NCBI RefSeq assembly: GCF_022430525.1
Contig: NZ_CP092519.1
Span: forward strand, 372,001-436,000
Source of the DNA: Cetobacterium somerae
GTDB taxonomy: Bacteria; Fusobacteriota; Fusobacteriia; Fusobacteriales; Fusobacteriaceae
DNA length: 64,000 bases
Reading direction: 5' to 3'
Shown here: positions 1 through 64,000 of the stretch, in pieces
Layout of the letters: each line of letters opens with the position of its first letter
How positions within the stretch are numbered: position 1 is the stretch's first letter
Made by a program: the position numbers and the translations under genes
The notes under the pieces: model-generated
Seen by the model: only the letters and a program-made list of their open reading frames with translations
Database searches by the model: none
What the model was told of the DNA's origin: nothing

Positions 1-1540
1 TCAATTAGATGGAAAACAATTAAAAGATGATGAAGGAAATCCCATTTTTAATGAACACAAGTTCCAAGGAATTGTATTGACAAATCTAGATACAAATGAA
101 AAGATTTTTTACAGTGAAAAAGAATTAAGTGGAGGACAGACAAAAGCTAAGAATGCAAGAATGTTACCAGAAGCTAATGAACTAAAAATAACACCAAAAA
201 CTAGTAGTTTTACATTTGAAGAAAAAATTCCTTTGAGAACAGCAATTTCTTTTGTGTTCTCTTCAACTGTTAATCCAGAAGGAACATTCAATAAAAATAC
301 GAGAATAAGTTCATATGCATTTTTACCATTTGATTCAGAACAAAATACTAGTGAGGGAGAACTAAGAAAAGCTGTAATTGTAATAGGTCGAAGAGAAGCT
401 GATTTAGTATTAAGTAAAAGTGTAGAAATAGAAGAAGCTTCAATAGGTAAATTTGTTCCCTATACAATAGAAATCAAAAATATGGGTAAAGATTCTGTAG
501 ATAATATTATTATATCAGATAAACTTCCACCAGGATTTACATATGTAGAAGGTTCTGCTGTACAAGAACTAAAAGATGGATACGCACAGAAAAAACTTCA
601 AGTAATAGGAACAAAAGAGATAGAGATTGGACCTATTTCTCAGATAAAATCTGGAGAAACGATAGTAATAAAATATTTACTAAAGGTTGGAGTTGGTGTA
701 AAACCAGGAACATATAAAAATATAGCTGTTGTAAAAAATGAAAACAAAGAAAATATTTCGAATACAGATTCTGTTGATATTGATATAGTAGCAGATCCAA
801 TATTTGAGCATACAACAGTTATAGGAAAAGTTTTCCATGACAGAGACGAAGATGGAATTCAAGATTATGCTAATGCAAGAAAAGCTCATATAACAGTTAA
901 TATTCCAAAAGAGTATTATGTAAAAAATACAACAACAGTTTCTAAAGAGGGAAAAATATACTCTTTTGCTGATAATTATGAAACAATAATAATAAGAAAT
1001 ATTAAGGGAAGAGTGTCGGAATTAGAACCAGCAACAAATAATATGGTTGTTATAAGAAAAGAGTTAATAAAACCTGTAATGGCAAATGTGAGAGTTCAAA
1101 CATTTGGAGGAACTGATATAACTCAACAAGGAAATGGTGAAGTTATAACAAATCATACTGGAGATAAAATAAAAGGAATGACCAATCAAGATATAGTAAT
1201 AACTCAAAGAGTAATAAAGAATAAAGATAATAAAATAATACTTGAAGTCTTTGTATTAAATAACGGAATACAAGAGGAGGGATTACCAGGAGTAAGATTA
1301 GCAACTCCAGAAGGAATAGTTGTAGAAACAGATAGATTTGGTAGATATCATGTTCCTCCTGTACCAGAGACTTTAGGAAAGAACTATATCATAAAGGTAG
1401 ATCCAACTACTTTACCAAAAGGAGCGGAATTTACAACTGAAAACCCAAGAGTTCGTCATTTAGGAAAAGTTATGATGAAGTTTAACTTTGGAGTGAAGTT
1501 ACCATCTTTAAAAAATCCAGAGAAAAAGGATAAAAAATAG
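1..1540 (+). CDS. DUF11-repeat surface protein, C-terminal part (5' end outside window)
   Basis: The frame is open from base 2, so the gene begins before the window and about 512 residues are visible. The visible part contains a DUF11-type conserved repeat (starting near nt 400, ADLVLSKSVE, with the typical DKLPPGFTYVEGSA segment). A segment GKVFHDRDEDGIQD resembles SdrD B-like calcium-binding repeats. The C-terminal region (GVRLATPEGIVVETDRFGRY) looks like a carboxypeptidase-regulatory/SpaA-like beta domain. Such proteins are large extracellular or outer-membrane adhesins; no membrane anchor or sortase signal is visible at the C-terminus, which ends in a lysine-rich tail. It converges on the fimbrial-chaperone-like pair downstream. 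The first internal ATG/TTG codons are not the true start. Exact function is unknown. Confidence 0.8.
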   Translation, partial: QLDGKQLKDDEGNPIFNEHKFQGIVLTNLDTNEKIFYSEKELSGGQTKAKNARMLPEANELKITPKTSSFTFEEKIPLRTAISFVFSSTVNPEGTFNKNTRISSYAFLPFDSEQNTSEGELRKAVIVIGRREADLVLSKSVEIEEASIGKFVPYTIEIKNMGKDSVDNIIISDKLPPGFTYVEGSAVQELKDGYAQKKLQVIGTKEIEIGPISQIKSGETIVIKYLLKVGVGVKPGTYKNIAVVKNENKENISNTDSVDIDIVADPIFEHTTVIGKVFHDRDEDGIQDYANARKAHITVNIPKEYYVKNTTTVSKEGKIYSFADNYETIIIRNIKGRVSELEPATNNMVVIRKELIKPVMANVRVQTFGGTDITQQGNGEVITNHTGDKIKGMTNQDIVITQRVIKNKDNKIILEVFVLNNGIQEEGLPGVRLATPEGIVVETDRFGRYHVPPVPETLGKNYIIKVDPTTLPKGAEFTTENPRVRHLGKVMMKFNFGVKLPSLKNPEKKDKK

Positions 1541-1565
1541 AAAGTATTATATTTATACAAACACA

Positions 1566-1594
1566 TTGAAAAAGTAAGAGATCAATGATAGAAT
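1566..1594 (+). promoter_or_regulatory. promoter for tiny ORF (TTGAAA-N17-TAGAAT)
   Basis: A -35 TTGAAA at 1566-1571 and a -10 TAGAAT at 1589-1594 are separated by 17 bases, with an extended -10 TGA immediately before the -10. It lies between the surface-protein gene and a 22-codon ORF. Confidence 0.6.
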
Positions 1595-1627
1595 GTAGTG
1601 ATTAGTAAAAATAGGAGGAGTTTTAAA

Positions 1628-1696
1628 TTGGAAGAAAAAATCACAATTACTATGCTAATTTTACTTACAATGATGTTTATGAGAAATGTAATTTAA
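1628..1696 (+). CDS. tiny hydrophobic peptide, 22 aa
   Basis: A TTG-started ORF of 22 codons ends in TAA. It is preceded by a strong AGGAGG site at 1613-1618, nine bases upstream. The predicted peptide starts MEEKITIT and is then almost entirely hydrophobic (MLILLTMMFM), ending RNVI, so it could span a membrane. It has its own promoter (1566-1594) and is followed directly by an intrinsic terminator (1701-1728), making a transcription unit of about 130 nt. That arrangement resembles type I toxin peptides or small membrane regulators, but it might instead be a small RNA with a chance reading frame. No family is recognised. Confidence 0.4.
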   Translation: MEEKITITMLILLTMMFMRNVI

Positions 1697-1700
1697 AATA

Positions 1701-1728
1701 AAAAGCCCCTTTTAAATAAGGGGCTTTT
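1701..1728. terminator. bidirectional intrinsic terminator
   Basis: An 11-bp perfect stem (AAAAGCCCCTT/AAGGGGCTTTT) with a 6-base loop has A- and T-runs on both sides. It can serve the tiny ORF on the plus strand and the chaperone-like gene on the minus strand, whose last codons overlap it. Confidence 0.85.
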
Positions 1729-2116
1729 TATTTACATAAGCCAAAATATCCATATGAATATTAAATTTTAAATTATTGTATTTAGTAAGATTGATAGGAA
1801 GTGTTTCAATAGAAAGGACTCCACTATAAATATTTTTAATCTCTGTATTAGAAGAGGGTTTTAGAAAAATTTTAACCTCTTTTTTTTCATCAGGATTTAA
1901 TATAAAAACTTTTGGAAAAATTTTATAATTAATTTTTTCTTCATCTATATTAATAGAAACTTTGTATAATTTTTTTTCATTAGAATCATTAATTATTAAA
2001 AAAGTTTCTGAAGAGCCTTTGGTAATATCTTTTTTGAATTCTTTTGGATAAACAGCTATACTTAAAGCAGAGTTAAAAATAGCTAAAAAAAATAAAATAA
2101 AATAAACTTTTTTCAA
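1712..2116 (-). CDS. secreted fimbrial-chaperone-like protein
   Basis: A 134-residue protein with an N-terminal signal peptide (MKKVYFILFFLAIFNSALS) followed by a single immunoglobulin-like beta domain. The pattern IFPKVFILNPDEKKEVKIFLKP is like the N-terminal domain of PapD/FimC-type periplasmic chaperones (P..F.L.P...K.V.I). At 134 residues it is about half a classical two-domain chaperone. It is the second gene of a two-gene unit, nine bases after the 99-residue secreted protein, and ends in the shared terminator. A role in folding or export of a surface fibre subunit is inferred; fold assignment is from motif character only. Confidence 0.55.
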   Translation of the reverse strand: MKKVYFILFFLAIFNSALSIAVYPKEFKKDITKGSSETFLIINDSNEKKLYKVSINIDEEKINYKIFPKVFILNPDEKKEVKIFLKPSSNTEIKNIYSGVLSIETLPINLTKYNNLKFNIHMDILAYVNKKPLI

Positions 2117-2125
2117 AAAATCCTC

Positions 2126-2425
2126 CTATAACTTAATATCAATTTCAATAAATTTTCTTTTATCTCCATCTAAGTTATAAGAAAAGCTATTATTTTTTTT
2201 ATAAATATTTTTCTTATTAATGAAAACCTCTTTAATATCCTTATCTTTTATAGATATAATATTTTCATTAGTTTTAATATTTTCAGAAACTTTAGTTGCT
2301 TTTACAATTTCAGCTTTTACAACAACGGGAATAGAAACACTTTCACTTTTTTTTAAGTCTTTTCCAAAACAATTAAAAGTAAAGAACAAACCAAAAATAA
2401 ACATAAATAAATTAAATTTTTTCAA
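2126..2425 (-). CDS. small secreted protein of unknown function
   Basis: A 99-residue protein with a clear signal peptide (MKKFNLFMFIFGLFFTFNCFG). The mature part of about 78 residues is rich in Lys, Ile and Asn with alternating beta-type patterning (SIPVVVKAEIVKATKVSE). The segment loosely recalls the start of the DUF4402-like proteins encoded at 41.9-43.3 kb (ATVIKPLTI), so it may be a truncated or diverged structural subunit. It is co-transcribed with the chaperone-like gene from a strong promoter at 2500-2528. No known family is recognised with confidence. Confidence 0.5.
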   Translation of the reverse strand: MKKFNLFMFIFGLFFTFNCFGKDLKKSESVSIPVVVKAEIVKATKVSENIKTNENIISIKDKDIKEVFINKKNIYKKNNSFSYNLDGDKRKFIEIDIKL

Positions 2426-2499
2426 TTATAAACTCCTTTAAATAAAATATATTAAAAATAGAGTATAAAAACTAGTAAATATATAAAAAATACCAAAAA

Positions 2500-2528
2500 A
2501 GTATACCATAATTGATGGAATCTGTCAA
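2500..2528 (-). promoter_or_regulatory. promoter for the 2126/1712 pair (TTGACA-N17-TATACT)
   Basis: Read on the minus strand, TTGACA (2523-2528) and TATACT (2500-2505) are spaced by 17 bases. The start codon of the first gene lies about 70 bases downstream. Confidence 0.7.
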
Positions 2529-2551
2529 TTTGTATTTTTGTACCTTGAACT

Positions 2552-2582
2552 AAAAAATAAAAAACTGCTTAATTAAAGCAGC
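2552..2582 (-). terminator. intrinsic terminator after hutD-like gene
   Basis: On the minus strand a short CTGCTT/AAGCAG stem is followed by a T-rich tract, just after the stop codon of the HutD-family gene. Confidence 0.55.
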
Positions 2583-2597
2583 TTCTTAATAGAAATT

Positions 2598-3158
2598 TTA
2601 TTTGATGTTTAAAGAAAGTAGTATGCCAGTTCCATTACCTTCTATATTAAAATTATTTCCACAAGTAATAAGAGTATCTTCTTTTCCTAAAGTATACTCG
2701 TTATTATTTACACGGATATGCCGATTTTCTTCTAAATTATAAAAAATATTAATTGCTTTAGAGGATAAGTTGTTTCCAGAAAATTCAGTTTCAAGAACCT
2801 TAAAATCTAAAAGATTAATATTCTCTTTGAAAATAAGATTAAAGTCGATACTTTTTTCTTCTGCCAAACTACTTGTATGACTATCTCCAGAAAAAAATAT
2901 ATGAGATAGAGGTTTTAAATAGTAATCTTTTCCATCTACATCTAATTTAACATTTCCTGATAAAAGAATAAGAAGTCGTTTATAACCTTTGAAAGATGTA
3001 AAATTATATTCTCCAGGATTTATACTTGCTGTTGATACTCTAAAATTAAAAGGACTGTTAATAGTTGAACCATCGGGATAAATATATAATTCTTTAGAAA
3101 CTCCACCTGTCCAAAGGCGTTCTTTTTGATTTTCTTTCCTAACAATTTTATAATCCAT
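2598..3158 (-). CDS. HutD/Ves family protein
   Basis: A 186-residue cupin-fold protein of the HutD/Ves family. It is recognised by the N-terminal IVRKENQKERLWTGGVSKEL and RVSTASINPGEYNFTSFKGYKR blocks and the LSGNVKLDVDG beta turn. HutD proteins are found with histidine-utilisation genes; Ves is cold-induced in E. coli; biochemical activity is not established. I chose the ATG at 3158 because an upstream in-frame ATG (3170) lies within the GGAGGG ribosome site, and homologues begin near this residue. It stands alone here, not beside hut genes, although a histidine decarboxylase is encoded 14 kb away. Confidence 0.75.
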   Translation of the reverse strand: MDYKIVRKENQKERLWTGGVSKELYIYPDGSTINSPFNFRVSTASINPGEYNFTSFKGYKRLLILLSGNVKLDVDGKDYYLKPLSHIFFSGDSHTSSLAEEKSIDFNLIFKENINLLDFKVLETEFSGNNLSSKAINIFYNLEENRHIRVNNNEYTLGKEDTLITCGNNFNIEGNGTGILLSLNIK

Positions 3159-3248
3159 AGTACCCTCCATATATTGAAGTTAATCTCAATACTTATATAG
3201 CTCATAAATTTCAAATAATCAAGGTTAAATTTTACAAAAAATAAAAAA

Positions 3249-3277
3249 AACTCCTTGAAAAAGTATCAAGAGAGTTA
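3249..3277 (-). terminator. intrinsic terminator after 49-aa gene
   Basis: On the minus strand AACTC-CTTGA pairs with TCAAG-GAGTT with one bulged base, followed by a run of eight T. Confidence 0.7.
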
Positions 3278-3427
3278 TTAAGCAATCTCCATAAGAGGTT
3301 TATCTTCATTAAAAGTGTTGATAAAAGATTCTTTTTCATCAGTAGCTTCTAATCCTAAAATTATTAAATCTAGTAATTCATCCATAGTTTTACCTTTTAG
3401 TAGTTCTTTTATGTTAGCTTCAAGCAT
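3278..3427 (-). CDS. small hypothetical protein, 49 aa
   Basis: An ATG ORF of 49 codons with a good ribosome site (GAGGTGG, five bases upstream) and a downstream intrinsic terminator. The protein begins MLEANIKELLKGKTMDELL and is acidic and probably helical, with a KGKTMDELLDLIILGLEA amphipathic segment. It has no signal peptide or membrane segment. It is transcribed divergently from yibE/F with about 145 bases between the starts. No family is recognised; the ribosome site and terminator are the main support for it being real. Confidence 0.6.
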   Translation of the reverse strand: MLEANIKELLKGKTMDELLDLIILGLEATDEKESFINTFNEDKPLMEIA

Positions 3428-3572
3428 TTTTCCACCTCACCCCAAAAGTTATAATATTACACATATAATAATACAAAAATTTTACGAAATAGTCAAACAA
3501 AAAAGAGATTTTTTTCAAAAAAAATGTTATAATTTTTAGTGAAAGTGATTTTTAATAGAACAAGAGGTCGAA

Positions 3573-4697
3573 ATGAAGAAGACAATATTACCAATACTAG
3601 TAGTTATATCTATTTTTATAATGGCAATTTACTCACCTAAATTAAGTGTGGATTTAAAAGGAAAAACAAAATTTCCACAAGAATTTGTTCAAGGTGAAGT
3701 AACTAAAGTTATAGACGAAGAGTTAATGAAAGACCCTGTTATAAAGGGAAAATTTAGAGGTGGACAAAATTTAGAAGTAAAGATTTTAGAGGGAAAACAT
3801 AAGGGAGAAGTTTTTAAGGTTTATAATTCCTTAAGTGCTCTTCACAATGTGTACGCAGATGTAGGATTGAAAGCTATATTTACAGTGAGAGAAGAAAAAG
3901 AAAAAACTACAGTTTGGCTATACAATCTAAAAAGAGATCGTGCTATATATCTTTTAGGTGCAATATTTATAGGGGCTGTTTTGATTTTAGGTAAAATGAA
4001 GGGAGTCAAATCTCTTTTGGCTTTAGTTTTTACAGGATCGATGATAATCTATGTCTTATTACCATTATTATTTAAGGGTGTAGATCCAGTATCAACTTCA
4101 ATATTTCTATCTTCTATAATAATAGTAGTTAGCTTCTTATTGATAGGTGGATATGATAGAAAAACATATTCAGCAATAATAGGAACTATAAGTGGAATAA
4201 CTATTGCAGGATTAATTTCTTATGGATTTGGAAAAATAATGAATTTAAGTGGATTAAATTTATCAGAAGGGCAACAGTTATTATATATAACAAGAGATTT
4301 TAAGCTTCAAATAGAAGGGTTATTGTTTGTATCAATATTAATAGCTTCTTTAGGAGCTGTTATGGATGTGGCTATGTCAATATCGTCATCTGTTAATGAA
4401 ATACACCAACATAAAAAAGATCTAACTTCAAAAGAATTATTCCAGTCAGCGATGGTAATAGGAAAAGATATTGTGGGAACAATGATAAATACATTGATAC
4501 TCGCTTTTGCAGGAGGATCATTACCTTTGATGATGATGATATGGGGTTATGGAATGGTTTATCAGCAGTTTATAAATATACCAGCTATAGCAATAGAAAT
4601 TGTGAATGCTTTAGCAGGAAGCATAGGTATAATAGCAACTGTACCAATAACAGCAGTTGTTTCAATATTATTAATAAAAAGAAAAGGGGAGGAATAA
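3573..4697 (+). CDS. YibE/F family membrane protein
   Basis: A 374-residue integral membrane protein of the YibE/F-like family. A single N-terminal helix (residues 5-24) is followed by a soluble beta-rich domain (about 30-120) and then about seven transmembrane helices with Gly-rich segments (AFAGGSLPLMMM near residue 312, VNALAGSIGIIATVPIT near the end). The family is widespread in Firmicutes and Fusobacteria; function is not established, transport being the usual guess. A TG-T-TATAAT extended -10 lies at 3525-3533. The gene is followed after three bases by the 5'-nucleotidase lipoprotein, so the two are probably co-transcribed. Confidence 0.85.
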   Translation: MKKTILPILVVISIFIMAIYSPKLSVDLKGKTKFPQEFVQGEVTKVIDEELMKDPVIKGKFRGGQNLEVKILEGKHKGEVFKVYNSLSALHNVYADVGLKAIFTVREEKEKTTVWLYNLKRDRAIYLLGAIFIGAVLILGKMKGVKSLLALVFTGSMIIYVLLPLLFKGVDPVSTSIFLSSIIIVVSFLLIGGYDRKTYSAIIGTISGITIAGLISYGFGKIMNLSGLNLSEGQQLLYITRDFKLQIEGLLFVSILIASLGAVMDVAMSISSSVNEIHQHKKDLTSKELFQSAMVIGKDIVGTMINTLILAFAGGSLPLMMMIWGYGMVYQQFINIPAIAIEIVNALAGSIGIIATVPITAVVSILLIKRKGEE

Positions 4698-4700
4698 ATA

Positions 4701-6566
4701 GTGAAAAGCACTAAATTCTTAGTTTTAGGAGCTCTTTTATCTATGGCTTTAATTGGTTGTGGGAAAAAAGAGGAAACACCTAAAACAGCAACAAACACAG
4801 AGGTTAAGGAATATAAAGAAAATAAACTTAATCTAGAAAAAAAGGTTATTACAAAGGGAGAGGCAGGACCAGAGGAAGTTACGTTATCATTTGCAGCTAC
4901 ATCTGATGTACATGGAAGAATATATCCATATGAATATGGAATTGATTCAGAAGATAAGAGTGCAGGATTTGCAAAAACTTATACAATTGTAAAGAACTTA
5001 AGGGAAAAGAATCCAAATTTAATTTTAATGGATATTGGAGATACTGTTCAAGATAACAGCGCTGAGTTATTTAATAACTTAGAAACACATCCTATGGTTG
5101 AAGCTATGAATACAATGGATTATGATGCATGGATTTTAGGAAATCATGAGTTTAATTTTGAAAAAGATTTTCTATTAAGAAATGTAAAAAACTTTAAAGG
5201 GTCAGTAATCTCTGTAAATATAGAGAATGAAGATGATGGATCAAAATTTGTATTACCATATCAGATTTATGATATTCAAGGAGTTAAAGTAGCTTTAGTA
5301 GGAGGAATTCCACCTCATGTTCCTATGTGGGAAGCTTCAGCTCCAGAGCATTTCAAAGGACTTACTTTTGAAGATCCAATGACAGCAGTAAAAGAAACTT
5401 TAGATGAGTTAGAAGGAAAATATGATGTGCTTGTAGGAGCATTCCACTTAGGAAGAAAAGATGAGTATGGAAAGACTGGTGTATTCGATTTAGCACAAGC
5501 TTACCCTCAGTTCGATCTTATATTTGCAGGTCATGAGCATGCGAGATATGTAACTGATGTAAATGGAACAACAGTTCTTGAGCCTGGTGCTTATGGATGG
5601 GGAGTTTCTAATGGAGAAATCAAAGTTGTTAAAAAAGATGGTAAGTGGGAAGTAAAAGATATCGTAGCTAAAAATGTAGAAACTAAAGATGTTGAAGCTG
5701 ATAAAGCTATGTTAGATCAATTTAAAAATATTCATGATGAATCAAGAGCGGATGCAAATAAAGTAGTAGGAAAAGTAAATGCTAAGTTTATAGAAAGAGC
5801 AGACTATATAACTGGAGAAGATAAGGTTACAACAATGCCAACTTCTCAATTAGAAGATAATGCAATAATTGAATTAATAAATGAAGTGCAAAATTATTTT
5901 GCAAAATCAGATGTTTCAGCAGCAGCAGTATTTAATTTTGATTCAAATTTAAATGCAGGAGACTTTAAAAAGAAAGATGTTGCATTTATCTATAAGTATA
6001 CAAATACTCTAATGGGTGTAAATATGACTGGTGAAAATTTATTAAAATATATGGAATGGTCAATGGATTATTATAATCAAACAGAGCCTGGGGATGTAAC
6101 AATATCGTTTAATCCAAAAGTTAGAGGATATAATTATGATATGTTTGATGGAGTAAATTACAAGGTTGATATATCAAAGCCAGCTGGACAAAGAATAGTT
6201 GACGCAACAATAAATGGCCAACCAATAGATCCAAATAAAACATATAAGGTAGCTGTAAATAACTATAGATTCGGAACGCTTATGAACTTAGGACTTGTAA
6301 CAGATAAGGATAAATACTATGATTCTTATGAAGAGTTACAAGACGGTGGAAGAATTAGAGATTTAATTGTAAAATATGTACAAGAAAACTTAAAAGGTGA
6401 GCTAAATCCGAAAGTTGATAATAACTGGTCAATAATTGGATTTGAAGAAAATGTTCCTGGAAAGGATGTTGTTATTGAAAAAATCAGAACAGGTGAGATA
6501 AAAGTACCTATGTCTGAGGATGGAAGAACGTTGAATGTTCAATCAATAAACATAAATAACTTATAA
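4701..6566 (+). CDS. 5'-nucleotidase/2',3'-cyclic phosphodiesterase family lipoprotein
   Basis: A 621-residue secreted metallophosphoesterase starting at GTG with a GGGGAGG site. A lipobox MALIGC puts the lipidated cysteine at residue 20. The N-terminal calcineurin-like domain carries the metal motifs TSDVHGR (D69, H71), GNHEFNFE and GHEHARY. The C-terminal substrate domain (5_nucleotid_C) begins near residue 360 and ends with the DGGRIRDLIVKYV region. By family it hydrolyses extracellular nucleotides to nucleosides and phosphate at the cell surface or in the periplasm. A second, shorter paralogue lies at 31.8 kb. The gene ends at a strong terminator. Confidence 0.88.
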   Translation: MKSTKFLVLGALLSMALIGCGKKEETPKTATNTEVKEYKENKLNLEKKVITKGEAGPEEVTLSFAATSDVHGRIYPYEYGIDSEDKSAGFAKTYTIVKNLREKNPNLILMDIGDTVQDNSAELFNNLETHPMVEAMNTMDYDAWILGNHEFNFEKDFLLRNVKNFKGSVISVNIENEDDGSKFVLPYQIYDIQGVKVALVGGIPPHVPMWEASAPEHFKGLTFEDPMTAVKETLDELEGKYDVLVGAFHLGRKDEYGKTGVFDLAQAYPQFDLIFAGHEHARYVTDVNGTTVLEPGAYGWGVSNGEIKVVKKDGKWEVKDIVAKNVETKDVEADKAMLDQFKNIHDESRADANKVVGKVNAKFIERADYITGEDKVTTMPTSQLEDNAIIELINEVQNYFAKSDVSAAAVFNFDSNLNAGDFKKKDVAFIYKYTNTLMGVNMTGENLLKYMEWSMDYYNQTEPGDVTISFNPKVRGYNYDMFDGVNYKVDISKPAGQRIVDATINGQPIDPNKTYKVAVNNYRFGTLMNLGLVTDKDKYYDSYEELQDGGRIRDLIVKYVQENLKGELNPKVDNNWSIIGFEENVPGKDVVIEKIRTGEIKVPMSEDGRTLNVQSININNL

Positions 6567-6577
6567 TAGTAGTAAAA

Positions 6578-6609
6578 GCAAAAAAAGAGGGAAGTTTTTT
6601 CCTCTTTTT
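6578..6609. terminator. intrinsic terminator
   Basis: A-run, GAGGGAA/TTTCCTC stem with one G-U pair, and T-run, directly after the 5'-nucleotidase gene. Confidence 0.8.
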
Positions 6610-6704
6610 TGTTTACTTTTTTAATAAATCAAGTTACAATAAAGGGAATTTATGAAAATAAAATACTTAATATATATCATATGTGTTAGTTCTAGGAGGA
6701 AAAG

Positions 6705-7673
6705 ATGTATCTATTAAAATTTAAAAAGAATTTAGTTGAAAAAATATGGGGCGGAAGAGGCTTTGAAACAACTTTAGGATTTCAATTGCCTACCGATGAA
6801 TTATATGGTGAATCTTGGGAAGTAAGTTGTCATCCAGCAGGAATGTCTTATGTTGAGAACGGAGAGTTAGAAGGAAAAAGTTTAGAAGATATATTTAAAA
6901 AATATGGAAAAGAACTTGTTGGAGAAGAGATTATTGAAAAATATGGTGAAAAATTTCCACTTTTAATAAAGTATCTAGATATTAATGATAAGCTTTCTGT
7001 ACAAGTTCATCCAAGCGATGAATATGCCTTAAGAGTAGAAAAAGAGTTTGGTAAGAGTGAAGTATGGTACGTAATGGAAGCTAGTTCAGATGCTAAGTTA
7101 ATATTAGGATTGAACAAAGAGATTACACCAGAGATATATAAAGAAAAAGTGGATAAAAAGGATTTTAGTAGATTATTTAATGAAGTAAGAGTAAAAAAAG
7201 GGGATTTTATAGATGTAAAACCTGGAGTTGTACACGGAACTTTAGAGGGATCTATTTTAATATGTGAGATTCAACAGAACTCAGATACAACTTATAGAAT
7301 ATATGATTTTGACAGAGAAGTAAATGGAGTGAAAAGAGAACTACATTTAGATAAAGCGATGGATGTAATTGAATTTGGAAAAGATGTAGAGATAAGTTCA
7401 GAGGCTTCAAGAGAAAAGATAAAAGTTCAAGATGCAACTATTGAGGAGTTAATAAGAGGAGAATATTTTTCTATTGATAGATTATTAGTTGATGGAGTAT
7501 TTCAAGATGAAAGTTATAAAAACTTTAAAATATACTCAATACTTGATGGAGAGGGAAAATTAAAGTCTAATGAAATAGAATATGAAGTAAAAAAGGGAGA
7601 TACATATTTTATACCAGCAAATACATCTGTGACAATAAGTGGTAAGTTAGAGATTATGAAAAGCTATATATAA
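6705..7673 (+). CDS. manA: mannose-6-phosphate isomerase, class I
   Basis: A 322-residue type I phosphomannose isomerase that interconverts mannose-6-phosphate and fructose-6-phosphate in the cytoplasm. Cupin motifs carrying the zinc ligands are visible: SVQVHPSD, GKSEVWYV and PGVVHGTLEG; the short Firmicutes-type length fits. The start ATG follows TAGGAGG. A BglG-type regulator begins 23 bases downstream and is probably in the same transcript; that regulator is interrupted by an IS element, so any sugar-responsive control it gave may be lost. Confidence 0.9.
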   Translation: MYLLKFKKNLVEKIWGGRGFETTLGFQLPTDELYGESWEVSCHPAGMSYVENGELEGKSLEDIFKKYGKELVGEEIIEKYGEKFPLLIKYLDINDKLSVQVHPSDEYALRVEKEFGKSEVWYVMEASSDAKLILGLNKEITPEIYKEKVDKKDFSRLFNEVRVKKGDFIDVKPGVVHGTLEGSILICEIQQNSDTTYRIYDFDREVNGVKRELHLDKAMDVIEFGKDVEISSEASREKIKVQDATIEELIRGEYFSIDRLLVDGVFQDESYKNFKIYSILDGEGKLKSNEIEYEVKKGDTYFIPANTSVTISGKLEIMKSYI

Positions 7674-8779
7674 ATAAAATTTTAGGGGGATGGTATATGT
7701 CAAATAAAGCAATAGCTCTACTAAAAGTTTTGTTACATGGAGATATCCATTTAGATGAAATAACAAAATATGTAGATTTAGATATTAATTCTATAGAAAG
7801 AAATATAAATGTACTAAATGAATACCTACATGAAAAAGGAATAAAACCAATAAAAAAGGTTAATAATATGTATAGTCTTGAAAATAGAGATGAAAAATTT
7901 TCTGAATTTTTCTCAAAGTTGGATATTCTTTCATCTAGAGAAAGACAAGATATATATTGCATAAGGTTACTTTTAGATGGATATATTAATTTAGAAAAAG
8001 AAAGACAAGCCATGGGCGTTTCAAGAACCACCGCAATTAAAGATTTAAAAAAAGTAAGAGAGTTTTTAGAAAAAAATGAAATAAATGTAGAATCTAGAAA
8101 TTCAAAAGGAATTTTTCTTAAAGAAATTAATGAAGGGAACTTATATAATATACTTTGTGAAAAAATAATGAAATTATTTATAGACAGAGAGTTTCTTTCG
8201 AAACAAAGAAAAGAATTGCTAGAAGAGATTGATATATTAGAAGAAGAAAGATATTTAGAAATTTATTCTCAAATAACTGAAAAGTTTAAATTAAAAAAAT
8301 CTTCATTTTCATATTATGCTATTTATACAATGGCAATAATTGAAAAGATAAAAGGATCTATTGATTATGATTTAAATGGAATTGAAAAACATGAAGAATT
8401 TAATGAAACATTATTAGAAATGGAAAATCTAAAGACAACGATTATACTTTCATCAGAATTTAAGAAGTTTTTAGCAAGCGTGGCATTAAAAATTAGATAT
8501 AGTTGTGATTTAAATATAGATTTAAAGGAAAGCTATGAGCGTTTTATCAATAAAATTCAAGAGTTATTTGAGCTTAATGAAAAAGAGAGAAAAGAACTAT
8601 ATGAGCAACTTGTAAACTGTTATGCTATGGGATATTTTGATAAGAAATATGGAGTTTTATGGGTTAGAAAAAGTCCAAATTCAGAAAGATGTAAAAGACT
8701 AGGGCAAGTAGTAGAAGAGACTTTAAAAGACTTAGGAATAGTATGGTGGGCTCTTTTGTCAAACAGTTTCTCTTAAAAC

Positions 8780-9664
8780 CTAAGCAATTTTTTTGTACTC
8801 AAAAGTTGATAATTCAAAAGCTTCATTTGGAGTAGAATATCCTAAAGAACTATGTCCTCTTTCTGAGTTGTAAAAATTTAAATATGATTGGATTCCTTTG
8901 TATAATTCCAGTGTTGTTTTATGCTCGTAAAGATATAAATAATCATATTTAATTGTTCTCCAAAATCTTTCTATCCAGACATTGTCTAAACAACGGCCTT
9001 TTCCATCCATACTTAATAAAGCGCCTGATGAAAGCACTGTTTCGATAAACTCATTACTTGTATATTGACTACCTTGATCCGTATTTAATATTTCTGGTGA
9101 ACCATAAGTTTTTACTGCTTCTTTGTAACAATTAATGCAGAAATCTTTAGACATACTGTTTGACAATTCCCAAGTTAGTATTTTACGACTATAAACATCA
9201 ATTATTGCAGTTAAATACATAAAACCTGTTGGTGTTTTTAAATACGTAATATCAGTTGACCATACTGCATTAGGCTTTTCAATCTTTAGATTTCTCAAAA
9301 GGTAAGGGAATTTCTGCGCTCCAGCTTTAGGTTTACTTAAATTTCTTTTAGGTGCAATTCCTTTAAGGTTTAGCTGCCTCATGAGTCTTCTAATGACTGA
9401 TCTTTTTACAGGTATTCCAGCTCTATTCAAAGCTGCAGTAATACGTCTAGAACCCGCTGAAGGATCTAGACTGTATTGTTCCTTTATTTTTTCTTTTAAT
9501 TGAACCTGAATATCAACTTTAGGCCTAGGAGCGTAATAGTATGAGCTTCGACTAGCGCCAAATATTCTACATTGTTCTGAGATGCTAAAATAAAGGTTTT
9601 CTTCGATTAAAGAAACTGGATTACCTAATAAATCAGCTATCTCTCGAGCTTTTTTTTTAACCAA
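8780..9664 (-). CDS. IS3-family transposase OrfB (DDE integrase core)
   Basis: A 294-residue catalytic part with an HTH_21-type region (FGASRSSYYY, AALNRAGI) and the rve/DDE domain. The acidic residues sit in VWSTDITYLK (first D), LNTDQGSQYTS (second D) and NVWIERFWRTIK (E), with the usual FYNSERGHSSLGYSTP tail. It opens at a TTG inside the A-run shared with orfA and is most likely made as an OrfAB fusion by -1 frameshifting. The domain is complete with no visible lesion, so the element may be active. Confidence 0.9.
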   Translation of the reverse strand: MVKKKAREIADLLGNPVSLIEENLYFSISEQCRIFGASRSSYYYAPRPKVDIQVQLKEKIKEQYSLDPSAGSRRITAALNRAGIPVKRSVIRRLMRQLNLKGIAPKRNLSKPKAGAQKFPYLLRNLKIEKPNAVWSTDITYLKTPTGFMYLTAIIDVYSRKILTWELSNSMSKDFCINCYKEAVKTYGSPEILNTDQGSQYTSNEFIETVLSSGALLSMDGKGRCLDNVWIERFWRTIKYDYLYLYEHKTTLELYKGIQSYLNFYNSERGHSSLGYSTPNEAFELSTFEYKKIA

Positions 9665-9921
9665 TCGTTCTCAGAGCTAAGTTTACCAATTTTAGCATAA
9701 AGCTCATGTTGTTGCTCTTCAAGAAGTTCAATCTTTTTAGAGCTAGACATATCTTTAGAAAAAACAGAGATACCCGCCGATTTAAACTCATCTACCCAAC
9801 GAGATATTTGAGAAGGTGCAATATGATGTTCTGAAGCGATTTCTTGAAGAGTTTTTCTTTCTTTAAGTGCTTCCAAAACAACTGCAAATTTAAATTCTGG
9901 TGAATATGATTTTCTAGCCAC
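9637..9921 (-). CDS. IS3-family OrfA, DNA-binding HTH
   Basis: A 94-residue protein with an HTH_Tnp_1 domain (YSPEFKFAVVLEALKE, TLQEIASEHHIAPSQISRW) followed by a leucine-zipper-like helix (EQQHELYAKIGKLSSENDWLKKKLER). It starts at ATG with an AGGAGG site. Its 3' end overlaps orfB by 28 bases across a nine-A run followed by G (9650-9658 on the plus strand as T), the classic IS3 slippery site. Confidence 0.88.
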   Translation of the reverse strand: MARKSYSPEFKFAVVLEALKERKTLQEIASEHHIAPSQISRWVDEFKSAGISVFSKDMSSSKKIELLEEQQHELYAKIGKLSSENDWLKKKLER

Positions 9922-10380
9922 AACCTCATCCTCCTAGTTTATTTTATGATATATTATACCTCAAAATTTTGCTTAAGGTAAGAGGGAAGCTGTCTTAAAT
10001 CGTTAACCCATTATATAGAGATGATATATTCTGATATATTAAGATTAGCAGGATGTATAACAAACTTTTTTATGTTAGAAGAATATGGTGAGGGGTTTAA
10101 AGTATTGAGTGTATCTAGAAATATAGATAATGAATATAGCCAAAGAGTTATAAATTCTATGAAAGTTTTTTATCCTAAAATATCATTCACAATACAATCT
10201 TTTTTAGAGTTTAGATTTAAAGATAGAAAAGAAATCGAAAGTTATGATTTAATAATATCAGATACAGAAAGTTATAGTATTAAGAATCTAAGGAAAGTGA
10301 ATACTTTAAGTTTAAGAGAGATTCAAAGATGTTTTATAGAATATGTTTTAGATAAAAGATTTTTAAAGTTAAAAAAATAA

Positions 10381-10514
10381 GAAACGTGTTTTTTATGATA
10401 TAAAAAGTGTTAAAAAAAGTATATATACACACTACCTCAAAAATGATACTCTATATGTACAAATCCTTTTCTCTAATATATTCCCCCTAATATATATTTG
10501 AGAAAAATTCCAGA
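10381..10514. other. non-coding stretch downstream of the disrupted regulator
   Basis: No ORF with a ribosome site is visible between the regulator stop codon and the terminator at 10515. The stretch is AT-rich with a run TATATATACACAC near 10420 and a CCCCC stretch near 10485. It may be a 3' untranslated region or a small RNA ending at that terminator; I see no recognised structure. Confidence 0.3.
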
Positions 10515-10543
10515 AGAACTCCACCCCCCGGAGTTCTTTTTTT
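10515..10543 (+). terminator. intrinsic terminator (plus strand)
   Basis: AGAACTCC/GGAGTTCT stem with an ACCCCCC loop, followed by seven or more T. Confidence 0.8.
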
Positions 10544-10575
10544 ATTATAAATTTTATTTGAATAGGTTTAAAAAT

Positions 10576-10604
10576 AAAAAGGACGTTTTATAACGTCCTT
10601 TTTT
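10576..10604. terminator. bidirectional terminator downstream of pgk
   Basis: A-run, GGACGTT/AACGTCC stem and T-run; symmetric enough to end pgk transcription on the minus strand. Confidence 0.8.
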
Positions 10605-10648
10605 GTTTTAAAAATTAATGTGGTAGTCTTAATTTTTAAATATTTATA

Positions 10649-11848
10649 TTATTTGTTAGAAATCGATTCTACACCTGGTAATTTTTTACCTTCTAAATAT
10701 TCTAGAGAAGCTCCTCCACCAGTAGAGATATGAGAGAATTTATCAGCAAATCCTAAAGAGATAGCAGCAGCAGCAGAGTCTCCTCCACCGATGATAGTTG
10801 TAGCATTCTCTAAGTTAGCGATAGCTTCACAAACTCCGATAGTTCCTTTAGCGTAGTTAGACATTTCAAATACACCCATAGGTCCGTTCCATACAACTGT
10901 TTTTGCTCCAACTAATTGATCAGCAAATAATTTAACTGTAGCAGGTCCTACATCTAATCCCATCTCGTCATCAGGAATTGCATCTACAGATACAACTGAG
11001 TGAGGTGCATCGTTAGAGAATTCTTTACAGATTACTGTGTCGATAGGTAAAACTATTTTTCCATTAGCTTTTTCTAATAAAGATTTAGCTAACTCAACTT
11101 TATCCTCTTCAACAAGAGATTTTCCTGTATTTTTTCCTAAAGCTTTGAAGAATGTGAACATCATAGCTCCACCGATTAATATTTTATCAGCTTTAACTAA
11201 TAAGTTTTCAATAACTCCAATCTTATCAGAAACTTTAGCTCCTCCTAAGATAGCAACTAAAGGTCTCTCTGGTGCATCAACAGCTCCACCAATAAATTTG
11301 ATTTCTTTTTCCATTAAGAATCCAGCAGCAGTGTTTCCTTCTCCAATGTTAGCAGCGATTCCAACGTTAGAAGCATGAGCTCTGTGAGCAGTTCCAAATG
11401 CATCGTTAACGAATAAATCTCCTAAAGAAGCCCAATATTTTCCTAACTCTGGATCATTTTTAGATTCTTTTTTACCATCTAAATCTTCAAATCTAGTATT
11501 TTGGAACATTAAGATTTCTCCATCTTTTAAGTTAGCAACAGCCTTTTCTAACTCCTCTCCTCTTGTAGCATTGATGAAAGTTACAGGTTGTCCTAAAAGC
11601 TCAGCTAATCTCTTAGCAACAGGCTCGATATTTCTTTTTTCTAAATCAGCAGCTTCTTTAACTTTTCCTAAGTGAGAGAAAGCGATTACTTTTCCTCCAT
11701 TTTCTAAAACATACTTTATAGTTGGTAAAGCAGCTACGATTCTGTTTTCGTCAGTGATTTTTCCATCTTTCATAGGAACGTTAAAATCAACTCTCATTAA
11801 AACTTTCTTACCAGCTACATTTAAATCAGTTACAATTTTCTTTGCCAT
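10649..11848 (-). CDS. pgk: phosphoglycerate kinase
   Basis: A 399-residue phosphoglycerate kinase that transfers phosphate from 1,3-bisphosphoglycerate to ADP in glycolysis. Signature blocks seen include [16 protein letters not shown] near the N-terminus, AFSHLGK, the nucleotide-binding [11 protein letters not shown] and the C-terminal GGGDSAAA and [14 protein letters not shown]. The start at 11848 (ATG) is chosen because the in-frame TTG further upstream forms part of the GGGAGG site. It follows gapA in the same direction but with a terminator in the 109-base gap, so expression is by partial read-through or its own promoter. Confidence 0.95.
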
Positions 11849-11894
11849 TTTGTATGAACCTCCCAAAATTTTTATAAATAACTTATATTTTCTT

Positions 11895-11923
11895 AAAAAA
11901 AAGCGGAACTAAATAGTCCCGCT
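11895..11923 (-). terminator. intrinsic terminator between gapA and pgk
   Basis: On the minus strand AGCGGGACTA pairs with TAGTTCCGCT (one G-U) and is followed by eight T. It separates gapA from pgk. Confidence 0.8.
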
Positions 11924-11957
11924 ATTCTGTTTATTCTGTTTTTCCTAGATGCTCTAA

Positions 11958-12965
11958 TTACTTAGAAATTTCTACGAAGTACTTTAAAGTTCTTATTAAT
12001 TGAGCAGTATAAGACATTTCGTTATCGTACCAAGCAACAGTTTTAACTAATTGCTTATCTCCAACTGTCATAACTCTTGTTTGAGTTGCATCAAATAATG
12101 ATCCGAATTCGATTCCGATGATATCAGAAGATACTAATTCTTCTTCAGTGTATCCGAATGACTCGTTTGCAGCAGCTTTCATAGCAGCGTTGATTTCAGC
12201 AACAGTTACTGGCTTCTCTAAAACAGTTACTAACTCAGTTAATGATCCAGTGATTACTGGTACTCTTTGAGCAGCTCCATCTAATTTTCCAGCTAATGCA
12301 GGGATTACTAATCCGATAGCTTTTGCAGCTCCAGTTGTGTTAGGAACGATGTTTGCAGCAGCAGCTCTACCTCTTCTTAAATCTCCTTTACCGTGTGGAC
12401 CATCTAATGTATTTTGGTCATTTGTGTAAGCGTGGATAGTAGTCATTAATCCTTCTACAACTCCAAACTCGTTATTTAATACGTTAGCCATTGGTGCTAA
12501 ACAGTTAGTTGTACAAGAAGCTCCAGAAATTACTGTTTCTGTACCATCTAAAATTTGGTGGTTTACGTTATAAACTACAGTTTTGATATCTCCTGTTGCA
12601 GGTGCAGATATAACAACTTTTTTAGCTCCAGCTTCTAAGTGAAGTCCAGCTTTCTCTTGAGAAGTGAAGAATCCAGTACACTCAAGAACAACGTCTACTT
12701 TTAATTCTCCCCATGGTAAGTTTTTAGGATCTCTATCAGCTAAAACTTTAATTTCTTTTCCGTTAACTGAGAATCCTCCTTCGATAACCTCGATAGTTCC
12801 GTTGAATCTACCTTGTGCTGAATCATACTTGAAAAGGTGAGCAAGAGTTTTTGCGTCTGTTAAGTCGTTTATTGCTACTACCTCAAACTCAGGGTTGTTC
12901 ATCATTAATCTTAATGCTAATCTTCCAATTCTTCCGAATCCATTAATCGCTACTTTAACTGCCAT
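11958..12965 (-). CDS. gapA: glyceraldehyde-3-phosphate dehydrogenase, type I
   Basis: A 335-residue NAD-dependent GAPDH. The Rossmann start [17 protein letters not shown], the catalytic cysteine block SCTTNCLAP, the HAYTNDQ catalytic-histidine-side loop and the WYDNEMSY C-terminal motif are all present. The ATG follows AGGAGG. The codon use is more biased than in neighbouring genes, as expected for a highly expressed glycolytic gene. A TTGACA-N17-TATCAT promoter lies at 13099-13127, giving a leader of about 125 nt. Confidence 0.96.
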
Positions 12966-13098
12966 TTGGAAACCTCCTAAAAATTTATATTTTTTTTAAA
13001 TTAAGTTCGATAAATATTTGTACATCTTTTAGAAATTACAAGATAAACTTGTATTTCCTTTTTTCTTTTTTTTCTAAAATGCTTTTGTTTATGTTTTA

Positions 13099-13127
13099 AT
13101 GATATATTATCTTGGTTAATTTGTCAA
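13099..13127 (-). promoter_or_regulatory. gapA promoter (TTGACA-N17-TATCAT)
   Basis: Minus-strand -35 TTGACA at 13122-13127 and -10 TATCAT at 13099-13104 with exact 17-base spacing. The remaining 120-base leader to the gapA start is AT-rich, with no recognised riboswitch. Confidence 0.65.
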
Positions 13128-13162
13128 TTTATTCATGGGAACTAAAATTAATCTTTTTATGA

Positions 13163-13191
13163 TTACTTTTTCATTAAAATTATAGTATAAT
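13163..13191 (+). promoter_or_regulatory. promoter of the HD-GYP gene (TTACTT-N17-TATAAT)
   Basis: A perfect TATAAT at 13186-13191 with a TTACTT at 13163-13168 lies 33 bases upstream of the start codon, divergent from gapA. Confidence 0.5.
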
Positions 13192-13223
13192 TGAAAAAAA
13201 CAAATTAGGGGGAGATCGAATAC

Positions 13224-15302
13224 ATGTTAAAATTTCTACTCTTTTCTCTTTTATTGTGCACAAATTTGATAGGAAAAGAGCATGTAGTTTTATTAGAAAA
13301 TGAAAATAGTTTTTTCTTCTATAAAGAGAGAGATGAATATAAGGGATTATATCCAAAAATATTTGAAGATATTAATAAAAAAAAGAAAATAAATTTAACT
13401 TTAAAAGAATTAGATACAAATTTAATATTAGATATGGAAAAAGGTAAAGATATTTTAATAATGGATTTAATAGAAAATGATGAAAGAAGAGAAAAATATT
13501 ATTTTATACCTACCTTTTTTTATTTAAAAGCTAATATGTATTTTTTAAATAATAATTATATAGATATTACAAATTTTTATAAAAAAAGAGTTGGAATCAT
13601 AAAAGGAACATATTTAGATAAAGAGTTTTTAGAAAAATATGATTTTTTATATAGTGATGTAATAGACATTGAAACTAGAGAAAAAGGATTACAAATGCTA
13701 AAAGATGGAGAAATTGATGGTTTTGTAGCAGATAATCAATATGGATTTAAAGATAATTTGAAAAAAATAGAGTTAAATAGAATTCCAATTATGGTGACAA
13801 CTTTAGCAGTACCCAAAATTCAGAGAAAACTTTATAAGGATTTAAAAAAATATTTTGAAGAAATGTCTCCTGAAGTACTTAAGAATATGATAAGTGATTC
13901 TAGAAAAGAATATTATAAAGATAAATTTAAGGATAAATATATAAATTTAAAAAATAAATCAATAGATGTAGTTTTTCCAACAGAGAAAAGCAATTATCCT
14001 CTCTATTATATAGAAAATAGTGAAGAGAAAGGATTAGCTATTGAATATTTAAAAGATGTAGGAGATATATTAGGTGTTAAAATAAGAAAAATCTTTTATT
14101 CAAAAGATGAGGATTGGAAAAATAGTGATATAACAATAGCTTCAACAGTAGAAAGTAGTATTAGAGATAATGAGAATTATACAAATCCATATTATACTTT
14201 AACTCCTATTATTTTTAATAGGAAAGAAGAAGGATTTATAAATAATTTAGTAGAAGCAAGAAAAAAAAGATTTGCTGTTGTGGAAAATTCATATTATATG
14301 GATTATTTGAGAAAATTTTTAAAAGAAGAAAATTTTATATATGCTAAAGATATTGATGAAACAATTGAAAAAGTAAGAAAAAAAGAAGCTGATTATAGTA
14401 TTAGTGATTATAAAACATTAATCAATAAATTGTATAATAATGGTTATGATAAAGAAATTAAAATTGCTGGAATTTTAGATAAAAAGTATGATGTATCAAT
14501 GGTTGTAAACGAGAAAGAACATGAGTTATACGAAGCATTAAAAGATATTTCAGCTAGTTTTTTAAATGAAAATATGAGTAAAAATATTTATTTAGAAAAA
14601 AATAGTTATGAAACAGATAATTCTAAAAAATTTTTAATATTTTCAATTGGAATTTTATTTATTAGCTTAATTTTACTGTATAAAGGGAAAAAAAGTTTAA
14701 CAGAAAAAAGAAAATATGAAGATTTGATGTTATCTTTAGTTTCATCGTTAGAGGCTGTTAATCAATTTAATGATCTTGAAACAGGAAATCATATAAAGAG
14801 ATTAAACTTATATTCAGAACTTTTAGCAAATAAATTAGGATGTAATAAAAAATTTTGTGAAGAAATAGGAAGAGTAGCATCTCTTCATGATGTAGGGAAA
14901 ATTGGTATAGATAGAAGCATATTAAAAAAACCAGGAAAACTAAATGAGGAAGAGTTTAAAATAATAAAAGAACATCCTGAAATAGGTTATGAAATTATAA
15001 AAAAATCAGGTGTAAGCTTAATGGCTGAAAATATAGCGAGATATCATCATGAAAAATGGAATGGAAAGGGATATCCTAGAGGTTTAAAAGGTTTGGAAAT
15101 ACCTTTAGAGGCACGAATTGTATCAATCGTAGATGTTTATGATGCATTGAGACAAAAAAGAGTTTATAAAGATGGGTTTACACATGAAAAAGCTATAGAA
15201 ATAATAAGAAGTGAAAGTGGAAAAAGCTTTGATCCTAATGTAGTAAAGGTTTTTTTAGAAAATGAATTTAAATTTGAAAGATTATTTAATTCACATATAT
15301 AA
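13224..15302 (+). CDS. membrane-bound HD-GYP c-di-GMP phosphodiesterase with periplasmic solute-binding sensor
   Basis: A 692-residue sensor-effector protein. After a signal peptide come two tandem SBP_bac_3-like periplasmic modules (about 20-235 and 245-465), one transmembrane helix (about 469-488, FLIFSIGILFISLILLY) and a cytoplasmic HD-GYP domain. The metal-binding HD is in SLHDVGKIGID (about 552) and the GYP loop is YHHEKWNGKGYPRG (about 605-620). HD-GYP enzymes hydrolyse cyclic di-GMP; the dual binding-protein module suggests control by an amino acid or other small ligand. No GGDEF domain is present. A c-di-GMP riboswitch occurs at 43.4 kb in the same window. Confidence 0.88.
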   Translation: MLKFLLFSLLLCTNLIGKEHVVLLENENSFFFYKERDEYKGLYPKIFEDINKKKKINLTLKELDTNLILDMEKGKDILIMDLIENDERREKYYFIPTFFYLKANMYFLNNNYIDITNFYKKRVGIIKGTYLDKEFLEKYDFLYSDVIDIETREKGLQMLKDGEIDGFVADNQYGFKDNLKKIELNRIPIMVTTLAVPKIQRKLYKDLKKYFEEMSPEVLKNMISDSRKEYYKDKFKDKYINLKNKSIDVVFPTEKSNYPLYYIENSEEKGLAIEYLKDVGDILGVKIRKIFYSKDEDWKNSDITIASTVESSIRDNENYTNPYYTLTPIIFNRKEEGFINNLVEARKKRFAVVENSYYMDYLRKFLKEENFIYAKDIDETIEKVRKKEADYSISDYKTLINKLYNNGYDKEIKIAGILDKKYDVSMVVNEKEHELYEALKDISASFLNENMSKNIYLEKNSYETDNSKKFLIFSIGILFISLILLYKGKKSLTEKRKYEDLMLSLVSSLEAVNQFNDLETGNHIKRLNLYSELLANKLGCNKKFCEEIGRVASLHDVGKIGIDRSILKKPGKLNEEEFKIIKEHPEIGYEIIKKSGVSLMAENIARYHHEKWNGKGYPRGLKGLEIPLEARIVSIVDVYDALRQKRVYKDGFTHEKAIEIIRSESGKSFDPNVVKVFLENEFKFERLFNSHI

Positions 15303-15306
15303 AAAT

Positions 15307-15341
15307 AAAAGAGAGCTAAATACTATATTTTGCTCTCTTTT
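15307..15341. terminator. bidirectional terminator
   Basis: AAAAGAGAGC/GCTCTCTTTT stem shared by the convergent HD-GYP gene and the decarboxylase operon. Confidence 0.8.
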
Positions 15342-15344
15342 ACT

Positions 15345-16730
15345 TTAAGTTATTATACTGTAAAAAGAGATTAAACCTAAGAGTAAAATTATAAAAGATA
15401 TAAATTTATCTTTAGTATTTTGAAAAAAGTATCCTGTTTTTCTCTTAGTATCAAATAAAAAATAGATAGTTCCAAGTGCATAAATTGTTAAGGATTGGAA
15501 AACATAATTAAGTCCAGATGAATAAATCATCCAAATTCCATAAATTACTCCACCTATTCCCCAATAAAAACATTTTTTATGAGCATGTTGAATTGCTATT
15601 TTCATTAAAAACATAGCTGAAAAAATATAAGGAATAAGAATCATACAAGATGCCGAATTTGTAATAACAAGATATGCATTTTGTGCTGACAATGAAAGAA
15701 AAAATATAATTTGTTTTAAAATACCATTTGTGAAAAGAGCTCCAGAACAAGCATCATTTTTATTCACTTTTTTTAAAAACTTAGGAAATAAATCATCTAA
15801 AGCTACATTATAAGGTATTTCTGCTGTTAGAAAAGTCCAACTAAGCCAAGCTCCAGCAACAGATATCAAAACAGCTAAATTAACTAAAGTAGCTCCCACT
15901 GGTCCAATAACAGCTTCAATGATATATGATAAAGCTGGATCTTTAAGTGCAGCTAATTCAGCATCACTTAGAACACCATAGCTCAAAAGTACAATAAAAA
16001 CATATAAAAATAAAGATATGAAATAGCCAATCATAGTTGCTTTTCCAACTAATTTAATATTAGATGCTTTATCAGATATAACAACAGCACCCTCTATTCC
16101 TATAAAAGCCCACAGAGTTTGTAGCATACAGCCTTTAACTTGAGTAAAAATGCTAGCATGATTAAATGAACCACCCCAAAAATCTTTTATAAATATTTGG
16201 CGAGTAAAACCAATATATAAAATAATAATACCTAAAAAAATAGCTACAACTTTACCTATTGTAGCTAAAACATTTATAAATGTAAGTCCTATATCTCCAG
16301 CAAGAGCAATTCCAATTACTATCCAAATTAAAATACTTCCTAAAAGGATGCCGTTGAAACTACTAATCGGTCCAATACTGGGAAAAAAGTAATTCAAAGT
16401 TTGAACTAATAAAACTGGGTAGCTAGCATTGCTTATTACATTTGAAATCCAGTATCCCCATGCGGAATGAAAACCTGAAAAAGTTCCAAAACCTTCTTTG
16501 GCATACTTATAAATTCCATCTGTTACATCTGGAGTTTCAGTAGCTAAAATTTGAAAGGTTTTGGCTAAAAAAAGAACTCCAATACCAGAGATTAACCATC
16601 CGATTATGGCAGCTCCAGCAGAGGATGATTGAGCAATGTTTTTAGGCATATTAAATATTCCTCCGCCAATCATAGAACCGACAACAATTGTTGATAATGC
16701 GAAAATTCCTAAAGAGTTCTTTTTTTCCAT
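15345..16730 (-). CDS. APC-family amino acid/amine antiporter, likely histidine/histamine
   Basis: A 461-residue transporter with about 12 membrane helices. The N-terminal ALSTIVVGSMIGGGIFNMP carries the substrate-carboxylate-binding GSMIGGGIFN motif of basic amino acid/polyamine antiporters (ArcD/AdiC/HdcP type). I chose the ATG at 16730; a TTG nine bases upstream sits too close to the GGGAGG site. It is the last gene of the operon, 30 bases after the histidine decarboxylase gene, and ends at the terminator. The adjacency suggests it exchanges histidine for histamine, but the substrate is inferred. It is a paralogue of the antiporter at 18600-20063. Confidence 0.82.
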   Translation of the reverse strand: MEKKNSLGIFALSTIVVGSMIGGGIFNMPKNIAQSSSAGAAIIGWLISGIGVLFLAKTFQILATETPDVTDGIYKYAKEGFGTFSGFHSAWGYWISNVISNASYPVLLVQTLNYFFPSIGPISSFNGILLGSILIWIVIGIALAGDIGLTFINVLATIGKVVAIFLGIIILYIGFTRQIFIKDFWGGSFNHASIFTQVKGCMLQTLWAFIGIEGAVVISDKASNIKLVGKATMIGYFISLFLYVFIVLLSYGVLSDAELAALKDPALSYIIEAVIGPVGATLVNLAVLISVAGAWLSWTFLTAEIPYNVALDDLFPKFLKKVNKNDACSGALFTNGILKQIIFFLSLSAQNAYLVITNSASCMILIPYIFSAMFLMKIAIQHAHKKCFYWGIGGVIYGIWMIYSSGLNYVFQSLTIYALGTIYFLFDTKRKTGYFFQNTKDKFISFIILLLGLISFYSIIT

Positions 16731-16760
16731 AGTAGCCAAAACCTCCCTAAATATCTAGAA

Positions 16761-17639
16761 CTATTTTTTTACGATAGGTTCTAATCCTTGAACATCTAAC
16801 CACTGAGAAAGAGTTAAGTTATTTAATTCTCCAAATCCTTTTTCAGGAACAGCTTTTCTAGCTAAAGTAACATAAGGTCCACATGTTAGAGATGTTCCAA
16901 TTTCTCCAGGTTTCATAATAGTATAAGCAAATCCTACATAAGTTCTATCGTATGCAACATGAGAGTCTTTTCCACATTCAACAACAGACCAAACGATAGC
17001 TTTTCTATGATCTTCTAAGAATTTTTTTAGATCGTCTGGATTGTCATTTTCAGTCCAAATTCCAGCATCTTCAATAAATAAGCTCGCATCTTTATCTCTA
17101 TCTTTAGCTATAGATATAGCGATAAAACACCAAACACCATACCCTTCATTCTCTTTAAATTCTCTATTTTCAGTAGGTCTATATGCAGTAACCCCTTTGT
17201 TAGCACAAATCATATGTGATCCAGGAAGAGGAGTGAATCTTCTTTTAGATTCAGTTCCAAAAAGTTCAACACCAGCCTCTAAAAGAGGTTTAGCATCATA
17301 AACTTTTAAAATTGAACCATCAAATTGAGGAACTTCTAAAACAGTTGGGTTTGAATCTTCAGCAATTGAATCATGCTTAGCTAAGTCATATCCCCAAACT
17401 TGTCCAGCAAGTCCACAGAAAGATGAAGCAGTTAACATGTTAATTTGTCCAACATAAGCATCGTTAACCTCAGCTCTATCATAAGCTACAATACCATCTA
17501 TTAAAATATCGTCAGTTTTAGGAACTGTACCTACAGAAACTTTTAAAACTGAAACATATCCGTTTCCAGTTGAACCAGGAGCTCCATATCCATCACAATA
17601 ATCCTCATAAAAGCTAATCGCAGTTTTGTCAATTTTCAT
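16761..17639 (-). CDS. hdcA: pyruvoyl-dependent histidine decarboxylase proenzyme
   Basis: A 292-residue protein that matches the Lactobacillus-type proenzyme along its length (GNGYVSVLKVSVG, DGIVAYDRAEVNDAYVGQINM, GTESKRRF, GYGVWCFIAISIA, ASLFIEDAG). The self-cleavage site TASSFCG is intact. By family knowledge, cleavage between the two serines (72 and 73 here) yields a beta chain and an alpha chain whose N-terminal serine becomes the pyruvoyl cofactor; the catalytic glutamate is E190 in FIEDAG. The enzyme converts histidine to histamine and CO2, consuming a proton. No hdcB-like gene is adjacent. It is flanked by ctlX and an antiporter, with spacings of about 20-30 bases. Confidence 0.9.
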   Translation of the reverse strand: MKIDKTAISFYEDYCDGYGAPGSTGNGYVSVLKVSVGTVPKTDDILIDGIVAYDRAEVNDAYVGQINMLTASSFCGLAGQVWGYDLAKHDSIAEDSNPTVLEVPQFDGSILKVYDAKPLLEAGVELFGTESKRRFTPLPGSHMICANKGVTAYRPTENREFKENEGYGVWCFIAISIAKDRDKDASLFIEDAGIWTENDNPDDLKKFLEDHRKAIVWSVVECGKDSHVAYDRTYVGFAYTIMKPGEIGTSLTCGPYVTLARKAVPEKGFGELNNLTLSQWLDVQGLEPIVKK

Positions 17640-17657
17640 TTTTGTTCCTCCTTTATT

Positions 17658-18581
17658 TTAAAAAAGTTCAGCAATCATGCATCGTACGGATCCACCACCA
17701 TAAGTTTCAATGGTAGAAATATCTGAATAAATAATTTCAGAACTTTTTTTAATTACATCGATTTGTTCTTTTGTAAAGCCTTCAAAGGCTGATTTAGACA
17801 TAAGTGTATAACATTTTCCCTGAGAGTTTTTTAATTCTAAAACATTTCCACAAAATTTTAAAACTTGATTAAGGGATATATCAATAATCTCCTTTTTTGA
17901 ATTTAAAATAGAGTTTTTTAAATTTTCTCTTTCTTTTAAATTAGGAATAGATTCTAGACAAACTACAACAAAATTTTCAGTGACCCCCATCATGACATTG
18001 GTATGGTAAATAGGAGTTTCTTTATTGTTGAAATTTTGTGTTGAGTGAAACTTTAACGATCTATAGTTAGTTAATTTACAAAACTCTTCTAAAACATCTT
18101 CGTTTGCTCTAGGAGAAAGGGAACAATAGGCGATTTTATTGACTCTATCTAAAACTAACGCTCCTGTTCCTTCTAAAAATTTTTTTTCGTTTTCAAAAGA
18201 TGTCAAATCTATAATATTAATAGACTCGTTTTCATAAATTTTTTTTAAACTAGGTAGAAATTTAACTCTTTCTAATCGTCTATTTTCTGCAAACATAGGG
18301 TAGACAATAAGAGTATTGTTTTGGTGAGAACTAAACCAATTATTTGGAAAAATACTATCAGGAGTATATGGAGTGGACGTATCTTGAATAACGTCCACTT
18401 CAATTCCAACATTTTTTATTTTATTAACAAGAGTATCAAACTCATTCAATGCTTTTTTTTCTACAAGTTCTGGATTTTCTTCAAGATTTTTTTGATAAGC
18501 GTTATTAACTGCAGTTTGAGCATTATAATAAAACTTAACAGGTTTAATCATTAGAACCTTACTTGTTATTTGACTGTTCAT
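17658..18581 (-). CDS. ctlX: citrulline-utilisation hydrolase (CtlX-type, amidinotransferase fold)
   Basis: A 307-residue protein of the amidinotransferase/arginine-deiminase superfamily. The motifs PDSIFPNNWFS, FLEGTGALVLDR, IYHTNVMMGV and the C-terminal GGGSVRCMIAE with the nucleophile cysteine are all present. CtlX proteins hydrolyse the ureido group of citrulline to give ornithine. The start at 18581 fits homologues (MNSQITSKVLMIKPV); an ATG nine bases upstream is possible. It sits 18 bases downstream of an antiporter gene and in the same operon as an Orn/Lys/Arg decarboxylase, which suggests citrulline to ornithine to putrescine. A true arginine deiminase or other guanidino hydrolase remains possible. 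Confidence 0.8.
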   Translation of the reverse strand: MNSQITSKVLMIKPVKFYYNAQTAVNNAYQKNLEENPELVEKKALNEFDTLVNKIKNVGIEVDVIQDTSTPYTPDSIFPNNWFSSHQNNTLIVYPMFAENRRLERVKFLPSLKKIYENESINIIDLTSFENEKKFLEGTGALVLDRVNKIAYCSLSPRANEDVLEEFCKLTNYRSLKFHSTQNFNNKETPIYHTNVMMGVTENFVVVCLESIPNLKERENLKNSILNSKKEIIDISLNQVLKFCGNVLELKNSQGKCYTLMSKSAFEGFTKEQIDVIKKSSEIIYSDISTIETYGGGSVRCMIAELF

Positions 18582-18599
18582 TATACTCATCTCTTTTCA

Positions 18600-20063
18600 T
18601 TAACCTAATAGAGCTTTATAGTTCATGATTAAATAGATTAATCCTAAAATTCCTAATATGAATAAAACTATAGAGAAAACTTTTTCTTCTTTATTGAATT
18701 CAGGATTACTAGGATCAAACTCTTTTCTTGCTTTCATAAAGAATGGAATACCAATAGCATATATAACTGCAGCTAAAAGCATATAATTTAAACCAGCTGC
18801 ATAAACTAACCATAAACCATAAATTGTTCCTAAAAGTCCTGTAATTTCTGCATTTTTTCTACTTGCAAAGATATTAGTAGGATAGTTGTCATTTTTAGCA
18901 GCAATTTTCCATAAATATGCAGTACAAACGATATAACAAGGTAAAACCATTACTCCTGTAATACTTAGCATTAAATTCCATGCATTATTAGAGAAATATA
19001 CAACAATCATAGTTATTTGCATAATTATACTAGAAATAAGTAAAGAGAATGATGGAGAATCATTTTTGTTTACTTTAGCAAAAGCTTTTGGGAATGTTTT
19101 TCCTTTAGCTGCGGCAAATGGTAATTCTGCAAGCATAATAGTCCAAACAAGCCAAGAACTTAATATAGCTATCATAACTCCAATATTCATTAACCAATCT
19201 CCCCATTGACCAACAATTCCACCTAAAACAGCTGCAGTTGATGGAGCAGCCATATTTGAAAGTTGACCTTGAGAATAATGTCCAAGAGGAAGTAAAGATA
19301 ATAAAACATAAAGAATTAAACATCCTAAGAATCCTAAAAGAGTTGCTTTACCAACTTCAGCCTGATCTTTTGCTCTATCCGACACAACAACAGCACCTTC
19401 GATTCCAATAAATACCCAAAGAGTTACAAGCATTGTACCCTTAACTTGACTCAAAAGACTACCAAGAGGTTTATCAGAAAGAGTTGTAATAGTATCTGTA
19501 CCCCAGAAGTTAGTGAAGAAGAAACCAACTTTAAAGAAGAAAGCTGTAATAAGTAGGAACAGTACAATTGGAACTAATTTACCAATAGTACCTATTGTAT
19601 TTAACGAAGTTGCTCCTTTAACACCAGCTAAAACAATAAAGTAAATAATCCAAATAACTAAAGAACCACCTATAACAGAGTTAAAATTATTTCCTCCAGT
19701 AAAGTAACCTGGAAAAAAATAATCCAAAGAATCCATTAATAAAACTGCATAACCAATATTAGCAAAACAGTTACAGATCCAATAACCCCAAGCCATAAGG
19801 AAACCAGTGAAATTTCCAAATCCAAGTTCACCATATGCATAGATTCCTGTTGTTGCATCAGGTCTAGCTTCTGCTAGAATTCTAAATGTATTAGCAACAA
19901 ACCACATACCTACTCCCGTTATAACCCATGCAATAGTAATTGCTCCAGCACCAGCAGATTGAGCCATATTTTGAGGTAGATTGAATACTCCACCACCAAT
20001 CATAGCACTAATAACAACGGCAGTAAGAGCTACTAAACCAAGTTTTTTGTTATCATCAGCCAT
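18600..20063 (-). CDS. APC-family arginine/ornithine-type antiporter
   Basis: A 487-residue membrane protein with 12-13 helices. The signature AMIGGGVFNLPQNMAQSAGAGA near the N-terminus and GTMLVTLWVFIGIEGAVV in the middle identify it as a basic amino acid/polyamine antiporter of the ArcD group. It follows the Orn/Lys/Arg decarboxylase gene by 18 bases, so it probably exchanges that enzyme's substrate for its amine product. It is clearly homologous to the antiporter at the operon's end (shared GIEGAVVVSD and KVNKND segments), pointing to duplication with division of labour. The substrate is inferred. Confidence 0.85.
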   Translation of the reverse strand: MADDNKKLGLVALTAVVISAMIGGGVFNLPQNMAQSAGAGAITIAWVITGVGMWFVANTFRILAEARPDATTGIYAYGELGFGNFTGFLMAWGYWICNCFANIGYAVLLMDSLDYFFPGYFTGGNNFNSVIGGSLVIWIIYFIVLAGVKGATSLNTIGTIGKLVPIVLFLLITAFFFKVGFFFTNFWGTDTITTLSDKPLGSLLSQVKGTMLVTLWVFIGIEGAVVVSDRAKDQAEVGKATLLGFLGCLILYVLLSLLPLGHYSQGQLSNMAAPSTAAVLGGIVGQWGDWLMNIGVMIAILSSWLVWTIMLAELPFAAAKGKTFPKAFAKVNKNDSPSFSLLISSIIMQITMIVVYFSNNAWNLMLSITGVMVLPCYIVCTAYLWKIAAKNDNYPTNIFASRKNAEITGLLGTIYGLWLVYAAGLNYMLLAAVIYAIGIPFFMKARKEFDPSNPEFNKEEKVFSIVLFILGILGLIYLIMNYKALLG

Positions 20064-20081
20064 TTTAAACCCTCCTTAAAA

Positions 20082-22337
20082 TTAATTTTTTATAACCATT
20101 GTGTGGAATCTTCTGATTCCATCGTTATCAACAAAAGCTTCAATTCCATGTATATCACTAAAATATCCAGGGAATATTCTTTCAAATTCTTCTCTAGCTA
20201 AAAGAAAATCTAAAATAGGTTTAGAAATTTCATCTATTTTTTCTCCACCCATTAATACAGGGATTCCTGGAGGATATGGAACAACAATAACTCCAGCGAC
20301 CCTATTCATACAATCTTTTATAGGTAAATGCTCAATATTTCCTCTAAAAACTTCTCTAGAAGCTTCAGCAGGCGTTAGTTCTTGTTTAGGAATAATTTGG
20401 AATGCTTTATCCATAAGCTCTAAAAGTTTTGATTCGATAATGTATTTGTGCATATCTAAACAATGATCTTTTAATCCTTTAGTGCTATATTTTTCAGGAT
20501 AAGAATTAACTAATTCTGGAAAAATTTCAATAAGAGGAGTATTTTTGTCAAAATCTTTTTTAAAGTCCATTAAAACTTTGATAAGAGCTTCTTGTTTTGT
20601 AATAGTTGTACCTATAGAGTGAAGAAATAACAGAGAGTAAGTATCTGTTTTTTCATTAACTACTCCTTTATCAATAATATAATTACTTAAAATAGAAGCA
20701 GGAATACCAATCTCTTCATAATTACCATCAATATTTAAACCAGGACATTTTAATGTTAACTTGATTGGATCTAACATAACGTAGTCTTTTTCGATATCGT
20801 TAAATCCATGCCAATTATTAGAAGAGTCTAATGTCCAACAGTTTTGATTTTCTAATAAATATTTATCAGGAACATCCTCAAAATTAGTTAATACACCATT
20901 GTATGAAACTTTTTCTGGTTGCCATAAAGAGAAAAACCATTGATTAAAACTAGCATATTCTTTATTTAATTGAGCAATTCTTTTTCTAAAATGAATTGCA
21001 TTTAAAATAGTTTCATCCATAAGCTCTTTACCAGAAAAATCCATCATAGCAGTTGATACATCTAAAGATGCAATCATACTATATTGTGGCGATGTAGATC
21101 CATACATTAAGTATGCTTCGTCAAATACGACAAAATCAACCTTATCTTTAGTACCATCTTTAACATGAAGCATAGAAGCTTGAGAAAATGCTCCTAATAA
21201 TTTATGTGTAGAATGTGATGCAAATATTGGAGGATGTTCAATAAAATTATCAGATTCAGTCATGGCGTAGTGATTTTTGTATATAGGGTGGAATTTAGCG
21301 TAAGCATACCAGGCTTCATCAAAATGAAGATTTTCAACGTTATTATTTAAAGTTTCTTTGATTTTATTGACATTATAACAAAGACCATCGTAAGTTGAAT
21401 TTGTTAATGCAGACATTTTAATTTTTTGTTTTTTCTGTTCAGCAGTTAGCTTTGAGTTCTCAGCAATCATTGTATCGATGTATTCTTTTGTAAATTCGTT
21501 TAATTTAACAGGACCAATGATACCAAGACTATTTCTTCTAGGAATCATATACATAGGAATAGCTTCTGTTATAACCATACCGTAATTAAGAGATTTATGA
21601 CAGTTTCTATCAACAAAAGCTAAGTTGTCTTTAGTAACTCTACCTTTCCAAATTACCTGATTAACTGAACTTGTTCCATTTAAAATATAATATGTTTTAT
21701 CAGCTGAAAAGACTCTAGCTGAATTGTTTTCGGCATCTTTAACAGGTCCTTCATCATCTAAAAGAGATCCCAATTCAGGAACAGATATAGACAAATCTGC
21801 TCGAAGAGTATTTTCTCCATAAAAATCTAACATCATTTTACCAATAGGATTAGTCATAAACATAAGACCACCAGCATGTCCAGGTGTATGCCAAGGATAT
21901 TTAAATTTTTGTGTATAATCCATTAATTCACCGAAAAAAATAGGTTTTATAGATTTAATATATTTTTCAAATTCTATTTCTAATTGACCTGTTAAAAAAG
22001 GGATACTATCTTCAAAAATATTCATTACAAGATTTATTGAATTTAAAACTTGTAAAGGTATCGTTGAAGAATCTTTTTCTGTTAATACAATAATAGGAAT
22101 TTTTGGATTTGTTTTTCTAACAAATTTAACTAATTCCTCTAGATTTTCATCTGAATTTAAAACAACTCCAATAAGAGCTTTGTTAGATGAATAAACTCTT
22201 TTAAAATCAGTTTTATTGTCAACAAAAGAAGTAGCGAAAGATTCTAAAAGGGTGTCTAATTGCTTAGAAGACTCGTAAGTTGAATCTAATTCATGAAAAA
22301 CTAACAAGGACCAATTTAAATAATCAATAGACTTCAT
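20082..22337 (-). CDS. Orn/Lys/Arg decarboxylase (PLP fold type I, biodegradative)
   Basis: A 751-residue PLP-dependent decarboxylase. The N-terminal wing domain (about 1-125) is followed by the PLP domain. The cofactor lysine lies in ASHSTHKLLGAFSQAS (about residue 378) with the upstream FDEAWYAYAKF strand; the C-terminal domain contains VPYPPGIPVLMGGE. The size and architecture match acid-inducible arginine, ornithine and lysine decarboxylases (AdiA/SpeF/CadA group), which take up protons in the cytoplasm. The sequence alone does not settle the substrate; the neighbouring CtlX makes ornithine a good candidate and arginine the main alternative. It is the first gene of the five-gene operon. 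Confidence 0.87.
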   Translation of the reverse strand: MKSIDYLNWSLLVFHELDSTYESSKQLDTLLESFATSFVDNKTDFKRVYSSNKALIGVVLNSDENLEELVKFVRKTNPKIPIIVLTEKDSSTIPLQVLNSINLVMNIFEDSIPFLTGQLEIEFEKYIKSIKPIFFGELMDYTQKFKYPWHTPGHAGGLMFMTNPIGKMMLDFYGENTLRADLSISVPELGSLLDDEGPVKDAENNSARVFSADKTYYILNGTSSVNQVIWKGRVTKDNLAFVDRNCHKSLNYGMVITEAIPMYMIPRRNSLGIIGPVKLNEFTKEYIDTMIAENSKLTAEQKKQKIKMSALTNSTYDGLCYNVNKIKETLNNNVENLHFDEAWYAYAKFHPIYKNHYAMTESDNFIEHPPIFASHSTHKLLGAFSQASMLHVKDGTKDKVDFVVFDEAYLMYGSTSPQYSMIASLDVSTAMMDFSGKELMDETILNAIHFRKRIAQLNKEYASFNQWFFSLWQPEKVSYNGVLTNFEDVPDKYLLENQNCWTLDSSNNWHGFNDIEKDYVMLDPIKLTLKCPGLNIDGNYEEIGIPASILSNYIIDKGVVNEKTDTYSLLFLHSIGTTITKQEALIKVLMDFKKDFDKNTPLIEIFPELVNSYPEKYSTKGLKDHCLDMHKYIIESKLLELMDKAFQIIPKQELTPAEASREVFRGNIEHLPIKDCMNRVAGVIVVPYPPGIPVLMGGEKIDEISKPILDFLLAREEFERIFPGYFSDIHGIEAFVDNDGIRRFHTMVIKN

Positions 22338-22388
22338 AATAAAAACCTCCTTAATTGGTAGAACAAAAATTAACTCACGATATTGTTA

Positions 22389-22408
22389 AAAAAAAAAGGG
22401 GTGTTTCC
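22389..22408 (-). terminator. weak terminator-like hairpin between FUSC gene and decarboxylase operon
   Basis: On the minus strand AAAGG pairs with CCTTT around an AAACACC loop, followed by about ten T. The stem is only five pairs, so partial termination at best. Confidence 0.35.
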
Positions 22409-22409
22409 T

Positions 22410-23372
22410 TTAAAAAATATTTTTTATTCTTATATTGATAAGTTCTTTTATATTTTCTATAAGTAAGAAATAAGTTGCTTTGTTTTCAATGTTTAAATTA
22501 TTTTCATCAATTTCTTTTTTAAACTTATCTTCAGAGCGTTTTATTTTATTTAAAAGAATATTGTAAGTGTAATTATTTGAACTTAGTGTGGCTAAATCTT
22601 TTAAAATTATAGCTAACTCAGATGTTATTGAGATGTTTGTGGAGATTTTGTTAAAGCACTCTCTAATTTTTAAAAGAGTTAGATATTCTGAAAATTTTAA
22701 AGAGTAATTTTTAGAAATATCAACTTTTTTAAAAAATAATTTATTATCTTTTTCCATTTCGACTAGTTGTTTACAGTCATCTAGATTAATTTTAAGTTCT
22801 TCAAAAAGTTCGTCTTGTTTCAATGAAACGGCTTTGTATTTTAAAGCTTTAGCAAAATCAAAAATAATATCTTTCATTATAGAATCAATTTTTTCTAGTT
22901 GAGAAATAATTTCATTGTTTTGACTAGGCATATATAGATTGGAAACTATAGCACAGAGAACTCCAACCAATAAAAGAATATATTGATCTAAAACAAATAT
23001 TAAAGATACATTTTCATCGAGTAAAAAATGTGTAGCTAAAACAATATTCGTAAAAAATCCTTGCATTAAATTAAAACGAATACAAAGAGGCATAAAAATA
23101 GCTGTAAAAATAACTAAAGAAATAGGGTTAAATTTAAAAATTTTAATAATTGTGGCAGATAAAATCAATCCAAAAGATGCAGCTAAAACTCTTTCAAAAG
23201 AACTTCTTAGAGATGCTTTTCGTGTGCTTTCTAAACTTAGAATACAAATTGTAGCTGCAGAGTATTTATATTCTAAAGAGAAGTATTGAGCAATGAGAAC
23301 AGCTACATATGGACCAATCATATTTTTTAAAACTTTATGTTTGTCATAAGTGCTTAGTTTATCAAAAATCAT
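22410..23372 (-). CDS. FUSC/aromatic acid exporter-type membrane protein
   Basis: A 320-residue protein. The first 150 residues form about five closely packed helices with the IGPYVAVLIAQYFSLEY and TRKASLRSSFERVLAASFG segments typical of the aromatic-acid exporter/FUSC (DUF939-like) family. The C-terminal half is soluble and helical with coiled-coil character. Members are proposed exporters of aromatic or organic acids; substrate unknown here. It is encoded upstream of the decarboxylase operon on the same strand, with only a weak hairpin between them. Confidence 0.75.
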   Translation of the reverse strand: MIFDKLSTYDKHKVLKNMIGPYVAVLIAQYFSLEYKYSAATICILSLESTRKASLRSSFERVLAASFGLILSATIIKIFKFNPISLVIFTAIFMPLCIRFNLMQGFFTNIVLATHFLLDENVSLIFVLDQYILLLVGVLCAIVSNLYMPSQNNEIISQLEKIDSIMKDIIFDFAKALKYKAVSLKQDELFEELKINLDDCKQLVEMEKDNKLFFKKVDISKNYSLKFSEYLTLLKIRECFNKISTNISITSELAIILKDLATLSSNNYTYNILLNKIKRSEDKFKKEIDENNLNIENKATYFLLIENIKELINIRIKNIF

Positions 23373-23575
23373 AAAATATCCTCCAAAAATAAGATTAATT
23401 TATTATAAGAATTATTCAATAGAAAAATAAAAAATCCTCTATAAAACTAAAACTAAAAATATATTTTCAAAAAAATATATTTAGAAAAAATAATTTATTT
23501 TTTTCTTGATTTTTTTGATTTTTAAATATATAATTTATTTTGTAAAAATAAGATGTTTATAAGGAGTGAATTGAA

Positions 23576-24847
23576 ATGAAAAAGTTGAGTTTGACAAATA
23601 AGATTTTTATATCATTGATTTTAGGAGTGATAAGTGGATTATTATTATATCCATTTAGAAACGATTTGATAGTGAAAAAATATATAATAGACTTTTTCTT
23701 TAACTTCTTAGGAACAGGATTTATAAGAGCTATAAGAATGATTGTAGTTCCATTAGTATTTTGTTCTTTAACTGTGGGAGCAGCAGGTGTTGAAGATATA
23801 AAAAAATTAGGGAGAGTAGGGATAAAAACTTTAGCTTTTTATCTAGGAACTACAGCAGTAGCAATAACTTTAGCTTTAGGAGTTGGGTCTCTTATAAATC
23901 CAGGAAAAGGAGTTGTTTTATCTCAAATTGCAACAAGTAATGTTTCAGTAAATGAAACAAAACCATTTATAGATATATTATTAGGAATGATACCGATAAA
24001 TCCAATAGAAGCTTTAGCTAAAGGAGATATGTTGCAGATAATCGTATTTGCGATTTTATGTGGTGTTGGTATGGCTATATTAGGAGATAAGGTTTCTACA
24101 GTTAGAAAGGGAATGGAAGAGTTAAATAATTTAGTGTTAAAATTAGTTGATATTATAATGCAATTGGCTCCATTTGGGGTATATGGATTGATTGGAAAAA
24201 CATTTGCAACACTAGGATATACAGCAATGTTACCTTTACTAAAATATTTTATAGGTGTAATTATTGTTCTGTTATTACATTATCTAATAACATATCAGAG
24301 TTTATTGATTTTTGTAGCTAAATATAATCCGATTAAATTTTTAAAGAAATTTTCAGGACCAATGATGGTAGCATTTTCAACTTCTTCAAGTAGTGCAACT
24401 TTGCCATCTTCTATGGAAACAATGCAAGATGAGTTTGGAGTATCTAAAACAATATCTTCATTTACACTTCCTTTAGGAAGTACAATAAATATGGATGGAA
24501 CAGCAATAATGCAAGGTGTTGCAACAATATTTATAGCTCAAATCTATGGAGTTAACTTAACAATGGGAGATTTTGTAACAGTAATTATAACAGCTACATT
24601 AGCATCAATAGGAACTGCAGGAGTTCCTGGAGTTGGAGTAATAATGTTGGGGATGGTATTACAGCAAGTGGGATTACCATTAGAAGGAATGGCTCTTGTA
24701 ATGGGAATAGATAGATTTGTAGATATGTTTAGAACGACTGTTAATATAACAGGTGACGCAGTTTGTACACTGATTGTAGCAAGAACAGAGGGGGAATTAA
24801 AAGGAGAAGAGGTAGCTACATCAGTTAAAAAGAATAAACTAGCTTAA
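23576..24847 (+). CDS. dicarboxylate/amino acid:cation symporter (DAACS family)
   Basis: A 423-residue glutamate/aspartate or dicarboxylate symporter. The family hallmarks are present: the serine-rich AFSTSSSSATLP hairpin, the NMDGTAIMQG helix and the GTAGVPGVGVIML re-entrant loop, plus DRFVDMFRTTVNITGD near the C-terminus. It moves substrate with Na+ or H+ across the inner membrane. It is a single-gene unit with a ribosome site AAGGAG and a strong terminator. Substrate (glutamate, aspartate, serine or C4-dicarboxylate) cannot be assigned. Confidence 0.92.
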   Translation: MKKLSLTNKIFISLILGVISGLLLYPFRNDLIVKKYIIDFFFNFLGTGFIRAIRMIVVPLVFCSLTVGAAGVEDIKKLGRVGIKTLAFYLGTTAVAITLALGVGSLINPGKGVVLSQIATSNVSVNETKPFIDILLGMIPINPIEALAKGDMLQIIVFAILCGVGMAILGDKVSTVRKGMEELNNLVLKLVDIIMQLAPFGVYGLIGKTFATLGYTAMLPLLKYFIGVIIVLLLHYLITYQSLLIFVAKYNPIKFLKKFSGPMMVAFSTSSSSATLPSSMETMQDEFGVSKTISSFTLPLGSTINMDGTAIMQGVATIFIAQIYGVNLTMGDFVTVIITATLASIGTAGVPGVGVIMLGMVLQQVGLPLEGMALVMGIDRFVDMFRTTVNITGDAVCTLIVARTEGELKGEEVATSVKKNKLA

Positions 24848-24856
24848 TATTAGAAT

Positions 24857-24888
24857 AAAAAAGATACCCATTAATAGGTATCTTTTTT
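24857..24888. terminator. bidirectional terminator
   Basis: AAAAAAGATACC/GGTATCTTTTTT stem between the convergent symporter and pseudouridine synthase genes. Confidence 0.85.
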
Positions 24889-24906
24889 ATTTATTGTAAT
24901 CTAAAA

Positions 24907-25779
24907 TTAGTTTGCTATATGGAGAATCTCTTTGAAATCTTCAGGTAAGGGTGCTTCAACTTGAATTTTTTCACCATTTTCAACATCAGTGAAAATTAGT
25001 TTAAATGCATGAAGAAGTTGTCTTTTAGCTCTAATATCATCACCACCATAAAGTTCATCTCCTAAAATAGGATATCCTACTAAAGACATGTGAGCACGAA
25101 TTTGGTGAGTTCTACCAGTGAAAAGTTTTAATTCAATTAAAGTTAAATCCTCATTTGGAAAACGCTCTAAAACTTTCATATAAGTTTTAGCAGTTTGGCC
25201 ACCATTTTCAGGAGTCATCTCTTTACGTCTAAGTTCATCTCCCTCTTTACCAATAGGAATTTCAATCATCATTTCATCTTCTTTAACAATACCTTTAACA
25301 ATAGCTTGATAAAATTTAGAAACTTTTTCTTTATCGCTTTGTAAAAAAGCTTGCGTATAAGCATTTTTAGCTACGACAATTAATCCAGAGGTATTCATAT
25401 CTAAACGATTAAAAAATCTAGGAGGTTGAATTTTTCCAGTTTGTTCTTGGAGATAGTGAACAACACCATTAGCTAGAGTTAAATCTGTTTTTTTAGTAGT
25501 TGGATGAACAACTAAATAAGGATCTTTGTCAATAATAAGTAAATTTTTATCTTCATATATTACTTTTAAGTCCATTTGAATAGATCTAATTCCAACTTCC
25601 TTTTCTTTTTCTTTAACTAAAAGTCTCGCATTTTTTTTAACTTGCTTTGTAGTTTTAGTTCTTTTTCCGTTTAAATATACTTCAACATTTCTAATTCCTC
25701 TTCCAGAGTACCCTTTTTCTCTAAGGTATTGAGAAATTTTCATATTGTGAAATTCGGGTTCGACAACAAATTTTTTCAT
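24907..25779 (-). CDS. RluA-family pseudouridine synthase
   Basis: A 290-residue enzyme that isomerises uridine in structured RNA. The catalytic block is RFFNRLDMNTSGLIVVAKN (Asp in RLD). The C-terminal TGRTHQIRAHMSLVGYPILGDELYGG block is typical. The N-terminal region (about 1-65) is an S4-like RNA-binding domain, with KISQYLREKGYSGRGIRNVEVYLNGKR. Which rRNA position it modifies is not evident. Another family member (RluD-like) lies at 50.4 kb. Confidence 0.9.
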   Translation of the reverse strand: MKKFVVEPEFHNMKISQYLREKGYSGRGIRNVEVYLNGKRTKTTKQVKKNARLLVKEKEKEVGIRSIQMDLKVIYEDKNLLIIDKDPYLVVHPTTKKTDLTLANGVVHYLQEQTGKIQPPRFFNRLDMNTSGLIVVAKNAYTQAFLQSDKEKVSKFYQAIVKGIVKEDEMMIEIPIGKEGDELRRKEMTPENGGQTAKTYMKVLERFPNEDLTLIELKLFTGRTHQIRAHMSLVGYPILGDELYGGDDIRAKRQLLHAFKLIFTDVENGEKIQVEAPLPEDFKEILHIAN

Positions 25780-25877
25780 ATTTCCACCTTTAAAATTTAT
25801 ATTATTTTATAATATTTTATAATGAAATTCAGAAAAAAACAATCTTTTGATTTTAAAGTGACAAAAAAATGATCGTT

Positions 25878-25909
25878 ACAACACTAGTGTATAAGTATAC
25901 TAGTGTTGT
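25878..25909. repeat. 11-bp inverted repeat, possible operator
   Basis: ACAACACTAGT (25878-25888) and its exact complement ACTAGTGTTGT (25899-25909) flank a 10-base spacer. No T-run follows, so it is not a simple terminator. It lies 245 bases upstream of asrA and 99 bases from the divergent pseudouridine synthase gene. Confidence 0.6.
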
Positions 25910-26011
25910 ATAAAATTAGAATTTGAAAGGGGATTCAAAAGTAGAAACTTTAGTAAAAAAATAAAGAAATTAAAGTATGACCAAATACTTTTCGACTAAA
26001 AATTCAAATTT

Positions 26012-26043
26012 AACCAATTAATAAAAAACGGTAATTAATGGTT
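26012..26043. promoter_or_regulatory. imperfect dyad abutting the asrA -35
   Basis: AACCAATTAAT (26012-26022) and ATTAATGGTT (26034-26043) are complementary apart from one extra base. The right arm runs into the -35 at 26042-26047. The location suits a repressor or activator site for asrABC; the protein is unknown. Confidence 0.4.
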
Positions 26044-26070
26044 TACAAAAAAACATAAAGGTTGTAATAT
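26042..26070 (+). promoter_or_regulatory. asrA promoter (TTTACA-N17-TAATAT)
   Basis: The -35 is at 26042-26047 and the -10 at 26065-26070 with 17-base spacing. Confidence 0.6.
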
Positions 26071-26122
26071 AAACACATAATGAATTGAATAAAAATTCAA
26101 ATAACAGGGAGGCAAAGTAAGA

Positions 26123-27160
26123 ATGGGATACAAAATAACAGCAGAAAATTTTGATAGCTTGTTAAAAAATCTTAGTAAAGAGTATAAAATTTATGCTCCA
26201 AAAAGATTTCCTAAACAGGGAAGATATTCAGACACAGACATTGTGAGATATGATAGAGTTTATTCGGCAGATGAGATTGTACATGATGAGAAATCTGATT
26301 ATGCAGCGAAGGAAGCATTAAGCCCTATAACAGAAACAGTTTTATATTTTACAGATGCAGACTATAGAGAGTCAAAAGTTGTTGACGATAGACCAATGCT
26401 TGTATTTGCAAGAGCTTGTGATATTCACTCGATAAAAAGATATGATGATATCTTCTTAAAAAATGGTGGATTCGAAGATTCATATTATAAAAGAATGAGA
26501 GAAAAAACAAAGTTTATATTAATGGAGTGTCCAGCAAAAGGTTGGGATACTTGCTTCTGTGCTTCAATGGGTACTGGATCAGCGGACGAGTATGCATTTG
26601 GAGTAAAATTTAATGGTGAAGAAGTTTTAGTAGAAACTAAAGATACTGCATTTAATTCTTACTTTGCAGGAAATGATGAAGTAGACTTCCTAGTAACTCC
26701 AGTTGTAGAAAATGAAAGAGTTGTTAGAATTCCAGAGATAAATGATAAAGAAACTCAAATAGCTGTAAAATCATTAGAGATGTGGAAAGAGTTTGATAAG
26801 AGATGTTTGATGTGTGGAAGTTGTACTGTATCATGCTCGACTTGTACTTGTTTTACAACTTATGATATGAACTATAGTTCTGATACAAATGCAGGAGAGA
26901 GAAGAAGAATAAATGCTTCTTGCCATGTTGATGGATATACTGATATGGCTGGAAATCACTCGTTTAGAAAAACTGGTGGAGATAGAATGAGATTTAAAGT
27001 TATGCATAAAATCCACGATCATAAAAAGAGATTCAAAGAGCACCATATGTGTGTTGGATGTGGAAGATGTGATGATAAGTGTCCAGTGTTTATATCTTTC
27101 TCAACAACTGTAAACAAATTAGCTGCAGAAGTTGATAAACTAAATGGAGGTAATAAGTAA
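26123..27160 (+). CDS. asrA: anaerobic sulfite reductase subunit A
   Basis: A 345-residue iron-sulfur electron-transfer subunit of the NADH-dependent dissimilatory-type sulfite reductase AsrABC. Two ferredoxin-like cysteine clusters are visible: CLMCGSCTVSCSTC (about 229) and CVGCGRCDDKCPVF (about 309). The N-terminal two thirds match the AsrA/hydrogenase-subunit family. The stop codon overlaps the asrB start (TAATG), indicating translational coupling. The operon is led by a recognisable promoter and two dyad symmetries upstream. Confidence 0.93.
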   Translation: MGYKITAENFDSLLKNLSKEYKIYAPKRFPKQGRYSDTDIVRYDRVYSADEIVHDEKSDYAAKEALSPITETVLYFTDADYRESKVVDDRPMLVFARACDIHSIKRYDDIFLKNGGFEDSYYKRMREKTKFILMECPAKGWDTCFCASMGTGSADEYAFGVKFNGEEVLVETKDTAFNSYFAGNDEVDFLVTPVVENERVVRIPEINDKETQIAVKSLEMWKEFDKRCLMCGSCTVSCSTCTCFTTYDMNYSSDTNAGERRRINASCHVDGYTDMAGNHSFRKTGGDRMRFKVMHKIHDHKKRFKEHHMCVGCGRCDDKCPVFISFSTTVNKLAAEVDKLNGGNK

Positions 27161-27969
27161 TGGAAAATTTAATAATGCCAACGCCATATAGACTTTTAGA
27201 TGTAAAAAAAGTTACAGATATAGAATACTTATTTAGAGTTGAATATCCAGAGGCAGGAAATGTAAAGTTTGGACAATTTATGCAATTATCTCTACCAAAA
27301 GTAGGGGAGTGTCCAATCTCTGTTACAGATTTCTCAGCAGCAGATGGATGGGTAGAGTTTTTAATTAGAAAAGTTGGAATAGTAACTGATGAGATTTTTA
27401 ATCTTCACGCAGGGGATTTATTACCAATGAGAGGACCTTATGGAAAAGGTTTTGATGCAATTGATATAAAAAATAAAAAAGTAGTTATTGTAACAGGAGG
27501 ATCAGGGTTAGCTCCAGTTAGATCTTTAATTAATCATATTCATAGAAATCCAGAAGAAGTTCAATCAATGGAATTATTATTTGGATTTAAGGATGATGCA
27601 TCAATATTATTTAGAGACGAGATTATCAATTGGAGAAAAAAACATCCAATGGTATTAACAGTAGATAAAGGATGCGGATTAGATGGTGAGTGTGTAGGAC
27701 TTGTAACAGAGTATGTACCTCATTTAAAAATGGTATCAGATAATTTTGATGATTTAGAAGTTGTAATTGTTGGACCACCTAATATGATGAAATATACAGC
27801 TATTGAATTTGAAAAGCTAGGAGTTCCAGCTGATAAGATTTGGGTTTCTTTTGAAAGAAAGATGTCATGTGCAATTGGAAAATGTGGTCACTGTAGAATT
27901 GACGAAGTTTATGTATGTCTAGAAGGACCAGTATTCAACTATTCTCAAGCTAAATATCTAATCGACTAA
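27160..27969 (+). CDS. asrB: anaerobic sulfite reductase subunit B
   Basis: A 269-residue flavoprotein of the ferredoxin-NADP reductase type. It has an FAD-binding beta barrel, the nucleotide-binding VVIVTGGSGLAPVRSLI motif and a C-terminal [2Fe-2S] cluster (CAIGKCGHCRIDEVYVC, starting about residue 237). It takes electrons from NADH and passes them to AsrA and AsrC. It overlaps asrA by one base and is followed by asrC after 13 bases. Confidence 0.93.
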   Translation: MENLIMPTPYRLLDVKKVTDIEYLFRVEYPEAGNVKFGQFMQLSLPKVGECPISVTDFSAADGWVEFLIRKVGIVTDEIFNLHAGDLLPMRGPYGKGFDAIDIKNKKVVIVTGGSGLAPVRSLINHIHRNPEEVQSMELLFGFKDDASILFRDEIINWRKKHPMVLTVDKGCGLDGECVGLVTEYVPHLKMVSDNFDDLEVVIVGPPNMMKYTAIEFEKLGVPADKIWVSFERKMSCAIGKCGHCRIDEVYVCLEGPVFNYSQAKYLID

Positions 27970-27982
27970 GGGGGTAAAATAA

Positions 27983-29053
27983 GTGAATCACGATATTAAT
28001 ATAACTAAACTAAAATTAAACTGCTTCCGTCAATCAAAAGTACCTGGAGAGTTCATGATCCAACTTCGTGTTCCAGGTGGATTAATTGAAGCTAAATATT
28101 TAAAAGTAATACAAGAGATTGCAGAGAGATGGGGAGATGGAACATTCCACATGGGTATGAGACAAACTCTTAACGCTCCTGGAATAAAATTTGAAAATGT
28201 AGAGGCAGTAAATGCTTACTTAGAGGAATATATTAAAGAAGTAGATGTAGAGATGTGTGGAGCTGAGATGGAAGTTAACAAAGCTGGATATCCTACTATC
28301 GGAGCTAGAAACATCATGGCATGTATCGGAAACTCTCACTGCGTAAAAGCTAATATCAATACTTGGGAATTAGCTAGAAAACTTGAGAAGAAAATTTTCC
28401 CAAGTCACTATCATATAAAAATGGCTATAGCTGGATGTCCAAATGACTGTGCTAAAGCACACTTTAACGATTTTGGAATTATGGGTGTAACTAAGCCAAT
28501 CTACTTAAAAGATAGATGTATTGGATGTGGAAGATGTGTTAAAGTTTGTGATCACGCTGCTACAAGAGTTTTAAAATTAGAAAATCACAGAATTGTAAAG
28601 GATTCTTGCTGTTGTGTAGGATGTGGAGAGTGTGTTGAGGCATGTCCATCATCTGCATGGGTAAGACCAGAGCAAAAATTATATAGAATGACAATAGGTG
28701 GAAGAACAGGAAAGCAATATCCAAGAATGGGTAAAATGTTCTTAAACTGGGTAACTGAGGATGTTATTCTTCAAGTTATTGGAAACTGGCAGAAGTTCTC
28801 TGCTAATGTATTACATCATAAGCCTATGTATATCCATGGAGGTCACTTAATTGATAGAGCTGGATATCAGAAGTTTAAAGAGATGATACTTGATGGAGTA
28901 GAGTTAAATCCAGAAGCACAAGTAGCACAAAGAATCCTTTGGGCAGAAACAGAGTATAGAGCTAATATCAACGTTAAGCCAATATCTCAACACCCAAGTC
29001 CAGGAGAGACATATACATTAGAAAAACCTTTTAACTACGGTGGAGGTCACTAA
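27983..29053 (+). CDS. asrC: anaerobic sulfite reductase subunit C (siroheme catalytic subunit)
   Basis: A 356-residue catalytic subunit that reduces sulfite to sulfide. The siroheme-[4Fe-4S] ligands lie in ACIGNSHC (about 113) and AGCPNDCAKA (about 152). Two added ferredoxin clusters follow (CIGCGRCVKVCDHA and CVGCGECVEACPSS). The start is GTG with a GGGGG ribosome site. Codon use is more biased than in neighbours, suggesting high expression. Confidence 0.94.
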   Translation: MNHDINITKLKLNCFRQSKVPGEFMIQLRVPGGLIEAKYLKVIQEIAERWGDGTFHMGMRQTLNAPGIKFENVEAVNAYLEEYIKEVDVEMCGAEMEVNKAGYPTIGARNIMACIGNSHCVKANINTWELARKLEKKIFPSHYHIKMAIAGCPNDCAKAHFNDFGIMGVTKPIYLKDRCIGCGRCVKVCDHAATRVLKLENHRIVKDSCCCVGCGECVEACPSSAWVRPEQKLYRMTIGGRTGKQYPRMGKMFLNWVTEDVILQVIGNWQKFSANVLHHKPMYIHGGHLIDRAGYQKFKEMILDGVELNPEAQVAQRILWAETEYRANINVKPISQHPSPGETYTLEKPFNYGGGH

Positions 29054-29086
29054 AATTTAGTTTTTAAAATCCAAAAAATATAGTCA

Positions 29087-29121
29087 GATTAATGGGGACC
29101 CCAAAAGGGTTCCCATTAGTC
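29087..29121 (+). other. strong intergenic hairpin between asrC and the YeiH gene
   Basis: A 15-bp stem with two G-U pairs (GATTAATGGGGACCC pairing with GGGTTCCCATTAGTC) and a CAAAA loop. It is not followed by a T-run, so it is not a standard terminator. It may protect the asrABC messenger 3' end or act in processing. The 131-base gap also holds the GGGGG ribosome site of the next gene. Confidence 0.55.
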
Positions 29122-29184
29122 ATGTTTGGGACTTTGAATATCAGTTCAACAAAGAGCACATTAAAAAAAACCTAGGGGGTAAAA

Positions 29185-30942
29185 ATGGAAGCTGTAAAAG
29201 AGAACAAAAAAAGTTTAAAGGAAACAATACTAGATTTATTTAAATTTGAAGATTACTGGGCAATATTACTAGCAACAATTATACTTATATTTTGTACAAT
29301 TATTTACATGGGGTCAGATTCACAAAGTGTTTTAGGTAAAACAGAGGTTTATAATAGTATAATGAAAGCAGAGGGAGAAAGAGCTCCTTTTAAAACAGTT
29401 CAGTGGCATGAAGCACAATTTGATAAAAATAGTTTGGCTATAAAAACATCAACAACAGAAAAGGTAAAAAGTATTTTAGGAAAACCTAAAAAATGGGTTA
29501 CCAATCCAATTGAGTCAATATATTTAAGTGAAAGTGCAGCTAAAGTAAAAGGTGCACCGTTTATTCAACAATATGAAGATTTAAAAAAGGAAACAATGTT
29601 ATTAAAAAATCAAGCTTTAGCAGCAACTGCTTTAGCTGAAGAAAAGGCTTTTGCAGATACTAATTTAAATACAGCTGCAAATGAATTAACAGATAAGTGG
29701 TTAGTTAGTAGAGATAAAGAAAATAAAATGAAATCAAAAGCTATTGTAAAGCCATATAACTTAATTCCTAATTTAGCAATATTATTAGCAGCTATAGGAA
29801 TTTACTTTAGTTTAGGTATGAAAAAAATGGGAAGAGATAGAGAAGGGTTTTTACAAGGATTTCCAGCAGTATTTGCTTTAGCTACAGGAGCTTATTTATT
29901 AGGAGAGCAAGAGACTTTAAAAGCTTGGGGTCTAGGTTATGTTTTCTGGGGTCTAGTTTTAGGATTAATAGTTAGTAATACAGTTGGGACACCAAAAAAG
30001 CTTTTAGCAGCAGCTCAGACAGAATATTTTATAAAAACAGGATTGATTTTATTGGGGTCAACAGTTTTAGTAAATAAAGTTTTATTAATAGGAATACCAG
30101 GAATTTTTGTAACTTGGTTTGTAACTCCAGTAGTTTTAGTTTTAACTTTTGGATTTGGGGATAAAATTTTAAAAATGGAATCAAAGAGCTTAAATATGGT
30201 TATGTCAGCGGATATGTCTGTAAGTGGTGTATCAGCAGCTATTGCAGCAGCGGCAGCTTGTAAAGCTAAAAAAGAGGAGCTTACGCTATCTGTAAGTATA
30301 TCTATTATGTTTACTGCGTTTATGATGATAGCAATGCCAATGTTTATAAAAGCTTTAAATATGGATCCAGTATTAGGTGGAGCATGGATTGGCGGAACTG
30401 TTGATTCAACAGGAGCAGTAGTTGCTGCTGGAGAATATTTAGGTCCAGTTGCTAGAGACGTTGCAGCAACTATAAAAATGATTCAAAATATAATAATTGG
30501 GGTAATGGCATTAGGTGTAGCAGCATACTGGTCATTAAAAGTTGATAAATCTATGGCTGAAGAAAGAGATTTCTCTTTAAAAGGTTCGTTGAAAGAGATT
30601 TGGAATAGATTTCCAAAATTCATATTAGGATTTATTGGAGCCTCTCTTGTTTTCTCTGGAATTTATGGAATGTTAGGCGTAGATGGGTCTAAAATAATTA
30701 TAGATAAAGGTATGGTAAATGGATTAATTTCACCTTTACAAGGTTGGTTATTCTGTTTAGCTTTTACAAGTATCGGATTATCTACAAACTTCAGTGAATT
30801 AAGTAAGTTATTTAAAGGTGGAAAGCCAATTACTCTTTATATAGTAGGAAAAATTATAAACCTAGGTGTAACTTTTGGAGCTGCATACTTAATGTTCCAT
30901 GTAGTTTTCCCTGATATAACAAAATCTTTAATGAGTTTATAG
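29185..30942 (+). CDS. YeiH/UPF0324 family putative sulfate/sulfite exporter
   Basis: A 585-residue membrane protein. An N-terminal helix (about 23-45) is followed by a large non-membrane insertion (about 46-185), then about ten helices with the family landmarks AYLLGEQETLKAWGLGYVFWG, ADMSVSGVSAAIAAAAA, GGAWIGGTVDSTGAVVAAG and FTSIGLSTNFSEL. YeiH-family proteins are annotated as sulfate exporters; beside asrABC this one more likely moves sulfite or a related sulfur oxyanion. The large extracytoplasmic insertion is longer than in typical YeiH of about 340 residues. Two small genes follow in the same unit. Confidence 0.82.
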   Translation: MEAVKENKKSLKETILDLFKFEDYWAILLATIILIFCTIIYMGSDSQSVLGKTEVYNSIMKAEGERAPFKTVQWHEAQFDKNSLAIKTSTTEKVKSILGKPKKWVTNPIESIYLSESAAKVKGAPFIQQYEDLKKETMLLKNQALAATALAEEKAFADTNLNTAANELTDKWLVSRDKENKMKSKAIVKPYNLIPNLAILLAAIGIYFSLGMKKMGRDREGFLQGFPAVFALATGAYLLGEQETLKAWGLGYVFWGLVLGLIVSNTVGTPKKLLAAAQTEYFIKTGLILLGSTVLVNKVLLIGIPGIFVTWFVTPVVLVLTFGFGDKILKMESKSLNMVMSADMSVSGVSAAIAAAAACKAKKEELTLSVSISIMFTAFMMIAMPMFIKALNMDPVLGGAWIGGTVDSTGAVVAAGEYLGPVARDVAATIKMIQNIIIGVMALGVAAYWSLKVDKSMAEERDFSLKGSLKEIWNRFPKFILGFIGASLVFSGIYGMLGVDGSKIIIDKGMVNGLISPLQGWLFCLAFTSIGLSTNFSELSKLFKGGKPITLYIVGKIINLGVTFGAAYLMFHVVFPDITKSLMSL

Positions 30943-30960
30943 AGAGTTTTAGGAGGAGAT

Positions 30961-31206
30961 ATGATAAAAAAGTGGATAGCTTTTATAGGTAGTTTTGTAT
31001 GTATATATTTTTTCTGTTTCTCTGTATTGCCTTTTTTAGATGAAACTTTAGGATTTAAAGAAGCACATGAGAAGTTAGCAGAAGAGGATATAGAATCAGG
31101 AGCATGGTATTATATTTTTGTAAAAAAGGTTGAACCAAGTTCAGAAAATGTTAGACATACGTTAACTTACTCAAATTTGGGAGAGAGTAAAGATGCAAAA
31201 CATTGA
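30961..31206 (+). CDS. small single-span membrane protein, 81 aa
   Basis: An ORF with an AGGAGG site, 18 bases after the YeiH-like gene. One N-terminal transmembrane segment (about 5-26, WIAFIGSFVCIYFFCFSVLPF) is followed by a charged tail of about 55 residues (DETLGFKEAHEKLAEEDIESG). Its last 14 bases overlap the next gene, implying translational coupling. No family is recognised. By position it is likely an accessory of the YeiH-like transporter. Confidence 0.7.
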   Translation: MIKKWIAFIGSFVCIYFFCFSVLPFLDETLGFKEAHEKLAEEDIESGAWYYIFVKKVEPSSENVRHTLTYSNLGESKDAKH

Positions 31207-31669
31207 TATATTTATAGAGGAAGAAAAAAAAAGAGCTATAGAAATATCAAACGAAATAATAGAAAAGCCTAGAATATCTATGATGGTTGTTGTATTTCCT
31301 TTTCTTTTGATTAACTATATTCAAGAACTAAGAATTTATCGATATAAAAAAGAATTTTTTTTAAAAGAATATCTATTTTTAAAAAGAATAACAGTTGATT
31401 TATTAAAAAAGGGATATTTATCTTCTGAAAAAATAAAAACTCAGATAGAAAAAGTTTTAATAAAGGATGAAAAATATTTAGAATTTTATAGATATCAAAT
31501 CCAAGAAGCTTTAAGTATAAAAAAATATCTTTTTCAAGAAGAAAGTGAAAAAATAATGAGATTAAAAGAGATTGAGACTTTAAAAAAATGGATAGATGTA
31601 TTTGAAGTTGATAAAGAAAGTTTAGAAGTTAGTTTAAAATTACTTAAAACTTTAAAAAATAAAATATAA
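31193..31669 (+). CDS. hypothetical protein, 158 aa, helical with one possible membrane segment
   Basis: It starts at ATG inside the end of the previous gene. It has one hydrophobic stretch near the N-terminus (about 29-45, ISMMVVVFPFLLINYI), then long lysine- and glutamate-rich helices to the end (LIKDEKYLEFYRYQIQEALS). It may be a peripheral or monotopic membrane protein. It ends the asr-YeiH unit, before a strong terminator. No family is recognised. Confidence 0.7.
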   Translation: MQNIDIFIEEEKKRAIEISNEIIEKPRISMMVVVFPFLLINYIQELRIYRYKKEFFLKEYLFLKRITVDLLKKGYLSSEKIKTQIEKVLIKDEKYLEFYRYQIQEALSIKKYLFQEESEKIMRLKEIETLKKWIDVFEVDKESLEVSLKLLKTLKNKI

Positions 31670-31676
31670 GGTCTTG

Positions 31677-31704
31677 AAAAAACTGCGTTTATATGCAGTT
31701 TTTT
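31677..31704 (+). terminator. intrinsic terminator ending the asr/YeiH unit
   Basis: AAAAAACTGC/GCAGTTTTTT stem with an eight-base loop and T-run. Confidence 0.85.
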
Positions 31705-31706
31705 CT

Positions 31707-31735
31707 TTTACAATTTTGTCTAAATATGATAAAAT
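31707..31735 (+). promoter_or_regulatory. promoter of the second 5'-nucleotidase (TTTACA-N17-TGA-TAAAAT)
   Basis: The -35 is at 31707-31712 and the -10 at 31730-31735, 17-base spacing with an extended TG motif. Confidence 0.6.
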
Positions 31736-31780
31736 ATGTTCGAATTTAATTTGAAAACTAGGATTAATTAGGGAGGAAAA

Positions 31781-33334
31781 ATGAATAAAAATTTAAAAGT
31801 TTTTGGTTTAATGGGGTTAGTCTTAGCTCTTTCTGCTTGTAAAGTATTACCACCAAAAGATGGGGAATATGAACTTACTTTAGTTCATGTTAATGATGTT
31901 CATGGGAGAGCAAAAGAGGGGAAGTATGATGGTGTAGGATTAGCTAGAGTAGCTACTATAGCTAAAGCTTTAGAGCAGGATAAAAATAATGGAAAAGTAT
32001 TACTGATAGATGCTGGAGATACAATGCACGGAACAACTTTTGCCACTTTAACTAAAGGTGAGTCAATGGTAGAAACTTTAAATGCAGCAGGTCTTGATTA
32101 TGCAACTTTAGGAAACCATGATTTTAATTATGGACAAGAAAAGTTAGAAGAGTTGTTATCAATGCAAAAATATAAAACATTAGCGGCAAATGTTGTAGAT
32201 AAAACAACAGGTAAGCCTATTGCAGGAACTTATGATATTAGAAAAATAGATGGAAAAAAAGTAGGTTTCTTTGGATTAGCAACTCCTGAAACATACTTTA
32301 AAACAAATCCAAATAATGTAAAAAATATAACAATAGCTGACCCAATAGCAACTGCTAAATCGGTTGTTGCCCAAATGAAAAAAGAAGGAGTTAAGTTTAT
32401 TGTTGTAATATCTCACTTAGGTGATGATGAAAGTACAGCAAAAAATTTACAAAGTATAGGATTAGCTGAAGCAGTACCTGAAATAGATTTAATTATTGAT
32501 GGACATAGTCATACTGAATTAAAAGAGAAAAAGGTAGTTAATGGAGTTACAATAGTACAAACAGGAGAATATGCTAAAAATGTTGGAGTAGTAAAAGTTG
32601 ACTTTGATAAATTAAAAAATAAAATTGAAGCAATAGATTATACTCTTTATACGAAAAATATAATAATGAATGGAGATAATCCAGTTCCAGAAGATACTAA
32701 AGTAAAAGCTACAATAGATGAAATTTCTAGAAAACAAGAAATGATAACTAGTGTTAAAGTTGGAGAATCACCAATATTATTACAAGGAGATAGAGCTTTT
32801 GTTAGAACAGGAGAAACGAATCTGTCACAATTAATAACAGATGCAATGCTATGGAAAACAGGAGCAGATGTAGCTCTTACAAATGGTGGAGGAATTAGAG
32901 CATCTATTAATCCAGGAGAGGTTACAGTAGGAGATGTAATTAGTGTATTACCATTTGGAAATTATGTAATTACAAAGGAAGTAAAAGGATCAGATTTACA
33001 AAAGGCTGTTGAAAATGGAATTAGATCATATCCAGAATCACTAGGTGCAATGGCACAAGTGGCAGGAATGACAGTTAAATTTAATGTTAAAAATCCAGCT
33101 TATAGAAGAGTTTTAGAGATAAAAATAGGTAATGAAAAATTAAATCCAAATAAAACATATGTTGTAGCAACAAATGACTTTATGGCAGCAGGTGGAGATG
33201 GATATTCATCTTTAGCTAATGGAAAAGAATTAGGACACTATCCAGCTTTAGACGAGGTTTTAATTGAGTATATTCAAAAAGTTGGATTAGAAGGTAGAGA
33301 TAAGGTAGTTCCTAGATTAATACCGAAAAAATAA
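31781..33334 (+). CDS. 5'-nucleotidase/UshA-like lipoprotein
   Basis: A 517-residue lipoprotein (lipobox LALSAC, lipidated Cys about residue 20). Metallophosphoesterase motifs VNDVHGRA, LGNHDFNYG and DGHSHTE are present. The 5_nucleotid_C domain starts near residue 320 (VGESPILLQGDR) and contains NGGGIRASI and AAGGDGYSS. It should release nucleosides or sugars from extracellular nucleotides. A shorter relative of the protein at 4.7-6.6 kb; the two share architecture but are clearly diverged. A small FMN-binding protein gene follows 12 bases downstream. Confidence 0.88.
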   Translation: MNKNLKVFGLMGLVLALSACKVLPPKDGEYELTLVHVNDVHGRAKEGKYDGVGLARVATIAKALEQDKNNGKVLLIDAGDTMHGTTFATLTKGESMVETLNAAGLDYATLGNHDFNYGQEKLEELLSMQKYKTLAANVVDKTTGKPIAGTYDIRKIDGKKVGFFGLATPETYFKTNPNNVKNITIADPIATAKSVVAQMKKEGVKFIVVISHLGDDESTAKNLQSIGLAEAVPEIDLIIDGHSHTELKEKKVVNGVTIVQTGEYAKNVGVVKVDFDKLKNKIEAIDYTLYTKNIIMNGDNPVPEDTKVKATIDEISRKQEMITSVKVGESPILLQGDRAFVRTGETNLSQLITDAMLWKTGADVALTNGGGIRASINPGEVTVGDVISVLPFGNYVITKEVKGSDLQKAVENGIRSYPESLGAMAQVAGMTVKFNVKNPAYRRVLEIKIGNEKLNPNKTYVVATNDFMAAGGDGYSSLANGKELGHYPALDEVLIEYIQKVGLEGRDKVVPRLIPKK

Positions 33335-33346
33335 AAGGGGTTATAG

Positions 33347-33706
33347 ATGAATAAAGAATCTTTAAGGAAAAAAATAGTAATAGCTTTTATAGGGCTAGGA
33401 TTATTATTAGGAGTATATGAAGCAAATAAACCAGGACCATTAGTTATAGAAGAGGTTGGAACTGGATATAATGGTGATTTAAGTGTAAAATTACAAGTAA
33501 AACCAAAAGGAAATGGATTTAAAATTGTTGGAGTTGATGTTGTTCATCAAGATACACCGCCAATAGCAGATCCAGCTGTAGATACATTAAAAACATATAT
33601 CCTAAAAAATCAAAATGCTGAATTTGATATTGTATCAGGAGCCACATATACATCAGAAGGGATAAAAGAGGCTACTAAAAAAGCATTAGAAAAAATAAAA
33701 AACTAA
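33347..33706 (+). CDS. membrane-anchored FMN-binding domain protein
   Basis: A 119-residue protein with one N-terminal transmembrane anchor (about 9-24) and an FMN_bind domain. The flavinylation motif DIVSGATYTSEG is present, in which the threonine in the SGAT region is the usual site of phosphoester-linked FMN added by ApbE. Such domains carry electrons outside the membrane in RNF/NQR-like and extracellular reductase systems. No apbE or RNF gene is in the window. It shares a transcript with the 5'-nucleotidase. Confidence 0.85.
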   Translation: MNKESLRKKIVIAFIGLGLLLGVYEANKPGPLVIEEVGTGYNGDLSVKLQVKPKGNGFKIVGVDVVHQDTPPIADPAVDTLKTYILKNQNAEFDIVSGATYTSEGIKEATKKALEKIKN

Positions 33707-33708
33707 AG

Positions 33709-33731
33709 AAGAGGGCCTAATTGGCCCTCTT
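33709..33731. terminator. bidirectional terminator
   Basis: AAGAGGGCC/GGCCCTCTT stem between convergent genes. Confidence 0.8.
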
Positions 33732-33741
33732 TAATTTTATA

Positions 33742-34374
33742 TTAATATGCTGGGAAAATTTGAATTTCAACTCTTCTATTTTGTGCTCTACCAGAAGCAG
33801 TTGAGTTACTAGCAATAGGTCTATCAGGACCATAACCATTAATTGTTACTCTATTAGGATTTACTCCTCTACGTACAAGGTAATCGGCAACACTTCTAGC
33901 TCTTTTAACAGATAAATTCATATTATAAGAGTAAGCTCCTGTGTTATCAGTATTACCAGAAATAACTATTCTTGTTTCAGGATATTGATTTAAAACAGCA
34001 GCAATATCATTTAAAGGTCCATAGAATCCATTTCCTATAACATATCCATTTGTAGGGAATGTAACTCCTCCAGGAAGATTAAGATTTATATAATTTCCTT
34101 CATCTGTAACTTTAACTTGAGTATTTTGTAATCTAGCTTGTAACTCCTTTGTTTGTTGGTCTTTATATGCTCCCCAACCTAAACCAGCAAGAGCACCAAT
34201 TCCTGCTCCAATAAGTGTTCCCTTTGTATCTTGACCAATAGCTTGTCCAATTAAAGCTCCCACTGCGGCTCCACCGGCAGTTCCAGTAGTTTTACTGTTA
34301 TACCCAGTAGCTGTACACGCTCCAAAAAGAGATCCAGCTAAAAGAACAGAGCAAATAAGTTTTGTATTTTTCAT
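33742..34374 (-). CDS. OmpA-family outer-membrane lipoprotein (YiaD-like)
   Basis: A 210-residue protein. The lipobox LFGAC places the lipidated Cys at about residue 20. A glycine-zipper segment follows (AAVGALIGQAIGQ and GTLIGAGIGALAGLGWG, about 35-70), then a C-terminal OmpA domain (about 95-210) with ISGNTDNTGAYSYN and NLSVKRARSVADYLV and the peptidoglycan-binding NRRVEI end. It tethers the outer membrane to peptidoglycan. Confidence 0.92.
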   Translation of the reverse strand: MKNTKLICSVLLAGSLFGACTATGYNSKTTGTAGGAAVGALIGQAIGQDTKGTLIGAGIGALAGLGWGAYKDQQTKELQARLQNTQVKVTDEGNYINLNLPGGVTFPTNGYVIGNGFYGPLNDIAAVLNQYPETRIVISGNTDNTGAYSYNMNLSVKRARSVADYLVRRGVNPNRVTINGYGPDRPIASNSTASGRAQNRRVEIQIFPAY

Positions 34375-34520
34375 TATAAAAAACCTCCTTAACTAAAAAT
34401 GATTATAGATATTATAGAAAAACTTTTTATATTTGTATATAAATTATTATTCTTTTTTAATAAAATCAATCCTTTTTTTTGAAGCATAAATAAAAAAATA
34501 AAAAAAATAAAAAAAGTTTG

Positions 34521-34552
34521 TTGACATAATTGAGAATTTATGATACTATAAT
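34521..34552 (+). promoter_or_regulatory. tRNA operon promoter (TTGACA-N17, extended -10 TGATACTATAAT)
   Basis: TTGACA at 34521-34526 followed after 14 bases by TGATACTATAATTT; the TACTAT at 34544-34549 is spaced 17 bases. The same block occurs at the lysine riboswitch promoter (56264-56295). Confidence 0.7.
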
Positions 34553-34591
34553 TTTGTAGCGAACGAAAGCGAGTTACAAAAACTAAATAGT

Positions 34592-34668
34592 CGGAATATA
34601 GCGCAGTCCGGTAGCGCACCTGCCTTGGGAGCAGGGGGCCGCAAGTTCGAATCTTGCTATTCCGACCA
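34592..34668 (+). tRNA. tRNA-Pro (TGG)
   Basis: Acceptor CGGAATA pairs with TATTCCG, discriminator A and encoded CCA. The anticodon loop CTTGGGA gives TGG. First gene of a six-tRNA operon. Confidence 0.95.
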
Positions 34669-34671
34669 TCT

Positions 34672-34747
34672 GCGGGAGTAGCTCAGTTGGTAGAGCGTCA
34701 GCCTTCCAAGCTGAATGTCGCGAGTTCGACCCTCGTCTCCCGCTCCA
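34672..34747 (+). tRNA. tRNA-Gly (TCC)
   Basis: Acceptor GCGGGAG/CTCCCGC with encoded CCA; anticodon loop CTTCCAA. Confidence 0.95.
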
Positions 34748-34766
34748 ATTTAATATTTCATCAAAT

Positions 34767-34843
<77 letters not shown>

Positions 34844-34846
34844 TTT

Positions 34847-34923
34847 GGTGGCCGTAGTTCAGTTGGTAGAGCGCCAGTTTGTGGATCTGGTTGTCGCGGG
34901 TTCGAATCCCGTCGGTCACCCCA
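34847..34923 (+). tRNA. tRNA-His (GTG)
   Basis: Anticodon GTG in the TTGTGGA loop. The histidine-specific G-1 faces C73, and CCA is encoded. Confidence 0.95.
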
Positions 34924-34939
34924 AATAATTTTATAAGAT

Positions 34940-35015
34940 GCGTCATTAGCTCAGATGGTAGAGCACACGACTTTTAATCGTGTTGTCACTGGTTCGAGCC
35001 CAGTATGACGCACCA
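34940..35015 (+). tRNA. tRNA-Lys (TTT)
   Basis: Acceptor GCGTCAT/ATGACGC, discriminator A, encoded CCA; anticodon loop CTTTTAA. Confidence 0.95.
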
Positions 35016-35022
35016 TCTTTTT

Positions 35023-35105
35023 GCGAGGGTGGCGGAATTGGCAGACGCACCAGACTTAGGATCTGGCGTTTCGACGTGAGGGTTCAAGTCCCTCCTCTCG
35101 CACCA
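35023..35105 (+). tRNA. tRNA-Leu (TAG)
   Basis: Acceptor GCGAGGG/CTCTCGC, class II variable arm, anticodon loop CTTAGGA, encoded CCA. Last tRNA of the operon. Confidence 0.95.
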
Positions 35106-35118
35106 TATAAGATACTAC

Positions 35119-35147
35119 AAAGTCTTGAATATTCAAGACTTTTTTTT
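35119..35147 (+). terminator. tRNA operon terminator
   Basis: AAAGTCTTGAA/TTCAAGACTTT perfect stem with a T-run of eight. Confidence 0.85.
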
Positions 35148-35177
35148 ATATATAGAAAAAAGGAAAAGGAGAATAGT

Positions 35178-35912
35178 ATGGAAAGAAATATAAAGTTGAC
35201 ATATAGTTATGATGGAAGTGAATTTTTTGGCTTTCAAAGACAACCTGGTTTTAGAACTGTGCAAGGAGAGTTAGAGAAAGTTTTAGGAACGATTTTTAAA
35301 AATAAAATAGATTTAGTTTCTGCAGGAAGAACTGATAGAGGAGTTCATGCTAAAAAACAAGTTTCAAATTTTTATACTAGTTCAAGTATTCCTTTAGAAA
35401 AAATAAAAAGAATTATAAATGGTTTAATTCCTAATGATATATTTATATTAGATGTAGAAGAAGTAGATTTAGACTTTAGTTCAAGATTTTCAGCAACATA
35501 TAGATCATATGAATACTATATAGGAGAGGATAGAAATCCTTTTCAAGCTCGATATGTTACTTTTGTTGATGAACAATTAGACTTAGAAAAATTAAATAAA
35601 ATAGTTTCTCCTTTGGTAGGACAGCATGACTTTTCAAATTTTAGACTTTCAGATTGTGGAAGTAATACTACAATTAGAGAGATTTATGAAGCTAAATTTG
35701 AAAGGGTAAATGGGAAGACAATTAAATTATATGTTAAGGGCAACGCATTTTTAAAATCTCAAATTAGAATAATAGTAGGCACAGTTTTATCTATTTATTT
35801 TGGAAAAAAACCTGAAAACTACTTAACTGAAATGTTAAAAAATCCAAATGTTAAGTACGCGAAAATAGTAGCCGAACCTTTTGGCCTTCATCTGTTTGAC
35901 ATAGGATATTAG
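35178..35912 (+). CDS. truA: tRNA pseudouridine(38-40) synthase
   Basis: A 244-residue enzyme. The catalytic aspartate lies in SAGRTDRGVHAKKQVSNF. Other TruA blocks are YSYDGSEFFGFQRQPGFRTVQGELEKVL at the N-terminus and RNPFQARYV. The start is the ATG at 35178 behind AAGGAG; longer reading frames extend back through the tRNA-Leu gene and are artefacts. It modifies the anticodon stem-loop of many tRNAs, apt next to a tRNA operon, and is followed nine bases later by a GNAT gene. Confidence 0.93.
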   Translation: MERNIKLTYSYDGSEFFGFQRQPGFRTVQGELEKVLGTIFKNKIDLVSAGRTDRGVHAKKQVSNFYTSSSIPLEKIKRIINGLIPNDIFILDVEEVDLDFSSRFSATYRSYEYYIGEDRNPFQARYVTFVDEQLDLEKLNKIVSPLVGQHDFSNFRLSDCGSNTTIREIYEAKFERVNGKTIKLYVKGNAFLKSQIRIIVGTVLSIYFGKKPENYLTEMLKNPNVKYAKIVAEPFGLHLFDIGY

Positions 35913-35920
35913 GAGGAGCA

Positions 35921-36373
35921 ATGAAAATAATAGAGGTTGATGCAAAAAATAGAATATTAATAAAAAAAATATTTGATAATGAAATAGAAAGTTTTGGCAT
36001 AATGGGTGGAGCAGATATGTGGATGATTATGAGTTTCATAAGATATGGAAAACTTTATGTACTATTAAATGAAGATAATGAACTTTTATCAGTTGCTCAG
36101 TATCAAGGTGTGTTAGGAAAAAAAGAAGTTTTTTTATATGGATTTTCAACTTCTTTAAAGGAAAGAGGGAAGGGATATGGAAAGATACTTTTAGAAGAAA
36201 CTCATAATAGGTTGAGAAAGTTACAAATAGAAAAGGTTTATTTAACCGTAGATCCTGATAATATGAAGGCTATTAATATGTATAAAAAAGCAGGATATAC
36301 AATAGAAGAATTACAAAAAGATGAATATGGAAAAGGAATAGATCGCTATTTGATGATTAAAAATTTATTATGA
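35921..36373 (+). CDS. GNAT-family N-acetyltransferase
   Basis: A 150-residue acetyltransferase. The acetyl-CoA pyrophosphate-binding motif is KERGKGYGKILLEE and the C-terminal strand is NMKAINMYKKAGYT. The substrate is not evident. The N-terminal half (IMGGADMWMIMSFIRYG) resembles small-molecule or RimI-like acetyltransferases. Probably co-transcribed with truA. Confidence 0.85.
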   Translation: MKIIEVDAKNRILIKKIFDNEIESFGIMGGADMWMIMSFIRYGKLYVLLNEDNELLSVAQYQGVLGKKEVFLYGFSTSLKERGKGYGKILLEETHNRLRKLQIEKVYLTVDPDNMKAINMYKKAGYTIEELQKDEYGKGIDRYLMIKNLL

Positions 36374-36377
36374 TCTC

Positions 36378-36441
36378 TTGACAAAAATACTAAAAAGGTG
36401 TATATTAAATTAAAAAGAATAATTACAAAATTGTAATTATT
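36378..36441 (+). promoter_or_regulatory. perR promoter with a perfect Fur/PerR-type palindrome
   Basis: TTGACA (36378-36383), 17 bases, TATATT (36401-36406). Just downstream lies the perfect dyad AATAATTACAA-AA-TTGTAATTATT (36418-36441), close to the PerR/Fur box consensus. Its place over the transcription start fits autorepression of the PerR operon. Confidence 0.8.
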
Positions 36442-36456
36442 TCAAAAGGAGGAAGC

Positions 36457-36867
36457 ATGTATATTGAAAATATAGGTGAACATTTAAAAATACATGATAT
36501 AAAACCCTCATATCAAAGAATGAAAGTATTTGAATATTTGTTAGAGAATAAAACTCATCCAACAGTTGATGAGATTTATAAGGCTTTATGTCCTGAAATT
36601 CCCACTCTTTCTAAAACTACAGTTTATAATACATTAAATCTTTTTATAGAAAAAGGAATTGCTAAAGTAATAACAATAGAAGAAAATGAAACTAGATATG
36701 ATGTGGACACACATGTACACGGTCATTTTAAGTGTGTAGATTGTAAAAAAGTTTTTGATATTCCAGTGACAATAGATCAACTTATAGTTGGAGATATGAA
36801 AGATTTCAAAATTGATGAATATCATGTTTATTTTAAAGGAACTTGTCCTAAATGTCAGAATAAATAA
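36457..36867 (+). CDS. perR: Fur-family peroxide-responsive regulator (PerR-like)
   Basis: A 136-residue Fur-family repressor. The winged-helix N-terminal domain (IKPSYQRMKVFEYLLE, LSKTTVYNTLNLFIEKGI) is followed by the metal-binding dimerisation domain: TRYDVDTHVHGHFKCVDCKKVFD and the C-terminal TCPKCQNK supply the structural CxxC pairs for Zn. The neighbours (superoxide reductase, rubredoxin) and the palindrome at 36418 favour a PerR role over iron-uptake Fur. Under peroxide, His oxidation would lift repression of the three-gene operon. Confidence 0.85.
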   Translation: MYIENIGEHLKIHDIKPSYQRMKVFEYLLENKTHPTVDEIYKALCPEIPTLSKTTVYNTLNLFIEKGIAKVITIEENETRYDVDTHVHGHFKCVDCKKVFDIPVTIDQLIVGDMKDFKIDEYHVYFKGTCPKCQNK

Positions 36868-36911
36868 TTGTCAAATTATAAAAATATGTTTAATAATTAG
36901 AGGAGGTTGTC

Positions 36912-37283
36912 ATGAAAGTTTATGAAATTTTTAAAGTGAAAGAAAACCCAGTATTATTAGAGGTAATTGTAGCAGATAAGGATGGTATTTCTGTAGATGG
37001 GTTAGAAATAGTAAAAGAAAAAACTCAAGATGCTTCAACTGAAAAACATGTACCATTTGTAGAAGAAAAAGAAGATGGTTACTTAGTAAAAGTTGGTAAA
37101 GAAATGGCTCATCCGATGACAGAGGAACATTATATTCAAATGATAGAAATTTGTGTGGATAACTTTTTATATAGAAAATATTTAAAGCCAGGAGATGCAC
37201 CAGAAGCATATTTTAAAGTACCGAAGGGTGAATCAGTATGCGCAAGAGAATATTGTAACATTCACGGGTTATGGAGTAATTAA
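36912..37283 (+). CDS. superoxide reductase (desulfoferrodoxin family, neelaredoxin-like centre)
   Basis: A 123-residue protein that reduces superoxide to hydrogen peroxide without making oxygen. The active-site histidines and cysteine of centre II can be seen: EKHVPFVE, AHPMTEEHYI and the C-terminal CNIHGLW. The N-terminal desulforedoxin centre I cysteines are missing, although the protein keeps a short N-terminal extension. Electrons probably come from the rubredoxin encoded 18 bases downstream. It is in the PerR operon. Confidence 0.88.
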   Translation: MKVYEIFKVKENPVLLEVIVADKDGISVDGLEIVKEKTQDASTEKHVPFVEEKEDGYLVKVGKEMAHPMTEEHYIQMIEICVDNFLYRKYLKPGDAPEAYFKVPKGESVCAREYCNIHGLWSN

Positions 37284-37301
37284 TTATTAAGGGGGTATAA
37301 A

Positions 37302-37463
37302 ATGGGAAAGCATATGAGATGTGTAATTTGCGATTATGTTTACGATGAATCGATAGGTGATCAAGAGAATGGAGTAGCTCCAGGAACAAAATGGGAAGAT
37401 GTACCAGAAGATTGGGTTTGTCCACTATGTTATGTGGGTAAAGACCATTTTGAAGAGATGTAA
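37302..37463 (+). CDS. rubredoxin
   Basis: A 53-residue mononuclear-iron electron carrier. The two Cys pairs are CVICDYVYD and [12 protein letters not shown], with the standard [15 protein letters not shown] spacing. ATG with a GGGGG ribosome site. It likely feeds electrons to the superoxide reductase encoded immediately upstream. The residue following the second cysteine pair is Tyr rather than the usual Gly. Confidence 0.93.
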
Positions 37464-37477
37464 TTAATAATAATATC

Positions 37478-37512
37478 AAACCTCTTAGCAATATTTGCTA
37501 AGAGGTTTTTTT
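37478..37512 (+). terminator. terminator of the perR operon
   Basis: AAACCTCTTAGCA/TGCTAAGAGGTTT stem with T-run. A TGATATAAT extended -10 for the next gene (37514-37522) follows at once. Confidence 0.85.
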
Positions 37513-37557
37513 ATGATATAATATATAACTAAGATATATATTTAGAAAGGAAATGTT

Positions 37558-38331
37558 ATGAAATTAGCAGTACTAGGAAGTGGAAGTAAAGGAAATGCTC
37601 TTTTTGTAGAAACTGATAATATAAACTTATTAATAGATGCTGGATTTAGTGGAAAAAAAATAGAGGAACAATTAAAAAAAATAAAAGTAGATATTTGTAA
37701 TATAGATGGGATTTTAATAACTCATGAACATGGAGATCATATTCAAGGAGCAGGAATACTATCAAGGAAATATGATATTCCAATCTATATCACAAAAGAA
37801 AGCTATGAAGCTGGAATGCTGAAAATTGGAAAAATAAAAGATGAAAATTTGAGATTTATAGAAGAAGCATTTTGGGTTGGAGATAGTATGGTATATCCTT
37901 TTGATGTGATGCACGATGCAGAAAGAACAGTAGGTTTTAGAATAGAAGAAAGTACGGGAAGCAAGGTGGCAATAGCTACAGATTTAGGGTATATTGATAA
38001 TACGGTTAGAGAAGCTTTTAGAGAGGTAGATATCATGGTTATAGAGTGTAATTATGATTATCATAAGTTAATGGATTGTTCATATCCTTGGGATTTAAAG
38101 GCTCGAGTAAAAAGTAGGAATGGGCATCTATCAAATAATGATTGTGCCAGATTTATAAGGGAGTTACACCATGATAAGCTAAAAAAAGTTTATTTAGCTC
38201 ATATGAGTAAAGATAGTAATGACCCAAAATTAGCTATTGATGCTGTCTTAGATGAATTAGTAAGACACAATATTGATATTTCAGTAGAAATTGCTCATCA
38301 AGATATATGTAGTGAGTTAATTAAATTTTAG
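37558..38331 (+). CDS. MBL-fold metallo-hydrolase (YycJ/WalJ-like)
   Basis: A 257-residue beta-lactamase-fold hydrolase. The metal motif is THEHGDHIQG, with later DLGYIDN and VIECNYDYH blocks and LAHMSKDSNDP near the C-terminus. The N-terminal LAVLGSGSKGNALFVE is characteristic of the YycJ/WalJ group, linked in Firmicutes with the WalRK cell-wall system and likely a nuclease. Here it is not beside walRK. A UDG-like gene follows after eight bases. Confidence 0.82.
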   Translation: MKLAVLGSGSKGNALFVETDNINLLIDAGFSGKKIEEQLKKIKVDICNIDGILITHEHGDHIQGAGILSRKYDIPIYITKESYEAGMLKIGKIKDENLRFIEEAFWVGDSMVYPFDVMHDAERTVGFRIEESTGSKVAIATDLGYIDNTVREAFREVDIMVIECNYDYHKLMDCSYPWDLKARVKSRNGHLSNNDCARFIRELHHDKLKKVYLAHMSKDSNDPKLAIDAVLDELVRHNIDISVEIAHQDICSELIKF

Positions 38332-38339
38332 GAGGAGTT

Positions 38340-38918
38340 ATGGAGGAAATTGAAAAACTATTAGAAGAACTGAAGTTTGAAATAGGAACGACAGATGCAT
38401 TAAAAGACAGCAATGAAAAAATTGTTTTAGGAACAGGGAACTTTAATGGAGCAGTACTTTTTGTAGGAGATGATTCTAATTTATATATAGATGAAAATTT
38501 AAAGGTAAGACCAGGTTCAAGTGGAGAATTTCTAATAAAGCTTTGTGATATAGTAGGTTTGCTGCCAGAGAGTTATTATATAACAACATTAACTAAATCT
38601 GAGAAAAATTATAGAGAGCTAGAAGAGAGAGATAAGAGAGATTTGAAAGAATATCTAATGATGCAGGTATCATTAATGAATCCTAAAATTATTGTAGCGC
38701 TAGGTCAAGATGTAGCAGAGTTATTATTAGAAAGGGAGTTTAAGTTTCTTCAAGAAAAAGGTAAAGTGTTAGATTGGAAAGGAGACATAAAATTATTAGT
38801 AACATATGATGCTAACTTTGCTAAAAAATCAAGAGATGATGGTGGAAAGAGATCTAAGGTAGCAGTAGAATTTTGGGGAGATTTAAAGACTATAAAAAAT
38901 ACCATAGAGGAGATTTAA
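38340..38918 (+). CDS. uracil-DNA glycosylase superfamily protein lacking Fe-S and catalytic motif residues
   Basis: A 192-residue protein with the fold pattern of family 4 UDG: GAVLFVGDDSN, GSSGEFLIKLCDIVGL, YYITTLTKS and NPKIIVALGQDVAELLL. The four cysteines that hold the [4Fe-4S] cluster are absent and the C-terminal TYHPS motif reads TYDANFA, so uracil excision is doubtful. It may bind DNA or use another chemistry. It is co-transcribed with the MBL hydrolase and with the decayed glycosyltransferase that follows one base later. Confidence 0.7.
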   Translation: MEEIEKLLEELKFEIGTTDALKDSNEKIVLGTGNFNGAVLFVGDDSNLYIDENLKVRPGSSGEFLIKLCDIVGLLPESYYITTLTKSEKNYRELEERDKRDLKEYLMMQVSLMNPKIIVALGQDVAELLLEREFKFLQEKGKVLDWKGDIKLLVTYDANFAKKSRDDGGKRSKVAVEFWGDLKTIKNTIEEI

Positions 38919-38919
38919 T

Positions 38920-39548
38920 ATGAAAATTTTAGTGGTAAGGTTTAAACAAATTGGTGATGCAATACTATCTTCTGTGATATGTAAAAGTCTAAAGGAAACA
39001 ATTTAAGTAATAGTAATTACACACAGTATACCTGAATAATTCCTTTAGCTATAAATTCAAGAAGAGAAAGTAAAGTTTACCCTGTAGATTTAATGAGAGA
39101 GTTAGCAAAAAAAATATTAGACGAATTTGATTGTCAAATTATTTTATACTATTCACCAAATGAAAAAGAATTTGCTAAAAAATTTCATGAAGATTTAAAT
39201 TGGGATAAAAGAATAATATCAGATGTAAATACAAAAAGTATTAGGGAGTTAGGTGCGTTATTATCTAATTGTGATATATTTGTAGGAAATGAAGGTGGGC
39301 CGAGACACTTAGCCCAAGCTATAGATATTCCGAGTTTTTCTATATTTAGCCCAGGTTCTAGCAAAAGAGATTGGCTTTCAAGAGATAATAAAAGACATGA
39401 AGGGATAGAACCGAAAGATGTACTTTCAGATAAAACATATGATGATTTATCGTATGAAGAAAAATATAGATTAATTACTCCAGATATTATTTTAGAAAAA
39501 GTAAAGGAAAAAATGGAGCTTGTACCCAAATATATTGAAAAAAAATAG
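38920..39548 (+). pseudogene. glycosyltransferase family 9 (heptosyltransferase-like) remnant
   Basis: A start codon behind GAGGAGA opens MKILVVRFKQIGDAILSS, the typical N-terminus of LPS heptosyltransferase/GT9 proteins, but a stop follows after 28 codons. In another frame, from about nt 39028, the C-terminal half resumes (IIPLAINSRRESKVYP) and runs to 39548, with the donor-binding FVGNEGGPRHLAQAI and IFSPGSSKRDW motifs. About 150 residues of the middle are missing, so this is an internally deleted gene rather than a simple frameshift. A protein could be made from an ATG at 39093 (151 aa), but it would lack the acceptor domain. Confidence 0.8.
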
Positions 39549-39597
39549 TGGTTATGATAAAATTTAAAAAGATATTTAAAAATGAGGAGGAGTTTTT

Positions 39598-40344
39598 GTG
39601 GCAGGACATAGTAAATGGTCTAATATAAAGCATAGAAAAGGTGCTCAAGACGCTAAAAGAGGAAAGCTATTCACAAAATTAGGAAAAGAGTTAACAATCG
39701 CAGCGAAGGAAGCTGGAGGAGATCCAAACTTTAATCCAAGATTAAGACTTGCAATAGATAAAGCAAAAGCTGCTAATATGCCAAAAGATAACCTAGAGAG
39801 AGCTATTAAAAAAGGTACTGGTGAACTTGATGGTGTAGATTATATGGAAATTAGATATGAAGGGTATGGTCCAGAAGGAACAGCTTTCATAGTTGAGGTT
39901 GTAACAGATAATAAAAATAGATCAGCTTCAGAAGTTAGAGCAACGTTTTCTAGAAGAAATGGAAATTTAGGAACAGATGGTGCTGTATCTTGGATGTTTC
40001 AAAGAAAAGGAGAAATCATAGTTGGTGCTGAAGGTGTGGACGCAGATGAGCTAATGATGGCAGCTTTAGAAGCTGGAGCAGAAGATGTTAAAGAGGAAGA
40101 TGGAGAGTTTACTGTTTTAACAGATTCAGCAGATTGTAATAGAGTAGCAGAAGAATTAAAAAAAGCTGGTTATAATGTAACTGAAGCTGAAGTTGCAATG
40201 ATTCCAGATAATAAAGTACAAATTACTGATTTAGAGACTGCTAAAAAGGTAATGGCATTATATGAAGGGTTAGATGATTTAGATGATGTAAATGATGTTT
40301 ATTCAAACTTTGATATATCAGATGAGTTATTAGAGCAACTGTAA
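39598..40344 (+). CDS. yebC: YebC/PmpR family protein
   Basis: A 248-residue protein with the strictly conserved N-terminus MAGHSKWSNIKHRKGAQDAKRGKLFTKL. It starts at GTG with AGGAGG seven bases upstream. Members act as DNA-binding regulators or, in recent work, as factors that relieve ribosome stalling at proline stretches. It stands alone, upstream of the guanine riboswitch, with no terminator between them. Confidence 0.93.
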   Translation: MAGHSKWSNIKHRKGAQDAKRGKLFTKLGKELTIAAKEAGGDPNFNPRLRLAIDKAKAANMPKDNLERAIKKGTGELDGVDYMEIRYEGYGPEGTAFIVEVVTDNKNRSASEVRATFSRRNGNLGTDGAVSWMFQRKGEIIVGAEGVDADELMMAALEAGAEDVKEEDGEFTVLTDSADCNRVAEELKKAGYNVTEAEVAMIPDNKVQITDLETAKKVMALYEGLDDLDDVNDVYSNFDISDELLEQL

Positions 40345-40364
40345 AAATAAAAAACAATAAAAAA

Positions 40365-40440
40365 CATACTCATATATTTTTGGAAATATGGTCCAATAGT
40401 TTCTACGTCTTTACCGTAAATGAAGACACTATGGGTAGAA
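40365..40440 (+). ncRNA. purine riboswitch aptamer, guanine type
   Basis: The core matches the purine class. P1 TACTCATA pairs with TATGGGTA. J2/3 is GTTTCTA, the P3 stem-loop is GTCTT-ACCGTAAA-AAGAC, and J3/1 ends ACTATG. The discriminating base in J3/1 is C, as in guanine/hypoxanthine aptamers. The P1 3' strand (40431-40440) can also pair with 40462-40471, excluding the terminator. Ligand binding should therefore switch the permease off. Confidence 0.93.
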
Positions 40441-40452
40441 CTGACTGCATTT

Positions 40453-40489
40453 AAGCATAGATTCTATCCATGAGTCTATGCTTTTTTAT
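40453..40489 (+). terminator. riboswitch-controlled terminator
   Basis: AAGCATAGA (40453-40461) pairs with TCTATGCTT (40475-40483), followed by T-run. The loop holds the antiterminator partner of the aptamer P1 strand. Confidence 0.85.
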
Positions 40490-40513
40490 TTAAAATAGGA
40501 GGAAATTTTAAAT

Positions 40514-41833
40514 ATGCAGAGAAATAAATCACCTTATGACTTAAATGGAGTGCCGGACTTAAATACAGCGATTCCTTTAGGTTTACAACACATTATGGCA
40601 ATGTTTATGGGAAATATAACACCTATAATAATAGTTGCTGGAATACTTGGTTTTACTCAAGATATAAAAATAAACTTAATACAAGCAACAATACTTGTAG
40701 CTGGGTTAAATACTTTAGTCCAAGTTTATACATTAGGACCTATGGGAGCTAAATTGCCTGTAGTTGTAGGAACAAACTTTTCTTTTGCACCAGTGGCTAT
40801 ATCAGTAGCTAGCAAGTTTGGGTATGAAGGAGTTTTAGGAGCAGCATTAATAGGAGGAATTTTTGAAGCTTTTTTAGGATTTCATATGAAGAGAATAAGA
40901 AAGTTTTTTCCACCAATAGTTACAGGAACTGTAATATTAGCTATAGGATTATACCTTTTACCAGTTGGAATAAATAGTTTTGCAGGTGGATATGGAGCGT
41001 CTGACTTTGCATCTAAAGAGAATCTAATTTTAGGAACAATAGTTTTAGCAGTGGTAATATTTTTTAAGGAATTTACAAAAGGTGTAACAAGTTCAGGAGC
41101 GATTTTTATAGGAACAGTAGTGGGGACAGTAATAGCTTTTTTAATGGGAAAGATAGATATAACTCCACTTTTACAGGCAGATATAGTGAGTATACCAAGG
41201 CCATTTTCATTTGGGTATTCATTTCATATAGAAGCAATTATTCCTATGGTAATGATGTTTGTAGTATCTGCTATAGAAACGATGGGAGATATGTCAGGAA
41301 TTACAATGGGTGGTGCTAAAAGAGAATTGAAAGACAGGGAGCTTAAAGGTGGAATAATATGTGATGGAATAGGAAGCGCATTTGCAACTATATTTTCAGT
41401 ATTACCAACGACGTCGTTTAGTCAAAATACAGGTATAATTGCTATGACAGGAGTAATGAGCCGATTTGTTGTGGGAATAGGTGCGCTATTTTTAGTAATA
41501 AGTGCATTTATACCAAAGGTTGCAGCAGCTTTTACATTAGTTCCTCAAAGTGTTATAGGTGGAAGTTTAGTAATGATTTTTTCTATGATTTCAATTAGTG
41601 GAATAAATCTTATAAACCAAGAACCATTAGAAGGAAGAAATGCAGTTATATTAGCAGTTTCGTTGGGACTAGGATATGGAATAGGATTAGTTCCAGGAGT
41701 GATTGAAGCATTCCCTGAAAGTATAAGATATATATTTACAGATTCAGGATTTGTTGTAGCTGGAACTTTAGCAGTTGTGATGAACCTGATATTACCTAAG
41801 AAAAATGAAAAAGTAGAGGTTTCTGTAGCATAA
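40514..41833 (+). CDS. NCS2 nucleobase:cation symporter (xanthine/guanine/uracil permease type)
   Basis: A 439-residue permease with about 14 membrane segments. The NCS2 motifs PLGLQHIMAMFMGNITP, GTNFSFAPVA, the helix VVSAIETMGDMSGI and TTSFSQNTGIIAMTGV are visible. The guanine-type riboswitch upstream makes a purine (xanthine, hypoxanthine or guanine) a better substrate guess than uracil. It is the sole gene of its unit and ends in a strong terminator. Confidence 0.9.
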   Translation: MQRNKSPYDLNGVPDLNTAIPLGLQHIMAMFMGNITPIIIVAGILGFTQDIKINLIQATILVAGLNTLVQVYTLGPMGAKLPVVVGTNFSFAPVAISVASKFGYEGVLGAALIGGIFEAFLGFHMKRIRKFFPPIVTGTVILAIGLYLLPVGINSFAGGYGASDFASKENLILGTIVLAVVIFFKEFTKGVTSSGAIFIGTVVGTVIAFLMGKIDITPLLQADIVSIPRPFSFGYSFHIEAIIPMVMMFVVSAIETMGDMSGITMGGAKRELKDRELKGGIICDGIGSAFATIFSVLPTTSFSQNTGIIAMTGVMSRFVVGIGALFLVISAFIPKVAAAFTLVPQSVIGGSLVMIFSMISISGINLINQEPLEGRNAVILAVSLGLGYGIGLVPGVIEAFPESIRYIFTDSGFVVAGTLAVVMNLILPKKNEKVEVSVA

Positions 41834-41863
41834 AAAAACTGAGGAGTAATTTCCTCAGTTTTT
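41834..41863. terminator. bidirectional terminator
   Basis: AAAAACTGAGGA/TCCTCAGTTTTT stem between the permease and the convergent DUF4402-like genes. Confidence 0.85.
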
Positions 41864-41868
41864 ATTTT

Positions 41869-42309
41869 TTAGTTATATCTTGCTTGGATTGTAACATTTC
41901 CGCTGTATACTCCAGTTTGCTGATTATTTGGGATGTCTAAAGTGAATTTAATTGGTTTGGCAGAAATAAACTCATCTTGACGAAGAACTATAGTTTCTTC
42001 TGTGTGATCAATGTTTGCCCAAACAGTAGCTCCACTTATATTTTTTAGAGCTAATTTACCATCATTTGTTAATCCAGAAATCGTAATTTTAGCTTGATTA
42101 CGCCCTTGTCCTTTTATAGAAAATTTTCCAATAGCAATATTTCCAGAAGTTCCTTTAGCAATTTTTCCAAATTCAGCATGTTGATCAATTTTAACAGTTA
42201 AAGTTTCCATGATAGTAGCACTAACGTTCATATTAGCAGAATCAGGATTGCTACTTCCAAAAGCTGCTACAGCAGTAGTTAAAGATAAAAGTGTTAATAA
42301 TTTTTTCAT
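41869..42309 (-). CDS. secreted DUF4402-like protein 3
   Basis: A 146-residue protein with a signal peptide (MKKLLTLLSLTTAVAAFG) and a beta-sandwich domain of the DUF4402 pattern: ATIMETLTVKIDQHAEFGKIAKG, then a GxFxIxGxG strand, closing with TGVYSGNVTIQARYN. Such domains resemble fimbrial or spore-coat-U subunits. It is the last of three paralogues on one transcript led by a c-di-GMP riboswitch. Likely a surface fibre or adhesin subunit; no usher or chaperone gene is adjacent. Confidence 0.75.
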   Translation of the reverse strand: MKKLLTLLSLTTAVAAFGSSNPDSANMNVSATIMETLTVKIDQHAEFGKIAKGTSGNIAIGKFSIKGQGRNQAKITISGLTNDGKLALKNISGATVWANIDHTEETIVLRQDEFISAKPIKFTLDIPNNQQTGVYSGNVTIQARYN

Positions 42310-42348
42310 AATTTATTTCCTCCGATAATTTTTAAGATTATAAATGGG

Positions 42349-42804
42349 CTATTTAAACTTAACTTTCATAGTTAAAGTTCCAGAATAGTTTCCAATTGGT
42401 GCATTCTTAGGAACTGTAAGTTCAGTATCAAAAGAATATTTATATTCTCCTTTTTCATTTAGTTTTGTATTTTTACCATCATCATTTGTATTTTTTAAAG
42501 AAACATTTAAAATATTTGAATCACTTTTTTCATGAAAAAGAGAGATGTTTTTCTTGAAACCATTCAAGTTTTTATCGTTAAGAGAGATATCAACGTTTTG
42601 TCCAGGTTCACCGTATATTATAAAAATATGACCATTAGTTGAATGAGTAGAGCCTTGTATAACTTTTCCATAATTAATATCACCATTATGGATGACTTTT
42701 AGAGGCTTTATAACAGTAGCATTGATATTCATACTTTCTTCTGAAATATTAGAAGAAAATATATTACTAAAAGTTAATAAAAATAAACTTAAAATTAATG
42801 ACAT
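42349..42804 (-). CDS. secreted DUF4402-like protein 2
   Basis: A 151-residue paralogue. The N-terminal hydrophobic stretch MSLILSLFLLTFSNIFSS acts as a signal peptide. The domain shows MNINATVIKPLKVIHNGDINYGKVIQG and ends IGNYSGTLTMKVKFK. It carries a charged insertion (NDDGKNTKLNEKGEYKY) absent from the other two. It is separated from gene 1 by a perfect hairpin (42823-42847) and preceded by a GGAGGAG site. Most diverged of the three. Confidence 0.75.
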   Translation of the reverse strand: MSLILSLFLLTFSNIFSSNISEESMNINATVIKPLKVIHNGDINYGKVIQGSTHSTNGHIFIIYGEPGQNVDISLNDKNLNGFKKNISLFHEKSDSNILNVSLKNTNDDGKNTKLNEKGEYKYSFDTELTVPKNAPIGNYSGTLTMKVKFK

Positions 42805-42822
42805 AACTCCTCCTTATATGAA

Positions 42823-42847
42823 AACAACTGGGAATATCCCAGTTGTT
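42823..42847 (-). terminator. intra-operon hairpin between DUF4402-like genes 1 and 2
   Basis: AACAACTGGGA/TCCCAGTTGTT, 11 perfect pairs with a three-base loop, followed on the minus strand by only a short T-stretch (TTTTC). It may attenuate the two downstream genes or stabilise the first cistron. Confidence 0.55.
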
Positions 42848-42852
42848 AATAA

Positions 42853-43272
42853 TTATTGATATTGAACTCTAGCAGTTATAGAACCTGTATATATACCAGT
42901 TACAGTTTCAGTAGTAGGATTTATTGTTCCAACCATGTCAAAACTTGCTTTTCCAGCATTATCTAGATTGTGAGGAATAACAAAATTATTAAAAGAAATA
43001 TCTAAAGTATCTTCACTTCCATTTCTTTTTAAAGATGATAAGTTAGATAAAGTGACTTCAAATTTTTCTCCTGGTTCTCCATCAATAGTGTATTGTCCAG
43101 TAGCTGTTGCCTTAGTTCCTTGAATTACAGTTCCAAATTCCATATTTTTAGCTATAATAGTTAGTGGTTTAATCACAGTAGCTTTAATGTTCATAGTAGC
43201 CTGATCATTTGAAGTTACACCAAAAGCTGTCATAGTAGTAGTTAAAGATAAAAGTATTAATAATTTTTTCAT
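42853..43272 (-). CDS. secreted DUF4402-like protein 1
   Basis: A 139-residue protein, first of the operon, with a signal peptide (MKKLLILLSLTTTMTAFG) nearly identical to gene 3's. The domain reads MNIKATVIKPLTIIAKNMEFGTVIQG, TATGQYTIDGEPGEKFEVTL and ends VTGIYTGSITARVQYQ. The start follows GGGAGGG. It lies directly below a c-di-GMP-I riboswitch/terminator, so its level should respond to cyclic di-GMP. Confidence 0.78.
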   Translation of the reverse strand: MKKLLILLSLTTTMTAFGVTSNDQATMNIKATVIKPLTIIAKNMEFGTVIQGTKATATGQYTIDGEPGEKFEVTLSNLSSLKRNGSEDTLDISFNNFVIPHNLDNAGKASFDMVGTINPTTETVTGIYTGSITARVQYQ

Positions 43273-43316
43273 AATTTGTTCCCTCCCGTAATTTTATAAA
43301 GTTTATAAAATACAAA

Positions 43317-43366
43317 AGCCAGTTGCACTTATATTTTGGCTAAACCAAAATGTAACTGCAACTGGC
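43317..43366 (-). terminator. riboswitch expression-platform terminator
   Basis: On the minus strand AGCCAGTTGCAGTTACATTT and the matching downstream arm form a stem of about 20 pairs with a mismatch, followed by TTTTGTATTTT. Its 5' arm is the 3' end of the c-di-GMP aptamer, so aptamer folding and termination compete. Confidence 0.8.
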
Positions 43367-43422
43367 TGTCATTTTAAAGACCCTATAGTTTTGCGTCATA
43401 GGATTTCTCCTACTTTGCCTAT
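43355..43422 (-). ncRNA. c-di-GMP-I (GEMM) riboswitch
   Basis: On the minus strand the conserved elements occur in order: GGCAAA, a hairpin GTAGGA-GAAA-TCCTAT with GAAA tetraloop, GACGCAAAACTATAGGGTCT (the GACGCAAA...GGG core) and ATGACAGCCAGTTGC (tetraloop-receptor side and closing strand). It heads the transcript of three secreted DUF4402-like proteins. The promoter is immediately upstream. Confidence 0.88.
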
Positions 43423-43437
43423 TTATATTATATAATA

Positions 43438-43466
43438 ATGATATATTAAAATTTAAAAAATGTCAA
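43438..43466 (-). promoter_or_regulatory. promoter of the riboswitch-DUF4402 operon (TTGACA-N17-TATCAT)
   Basis: Minus-strand -35 at 43461-43466 and -10 at 43438-43443. The aptamer begins about 18 bases downstream. Confidence 0.7.
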
Positions 43467-43595
43467 ACAAAAATTACATAAAATATAAAGAAATATTTTT
43501 CACAAAACCTTATTTAAAGAGGGTTTATTGCAAAAATACAAAACGTATTATAAATTGTACAAAAGGATATATAAGTGTGTTATAATTAAAAAAAG

Positions 43596-45659
43596 GTGGT
43601 GATTAAGATATATATAGATATTTATAAAGAGATAGAACTTTTTAATATAAAGGGAGTTTCAAGTGCAACATATTCGAAGTTAAAAAAATTAAACATAGAA
43701 ACACTTCATGATTTGATATATTACTTTCCAAGAGCTTATGATGATAGAACAAATATAAAAAAAATAGGTGAATTACGAGGAGATGAATATGTTGTATTAA
43801 AAGGAAATATAATGAATATATCTGCTCCTCCTACAAGAACAGGAATGAAAATGATAAAAGCAACAGTAAATGATGGAACTGGAGTTTTAGAAGTTGTATG
43901 GTTTCAAAGACCTTATTTAAGAAATAGTTTAAAAATAGGAGAAGAGTATATTTTTATAGGAAATGTAAAAAGAGGATATACATTTCAAATGGTAAATCCA
44001 GAATTTAAACTGTATAAAGGACAAGAAAATACTGGTGAAATTTTACCTATTTATAGTGCTATAAAAGAGTTGAATCAAAACAGTTTAAGAAGAATTTTAA
44101 AAGAGGCGCTAAAAAATTATTTAGATATATTTCAAGAAAATATACCAGAGGAAATAATAAAAAAGTATAAACTTATGAATAGAAAAAATGCTTTAAAAGA
44201 AATTCATTATCCAACAAATCCAAGAAATTTAGAGGAGGCAAAAAGGCGTTTTGCAATAGAAGAACTATTAATATTGGAGATGGGAATACTTCAAAAGCGT
44301 TTTGAGATAGATTTGACTAATGCGGGTTTATATGAAATTAAAGGAAATAAAAAGTTAGTTTCGAAGTTTTTAGAAAGTTTATGTTTTTCATTAACAACTG
44401 CTCAAAAAAAAGTTATAACAGAGATATATAAAGGTATAAATGCTGGAAAAATAATAAATTATTTAATTCAAGGAGATGTAGGAAGTGGAAAAACGATAGT
44501 TGCGGTATTGTTACTTTTATACATGGTAGAAAACGGTTATCAGGGAGTTTTTATGGCTCCGACAGAGATTTTAGCAACGCAACACTATTTGTCTATTTAT
44601 GAAACTTTAGAATTATTAGGAGTAAAAGTTGAACTTTTAACTGGAAGTGTAAAAGGAAAAAAGAAAGTTGAACTATTAGATAGGATAAAAACAGGAGTAA
44701 CAAATATTGTAGTAGGAACTCATGCTATAATAGAAGACAGTGTTGAATTTCAAAAATTGGGATTAATAGTTATAGATGAGCAGCATAGATTTGGAGTTTT
44801 ACAAAGAAAAAGGCTTAGAGATAAAGGTGTTTTAGCAAATCTTATTGTTATGAGTGCGACTCCTATTCCGAGGTCCTTAGCTTTGAGTATATATGGAGAT
44901 TTGGATGTAGCAGTAATAGATGAGTTACCTCCTGGAAGAAAGCCCATAAAAACTAAATGGATTAGTGAAGAAGAGGATGAAGAAAAAATGTATCATTTCA
45001 TAGATAAAAAATTAAAAGAGGGACGTCAAGCATATTTTGTGGCTTCTTTAATAGATGAAAGTGAAAAGCTTTCGGCTAAATCCACAGAGGAGTTATATAA
45101 TGAAGTTCTAAAAAACTTACCAGGATATAGAGTTGGAATTTTGCATGGAAGAATGAAAAACAAAGAAAAAGATGAAGTTATGCATCTTTTTAAAAATCAA
45201 AAACTAGATATCTTAGTTTCTACTTTAGTTATTGAGGTTGGAGTAAACGTTCCTAATTCAAGTATAATGGTAATAACAAACTCTGAACGTTTTGGGCTAG
45301 CAACATTACATCAACTTAGAGGAAGGGTTGGAAGAGGAGAGCACCAATCCTATTGTTTCTTACTTTCAAATACAGAAAATGATAATTCAGCAGCAAGACT
45401 TAGAGTTTTAGAAAGTACTGAAGATGGATTTAAAATAGCAGAGGAAGATTTGAGATTAAGAAAAGCTGGAGAGATTTTTGGTGTAAAACAGAGTGGATTA
45501 AGTGATCTTAAATTTATAGATATAGTTCATGATGTTAAAACAATAAAGTTAGTTAAAGATATTTGTATGGAATACTTAAAAGAAAATAAAGGCAAAATAA
45601 ATAACCAAGTTCTCCAATGGGATATTGATGAAAAGTTTAACAAAAGTTTGACCTCTTAA
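43596..45659 (+). CDS. recG: ATP-dependent DNA helicase RecG
   Basis: A 687-residue branch-migrating helicase for stalled forks and Holliday junctions. An N-terminal wedge/OB domain precedes helicase motifs: Walker A QGDVGSGKT (about 296), MAPTEILATQH, DEQHRFGV, SATPIPR and GRVGRGEHQSYCFL. The start is uncertain: GTG codons at 43596 and 43599 lie inside the purine-rich AGGTGGTG site, which would suit a start at ATT 43602 or later. The 18-base run to proS includes a promoter overlapping the recG end. Confidence 0.93.
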   Translation: MVIKIYIDIYKEIELFNIKGVSSATYSKLKKLNIETLHDLIYYFPRAYDDRTNIKKIGELRGDEYVVLKGNIMNISAPPTRTGMKMIKATVNDGTGVLEVVWFQRPYLRNSLKIGEEYIFIGNVKRGYTFQMVNPEFKLYKGQENTGEILPIYSAIKELNQNSLRRILKEALKNYLDIFQENIPEEIIKKYKLMNRKNALKEIHYPTNPRNLEEAKRRFAIEELLILEMGILQKRFEIDLTNAGLYEIKGNKKLVSKFLESLCFSLTTAQKKVITEIYKGINAGKIINYLIQGDVGSGKTIVAVLLLLYMVENGYQGVFMAPTEILATQHYLSIYETLELLGVKVELLTGSVKGKKKVELLDRIKTGVTNIVVGTHAIIEDSVEFQKLGLIVIDEQHRFGVLQRKRLRDKGVLANLIVMSATPIPRSLALSIYGDLDVAVIDELPPGRKPIKTKWISEEEDEEKMYHFIDKKLKEGRQAYFVASLIDESEKLSAKSTEELYNEVLKNLPGYRVGILHGRMKNKEKDEVMHLFKNQKLDILVSTLVIEVGVNVPNSSIMVITNSERFGLATLHQLRGRVGRGEHQSYCFLLSNTENDNSAARLRVLESTEDGFKIAEEDLRLRKAGEIFGVKQSGLSDLKFIDIVHDVKTIKLVKDICMEYLKENKGKINNQVLQWDIDEKFNKSLTS

Positions 45660-45677
45660 AAGAGGTTATGATAGAAT
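45648..45677 (+). promoter_or_regulatory. proS promoter inside recG 3' end (TTGACC-N18-TAGAAT)
   Basis: The -35 is at 45648-45653 and the extended TGA-TAGAAT -10 at 45672-45677, overlapping the recG stop region. Confidence 0.55.
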
Positions 45678-45713
45678 ATGAGGTAAAATTAATTAAAAAA
45701 AGTGGAGGATAAG

Positions 45714-47423
45714 ATGAGATTAAGTAAATATTATGTAAAAACTCTTAAGGAAACTCCTAAAGAGGCAGAAGTAATAAGTCATAAACTATTACTTAGATCA
45801 GGAATGATCAAAAGATTAGCAAGTGGAGTTTATACATACCTTCCTTTAGGTTTAAAAGCTTTAAAAAAAGTTGAAAACATTGTAAGAGAAGAGATGGATA
45901 GAGCAGGAGCTCAAGAGATATTCATGCCAGTGTTACAACCAGCAGAACTTTGGAAAGAAAGTGGAAGATGGGACGTAATGGGTGCTGAAATGATGAGAAT
46001 TCAAGACAGACATTCAAGAGAGTTTGCATTAGGACCAACTCATGAAGAGGTAATAACAGATATTATTAGAAATGATATATCATCTTATAAGTCTTTACCA
46101 TTAAACTTATATCAAATTCAAACTAAATTTAGAGATGAAAGAAGACCTAGATTTGGACTTATGAGAGGAAGAGAGTTTATGATGAAAGATGCATACTCAT
46201 TCCATGCTAATAAAGAGTCTTTAGATGAAGAGTTTGAAAATATGAAGGCTGCTTATACAAGAGTATTTGAAAGATGTGGACTTAAATTTAGAGCAGTTGA
46301 GGCAGATTCAGGAGCGATTGGTGGAAGCGGATCGCAAGAGTTTCATGTTTTAGCAGAATCAGGAGAGGATGAAATCATTTATTGTACATCATGTGATTAC
46401 GCTGCAAACGTTGAAACAGCAACAAGTACAATAGTTGAGTTGCCAAAAGCTGAAACTTTAGAGGTTAAATTAGTAGATACACCAAATGTATCAAAAATTG
46501 TTGATGTTGTGGAATACTTAAATGTTCCTGTAGAGCAAACTGTAAAAGCCATGATGTATAAAGATGTTGTAACAGATGATGTTTATATGGTTCTTATAAG
46601 AGGAGACTTTGAGGTTAATGAAGTTAAGTTAAAAAATATAATTGATACTATAGATGTTGTATTGTTAACTGATTCAGAACTTGAGAATTTAGGATTAGTA
46701 AAAGGATTTATAGGACCAGTTGGTGCTGATTTAACAAAAATAAAAGTTATAGCTGATAAGAGTATTGTAGGAATATCTAATCACACAGCAGGTGGAAATA
46801 AATTAGATACACATTATATAAACGTTAATTATGGAAGAGATTATGAGGCAGAAGTAGTTGCTGATGTAAGAACAGTAGTAGTTGGAGAAAAGTGTCCTAA
46901 GTGTGGAGGAGAGCTTGCAAGTGCAAGAGGAATCGAAAGTGGACATATATTTAAACTAGGAGATAAATACTCGAAAGCATTAAATGCATCATTCTTAGAT
47001 GAAAATGGAAAGAGTCAAATTATGGAGATGGGATGTTATGGAATAGGAGTTTCTAGAACTATGGCATCAGCAATAGAGCAAAACAATGATGAAAATGGAA
47101 TTATTTGGCCATCAGCAATAGCTCCATTTGTAGTTGAAGTAATACCAGCAAATATGAAATCTGAAGAACAAGTGGCATTAGCAGAAGAGATTTATAAAAA
47201 TTTCCAAGATAATTGCATAGATGTAGCTTTAGATGATAGAGATGAAAGAATTGGATTTAAATTTAAAGATGGAGATTTAATTGGATATCCATTTAAAGTT
47301 GTAGCTGGTAAAAAAGCTGCTGAAGGAATTGTAGAGTTAAAAATTAGAAGAACTAATGAAACTTTAGAAGTTTCTAAAGATGAAGTTGTTTTAAAAGTAA
47401 AAGAATTAATGAAGCAGTATTAA
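45714..47423 (+). CDS. proS: prolyl-tRNA synthetase (bacterial type, with editing domain)
   Basis: A 569-residue class II synthetase. Motif 1-2 regions (GVYTYLPLGLKALKKVENIVREEM, GPTHEEVITD, FRDERRPRFGLMRGREFMMKDAYSFH) and motif 3 (GCYGIGVSRTMAS) are present. An INS editing domain (about 230-390) is present with GADLTKIKVIADKS. The ATG at 45714 is chosen because an upstream GTG is part of the GGAGG site. No T-box leader is seen. It charges tRNA-Pro, one of which is encoded at 34.6 kb. Confidence 0.95.
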   Translation: MRLSKYYVKTLKETPKEAEVISHKLLLRSGMIKRLASGVYTYLPLGLKALKKVENIVREEMDRAGAQEIFMPVLQPAELWKESGRWDVMGAEMMRIQDRHSREFALGPTHEEVITDIIRNDISSYKSLPLNLYQIQTKFRDERRPRFGLMRGREFMMKDAYSFHANKESLDEEFENMKAAYTRVFERCGLKFRAVEADSGAIGGSGSQEFHVLAESGEDEIIYCTSCDYAANVETATSTIVELPKAETLEVKLVDTPNVSKIVDVVEYLNVPVEQTVKAMMYKDVVTDDVYMVLIRGDFEVNEVKLKNIIDTIDVVLLTDSELENLGLVKGFIGPVGADLTKIKVIADKSIVGISNHTAGGNKLDTHYINVNYGRDYEAEVVADVRTVVVGEKCPKCGGELASARGIESGHIFKLGDKYSKALNASFLDENGKSQIMEMGCYGIGVSRTMASAIEQNNDENGIIWPSAIAPFVVEVIPANMKSEEQVALAEEIYKNFQDNCIDVALDDRDERIGFKFKDGDLIGYPFKVVAGKKAAEGIVELKIRRTNETLEVSKDEVVLKVKELMKQY

Positions 47424-47430
47424 TTAATAA

Positions 47431-47461
47431 AAATAAGGAGAGCTATTAGCTCTCCTTATTT
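47431..47461. terminator. bidirectional terminator
   Basis: AAATAAGGAGAGCT/AGCTCTCCTTATTT stem with a three-base loop between proS and the convergent sigma factor gene. Confidence 0.85.
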
Positions 47462-47466
47462 TTATT

Positions 47467-48057
47467 TTACTTTGAGTAAGTTCCAAGATAAGTTAAAATT
47501 TTCTTTTTGATTCTTTGAATAGTGTTATCTATTTTTTTAGGAGGTTCATTTAAAAAACCAGCAATCTCAACATAAGTATACTCTTTACATAAGTATGCAA
47601 AAACATTTTTTTCTAGGGTACTTAGATTTTCTTCAAGGAAACTAGTTAGTAGATAAACTAACTCTTTACCTAAAAAGATATCTTCAGGTGAATAAAATCC
47701 CAAGGAAGGACGTGAATAATGAATACTTTCTTCTTGAGTAGAATAACCTTCTCCTTGCATAGCAAGATTTAAATTTTTGTATTTATCAGAATTATGATTT
47801 TTAACAGCTGTAATCATTTGTCTTCGAATACAAAGATTTGCAAAAGTACTAAAACACGCGTTCCTAGTCTCATCATAAGATTTAATAGCTTTGATGAGCC
47901 CTATAAAACCTTCTTGCATTAAATCGTCACTATCTCCACCTTTGAGAAAAAATGAACGATTATTTTTGTAGATTGCTCCTTGATACTCTTTGATAATTTT
48001 TTCAATTGATTCTTCATCTCCGTTTTGTGCTAAAATTATATCTTCTTTTTCAATCAT
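47467..48057 (-). CDS. sigma-70 family factor, SigH (Spo0H)-like
   Basis: A 196-residue sigma factor with region 2 (DDLMQEGFIGLIKAIKSYDETRNACFSTFANLCIRRQMI) very like Bacillus SigH, a low-identity linker and region 4 (LSTLEKNVFAYLCKEYTYVEIAGFLNEPPKKIDNTIQRIKKKI). In Bacillus SigH controls early sporulation and competence. Fusobacteria do not form spores, so a stationary-phase, stress or competence role is likelier. It is a single gene with a 263-base upstream gap; no anti-sigma gene is adjacent. Confidence 0.82.
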   Translation of the reverse strand: MIEKEDIILAQNGDEESIEKIIKEYQGAIYKNNRSFFLKGGDSDDLMQEGFIGLIKAIKSYDETRNACFSTFANLCIRRQMITAVKNHNSDKYKNLNLAMQGEGYSTQEESIHYSRPSLGFYSPEDIFLGKELVYLLTSFLEENLSTLEKNVFAYLCKEYTYVEIAGFLNEPPKKIDNTIQRIKKKILTYLGTYSK

Positions 48058-48320
48058 AGTCTTGTCCCCCGACCTTTCTAAAAATTAAATAAAAAATAAA
48101 AAAAGCTAAACATTTAAAAGAACCTATTTTTAATAAGATTACACTATACTAGTATGATATCAAAAAAAACTGAGATTAGCTATATTTCAAATTTTCCAAA
48201 ATAGAGTTATTATTTGGATTGTAAATTGAAAAAAAGAAATAAAAAATTAAAGAAGGAAAAATAAAAAAAAGACATAATAGAAGTATAAGAGTATTTTATT
48301 ATGTGGAGGTGTAAAAAAAT
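48058..48320. other. intergenic region between divergent sigH-like and encapsulin operons
   Basis: AT-rich gap of 263 bases with no ORF that has a ribosome site. It contains a dyad-like TACTAGTA element near 48150 and A-rich stretches. Promoters of both divergent units should lie here but no strong -35/-10 pair stands out. Confidence 0.4.
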
Positions 48321-48686
48321 ATGTTGGATGGAATTAGTAAAAAAGCTACAGACTTAGACTATGCAATACAAAGTTTAAAGGAGGAATTACAAGCAGTTGA
48401 TGATTATAATCAAAGAGCTGAAATGGCAGTAGATCCTGAACTTAAAGAGATTATGATTCATAATAGAAATGAAGAGATGGAGCATGCTGTTATGATAGTT
48501 GAATGGCTAAGAAGAAATCAATTTGAATTTGGAAAAGAGATGGAAGATTATATATTTAGACAAGGAAAAATTGTAGGAATAGAAGCTCAATTAATGGGAA
48601 GAAATGGTGGAAATGAACAAACTTCAGAAAGCGGTGAAGTAGTAGTAGATGTAAAATCATTAAATATAGGTTCATTAAAAGGATAA
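48321..48686 (+). CDS. encapsulated ferritin-like protein (EncFtn) with encapsulin-targeting tail
   Basis: A 121-residue two-helix ferritin-like cargo. The ferroxidase residues sit in EELQAVDDYNQRAEMA (first Glu) and NRNEEMEHAVMIVEW (Glu and His), the pattern of Rhodospirillum-type EncFtn, which forms annular decamers. After a Gly/Ser/Glu-rich linker, the C-terminus VKSLNIGSLKG is a clear encapsulin cargo-loading peptide. It oxidises Fe(II) and passes it to the shell interior. The shell gene follows 12 bases downstream. Confidence 0.92.
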   Translation: MLDGISKKATDLDYAIQSLKEELQAVDDYNQRAEMAVDPELKEIMIHNRNEEMEHAVMIVEWLRRNQFEFGKEMEDYIFRQGKIVGIEAQLMGRNGGNEQTSESGEVVVDVKSLNIGSLKG

Positions 48687-48698
48687 GGAGGAGAGAAT

Positions 48699-49484
48699 AT
48701 GGATTTTCTAAAAAAAGAGTTAGCACCAATTAGTAGTAAAGTTTGGAAAGATATAGAGGAGAGAGCAAAAGAGGTTTTAACAACTCAACTATCAGGAAGA
48801 AGATTTGTAAAAGTAACTGGACCTATTGGGAAAGAAAAAGGGGGAGTAAATACAGGTAGGTTAACAATATATAAAAAAGATGATTTAAGTTATGGTGTTT
48901 ATCAAACACAACCTTTTGTAGAGAATAGAATAACTTTTAGATTAAGTAGATGGGAATTAGATAACTTTGAAAGAGGAGCTAGAGATATTGATTATACAAA
49001 TTTAGACGAGGCTTTAAAAAAAGCAGCTAAATTTGAAGAAGAAGCTTTATATTTTGGATTAGCTGAAGCTTGTATAGTAGGATTATTAAAGGATGAGAAA
49101 CAAGCCTTAGATTTTGGAAAAACTGAGCAAGAAACAATAAAAAATTTAATGTATGGAGTTTCTAAATTAAGAAATACAGGATTTAGTAAAGGGCCTTATG
49201 CGTTAGTTGTAGGTCTTGAAAAATTTATATATTTAAATATGGTAAATTTAAACGATTCATTAGCAAAAAGATTGGAAAAAATATTAGGTACACCAATAAT
49301 AGTTTCAAACAATATAACTGGAGCATTATTAGTTCCTTACGATAATGAAAATATTGAGCTTGTATTAGGAGAAGATTTTTCTCTAGGATATCAAGGGCAT
49401 ACAAATCAAGAAGTAGAATTATTTATAACAGAAACATTCACATTTAGAATACTAGATGATACAAGAGTTGTAAGTTATAAATAG
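48699..49484 (+). CDS. encapsulin shell protein, family 1
   Basis: A 261-residue HK97-fold shell protein. Family markers are LKKELAPISSKVWKDIEERAKEVLTTQLSGRRFV at the N-terminus, FRLSRWELDNFERGA, and the C-terminal LGEDFSLGYQGHTNQEVELFITETFTFRI. Such proteins assemble into closed icosahedral compartments; the length fits the 60-subunit class. With the upstream ferritin-like cargo it would make an iron-storage nanocompartment. The operon ends at a strong terminator. Confidence 0.94.
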   Translation: MDFLKKELAPISSKVWKDIEERAKEVLTTQLSGRRFVKVTGPIGKEKGGVNTGRLTIYKKDDLSYGVYQTQPFVENRITFRLSRWELDNFERGARDIDYTNLDEALKKAAKFEEEALYFGLAEACIVGLLKDEKQALDFGKTEQETIKNLMYGVSKLRNTGFSKGPYALVVGLEKFIYLNMVNLNDSLAKRLEKILGTPIIVSNNITGALLVPYDNENIELVLGEDFSLGYQGHTNQEVELFITETFTFRILDDTRVVSYK

Positions 49485-49491
49485 CAAAAGA

Positions 49492-49522
49492 AAAAGGAGA
49501 TAACTAACAGTTATCTCCTTTT
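49492..49522. terminator. encapsulin operon terminator
   Basis: AAAAGGAGATAACT/AGTTATCTCCTTTT stem with a three-base loop; symmetric, so it may also serve the convergent barrel gene. Confidence 0.85.
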
Positions 49523-49540
49523 ATATATTTAAAATGCTTT

Positions 49541-50260
49541 TTACCAGATATTGAATCTATAACCTACAGAAAGAGTAACTCTCTCATAATCGTTATCGAA
49601 TTTATCATTAAATCCGTCTCCATTAACTTTAGTTTTGGCATAGTTAGTACCATAAAGAATATCTACATTAAAGTCTTCGTATTGAACTCCTACACCTGCT
49701 GCCCAATATAAACCATCATCAACTTTAGTTCCAACATCTCCAAGTGGAGTGTTAATACTCTTAGAATCAAAGTTAAATGAGTAACCTAAGTTAGCTTTGA
49801 TATATGGAGTAGCTGCCCAATCCCAATAATTTATATCATATCTACCAGTTACGTATAAAGGAACTGATTTAAACTCTGCTCCAGAAATATCACCAGAAGT
49901 TTTTCTTTTCATATGATGCTGGTAAGCAACACCAAGACCTAAATCTAAGTGATCCCAAGATTTATAAGCCTCAATTGCTAACTCTCCACCAAAATCCTTA
50001 GTTTTATGTCCTAATCCGTAAGGTTCTGCAGTATTTCTAGTATCAGTATAATCTCCATACTCACTCCAGAAATCCCATCCAGCTCTTAAGTTAATGAATC
50101 CCCAAGGGTTCTCAACCACAGGAGCTACAACAACTTCTTCAATGATAACAGGCTCAGCTACAACTTCTTTTGAACTTGTAACAGGAGCAGCCACTTCTTT
50201 TGCTTGAGCAACAGCAGCAAAAGCGAATAAAGAACATGCTAAAAGTGTTAATTTTTTCAT
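49541..50260 (-). CDS. outer-membrane beta-barrel protein
   Basis: A 239-residue protein with a signal peptide (MKKLTLLACSLFAFAAVAQA), then an Ala/Val/Glu/Pro-rich linker (about 21-50) and a small beta-barrel domain of about eight strands (WGFINLRAGWDFW, GELAIEAY, LYVTGRYDINYWDW) ending in the aromatic YRFNIW, the outer-membrane insertion signal. The start at 50260 follows AGGAGG; the longer frame upstream is not used. The character is OmpW/opacity-like. No specific function assigned. Confidence 0.82.
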   Translation of the reverse strand: MKKLTLLACSLFAFAAVAQAKEVAAPVTSSKEVVAEPVIIEEVVVAPVVENPWGFINLRAGWDFWSEYGDYTDTRNTAEPYGLGHKTKDFGGELAIEAYKSWDHLDLGLGVAYQHHMKRKTSGDISGAEFKSVPLYVTGRYDINYWDWAATPYIKANLGYSFNFDSKSINTPLGDVGTKVDDGLYWAAGVGVQYEDFNVDILYGTNYAKTKVNGDGFNDKFDNDYERVTLSVGYRFNIW

Positions 50261-50379
50261 AAAAATAAACCTCCTCGTCTTAATTAATCTCCTAAAATTA
50301 AAAATGGAATTAATAATTTTACCATTCTGTAACATATATACTCCAAAAAAATAGATTTCTTTTTTTTTGAGTAATAATT

Positions 50380-50408
50380 TTGTAATAGAAAATAACTTGT
50401 GATATAAT
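50380..50408 (+). promoter_or_regulatory. rluD operon promoter (TTGTAA-N17-TGA-TATAAT)
   Basis: The -35 is at 50380-50385 and the TATAAT at 50403-50408, with extended TG and 17-base spacing. Confidence 0.6.
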
Positions 50409-50447
50409 TTTGTTTAGAAAGTATAGAGTTTAGGTAGGAAGTGAAAG

Positions 50448-51398
50448 ATGGAAAAATATAAAGAAGTTATAGAAATAAGGGTTGAAGAAAAAGATAAGGG
50501 TAAAAGATTAGATGCTTTTTTAAATGAATTTTTTGAAGATGCTACGAGAAGTTATATTCAAAAATTAATTGATAATGAGAATGTGTCAATAGATAATAAA
50601 TCAAAAACAAAAAGCGGGAATAAGCTTAAAGGGAAAGAAATAATAATAGTGAAAATTCCTGAAGACGAAGTACTTGAAGTGTTACCTGAAAATATTCAAA
50701 TAGATATAGTATATGAAGATAAAGATATGGTCATAATTAATAAGGATCCAGGAGTAATTGTTCATCCAGCTCAAGGATACTATACAGGAACTTTGGTGAA
50801 TGCAGTTCTTTATCATATAAAGGATTTATCAACAATAAATGGAGTTATCCGACCTGGAATTGTTCATAGATTAGATAAAGATACAAGTGGATTAATAGTT
50901 ATAGCAAAGAATGATATAGCTCATGTAAAATTAACAGATATGTTTAAAGATAAAACTATTGAAAAAAGATATGTTTGTATCTGTAAAGGAAATTTTAAAA
51001 ATATAATTGGTAGAATAGAAACTTTAATTGGTAGAGATTCTAAAGATAGAAAAAAAATGGCTGTTGTAACAGAAAATGGAAAAATAGCGATAACTAATTA
51101 TGAAGTTATCGATAGTGTACAGGGATTCTCTTTAGTAGATGTAGGAATAGAAACAGGTAGAACTCATCAAATAAGGGTGCATATGAAAAGTTTAAATCAC
51201 CCTATTTTAGGGGATGCAGTTTATGGAAGTAGTTCAGACTTGATAAAGAGACAAATGCTTCACTCTTACTATTTAAAATTTAATCACCCCATAACAGGAA
51301 AAGAGATGGTGATTTTAGGAGAATTGAAAGAGGATTTTAAAGATGTAGCGAAGAGATTAAAATTAGATATAAATAAGATAGTAAGATTACAGAAATAA
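50448..51398 (+). CDS. RluD-family 23S rRNA pseudouridine synthase
   Basis: A 316-residue enzyme with an N-terminal S4 domain (RLDAFLNEFFEDATRSYIQKLIDNENV) and the catalytic HRLDKDTSGLIVIAKN block, plus ETGRTHQIRVHMKSLNHPILGDAVYG. It is the RluD type acting on helix 69 of 23S rRNA by family expectation, though RluA/C alternatives cannot be excluded. It leads a run of rnhB-yraN-Zn ribbon-comF genes. Confidence 0.9.
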   Translation: MEKYKEVIEIRVEEKDKGKRLDAFLNEFFEDATRSYIQKLIDNENVSIDNKSKTKSGNKLKGKEIIIVKIPEDEVLEVLPENIQIDIVYEDKDMVIINKDPGVIVHPAQGYYTGTLVNAVLYHIKDLSTINGVIRPGIVHRLDKDTSGLIVIAKNDIAHVKLTDMFKDKTIEKRYVCICKGNFKNIIGRIETLIGRDSKDRKKMAVVTENGKIAITNYEVIDSVQGFSLVDVGIETGRTHQIRVHMKSLNHPILGDAVYGSSSDLIKRQMLHSYYLKFNHPITGKEMVILGELKEDFKDVAKRLKLDINKIVRLQK

Positions 51399-51450
51399 TA
51401 AAAGGAAAAATATAGAGATATAGGTACAACCTATAAATAGTGGAGATGAA

Positions 51451-52062
51451 ATGGATATAAAAAATATAATGTATCTCTTTGATTTAGAAAATGGAGATAT
51501 TATAGGGGTAGATGAAGCTGGAAGAGGTCCATTAGCAGGACCAGTAGTTGCAGCAGTAGCTAAATTAAAAAAGTATGACGAGAAGTTAGAAAAGATAAAT
51601 GATTCTAAAAAATTAACTGAAAAAGTTAGGGAAGAACTTTTTGATATTATTATGGAAAACTTTGATATAGGTATAGGGATTGCTAGTGTGGATGAAATAG
51701 ATGAGATAAATATATTGAATGCTACTTTTTTAGCAATGAGAAGAGCAATAGAAGAGATAGAAAAAAAGGTAAAGTTTGAAAAAATTTTGGTAGATGGTAA
51801 TCATAGAATTAGAGAATATATTGGAGAGCAATTACCTGTGATAAAAGGCGATTCAAAAAGTTTGTCTATCGCAGCAGCTTCAATTATAGCGAAAGTTACT
51901 AGAGATAGAATGATGTTAGAAATAGCAAAGCTTTATCCAGAGTATACTTTTGAAAAACATAAAGGTTATGGAACAAAAGCTCATCGTGAAATGATATTAG
52001 AAAAAGGACCTATTGATAAAATTCATAGAAAAAGTTTTTTAAAGAAAATTTTAGGAGAGTAA
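51451..52062 (+). CDS. rnhB: ribonuclease HII
   Basis: A 203-residue enzyme removing ribonucleotides and RNA from RNA-DNA hybrids. The acidic residues sit in GVDEAGRGPLAGPVVAA, VDGNHRI and the KSLSIAAASIIAKVTRDRMM block. The ATG follows GGAG. yraN follows three bases after its stop, so they are a translational pair, a common bacterial arrangement. Confidence 0.94.
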   Translation: MDIKNIMYLFDLENGDIIGVDEAGRGPLAGPVVAAVAKLKKYDEKLEKINDSKKLTEKVREELFDIIMENFDIGIGIASVDEIDEINILNATFLAMRRAIEEIEKKVKFEKILVDGNHRIREYIGEQLPVIKGDSKSLSIAAASIIAKVTRDRMMLEIAKLYPEYTFEKHKGYGTKAHREMILEKGPIDKIHRKSFLKKILGE

Positions 52063-52065
52063 AAT

Positions 52066-52425
52066 ATGAATAAAAGAAACAAGGGTAAAATTTATGAAGA
52101 AAAAGGTAAAGAATATTTAGAGAATACTGGAGTAAAAGTGTTATCTATGAATTATCAAGGTTCCTTTGGAGAAATAGATATAATCGGATATGATGAAACA
52201 ACCCTTGTTTTTTTTGAAGTTAAATATAGAAAAAATTTATCTTTTGGAATGCCACAAGAAGCAATAGATAAAAAAAAGATGAAAAAGATATATATAACTG
52301 CAAAAGAATTTATAAGAAAAAATAGATTAGAAAATGAAAAAATAAGATTTGATGCAGTAGTTTTTCTAGGTGAAAAAATAGAGTGGATTAAGAATATTTT
52401 TTGGGGTGATGAACTTGGATTATAA
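52066..52425 (+). CDS. yraN: YraN family (UPF0102) endonuclease-like protein
   Basis: A 119-residue protein with the Holliday-junction-resolvase-like fold; the metal motif lies in GEIDIIGYDETTLVFFEVKYR (E, D, ExK). Function is unproven but nuclease-like. It starts three bases after rnhB and overlaps the zinc-ribbon gene downstream. Confidence 0.9.
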   Translation: MNKRNKGKIYEEKGKEYLENTGVKVLSMNYQGSFGEIDIIGYDETTLVFFEVKYRKNLSFGMPQEAIDKKKMKKIYITAKEFIRKNRLENEKIRFDAVVFLGEKIEWIKNIFWGDELGL

Positions 52426-52630
52426 ATGTTTAAAATGTGGAAGTGATAGATATATAGTCAAAACTGCAGTGATACCAGAAAAAAGCCCTGGATTAAAAAT
52501 AGAGATTGGAACGTATTATATAAAAACTTGTGTAGAATGCGGCTATACTGAGTTTTACTCAGCAAAAATAGTAGATAAAGAGTTTGCAAAAAATAAAAAA
52601 GGTAAGAAATATGCTAAAGCAACTCCTTAG
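52415..52630 (+). CDS. small zinc-ribbon protein
   Basis: A protein of about 71 residues with two CxxC knuckles (CLKCGSDRYIV and CVECGYTEFY). The family is the short nucleic-acid-binding zinc-ribbon group. The start is a judgement: a TTG at 52415 is six bases from the GGGGTG site and gives MDYKCLKCG as in homologues, while GTG 52406 and ATG 52409 are alternatives. It overlaps yraN and the comF-like gene at either end, forming a tight cluster. Confidence 0.75.
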   Translation: MDYKCLKCGSDRYIVKTAVIPEKSPGLKIEIGTYYIKTCVECGYTEFYSAKIVDKEFAKNKKGKKYAKATP

Positions 52631-53234
52631 AAAATTATTATTTGATAATACCTGTTCTTTATGTGGTTGCCATCTTGAAAATAAGGGGTATTTGTGTTCT
52701 AAATGTATTGTAAAACTAGAGAAAATGAGTGACTTGAAACAAAGAAGGAACTTATACTACTTATATTATTATACAGATGTAAAAAAAATTATTTTTGATT
52801 TAAAATTTAAAAACAGAAAAGACATTACAAGCAGTCTAAGTAAGTATGTTAAAGATTCGATAGAAACTATTAGAATAAAAGAAAAGATTGATGTAGTAAT
52901 ATCTGTTCCTGTAAATAAAAAGCGATTTTTAGAAAGAGGATATAATCAAGTTGATGAGATATTGAAATCAGCAAATATAAATTTTGAAAATATTGAGAGA
53001 ATAAAAAATACAAAATACATGTATGAAATAAAGGAACATAAAAAAAGAAGAGAGAATGTAAGAAAAGCTTTTAAAATAGAAAAAAAATATTTTCAAAAAA
53101 GTATATTGATAGTTGATGATATTGTAACAACGGGAGCAACCTTAAAAGAAATCGAAAGAGAATTTTTAGAAAATCAAAATGCCAAAAATGTAATTTTTTT
53201 TACAATAGCTGTAGTAAAAGATTATTTTAAATGA
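52611..53234 (+). CDS. ComF family phosphoribosyltransferase-like protein
   Basis: A 207-residue protein. The N-terminal zinc knuckle CSLCGCHLENKGYLCSKC and the C-terminal phosphoribosyltransferase domain with the PRPP motif ILIVDDIVTTGATL identify the ComF group (DNA uptake in Gram-positives, also GntX). The ATG at 52611 lies within the end of the previous gene. In this window it is the only competence-like gene besides the SigH-like factor. Confidence 0.88.
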   Translation: MLKQLLRKLLFDNTCSLCGCHLENKGYLCSKCIVKLEKMSDLKQRRNLYYLYYYTDVKKIIFDLKFKNRKDITSSLSKYVKDSIETIRIKEKIDVVISVPVNKKRFLERGYNQVDEILKSANINFENIERIKNTKYMYEIKEHKKRRENVRKAFKIEKKYFQKSILIVDDIVTTGATLKEIEREFLENQNAKNVIFFTIAVVKDYFK

Positions 53235-53249
53235 CTAAACTGAGGATGG

Positions 53250-53846
53250 GTGGAAATGGAGATTTTTATAAATGGAGAGAAAATAAATATAGGAATAAAA
53301 AATACAAAATTATTAAATGTATTAGAGAAAATAGAAGCTAATGTAATAAAAGATGGAGAAGTTATTGTTGAATTAAAACTTGATGGAGAAATGGTTGATG
53401 GAAAATCGTTGCCTTTAAATAAAAAAGTAAAGGTTTTAGAGTTAACAACGCGTTCTCATAGAGAGATTTTGATAGAGTCATTATATCTTTTAGAACCTTA
53501 CTCAGATAGATTTTTTGAAAATTTATCTGAAATAGAAGAAGAGATGAGCGATATTGGAAAATTAATAGAAATGGTAAGTTTTGTTGAATGGGTGTTTGGA
53601 ATAGTATTGTCTCTAAAAGAAGCAACAGCAATAGATTTAATATATTCTGATTATAATGAGTATGTGGAAGAATTTAAAAAGTATGCTGAAGAGATATTTG
53701 AAGCCTTTAAAAAAGAAGATTTTGTAGGGATTATAGAAGTTTTAGAAGGTGCTATAGTACCTTTACTTGAAGACTTATTAGCAAACTCTAAAGACTACCT
53801 AAAAGAGGTTTTGAAAGAAGAAAGTAGAAAAAAATTACTTAATTAG
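53250..53846 (+). CDS. hypothetical protein, 198 aa
   Basis: An acidic cytoplasmic protein. The first 60 residues form a small beta-rich region (MEIFINGEKI, NVLEKIEANVIKDGEVIVELKLDG), the rest is a helical domain rich in Glu and Leu (LIESLYLLEPYSDRFFENLSE, LEGAIVPLLEDLLANSKDYL). No signal or membrane segment. It follows the comF-like gene by 15 bases. Start GTG 53250 or ATG 53256 are both possible. No family recognised. Confidence 0.75.
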   Translation: MEMEIFINGEKINIGIKNTKLLNVLEKIEANVIKDGEVIVELKLDGEMVDGKSLPLNKKVKVLELTTRSHREILIESLYLLEPYSDRFFENLSEIEEEMSDIGKLIEMVSFVEWVFGIVLSLKEATAIDLIYSDYNEYVEEFKKYAEEIFEAFKKEDFVGIIEVLEGAIVPLLEDLLANSKDYLKEVLKEESRKKLLN

Positions 53847-53962
53847 AGAAAAAAATACTCAAAATAGGATGAAAATATAGACAATGTAGTGCGTGTTAAA
53901 AAACTAGAAATTATGTTATCATAAAATTAAAATTAATAAAAAAGTTTTGGAGGGAGAAATCA

Positions 53963-54721
53963 ATGAGAAAGACAATAATCGCAGGAAACTGGAAAATGAA
54001 TAAAACAGTAGCAGAAACAAAAGCTACATTATCAGAGTTAAAAGAGTTAACAAATGGTGTAGAAGGAGTAGAAATTGTAATTGGAGCTCCATTCACAGCT
54101 TTAGAATCAGCTGTAAAAACAGTTGAAGGATCAAATGTTGCAATAGCTGCACAAAACATGCATCCAAAAGATTCAGGAGCATATACAGGAGAAATATCAC
54201 CAGTTATGTTAAAAGAAATTGGAGTAAAATACGTTATATTAGGACATTCAGAGAGAAGAGAGTATTTCCATGAGTCTAATGCTTTCATTAATGAAAAAGT
54301 AAAGGCAGCTTTAGCTCACGATTTAATTCCAATATTATGTATTGGAGAAAAATTAGAGGAAAGAGAATCAGGAAAAACATCTGAAGTAAACGAAAAGCAA
54401 ATTAGAGAAGGATTAGCAGGGTTAACACCTGAAGAAGCAGTTAAAGTTGTTGTAGCATACGAACCAGTATGGGCTATAGGAACTGGAAAGACAGCTACAC
54501 CAGAAATGGCAGAAGAGACTCATAAAGAGATTAGAGATGTATTGATAGCTATGTTTGGAGCAGAAGCAGCATCAGAAATGACAATCCAATATGGAGGATC
54601 AATGAATGCTAAAAACGCAGCAGAGTTATTAGCTATGGAAAATATAGATGGTGGACTTGTAGGAGGAGCTTCGTTAGATGCACCAACATTTATTCAAGTT
54701 ATAAAAGCAGGAGCAAGATAA
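53963..54721 (+). CDS. tpiA: triosephosphate isomerase
   Basis: A 252-residue TIM-barrel enzyme interconverting dihydroxyacetone phosphate and glyceraldehyde-3-phosphate. The signature residues are GNWKMNKT (Lys), GHSERREYF (His) and AYEPVWAIGTGKTA (Glu), plus loop GGSMNAKNA. It is followed by gpmI after 21 bases, forming a glycolytic pair separate from gapA-pgk. Confidence 0.96.
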   Translation: MRKTIIAGNWKMNKTVAETKATLSELKELTNGVEGVEIVIGAPFTALESAVKTVEGSNVAIAAQNMHPKDSGAYTGEISPVMLKEIGVKYVILGHSERREYFHESNAFINEKVKAALAHDLIPILCIGEKLEERESGKTSEVNEKQIREGLAGLTPEEAVKVVVAYEPVWAIGTGKTATPEMAEETHKEIRDVLIAMFGAEAASEMTIQYGGSMNAKNAAELLAMENIDGGLVGGASLDAPTFIQVIKAGAR

Positions 54722-54742
54722 TAAAAATTAGGAGGCTAAAAA

Positions 54743-56263
54743 ATGGCTAAAAAACCTTTAATGTTAATGGTTCTTGATGGTTGGGGATATAACCCAAATG
54801 CAACAGAAAAAAATGCTATTGCAGAAGCAAAACCAGAAAATTTTGAAAGATTATTTAATACTTATCCACATACATTAATAAAAGCATCTGGAGAAGCTGT
54901 AGGATTACCAGAAGGACAAATGGGTAACTCTGAAGTAGGACACTTAAATTTAGGTGCTGGAAGAGTTATTTATCAACCTCTAGTAGAAATTACAAAAGAG
55001 ATTAGAGACGGAGAGTTTTTTGAAAAAGCTAAAGTTGTAGAAGCATTTAATTATGCTAAACATAATGATAAGGCAATCCACTTCATGGGACTTTTATCAG
55101 ATGGAGGAGTTCACTCTCATATTAATCATCTATTCGGGTTATTAGAGATGGCAAAAAGAACAGGATTAACAAAAGTATACATCCATGCATTTATGGATGG
55201 AAGAGATACTGCTCCTACTTCAGGATTAGAGTTTATAAAAAAATTAGAAGAAAAAATAAAAGAGATAGGAGTAGGAGAAATTGCTACTATTTCTGGAAGA
55301 TATTTTTCAATGGATAGAGATACTAACTGGGATAGAACAGAAAAGGCTTATGATGCTATAGTTGGAAAAGTAGAAGTAACTGAAAAAACTCCTGAGCAAA
55401 TTATAGAAGATTCATATGCTGAGAAAATAACAGATGAATTTATAAAACCAGTTTTATTAACAAAATCTGGAGAAATTAAAAAAGGTGATGTTGTAATTAA
55501 TTTTAATTACAGACCGGATAGAGCTAGACAAATAACAAGAGCTTTAACAGATAAAGACTTTAAAGGATTCCAAAGAGAATATTTAGAGCCTAAATACTAC
55601 TGCATGAGACAGTACGATTCAACTATAGATGCAGAAATTATTTATACAGATAAAGATATAACTAACACATTAGGAGAAGTTATATCAAATCATAATTTAA
55701 CTCAGTTAAGAACGGCTGAAACTGAAAAGTATGCACACGTTACTTTCTTCTTTAATGGAGGAAAGGAAACTGAATTTAAGGGTGAAGAGAGAATATTAGT
55801 TGCATCTCCAAAAGTTGCAACATATGACTTACAGCCAGAAATGTCAGCTCCAGAATTAACAAAAAAAGTTTTAGAAGCATTAGATTCTGATAAGTTTGAT
55901 GTTATTGTAATGAACTTTGCTAATCCTGATATGGTAGGACATACTGGTGTATTTGATGCAGCTGTAAAAGCAATAAAGGCTGTTGATAAAGGTGTAGGAG
56001 AGATTGTTAATAAAGTTCTAGAGTTAGATGGAACAGTACTAATAACAGCTGACCATGGAAATGCAGAAAAAATGGTAGATCCAGTAACAAATGAAGCATT
56101 TACTGCACATACTACTAATGAAGTGCCGTTTATATATGTTTCTAATAATTTTAAAGGAGAGCTAAATAATGGTAAATTAGCTGATATAGCTCCAACAATG
56201 TTAGAAATATTAAATATTGAGAAACCAGCTGAAATGAATGGAGTTTCTTTAATAAAAAAATAA
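54743..56263 (+). CDS. gpmI: 2,3-bisphosphoglycerate-independent phosphoglycerate mutase
   Basis: A 506-residue manganese-dependent mutase. The N-terminus KPLMLMVLDGWGYN and the catalytic serine in GQMGNSEVGHLNLGAGR are characteristic, and later ADHGNAEKM and AHTTNEVPFI supply metal ligands. It converts 3- to 2-phosphoglycerate. The lysine riboswitch promoter starts immediately after its stop codon. Confidence 0.96.
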   Translation: MAKKPLMLMVLDGWGYNPNATEKNAIAEAKPENFERLFNTYPHTLIKASGEAVGLPEGQMGNSEVGHLNLGAGRVIYQPLVEITKEIRDGEFFEKAKVVEAFNYAKHNDKAIHFMGLLSDGGVHSHINHLFGLLEMAKRTGLTKVYIHAFMDGRDTAPTSGLEFIKKLEEKIKEIGVGEIATISGRYFSMDRDTNWDRTEKAYDAIVGKVEVTEKTPEQIIEDSYAEKITDEFIKPVLLTKSGEIKKGDVVINFNYRPDRARQITRALTDKDFKGFQREYLEPKYYCMRQYDSTIDAEIIYTDKDITNTLGEVISNHNLTQLRTAETEKYAHVTFFFNGGKETEFKGEERILVASPKVATYDLQPEMSAPELTKKVLEALDSDKFDVIVMNFANPDMVGHTGVFDAAVKAIKAVDKGVGEIVNKVLELDGTVLITADHGNAEKMVDPVTNEAFTAHTTNEVPFIYVSNNFKGELNNGKLADIAPTMLEILNIEKPAEMNGVSLIKK

Positions 56264-56295
56264 TTGACAGAGAAAACAAATAATGATACTATAAT
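56264..56295 (+). promoter_or_regulatory. lysine riboswitch promoter (TTGACA-N17, extended -10 TGATACTATAAT)
   Basis: TTGACA at 56264-56269 begins just after the gpmI stop, and TGATACTATAATTT follows after 14 bases, the same block as in the tRNA operon promoter. Confidence 0.7.
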
Positions 56296-56321
56296 TTAAA
56301 GTTTCGAAAATTTAATATTTT

Positions 56322-56521
56322 AGGTAGAGGTTGCGAATGACAAGAGTAACTCAATAGAGCTGGACAGAGCGCTGAAGTTGAGTGAAAGGGGAATTCGCCG
56401 AAATAAAGGTTAAGTCAAAAATCTTTGTTGGGCATGTGAAAAAAATTCACATGACTGTCATCAGATAGAATCTGGTGTTGTGCTATCCAAAATTTGTGAT
56501 ATATTTTGCAGATTAGCTACC
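56322..56521 (+). ncRNA. lysine riboswitch (L box)
   Basis: The 5' core GGTAGAGGTTGCGAATGACA with AAGAGTAAC, then GTGAAAGGGGAATTCGCCGA, GTTGGGCATG and ACTGTCATC follow the lysine-aptamer order. P1 is GGTAG (5') with CTACC (3', 56517-56521). That P1 3' strand is also the start of the terminator stem, so lysine binding would disfavour termination. Confidence 0.93.
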
Positions 56522-56547
56522 GTATTTTCCATACGGTAGTTTTTTTT
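56517..56547 (+). terminator. lysine riboswitch terminator
   Basis: CTACCGTAT pairs with ATACGGTAG around a five-base loop, followed by eight T. It shares CTACC with the aptamer P1. Confidence 0.85.
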
Positions 56548-56599
56548 ACCTAAAATTTCAGTGAAACTAAAATATAAAATTAAACTTGGAGGTTTTAGG

Positions 56600-58084
56600 A
56601 TGAACAGAATAACAGAACTATTAAAATTAAGTCCAGTTGCTATATTAGCAATGTTAATGTTTATGGGATATGATGCTTTAATAGCAGCGCCTATAGCAAC
56701 AGTATATGCAGCGTTAGTTGCAGTAGTAATTGAGAAGAAAAAGGTGAATGACATAATTGATGCAGTTATAAATAATGCGAAGGAGATGCAAGTTGCATTT
56801 TTTATTTTAATGGTAGCATATGCTATGGCAGAGGTATTTATGTCAACAGGAGTTGGAGCTTCTATTATAAATTTAGCTTTAAATGTAGGATTGACAGGAA
56901 GAACAGTAGCAGTTGTAGGAATAATTGTAACATCAGTTTTATCAATAGCAACAGGAACAAGCTGGGGAACATTTGCTGCTTGTGCACCTATATTTTTATG
57001 GCTTAACCATATCGTTGGAGGAAATATTGCTTTAACTGTGGGAGCTATAGCTGGTGGAGCATGTTTTGGAGACAACATAGGGCTTATATCAGATACAACA
57101 ATTGTTAGTTCTGGAATTCAAAAAGTTGAAGTAATAAAAAGAATAAGACATCAAGGGTACTGGTCAGGAATGGTTTTAATTTTAGGAATTATATCTTTTT
57201 ATGTGGCGGGAGTTGTGATGGGATTACCGACAACGACAGGAGATGCAGCAACAGCTATTGGGCAAATACCAGAAGAAGTTTGGACAGTACTAGCTGAGAA
57301 AAGAGAGTCTGCAGTTACACTGTTAAATCAAGTGAAAACAGGTGTACCGACTTATATGATAATACCTTTAATTCTTGTTTTAATAGCAGCATTTAGAGGT
57401 TTAACAACACTACTATGTCTGTTTATAGGAATATTTGCAGCGTATATATTAGGTATGTTTGCAGGAACAGTTGAAAGTACAGGAGCATTTTTAAATCTAT
57501 TATACTCTGGATTTGAGGGTGCAGGATCTTGGGTAATTGTAATGATGATGTGGGTTGCAGCATTTGGTGGAATAATGAAGTTGATGGATGCATTTAGACC
57601 TTTATCAAATATAGTTGTTGCAGTTTCGAAAAATGTAAGACAATTGATGTTTTGTAATGGAGTACTATCTATATTAGGAAATGCTGGTTTAGCAGATGAA
57701 ATGGCTCAGATAGTTACTATGGGACCTATTATAAGAGAAATCGTTGAAAAAAATGTTGAAGGATCTCCAGAGGATATTGAAACATTAAGACTTAGAAATG
57801 CAACGTTTAGTGATGCATTGGGAGTATTTGGATCACAATTAATTCCATGGCATGTATATATAGGATTCTATTTAGGAATAGCTCAAGCTGTATATCCATT
57901 ATATAAATTTACTGCAATGGATATAATTAAATTTAATTTCTTAGCATTAATCGCAGTATCAACAATTTTAATAGCTACATTAACAGGGTTAGATAGATTT
58001 ATTCCAAGATTTGGTTTACCAAGTGAACCAAAAGTAAGACTAAAAAAAGCAACTGTTGAAAATTGTGTAGCAGAAAAGGCTTAA
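56600..58084 (+). CDS. Na+/H+ antiporter NhaC-family protein, candidate lysine transporter
   Basis: A 494-residue membrane protein with about 12 helices and NhaC-family motifs (ATGTSWGTFAACAPIFLWL, GGACFGDNIGLISDTTIVSS, GNAGLADEMAQIVTMGP). The ATG at 56600 follows GGAGG; upstream in-frame starts lie in the riboswitch terminator. NhaC relatives under lysine riboswitches are annotated as lysine transporters (LysW-like). Because the switch looks ligand-activated, it may serve lysine export or uptake for fermentation. Ends at a terminator. Confidence 0.85.
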   Translation: MNRITELLKLSPVAILAMLMFMGYDALIAAPIATVYAALVAVVIEKKKVNDIIDAVINNAKEMQVAFFILMVAYAMAEVFMSTGVGASIINLALNVGLTGRTVAVVGIIVTSVLSIATGTSWGTFAACAPIFLWLNHIVGGNIALTVGAIAGGACFGDNIGLISDTTIVSSGIQKVEVIKRIRHQGYWSGMVLILGIISFYVAGVVMGLPTTTGDAATAIGQIPEEVWTVLAEKRESAVTLLNQVKTGVPTYMIIPLILVLIAAFRGLTTLLCLFIGIFAAYILGMFAGTVESTGAFLNLLYSGFEGAGSWVIVMMMWVAAFGGIMKLMDAFRPLSNIVVAVSKNVRQLMFCNGVLSILGNAGLADEMAQIVTMGPIIREIVEKNVEGSPEDIETLRLRNATFSDALGVFGSQLIPWHVYIGFYLGIAQAVYPLYKFTAMDIIKFNFLALIAVSTILIATLTGLDRFIPRFGLPSEPKVRLKKATVENCVAEKA

Positions 58085-58089
58085 TATTG

Positions 58090-58119
58090 AAACCCCTTAC
58101 TTAATAAAGTGAGGGGTTT
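58090..58119 (+). terminator. intrinsic terminator
   Basis: AAACCCCTTACTT/AAGTGAGGGGTTT stem (one G-U) and T-run. Confidence 0.8.
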
Positions 58120-58123
58120 TTTA

Positions 58124-58152
58124 TTTACAAAAGATTTTATATATGGTAAAAT
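58124..58152 (+). promoter_or_regulatory. ychF promoter (TTTACA-N17-TGG-TAAAAT)
   Basis: The -35 is at 58124-58129 and the extended -10 at 58147-58152. Confidence 0.6.
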
Positions 58153-58188
58153 CTAAAGTAAAATAAAATTTCAGGAGGAATCTCTAAA

Positions 58189-59283
58189 ATGATAGGTATA
58201 GGAATAGTAGGACTTCCAAATGTTGGAAAGTCAACTCTTTTTAACGCAATAACAAAAGCTGGAGCGGCAGAAGCGGCAAACTATCCGTTCTGTACAATAG
58301 AACCAAATGTTGGAATGGTAACAGTTCCAGATCAAAGATTAGATGAATTATCAAAAATAATAAATCCTCAAAGAGTTCAACATGCAACAGTTGAATTCGT
58401 AGATATTGCAGGTTTAGTTGAAGGAGCAGCAAAAGGTGAAGGACTAGGAAATAAATTCCTATCAAACATTAGAACTACTGCTGCAATTTGTCAAGTTGTT
58501 AGATGTTTTGAAGATGAGAACATTATTCACGTAAGTGGAAGTGTAGATCCAATAAGAGACATTGAAATTATAAATGGAGAGCTTATTTTAGCTGATATGG
58601 AAACTATTGAAAAAGCCATAGAAAAACAATCAAAATTATTTAAAGCAAAAAATAAAGAGGCTTTAGCATTAATGCCAGTTTTAGAAAAGTGTAAGGTACA
58701 TTTAGATGAATATAAAATGTTAAGAACATTAGTACTAACACCTGAAGAGCAAGAATTAATGAGAACATATCAACTTTTAACACAAAAGCCAATGATGTTT
58801 GCAGCTAATGTATCAGAAGATGAGTTAGCTACAGGAAATGAGTATGTAGAGAAAGTAAAAGAATATGCAGCAGGTTTAGGAGCAGAAGTTGTTGTTGTAT
58901 CTGCAAAAGTTGAATCAGAACTTCAAGAAATGGAAGATGAGGATAAAAAAGAGTTCTTAGAGGCTTTAGGAGTAGAAGAACCAGGATTAAATAGATTAAT
59001 CAGAGCAGGATTTAAATTGTTAGGGTTACAAACTTATTTTACAGCAGGAGTAAAAGAAGTAAGAGCTTGGACTATAAGAATAGGAGATACAGCTCCAAAG
59101 GCAGCTGGAGAAATTCATACAGATTTCGAAAGAGGGTTCATTAGAGCAAAAGTAGTTGGATATGAGGACTTTATAAAGTATTCTGGTTGGAAAGGAGCTC
59201 AAGAAGCAGGAGTTCTAAGACTAGAAGGAAAAGAATACATTGTAAAAGATGGAGACTTAATGGAGTTTTTATTTAATGTATAA
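58189..59283 (+). CDS. ychF: redox-regulated ATPase/GTPase YchF
   Basis: A 364-residue Obg-related P-loop ATPase. The P-loop is [16 protein letters not shown]3 is [20 protein letters not shown], a helical insertion follows, and the C-terminal TGS domain ends [15 protein letters not shown]. It binds ribosomes and is linked to oxidative stress responses. Own promoter with an extended -10. Confidence 0.95.
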
Positions 59284-59311
59284 AATATAAAGGGTTGTTA
59301 AGAAAAATTAC

Positions 59312-59340
59312 TTGACAACCTTTAAAAAAACTAGTAAAAT
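59312..59340 (+). promoter_or_regulatory. yceD-rpmF promoter (TTGACA-N17-TAAAAT)
   Basis: The -35 is at 59312-59317 and the -10 at 59335-59340. The -35 sits in the right arm of an imperfect inverted repeat (AAAGGGTTGTTAAG, then CTTGACAACCTTT). Confidence 0.65.
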
Positions 59341-59372
59341 ATTAAGGTATTGTAATTATAAGGAGGATAACA

Positions 59373-59855
59373 TTGATAATCAAGCTTAGTGAAATTATTA
59401 ATGAATCAGAGGTAACCTTTGATTATGTTGAAAAGACTATGGATTCTATGGACACTCCAGAAGGTGTAACTATAAAAGGAAAAGCCTATAAAGAGGGAAA
59501 TGGTTATGTAATTGAAGGGTCTTATAGAACAGTACTAAGATTAGAGTGTGTTAGATGTCTAGCGGAGATAGAGCCTTTAATTCAAGGAGAATTCAAAGGA
59601 GAATATTTAGATCCAAAGGAATATTCTAAGTATATTTCTAGTCTGAAGCCAGAAGAGGAGTTTGGAGACAAACATTTTGAAGAAGCTATAAATAGCGAAA
59701 TAGATATCTCTGATCTGGTTAGAGAATATATAATACTTGATTTGTCACAATATGAGGCATGTCTTCCAGAGTGTTCAGATACTACTGAAGTAGAAAAATA
59801 CTCTAAAGAGGATGTTGACCCAAGATGGCAGCAATTATTAGACATAAAATTTTAA
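59373..59855 (+). CDS. YceD/DUF177 family protein
   Basis: A 160-residue acidic protein starting at TTG with a GGAGG site. The conserved RTVLRLECVRCLAEIEPLIQGEF block and the C-terminal LPECSDTTE and DPRWQQLLDIKF define DUF177, which is almost always encoded upstream of rpmF and plsX and is implicated in 23S rRNA accumulation. Cysteine pairs suggest a metal site. Confidence 0.9.
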   Translation: MIIKLSEIINESEVTFDYVEKTMDSMDTPEGVTIKGKAYKEGNGYVIEGSYRTVLRLECVRCLAEIEPLIQGEFKGEYLDPKEYSKYISSLKPEEEFGDKHFEEAINSEIDISDLVREYIILDLSQYEACLPECSDTTEVEKYSKEDVDPRWQQLLDIKF

Positions 59856-59891
59856 ATTTTTAAATATGAATGTATTAGGAGGGAAACTAAG

Positions 59892-60074
59892 ATGGCAGTA
59901 CCTAAGAAGAAAACTTCGAAAGCTAAGAAAAACATGAGAAGATCTCACCACGCATTAACAGGTTCTACTTTAGCAACTTGTGACAAATGTGGAGCACCAA
60001 GAAGACCGCACAGAGTTTGTCTTGCATGTGGAGATTACAACGGAAAGCAAGTATTAGCTACAGAAGTAGAGTAA
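59892..60074 (+). CDS. rpmF: 50S ribosomal protein L32
   Basis: A 60-residue zinc-ribbon ribosomal protein ([38 protein letters not shown]). Preceded by GGAGGG; the typical yceD-rpmF-plsX order is kept. A terminator follows, separating it from plsX. Confidence 0.97.
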
Positions 60075-60082
60075 TATCTTAT

Positions 60083-60118
60083 AAAAAAAAGCGGGATAGT
60101 TAAATCTTGCTTTTTTTT
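60083..60118 (+). terminator. intrinsic terminator after rpmF
   Basis: A-run, GCGGGAT/ATCTTGC stem with two G-U pairs, T-run of nine. Confidence 0.7.
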
Positions 60119-60173
60119 ATTTCCAAAAATATGGTATAATAGTTAATAATTATATATTGATTGAGGAGAAAAT

Positions 60174-61190
60174 ATGAGAATTGCTTTAGATGCCATGGGT
60201 GGAGATTTTGCACCTTTAGAAACAGTAAAGGGTGCTGTACAAGCTTTGGATGAACTAAAAGATTTAACTGTGGTTTTAGTTGGAAAAAAAGAAAAAATAC
60301 AAGAAGAATTAGAAAAGTATACTTATGATAAAAATAGAATAGAAATTTATGATGCTAGAGAAATTATTGAGATGACAGACGATCCAATGTCAGCTGTAAG
60401 AACTAAAAAAGATTCATCTATGAATAGAATGTTAGAATTAGTGAAATCTGGAGAGGTTGAAGCATCAGTTTCAGCAGGAAATACAGGAGCATTAATAAGT
60501 GCTAGTCAACTTAAACTTAGAAGAATAAAAGGAGTTTTGAGACCAGCAATAACAACAATATTTCCAAGCAAAAAAAGAGATATTGTTTTAATGGATGTGG
60601 GCGCAAATGCTGATTGTAGACCTGAGTTTATAAATCAATTTGCAACAATGGGAACTCTATATTATGAAGAGATGTTTGGTGTTTCAAATGCTAAAGTTGG
60701 ATTGCTTAACATAGGAACTGAAGAAGGAAAAGGTAATGAAATTACAAGAGAGGCCTTCCATCTTTTGAAAAGTAATGATAAAATAAATTTTATAGGAAAC
60801 ATTGAAAGCAGAGAGATGATGGATGGAGAAGTTGACGTTATTGTAGCTGATGGTTTTACTGGAAATATGGTTTTAAAAACAGCAGAAGGAACTGCTAAAT
60901 TTATATTTTCAATTTTAAAAGAAGAGATAAATAAGAGTACTTTAGGAAAAGTTGGGGCCCTATTGTTGAAACCTATTTTAAAAAAATTAAAAGTAAAGTT
61001 GGATTCTTCTGAGTACGGAGGAGCTCTTTTCTTAGGAATAAATGGAATTTCTATAAAAGCTCATGGAAATTCAACAGCTAGAGGAATAAAAAATGCTTTA
61101 AAAGTTGCCAATAAGTTTGCAGAAGACAAATTTATAGATAGATTGACAGAGGTAATGAAACAGAATCAAGGAGGAAGCGATGAAGCTTAA
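60174..61190 (+). CDS. plsX: phosphate acyltransferase PlsX
   Basis: A 338-residue enzyme making acyl-phosphate from acyl-ACP for phospholipid synthesis. N-terminus MRIALDAMGGDFAP and the block GDVGANADCRPE-like LMDVGANADCRPEF are typical. A TGG-TATAAT extended -10 lies at 60132-60139. It overlaps fabH by 11 bases. Confidence 0.95.
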   Translation: MRIALDAMGGDFAPLETVKGAVQALDELKDLTVVLVGKKEKIQEELEKYTYDKNRIEIYDAREIIEMTDDPMSAVRTKKDSSMNRMLELVKSGEVEASVSAGNTGALISASQLKLRRIKGVLRPAITTIFPSKKRDIVLMDVGANADCRPEFINQFATMGTLYYEEMFGVSNAKVGLLNIGTEEGKGNEITREAFHLLKSNDKINFIGNIESREMMDGEVDVIVADGFTGNMVLKTAEGTAKFIFSILKEEINKSTLGKVGALLLKPILKKLKVKLDSSEYGGALFLGINGISIKAHGNSTARGIKNALKVANKFAEDKFIDRLTEVMKQNQGGSDEA

Positions 61191-62172
61191 AAATGTAGGT
61201 ATAATAGGGTTAGGAACTTATGTTCCAGAAAATGTAATGACAAATTTTGATTTTGAAAAAATTATAGATACATCAGACGAGTGGATTAGGACAAGAACAG
61301 GAATAGAGGAAAGAAGATTTGCAAGCGCAGATCAAGCTACATCGGATTTAGGAGCAGAAGCATCAAAAAAAGCTTTAGAAAAAGCAGGGCTTTCTGCAGA
61401 AGATATCGATATGATAATTTTAGCAACAACAACACCTGATTATCCAATTCAAAGTACAGCATGTGTTGTACAAGAGTTAATAGGAGCTGTAAATGCGGCA
61501 GCAGTAGATATAAATGCAGCATGTAGTGGATTTGTTTATGCTTTAACAATGGCAAAGGGCTTGATTGCTTCTGGAATGAATAAAAAAATATTAGTAATAG
61601 GAGCAGAAGTTCTATCTAAGTGTGTAGATATGCAAGATAGAAATACTTGTGTTTTATTTGGAGATGGGGCAGCAGCAGCTGTAGTAGCCGAAGTAGAAGA
61701 AGGGTACGGAATGTTATCACAATTTTTAGGAGCAGAAGCTGATGTGAAAGGAGCTCTTAGAACACCGGCAGGAGGAACAAGAAAACCATTAAGTCAAGAA
61801 GTTTTAGATGAGAGATCAAATTTCTTACAAATGAAAGGACAAGATGTATTTAAGTTTGCTGTAAAAGCTCTTCCAAAAGCAACTTTAGAAGCATTAGAAG
61901 GAGCTAATTTAAAAGCAGAAAATATAGATATGGTATTTCCACATCAAGCAAATGTTAGAATAATAGAGGCAGCTTCAAAAAGATTAGAAATTCCAATGGA
62001 TAAGTTTTATTTAAACTTAAATAAATTAGGGAATACATCATCAGCTTCAATTGGATTAGCTTTAGGTGAAGCTTTAGATAAAGGTCTTGTAAAAAAAGGA
62101 GATACAATAGCATTAACAGGATTTGGAGCAGGATTAACATATGCTTCAATGATAATTAAGTGGTCTTACTAA
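61180..62172 (+). CDS. fabH: 3-oxoacyl-ACP synthase III
   Basis: A 330-residue condensing enzyme that starts fatty acid synthesis from acetyl-CoA and malonyl-ACP. Catalytic Cys in NAACSGFVYAL, His in FPHQANVRI and Asn in GNTSSASIG. ATG after AGGAGG, inside the plsX end. Confidence 0.96.
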   Translation: MKLKNVGIIGLGTYVPENVMTNFDFEKIIDTSDEWIRTRTGIEERRFASADQATSDLGAEASKKALEKAGLSAEDIDMIILATTTPDYPIQSTACVVQELIGAVNAAAVDINAACSGFVYALTMAKGLIASGMNKKILVIGAEVLSKCVDMQDRNTCVLFGDGAAAAVVAEVEEGYGMLSQFLGAEADVKGALRTPAGGTRKPLSQEVLDERSNFLQMKGQDVFKFAVKALPKATLEALEGANLKAENIDMVFPHQANVRIIEAASKRLEIPMDKFYLNLNKLGNTSSASIGLALGEALDKGLVKKGDTIALTGFGAGLTYASMIIKWSY

Positions 62173-62180
62173 AATTAAAA

Positions 62181-62209
62181 TTGACAGAGTAAGAATAATA
62201 TGATATATT
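62181..62209 (+). promoter_or_regulatory. fabD promoter (TTGACA-N17-TGA-TATATT)
   Basis: The -35 is at 62181-62186 and the -10 at 62204-62209 with an extended TGA. It lies in the 71-base gap after fabH, so the fab genes can be transcribed from an internal promoter. Confidence 0.7.
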
Positions 62210-62243
62210 AAAAAACACATGTTATTTATAAAAAGGAGTTAAT

Positions 62244-63149
62244 ATGAGCAAAATAGCTTTTGTTTTTCCAGGTCAAGGAACACAGTATGTTGGCATGGGA
62301 AAAGAACTTTATGAAAATAATGAACTAGCTAAAAAAGAGTTTGATAAAATCTTCTCTAATTTAGATTTTGATTTAAAATCAGTTATGTTTGAAGGTAGTG
62401 AGGAAGAGTTAAAAGATACTAAAAACACTCAACCAGCTATAGTAGCTATGAGTTTAGTTTTAGAAAAATTATTAAGAGAAAAAGGTATTGAACCAAATTA
62501 TGTAGCAGGGCACTCTGTAGGAGAGTATGCAGCAATTGGATCAGCAGGATTTTTATCTATGGAAGATGCTGTAAAGCTAACTTCGTTAAGAGGAAAAGCA
62601 ATGAGCAAGGTGTCAGGAGAAGTTGCAGGAACAATGGCAGCAATAATTGGACTTGATGCTGATAAAATAGTTGAAACTTTAAAATCAGTAGATGGAGTAG
62701 CAGAGGCAGTGAATTTCAATGAGCCTAAGCAAACTGTAATAGCAGGAGAAAAAGAAGCAATAGGAAAAGCTTGTATAGCTTTAAAGGAAGCGGGAGCAAG
62801 AAGAGCTATGGAATTATCAGTTTCTGGACCATTCCACTCAAGCTTAATGCAACCAGCTGGTGAAATACTAAAAGAAGCTTTAGAAGAGTTTAATTTTAAG
62901 GATTCTTCAATAATTTTAGTGGCAAATACAACAGCAAAAGAGGTTACAAAAGTAGAAGATTTAAAAGATGAATTATATAGACAAAGTTTTGGACCAGTTA
63001 AATGGGTTGACACAATATTAGCTTTAAAAGAAGCAGGAGTGACAACTGTATACGAAATTGGACCTGGAAAAGTATTGAATGGTTTAATAAAAAAGATTGA
63101 TAAAGAAATTGAAGTTATCAATATTGAAAAACTTTCAGATTTAGTATAA
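62244..63149 (+). CDS. fabD: malonyl-CoA:ACP transacylase
   Basis: A 301-residue acyltransferase. FPGQGTQYVGMGKEL at the N-terminus, the nucleophile serine in AGHSVGEYAA and the His in GPFHSSLM are clear. It loads malonate on acyl carrier protein. Confidence 0.96.
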   Translation: MSKIAFVFPGQGTQYVGMGKELYENNELAKKEFDKIFSNLDFDLKSVMFEGSEEELKDTKNTQPAIVAMSLVLEKLLREKGIEPNYVAGHSVGEYAAIGSAGFLSMEDAVKLTSLRGKAMSKVSGEVAGTMAAIIGLDADKIVETLKSVDGVAEAVNFNEPKQTVIAGEKEAIGKACIALKEAGARRAMELSVSGPFHSSLMQPAGEILKEALEEFNFKDSSIILVANTTAKEVTKVEDLKDELYRQSFGPVKWVDTILALKEAGVTTVYEIGPGKVLNGLIKKIDKEIEVINIEKLSDLV

Positions 63150-63235
63150 AATACTAAAGATTATAAAACTTGAAAAAATATATTAAATTTGCTAATATAT
63201 TAATATAAATAATTTAAAAATTAGGAGGAAAACAC

Positions 63236-63460
63236 ATGTTAGATAAAATAAGAGAAATAGTTGTAGAGCAATTAGGAGTAGACGCTGATCAAGTAACTTT
63301 AGAGGCAAACTTCGTAGAGGATTTAGGAGCAGATTCATTAGATACAGTTGAGTTAATAATGGCTTTCGAAGAGGAGTTTGACGTAGAGATTCCTGATACA
63401 GAAGCAGAAAAAATTAAAACTGTTCAAGATGTTGTAAACTACATTGAGTCAAATAAGTAA
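63236..63460 (+). CDS. acpP: acyl carrier protein
   Basis: A 74-residue acidic carrier with the phosphopantetheine serine in [16 protein letters not shown] site. Codon bias suggests high expression. A terminator follows before fabF. Confidence 0.97.
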
Positions 63461-63469
63461 GATAAATTT

Positions 63470-63493
63470 AAAGGGGTATGAAAGTACCCCTTT
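63470..63493 (+). terminator. intrinsic terminator between acpP and fabF
   Basis: AAAGGGGTA/TACCCCTTT stem with a modest T-tract; probably partial, reducing fabF relative to acpP. Confidence 0.6.
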
Positions 63494-63534
63494 AGTTATA
63501 TTTTTTGGAAAAATAACGAAGAGGTGGATAAATA

Positions 63535-64000
63535 ATGAGAAGAGTAGTTGTAACAGGAGTTGGTTTAATAACTTCACTAGGGACTGGGACGGAAAAATCT
63601 TGGGAAGCTATTAAGGCTGGAAAATGTGGAATAAAAGAGATTAAATCTTTTGATACAACAGAAAGTGCTGTTAAAATAGCTGGAGAAGTTACTGACTTTG
63701 ATCCAACTGAGTTTGGAATAGAAAAAAAAGAAGTAAAAAAATTAGCTAGAAATACACAATTTGCAATTGCCGCTGCAAAAATGGCATTAGAAGACTCAGG
63801 ACTTGTTATAGACGATAAAAATGCAACTAAAGTCGGAACAATAGTATCGTCAGGAATTGGTGGAATAGAAATTTTTGAAGATCAATATGGGACAATGTTA
63901 GAAAAAGGAGTAAGAAGAATATCTCCTTTTACAATACCAGCAATGATTAATAATATGGCATCAGGAAATGTTGGGATTTATTTTGGTGCAAAAGGACCAA
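63535..64000 (+). CDS. fabF: 3-oxoacyl-ACP synthase II, N-terminal part (runs off window)
   Basis: ATG after GAGGTGG opens MRRVVVTGVGLITSLGTGTE, the standard FabF N-terminus, and stays open to the last base (155 codons seen). SSGIGGIEIFEDQYG and SPFTIPAMINNMASGNVGIYFG fit the family; the catalytic Cys lies beyond the window. Confidence 0.95.
   Translation, partial: MRRVVVTGVGLITSLGTGTEKSWEAIKAGKCGIKEIKSFDTTESAVKIAGEVTDFDPTEFGIEKKEVKKLARNTQFAIAAAKMALEDSGLVIDDKNATKVGTIVSSGIGGIEIFEDQYGTMLEKGVRRISPFTIPAMINNMASGNVGIYFGAKGP

Follow-up and report, generated by a model that had tools for sequence, protein, structure and literature searches.

A five-gene amine operon of Cetobacterium somerae, probably built around a putative histamine core

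An operon of Cetobacterium somerae combines genes of a PLP-dependent basic amino acid decarboxylase (OKR), an antiporter (AP1), a putative citrulline hydrolase (CtlX), a pyruvoyl histidine decarboxylase (HdcA) and a second antiporter (AP2). It spans positions 15345-22337 of the window, which is the whole stretch of 64,000 nucleotides that was analysed. As the best explanation, which we hold with roughly even confidence, the operon grew step by step around a histamine core made up of AP1 and hdcA. AP1 would import histidine and export histamine after decarboxylation by HdcA, and OKR would convert lysine to cadaverine, which AP1 would exchange too, in analogy to the lysine/ornithine three-component system of Ligilactobacillus saerimneri. 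CtlX would hydrolyze citrulline to ornithine, CO2 and ammonia, while the ArcD-like AP2 may exchange citrulline for ornithine. Jointly, these functions would contribute to pH defence, because each of the three reactions consumes protons or liberates ammonia, and would add some proton motive force via charge-moving exchange; we infer a role in acid resistance. All three chemistries would consume protons, as the initial annotation had proposed.

Cetobacterium is a common fish-gut genus, and an operon for histamine and probably cadaverine would be relevant to the physiology of the fish gut and to the spoilage of fish.

Operon layout and transcription signals

ORF calling places all five genes on the minus strand in the order OKR (22337-20082, 751 aa), AP1 (20063-18600, 487 aa), ctlX (18590-17658, 310 aa), hdcA, encoding the histidine decarboxylase proenzyme (17639-16761, 292 aa), and AP2 (16739-15345, 464 aa). 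Judged by the start positions of relatives, the probable start codons are the ATGs at 18581 (CtlX) and 16730 (AP2). The initial annotation had described five genes running in one direction as one operon; order and coordinates were verified, and the identical set and order are found in three genomes, this one included. The short spacing also stood, although the gaps of 18, 9, 18 and 21 nt (from OKR to AP2) are slightly shorter than the 10-30 bases given previously. A GGAGG-type ribosome site is clear in three of the four gaps.

The operon is preceded by one promoter-like element and followed by one terminator, and the five genes have the layout of one predicted transcription unit. The conserved promoter-like element, AAAGGAAA-N16-AACAAT (22382..22411, minus strand), lies 44 nt 5' of the OKR start codon. 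It occupies the same place before the operon in five genomes (the own genome G000, G004, G005, G006 and G011) and is kept although the first gene varies between OKR and AP1. The element is lacking in G009 and G012, where the same gene lies upstream, and it also occurs in G013 at another chromosomal locus. The intrinsic terminator (15302..15346, minus strand), common to the operon and a convergent HD-GYP gene, consists of a hairpin whose outer stem comprises 15 pairs (-19.4 kcal/mol) and, behind it, a T-rich tract; a terminator scan with a loop limit of 3-8 did not list this hairpin. A sigma-70 scan yielded no more sites than shuffled sequences, and neither a regulator nor a pH sensor turned up. 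As a separate observation, the promoter-like element in G013 also precedes one unrelated lipoprotein gene.

Distribution across Fusobacteriota and the histamine core

Among 98 Fusobacteriota genomes, all five genes occur in identical order in three (G000, G005 and G011/L002), four of them, without AP2, in G006, and three, AP1-ctlX-hdcA, in G004. The five-gene arrangement is not chance, because the same genes and order are found in three genomes, four genes in G006 and three in G004. This nested series occupies one chromosomal slot, between ARAE and GAPDH. Smaller or different combinations comprise AP1-hdcA alone at another place in the genome of G013, a ctlX-hdcA pair in G003, an OKR-AP1-AdiA-hdcA cluster in G049, OKR-AP1 by itself, without ctlX, on contig 3 of G004, and a solo AP2 in G004. 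The series shows AP1 and hdcA as the core; ctlX, the PLP decarboxylase and AP2 would have been joined to it step by step. As G004 suggests, the combined operon may have originated by recombination inside AP1, between OKR-AP1 and AP1-ctlX-hdcA units, though sliding identity gave no clear switch point.

HdcA passes the cut-offs of both TIGR00541 (478.8 vs 346.65) and PF02329 (505.8 vs 25). The TAS|S junction for Ser-Ser self-cleavage and the active-site motifs YDRAE and F-I-E (FxE) can be matched to the 1HQ6/1PYA beta and alpha chains. The gene is intact, and the enzyme is a predicted histamine producer.

The initial annotation had called the grouping unusual, which is half true. The part consisting of decarboxylase, antiporter and hdcA was described in 2021 as an adiA/antiporter/hdcA 'arginine/histidine three-component system' of Fusobacteriota, Actinobacteriota and Bacteroidota, in a paper that also lists C. 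somerae among putative histamine secreters (PMC8465708). The clusters presented there likewise hold a winged PLP decarboxylase, one AaxC/TIGR00905-type antiporter and a pyruvoyl hdcA side by side. The operon core is therefore already published, and the additions reported here are ctlX, AP2 and the likely identity of OKR as a lysine enzyme. In contrast to those clusters, ctlX here stands between antiporter and hdcA, an ArcD-like AP2 comes last, and the PLP enzyme resembles LdcA rather than being an AdiA; the passages of that paper on three-component clusters contain no mention of ctlX (PMC8465708).

The lysine-type decarboxylase and its shared exchanger

By its families (PF01276/PF03711/PF03709; Pfam OKR_DC_1 454.9 bits), OKR belongs to the extended (winged) PLP-dependent decarboxylases of basic amino acids; it resembles LdcA and is likely a lysine decarboxylase. 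The nearest solved structure is 6q6i (647 bits), followed by AdiA (547-566), LdcI (504) and 1ORD (320). We take 6q6i to be LdcA of P. aeruginosa, although the molecule name of the record is 'biodegradative arginine decarboxylase'. Identity is highest to LdcA (43.7%), compared with 37% to AdiA, 37% to LdcI and 29.7% to SpeF. In the tree, OKR and AdiA fall into separate clades (support 100/99), and LdcA branches from a polytomy together with OKR, LdcI/C and Adc. Recombination between LdcA and Adc has been reported (PMC8983666). When E. coli LdcI/LdcC alone serve as the lysine set, just 33 residues of OKR are LDC-like against 20 ADC-like.

The initial annotation had allowed for an arginine enzyme, a reading under which the operon would correspond to the arginine/histidine system already in the literature, with ctlX added, and its second amine would be agmatine instead of cadaverine. 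The published Fusobacteriota annotation as adiA/antiporter/hdcA (PMC8465708) speaks for it, as does the fact that the AdiA model PRK15029 is the best NCBIfam match of OKR. However, its score of 652.7 bits lies far under the cut-off of 1167, which another AdiA-type copy in the genome passes (1195); that copy is 60% identical to AdiA, and 22 of the 24 decided columns of OKR follow LDCs. In the G049 cluster, moreover, this reading would put two arginine decarboxylases side by side. We rejected OKR as AdiA on its score and on the true AdiA elsewhere in the genome, and regard the arginine reading of the operon as improbable.

A further claim, that ornithine from citrulline feeds OKR, fared no better. 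Such a linear pathway would lead from citrulline via CtlX to ornithine and via OKR to putrescine, with AP1 or AP2 exchanging citrulline or ornithine for putrescine. It would account for the shared operon of ctlX and OKR in four genomes and would provide the outlet that ornithine otherwise needs elsewhere. Yet ornithine decarboxylases are the most distant relatives of OKR by identity and structure score (SpeF; 1ORD), and its score against the SpeF model (435.8) stays below the cut-off of 1310. Furthermore, ctlX remains with hdcA where OKR is missing (G004, G003), OKR-AP1 stands without ctlX on G004 contig 3, and the genome encodes a separate ODC-arginase fusion, an activity type treated for Fusobacterium in PMC8503589. 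On the relationships of OKR and the gene combinations we rejected citrulline-to-putrescine conversion inside the operon, and give the linear pathway little credence. For the preferred lysine reading, cadaverine is a likelier product than putrescine or agmatine, since the nearest relative is LdcA, OKR is by sequence neither an AdiA nor an ornithine enzyme, and a true AdiA is found elsewhere; with that AdiA and the ODC-arginase fusion present, lysine would be the unserved substrate. The published 'adiA' of histidine/arginine clusters would likely be reclassified as LdcA-like, which changes the predicted amines.

Both antiporters score above the TIGR00905 cut-off of 409 (AP1 533.8, AP2 432.8). 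AP1 remains below the histidine-histamine antiporter models NF040512 (544.7/725) and TIGR04298 (113/750), and groups in the tree with the hdcA partners of C. tarantellae, E. tenue and Fusobacterium; it is an APC-family amino acid/amine antiporter assigned to the hdcA-partner (HdcP/HdcC-like) lineage. The initial annotation had regarded AP1 as the antiporter of OKR, but AP1 adjoins hdcA in many taxa and does so without OKR in G013, Clostridium tarantellae, Eubacterium tenue and Fusobacterium. Other copies stand beside AdiA only (G009, G013, G048) or OKR only (G004 contig 3). The G004 copy next to OKR only lies close in the tree to the G004 copy next to hdcA only. The positions of the AdiC pocket are identical in AP1 copies next to OKR, AdiA, hdcA or all of them, save one C/S change. 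AP1 is best read as one shared exchanger serving both decarboxylases, because it belongs to the hdcA-partner lineage and has the same pocket beside arginine decarboxylase, OKR or hdcA; this is suggestive, and the identical residues may simply reflect positions that have no influence on specificity. Two decarboxylase genes stand together with one exchanger gene in the four genomes with OKR-AP1-...-hdcA, and likewise in G049. The natural series of AP1 beside AdiA, OKR or hdcA alone offers a direct test of one exchanger serving chemically different amine pairs.

The system that Romano et al. described in L. saerimneri 30a (as summarised in PMC8928434 and PMC8465708) similarly has two decarboxylases with one exchanger in common, as predicted here. 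It differs in using lysine and ornithine, a PotE-type exchanger and genes 24 kb apart, whereas here histidine is one substrate and the genes are contiguous.

CtlX, AP2 and the putative citrulline branch

CtlX passes the NF046062 cut-off (396.8 vs 334) and keeps the motifs FPNN, HTN, EGTG and GGGSxRCM, present in all alignment rows, and the catalytic Cys. The sequence thus shows an intact protein with the citrullinase signature, a putative citrulline hydrolase; a comparison with solved structures found no sequence match. As in the family described in PMC9007349, where function rests on genetics and not enzymology, FPNN and HTN replace Asp residues of arginine deiminases. The CtlX proteins of that study are encoded beside ornithine cyclodeaminase or aruG in proteobacteria, whereas this one is encoded beside hdcA in a fusobacterium without arcA/arcC. 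AP2 forms a clade apart from AP1, with pocket positions resembling ArcD, and falls below the ArcD model TIGR03810 (425.1, cut-off 591); it is a second, ArcD-like antiporter. The analysis upheld the histidine-to-histamine branch, a second basic amino acid decarboxylase, two paralogous antiporters and a citrullinase-type hydrolase, all named in the initial annotation.

The neighbourhood survey of hdcA and ctlX called for there, covering the 98 Fusobacteriota genomes, found each of the genus's five ctlX genes, as well as one from a neighbouring genus, within about 30 nt of hdcA. This linkage weighs against ctlX and AP2 being passengers that serve another purpose, the use of citrulline as a nitrogen source, and are linked only by location to a functional unit of AP1-hdcA with or without OKR. 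We consider such passengers unlikely, even though G013 and Fusobacterium species have AP1-hdcA with no ctlX beside it, ctlX stands next to ffh, deoB and yifB in other Fusobacteriota, and AP2 occurs solo in G004. Two further candidates were dismissed: CtlX as HdcA maturation helper (HdcB substitute) is unlikely in view of Fusobacterium hdcA without adjacent ctlX and of G013 without any ctlX, and a distinct functional subfamily of CtlX in hdc operons found no backing, since the motifs are the same and a search for clade-specific columns found none. The ctlX-hdcA link would permit a test of a CtlX role outside growth on citrulline.

Within the genus, ctlX is confined to this operon, its genomes lack arginine deiminase and carbamate kinase, and no arcA, arcC or true OTC was found. 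More tentatively, and with some doubt, the operon may run three proton-consuming cycles, in which a promiscuous histidine/lysine exchanger is joined by CtlX-driven citrulline/ornithine exchange through AP2, an arginine-deiminase-like acid defence without ArcA, OTC and carbamate kinase. Like the arginine deiminase pathway (arcABCD), it would end in ornithine, CO2 and NH3 and use an ArcD-like exchanger; unlike it, ArcA, carbamate kinase and true OTC are absent, hence no ATP would be gained from carbamoyl phosphate. The hdcC-hdcA-hdcB-hisS plasmid clusters of Limosilactobacillus and Tetragenococcus and a plasmid of S. capitis also pair hdcA with an AP1-related antiporter (43-50% identical), whereas here hdcB and hisS are absent and the PLP decarboxylase, ctlX and AP2 are extra. 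The S. capitis hdcA-antiporter plasmid also carries arcA and arcD.

Operon layout and conservation

As the initial annotation had proposed, five contiguous genes occupy the minus strand, and family models confirmed the family of each: an extended (winged) PLP-dependent basic amino acid decarboxylase (OKR, 22337-20082), an APC-family antiporter (AP1, 20063-18600), the citrulline-hydrolase family gene ctlX (18590-17658), the pyruvoyl histidine decarboxylase gene hdcA (17639-16761) and a second antiporter (AP2, 16739-15345), with intergenic gaps of 18, 9, 18 and 21 nt. The operon ends in a 45-nt hairpin with a T-rich tail (15302-15346, -19.4 kcal/mol), which faces a convergent gene (13224-15302, plus strand) for an HD-GYP protein with two periplasmic SBP_bac_3 stretches of the amino-acid-binding type. 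This gene is also present in genome G013, whose corresponding slot lacks the operon, and is therefore probably an independent neighbour. A transposase gene pair, IS3-like by eye, lies a few kb off (8780-9921, minus strand). The genome carrying the window measures 2.97 Mb, and its HdcA protein is identical to that of an uncultured Cetobacterium MAG (L002), on which basis the host is assigned to Cetobacterium or a close relative.

Among 98 Fusobacteriota genomes, hdcA occurs in 14 and ctlX (above cut-off) in 27. All five genes are found in the genome carrying the window as well as in G005 and G011, OKR-AP1-ctlX-hdcA in G006 and AP1-ctlX-hdcA in G004, each time in the slot flanked by an aromatic-acid-exporter-like gene and GAPDH. 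G004 additionally carries OKR-AP1 as a separate pair on another contig and an isolated AP2 on a third. In G013, AP1-hdcA is located elsewhere and an unrelated permease occupies the slot; ctlX-hdcA occurs without an antiporter in G003, OKR-AP1-AdiA-hdcA in G049, and AP1-hdcA in Fusobacterium, Clostridium tarantellae and Eubacterium tenue. These combinations argue that AP1-hdcA is the core of the operon, with OKR, ctlX and AP2 as additions. Within the genus, 5/5 ctlX genes belong to this operon; in other members of the phylum, ctlX adjoins unrelated genes.

The G049 cluster (L103, 7980-14953) combines three decarboxylases, including the arginine decarboxylase AdiA, with one antiporter. In bacterium BMS3Abin01 (L023, BDUA01000045.1), an OKR-clade decarboxylase, a distant APC antiporter and hdcA are consecutive, and this antiporter type also adjoins hdcA in L025 and L026. 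In one Fusobacterium genome retaining AP1-hdcA (G027; L097, L068), ctlX is split into two reading frames with stops.

The grouping had been regarded as unusual, which applies only in part: PMC8465708 already describes the OKR-antiporter-hdcA triad and predicts C. somerae to secrete histamine, but the literature searched contained no ctlX inside hdc operons and no ArcD-like AP2 ending one, nor an LdcA-like OKR or an AP1 partner series.

The upstream element

A 30-nt element, AAAGGAAA-N16-AACAAT, lies 44 nt upstream of OKR. It precedes the operon with exactly equal spacing in G004, G005, G006 and G011, whether the operon begins with OKR or with AP1; in G013, it also precedes AP1-hdcA at its different chromosomal locus. 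Only 1-3 copies occur per genome carrying the operon or AP1-hdcA behind it, and the pattern read backwards gave 0 or 1 match per genome. G009 and G012 retain the gene upstream of the slot, with operon and element both absent behind it. Constant spacing and joint absence thus suggest that the element travels with the operon. Since one G013 copy precedes a lipoprotein gene, it is probably a promoter type rather than an operon-specific operator.

Substrate of the OKR decarboxylase

The initial annotation left lysine, ornithine and arginine open for OKR and drew its scheme with ornithine or arginine, which the following comparisons disfavour. Such OKR genes are named adiA in PMC8465708. The true AdiA of this genome is encoded elsewhere (60% identical to E. 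coli AdiA; 1195 bits, cut-off 1167), and OKR reaches 652.7 bits with the same model. Among solved structures, OKR matches 6q6i best (647 bits, vs 547-566 for AdiA, 504 for LdcI and 320 for ornithine decarboxylase); we take 6q6i to be the lysine decarboxylase LdcA of P. aeruginosa, its deposited name saying arginine. Of the 39 columns that distinguish six ADCs from the lysine enzymes LdcI, LdcC and LdcA, 22 carry an LDC-like residue in OKR and 2 an ADC-like one. LdcA being the closest relative of OKR, a second count used LdcI and LdcC as the sole lysine set and gave 33 LDC-like vs 20 ADC-like columns for OKR, and 39 vs 30 for LdcA itself. Furthermore, the genome encodes an ODC-arginase fusion, a type whose Fusobacterium kin are ornithine decarboxylases (PMC8503589). 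Nearest relative, column counts, separate AdiA and fusion together tilt the balance moderately towards lysine as the OKR substrate.

CtlX, the antiporters and a proposed mode of action

CtlX retains all putative citrullinase motifs (FPNN, HTN, EGTG, GGGSxRCM), and the column test used found no position marking hdc-linked copies as a separate clade. The activity of the family was deduced from mutant fitness data (PMC9007349). Searches of the genus found neither arginine deiminase nor carbamate kinase, and only a distant match to carbamoyltransferase; CtlX would thus be its sole known route from citrulline to ornithine.

In the tree, AP1 falls in the lineage of hdcA-adjacent antiporters; it is 43-50% identical to HdcC/antiporter proteins of Limosilactobacillus, Tetragenococcus and S. 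capitis, and scores below the cut-off of histidine-histamine antiporter family models. Whether an AP1 copy adjoins just one of AdiA, OKR and hdcA or all three, it carries the same residues, bar one Cys/Ser change, at 19 positions drawn from the region of the AdiC pocket. The simplest reading is that AP1 would be a broad exchanger common to the decarboxylases; that these positions do not set specificity is the weaker one. AP2 forms a clade of its own. It shares 39% identity with S. capitis ArcD, and the pocket positions where AP1 differs hold ArcD-like residues in AP2.

As a broad exchanger, AP1 would import histidine and lysine and export histamine and cadaverine, with HdcA and OKR each consuming one proton. 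What the sequences establish directly is the set of genes, their intact motifs, the layout of the operon and its conservation. Histidine is strongly implied as the HdcA substrate; the remaining substrates and the transport directions are predicted from sequence. CtlX would release ornithine, CO2 and ammonia, and AP2 would likely exchange citrulline/ornithine or a related pair. The operon may thereby serve acid defence.

Two riboswitches lie elsewhere in the window. A lysine riboswitch (115 bits; 56317-56493, plus strand), sharing the window with the likely lysine decarboxylase, precedes a large membrane-transporter-like ORF (56561-58084), and a c-di-GMP-I riboswitch (43354-43429, minus strand) precedes three consecutive small secreted proteins (43272-41869).

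What the first reader, a model, noticed from the sequence alone, without database searches (positions are those of the whole stretch)
41869..43466. c-di-GMP-I riboswitch controlling three secreted DUF4402-like proteins
Consensus promoter, GEMM aptamer and a long terminator head an operon of three paralogous secreted beta-sandwich proteins that look like fibre subunits, with no usher nearby. The terminator 5' arm is the aptamer's 3' end, so c-di-GMP binding likely prevents termination (an on-switch). This could be an undescribed c-di-GMP-induced adhesin or matrix system.
Basis: partly seen in the sequence, partly recalled or inferred. Interest (0 to 1): 0.7.

Follow-up and report, generated by a model that had tools for sequence, protein, structure and literature searches.

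The report
c-di-GMP switch for scattered pilus subunits
In a Cetobacterium genome an RNA switch that senses the 'settle-down' signal c-di-GMP appears to turn on three building blocks of an adhesive pilus, whose export machinery lies elsewhere in the genome under sister copies of the same RNA switch.

Summary
A full c-di-GMP-I aptamer (62.1 bits, cut-off 35) with an 11/12 promoter and a -30 kcal/mol terminator heads three secreted DUF4402 genes in a Cetobacterium genome. The terminator's 5' arm uses 13 aptamer bases, including the C that pairs with the ligand, so an ON switch is best supported. The genome has eight such riboswitches, all built this way. They precede two 'orphan' DUF4402 loci, two chaperone-usher-like operons (one opening with an HD-GYP phosphodiesterase), a RadD-like autotransporter, a cyclase, an EAL phosphodiesterase and a MarR-like regulator. 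Predicted structures of two window proteins match chaperone-usher pilins best, and all three keep a donor-strand-like N-terminus and the pilin C-terminal signature. The missing usher exists 195 kb away; in relatives, riboswitch-DUF4402 cassettes, usher and PapD-like chaperones form one locus. So this is the unlinked pilin cassette of a c-di-GMP-induced chaperone-usher pilus. Each element is a known kind. New, as far as the held literature shows, are riboswitch-controlled chaperone-usher pili, a usher too divergent for Pfam/NCBIfam, and a c-di-GMP output without PilZ. Ligand response, export and filament formation are inferred, not shown.

The parts
43438..43466 (-). sigma-70 type promoter, TTGACA-17 nt-TATCAT
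   Evidence: 11 of 12 consensus positions, best in the region; a consensus match only, not proof of function
43354..43429 (-). c-di-GMP-I (GEMM-I) riboswitch aptamer
   Evidence: RF01051, 62.1 bits, gathering 35; contact residues kept
43317..43367 (-). intrinsic terminator whose 5' arm (from 43367) is the aptamer's 3' end
   Evidence: -30.0 kcal/mol; 13 stem bases inside the Rfam match, including the C92 equivalent; falls to -7.3 if the core plus that C are occupied
42853..43272 (-). gene 1, 139 aa secreted DUF4402 pilin-like subunit; RBS GGGAGGG just upstream
   Evidence: Pfam DUF4402 27.6 bits; AF2 pLDDT 76.8; Foldseek and VIA-align top matches chaperone-usher pilins FimF and CsuA/B
42823..42847 (-). 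hairpin between genes 1 and 2 (11 pairs, then TTTTC), possible attenuator or mRNA stabiliser making gene 1 the most abundant subunit
   Evidence: (listed on + strand), fold -15.6 kcal/mol on the - strand; role inferred
42349..42804 (-). gene 2, 151 aa secreted DUF4402 pilin-like subunit
   Evidence: Pfam 27.7 bits; AF2 pLDDT 70.0; Foldseek top nine all chaperone-usher subunits (FimA, FimF, CfaB, FimG, DraD)
41869..42309 (-). gene 3, 146 aa secreted DUF4402 pilin-like subunit
   Evidence: Pfam 25.4 bits; pilin C-terminal signature; 76% identical orthologue with dN/dS 0.42 in another Cetobacterium genome
41834..41863 (.). operon-end terminator hairpin, shared with the convergent permease gene
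   Evidence: 13-pair stem, -15.3 kcal/mol on the - strand

Best explanation
The window holds the unlinked pilin cassette of a c-di-GMP-induced chaperone-usher pilus. SHOWN BY COMPUTATION: a c-di-GMP-I aptamer whose 3' end is the 5' arm of the terminator; three secreted subunits with a pilin-like fold (two modelled), an N-terminal donor-strand-like extension and the pilin C-terminal signature; eight riboswitches of the same design in the genome, two of them on operons with a usher-like protein plus PapD-like chaperones; and, in a related genus, the same riboswitch-DUF4402 cassettes inside the usher/chaperone locus. INFERRED: when c-di-GMP is low, RNA polymerase leaves the leader as the terminator forms and captures the ligand-pairing C. 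When c-di-GMP is high, the ligand-locked aptamer keeps the terminator 5' arm and the operon is read. The subunits enter the periplasm, are held by a PapD-like chaperone from the C1:609-614 kb operon (or the second system), and are threaded through its usher as a fibre by donor-strand exchange. The 279-aa two-domain DUF4402 protein of that operon would be the tip. The regulon also switches on its own cyclase and phosphodiesterases, which would give feedback and a way to stop.
For: Aptamer. Terminator overlap in 8 of 8 own riboswitches and 2 of 2 in L077/L078; the same design, with the terminator capturing the ligand-pairing C, is the experimentally studied ON switch pilM (PMC9262584). Eight riboswitches and their targets. 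Pilin fold; C-terminal Gly-14 and penultimate Tyr/Phe in all three. Complete usher operon in the own genome, riboswitch - HD-GYP - SBP_bac_5 - two-domain DUF4402 - usher - MORN - PapD_N chaperone; that chaperone scores 27.4 against 23 for PapD_N. A profile of 26 usher-like proteins against six K-12 ushers by hhalign: collinear over the full length, score 46.8, P=2.4e-4; 12 column-shuffled controls scored 13.9-22.1. Relatives: one locus holds riboswitch-DUF4402 cassettes, usher and chaperones in three genomes of another genus (L126-L128). 46 of 64 DUF4402 hits in the phylum have a same-strand riboswitch within 10 kb upstream (44 within 6 kb), and all 25 DUF4402 genomes also carry the usher-like gene. 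8 of 8 Cetobacterium genomes with the U1 usher operon also have an unlinked riboswitch-DUF4402 gene. c-di-GMP is probably made: 11 GGDEF and 5 EAL domains, no PilZ.
Against: No experiment. Foldseek E-values are 2e-3 to 4e-2, TM about 0.4-0.5 and Z below 8, so the fold match is moderate though the top ranks are mostly pilins. The usher-like proteins hit no usher model in Pfam or NCBIfam, the profile comparison is only suggestive, and EcpC gives no signal (P=0.17). One genome (G011, 93% complete) has unlinked DUF4402 genes but no close U1 usher, though it has more distant ones. Which of the two ushers, or which chaperone, serves these subunits is unknown. At equilibrium the -30 kcal/mol terminator would probably beat the aptamer, so the switch must act during transcription (as PMC9262584 describes for pilM).
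Confidence: 0.72

Rival explanations
1. Same riboswitch, but the three proteins are stand-alone secreted or outer-membrane-attached matrix proteins that never pass a usher; the pilin-like fold is an old resemblance.
For: No usher or chaperone in the window operon; one genome (G011) has such genes without a close U1 usher.
Against: All 25 DUF4402 genomes have the usher-like gene; in a related genus the cassettes alternate with PapD-like chaperone genes at the usher locus; donor-strand-like N-terminus and pilin C-terminal signature are kept.
Confidence: 0.15
2. OFF switch: c-di-GMP binding favours termination, as in the Cd1 riboswitch of Clostridioides difficile, so the subunits are made when c-di-GMP is low.
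For: Cd1 is a GEMM-I aptamer with opposite output (PMC9262584); sequence alone cannot prove the sign.
Against: No separate antiterminator was seen.
Confidence: 0.08
3. The aptamer senses another cyclic dinucleotide (3',3'-cGAMP).
For: One sister riboswitch in the same genome, before the RadD-like gene, has A at the position-20 equivalent, the change studied as G20A in cGAMP binding (PMC6274999).
Against: The window aptamer keeps G at that position, with A47 and C92; the genome has 11 GGDEF and 5 EAL domains.
Confidence: 0.05

Closest known systems
Geobacter metallireducens pilM GEMM-I riboswitch (ON)
   Same: Transcriptional ON switch in which the terminator takes up the ligand-pairing C of the aptamer, so aptamer and terminator exclude each other; sits before a pilus-related operon (PMC9262584)
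   Different: Senses cGAMP; the genes downstream are not chaperone-usher subunits; different phylum
Bacillus cereus group Bc2 riboswitch / CbpA (Cap)
   Same: c-di-GMP-I riboswitch that switches on an adhesin gene when c-di-GMP rises (PMC7423583)
   Different: A single cell-wall-anchored collagen-binding protein of a Gram-positive, no pilus assembly machinery
Archaic and alternative chaperone-usher pili (Csu, CFA/I, ECP)
   Same: Subunit fold (CsuA/B Z 6.9, CfaB 6.0, EcpA 5.3), N-terminal donor-strand pattern, PapD-like chaperone, two-domain tip-like protein
   Different: Usher not recognised by Pfam or NCBIfam models; pilin genes unlinked from the usher in this genus; control by riboswitches; different phylum
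Clostridioides difficile c-di-GMP riboswitch regulon
   Same: Several c-di-GMP riboswitches in one genome, on surface proteins and pili (PMC11477304)
   Different: Uses classes I and II, on flagella, type IV pili and other surface proteins; here eight class I switches, all ON by architecture, on chaperone-usher and autotransporter genes

Membership tests
c-di-GMP-I (GEMM-I) riboswitch, RF01051 | Matches the covariance model above the gathering score over the full model | tested here: met
   62.1 bits against 35, positions 1-87
c-di-GMP-I (GEMM-I) riboswitch, RF01051 | Ligand-contact nucleotides G20, A47, C92 equivalents and GAAA tetraloop present | tested here: met
   anchored by sequence motifs; positions discussed in PMC9049102
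c-di-GMP-I (GEMM-I) riboswitch, RF01051 | Binds c-di-GMP and changes expression | not testable with these tools
   needs in-line probing or a transcription assay
DUF4402 (PF14352) | Score above Pfam gathering threshold | tested here: met
   27.6, 27.7, 25.4 bits against 25.2; narrow margins
Chaperone-usher pilin | Incomplete Ig-like beta-sandwich of pilin type | tested here: met
   Two of three proteins modelled; top Foldseek matches FimF, FimA, CfaB, PapG pilin domain, CsuA/B with probability about 1.0 but E 2e-3 to 4e-2; VIA-align Z up to 6.9. Moderate strength
Chaperone-usher pilin | N-terminal extension of alternating hydrophobic residues (donor strand) outside the fold | tested here: met
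   MNIKATVI / MNINATVI / MNVSATIM, conserved in the alignment; this stretch carries no strand in either model
Chaperone-usher pilin | C-terminal signature: Gly 14 from the end and penultimate aromatic residue | tested here: met
   All three window proteins; 18 of 32 relatives exactly, most others shifted by a short tail; the rule itself is from memory
Chaperone-usher pilin | Gene cluster with PapD-like chaperone and usher | tested here: inconclusive
   Not in the window; found in trans in the same genome and in cis in relatives
Chaperone-usher pilin | Polymerises by donor-strand exchange through a usher | not testable with these tools
   needs biochemistry or microscopy
Outer-membrane usher (curated Pfam/NCBIfam usher models) | Hit to a curated usher model | tested here: not met
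   none in 24 members of two alignments; NCBIfam none for the two own proteins. I call them usher-like only: full-length hhalign to K-12 ushers P=2.4e-4, gene order, size
PapD-like periplasmic chaperone | PapD_N above gathering score | tested here: met
   own chaperone 27.4 against 23; 9 of 12 relatives match PapD_N at E 0.1 or better

The most novel reading that the evidence does not exclude
Fusobacteriaceae have a distinct, undescribed class of chaperone-usher pili. Pilin cassettes, each with its own c-di-GMP ON riboswitch, are scattered in the genome and feed a shared divergent usher in trans, so the set of subunits can be exchanged by moving cassettes. Riboswitches, not PilZ proteins, are the main c-di-GMP receptors of these bacteria.
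Probability: 0.4. Interest if true: 0.72.

Novelty: new variant of a known kind. Interest (0 to 1): 0.6.

Why it matters
It gives a likely function and a regulator to DUF4402, a family that no paper in the held full-text library names. It links c-di-GMP to surface attachment in Fusobacteriaceae by an RNA route: among 98 Fusobacteriota genomes, none of the 36 with this riboswitch above cut-off has PilZ, and none of the 8 with PilZ has the riboswitch above cut-off. Cetobacterium is, to my knowledge, a dominant fish-gut symbiont, so a testable colonisation switch would be useful. The eight co-regulated leaders make a compact test of how one second messenger sets pilus, autotransporter adhesin and its own turnover together.

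Tried and rejected
Direct recognition of the usher-like proteins by Pfam, NCBIfam or solved-structure profiles failed. hhalign against single K-12 ushers and EcpC was weak; only the grouped K-12 profile gave a signal above shuffles. A profile of the DUF4402 set against PDB sequences gave CsuA/B first but not significantly (E 0.3); hhalign to EcpA likewise. The chaperone profile found no chaperone among PDB sequences, although PapD_N was found by Pfam. A genome-contig scan with gene 1 alone found nothing; with five relatives it found one Cetobacterium MAG. OFF-switch and cGAMP readings were considered and ranked low.

Full report
What is in the window. On the minus strand a promoter (TTGACA-17-TATCAT) starts a leader with a full c-di-GMP-I aptamer at 43429-43354 (62.1 bits, gathering score 35). 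It is followed by a 51-nt terminator at 43367-43317 and three genes for secreted proteins of 139, 151 and 146 aa. All three pass the DUF4402 gathering score by small margins. They evolve under constraint, but less than housekeeping genes (dN/dS 0.57, 0.34 and 0.42, against 0.02-0.04 for two neighbours), which suits surface-exposed subunits. The genus is Cetobacterium by its syntenic relative.

How the switch works. The terminator's 5' arm begins inside the aptamer: 8 pairs use the aptamer core and 5 its 3' tail, including the C that pairs with the ligand in Vc2 numbering (C92). If core and that C are occupied, the terminator falls from -30.0 to -7.3 kcal/mol. The two folds therefore exclude each other. 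All eight riboswitches of the genome have terminators that take up this C, though in some (cyclase, EAL, MarR, second usher operon) only the tail is shared and not the core, and the rest of the stem stays fairly stable. The same arrangement is described for the ON switch pilM, where the terminator captures C75, the residue pairing with the ligand (PMC9262584). The sign of the switch is thus inferred from anatomy and precedent, not measured. Contact positions are kept in the window aptamer.

The regulon. Eight riboswitches precede: the window operon; a single DUF4402 gene on contig 4 (L013); an operon HD-GYP - SBP_bac_5 - 279-aa two-domain DUF4402 - usher-like 871 aa - MORN - PapD-like chaperone (L010, L131); an operon chaperone-like - subunit - chaperone-like - usher-like 888 aa - two small secreted proteins (L012); a 2311-aa autotransporter that matches NCBIfam RadD only in part (667.8 bits against a 3500-bit cut-off; L014); a GGDEF protein and, just after it, an EAL protein with its own riboswitch (L009); and a 96-aa MarR-like regulator (L011). 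The genome has 11 GGDEF and 5 EAL domains and no PilZ. So the signal would turn on attachment organs, a regulator and both arms of c-di-GMP turnover.

What the proteins are. AlphaFold2 models of gene 1 (pLDDT 76.8) and gene 2 (70.0), from only six sequences, are beta-sandwiches with a strandless N-terminal extension. Foldseek's best PDB matches are FimF, a type I pilin, PapG pilin domain and CsuA/B for gene 1, and FimA, FimF, CfaB, FimG and DraD for gene 2. VIA-align puts CsuA/B on top with Z 6.9 (3.9 A over 104 residues), tied with an unrelated PapD-like domain, then mostly pilins. Z below 8 alone would not be decisive; the agreement of two models and the sequence signatures add weight. The signatures are the alternating N-terminus (MNIKATVI) and, at the C-terminus, Gly-14 with a penultimate Tyr or Phe (the C-terminal rule is from memory). 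The alternating donor-strand pattern is described for Csu pilins in PMC4654587.

Where the usher is. It is not in the window, but two usher-like genes lie in the same genome, about 195 kb and 66 kb from the window operon, each in a riboswitch-led operon. They hit no curated usher model. A profile of 26 usher-like proteins aligns over its whole length with six E. coli K-12 ushers (score 46.8, P 2.4e-4), while column-shuffled controls reach 22.1 at most. The chaperone of the first operon passes PapD_N (27.4 against 23).

Why the window operon belongs to it. In three genomes of a related genus the locus reads riboswitch - DUF4402 - HD-GYP - SBP - two-domain protein - usher - 301-303-aa protein - chaperone, followed by DUF4402 cassettes, most with a chaperone gene and a riboswitch of their own (L126-L128). 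In Cetobacterium the usher operon keeps HD-GYP, SBP, tip-like protein, usher, MORN and chaperone (L129, L130, L131) but has no small DUF4402 gene; these sit elsewhere behind their own riboswitches. Across 98 Fusobacteriota genomes, 44 of 64 DUF4402 hits have a same-strand riboswitch within 6 kb upstream, and all 25 genomes with DUF4402 have the usher-like gene, counted in 40 genomes. All 8 Cetobacterium genomes with the first usher operon also have an unlinked riboswitch-DUF4402 gene; of the other 4, one does (9/495 = 0.018, ignoring shared descent).

Known or new. The riboswitch class, its ON form and its use on adhesins are known (PMC9262584, PMC7423583). Chaperone-usher pili are known. I found no paper in the held library joining chaperone-usher pili and a c-di-GMP riboswitch (judged by titles and abstracts), none on c-di-GMP in Cetobacterium beyond passing mention, and none naming DUF4402; most subscription papers are not covered. 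I file it as a new variant of a known kind.

A wider pattern. Riboswitch and PilZ do not co-occur in the phylum (36 and 8 of 98 genomes, overlap 0 over cut-off; 0.021 by chance, ignoring descent). RNA may have taken over c-di-GMP reading in these lineages. Other receptor families were not tested.

Noticed in passing
L014:4237-4312: The riboswitch before the RadD-like autotransporter has A instead of G at the position-20 equivalent (TAGCAAA), the change associated with cGAMP binding; it may read a different dinucleotide from the other seven. A GGDEF protein making cGAMP was not looked for.
   Followed up: partly
G000 and 97 other Fusobacteriota genomes: c-di-GMP-I riboswitches (36 genomes over cut-off) and PilZ domains (8 genomes) never occur together in the phylum.
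   Followed up: partly
L009:4959-8595: A cyclase gene and an EAL phosphodiesterase gene follow each other, each with its own c-di-GMP-I riboswitch; the second aptamer starts at the end of the cyclase gene.
   Followed up: partly
L011:4581-5065: A 96-aa MarR-like regulator behind a c-di-GMP-I riboswitch, also found in at least seven other Cetobacterium genomes; it may pass the signal on to genes without a riboswitch.
   Followed up: partly
G054:C3:967476-967719, G059:C1:553405-553646, G061:C428:1259-1500: Tandem c-di-GMP-I aptamers about 90 nt apart in another Fusobacteriaceae genus (g14); in the same genus some aptamers run straight into a G-rich RBS-like stretch with no terminator seen, suggesting translational control (L019, L020, L026).
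   Followed up: no
L012:2065-4188: An HD-GYP protein with a periplasmic SBP_bac_3 domain is encoded divergently from the second chaperone-usher-like operon, mirroring the HD-GYP inside the first.
   Followed up: no
window 40350-40451 and 56317-56493: Purine riboswitch (86.9 bits) before a permease gene and lysine riboswitch (115.3 bits); ordinary.
   Followed up: no
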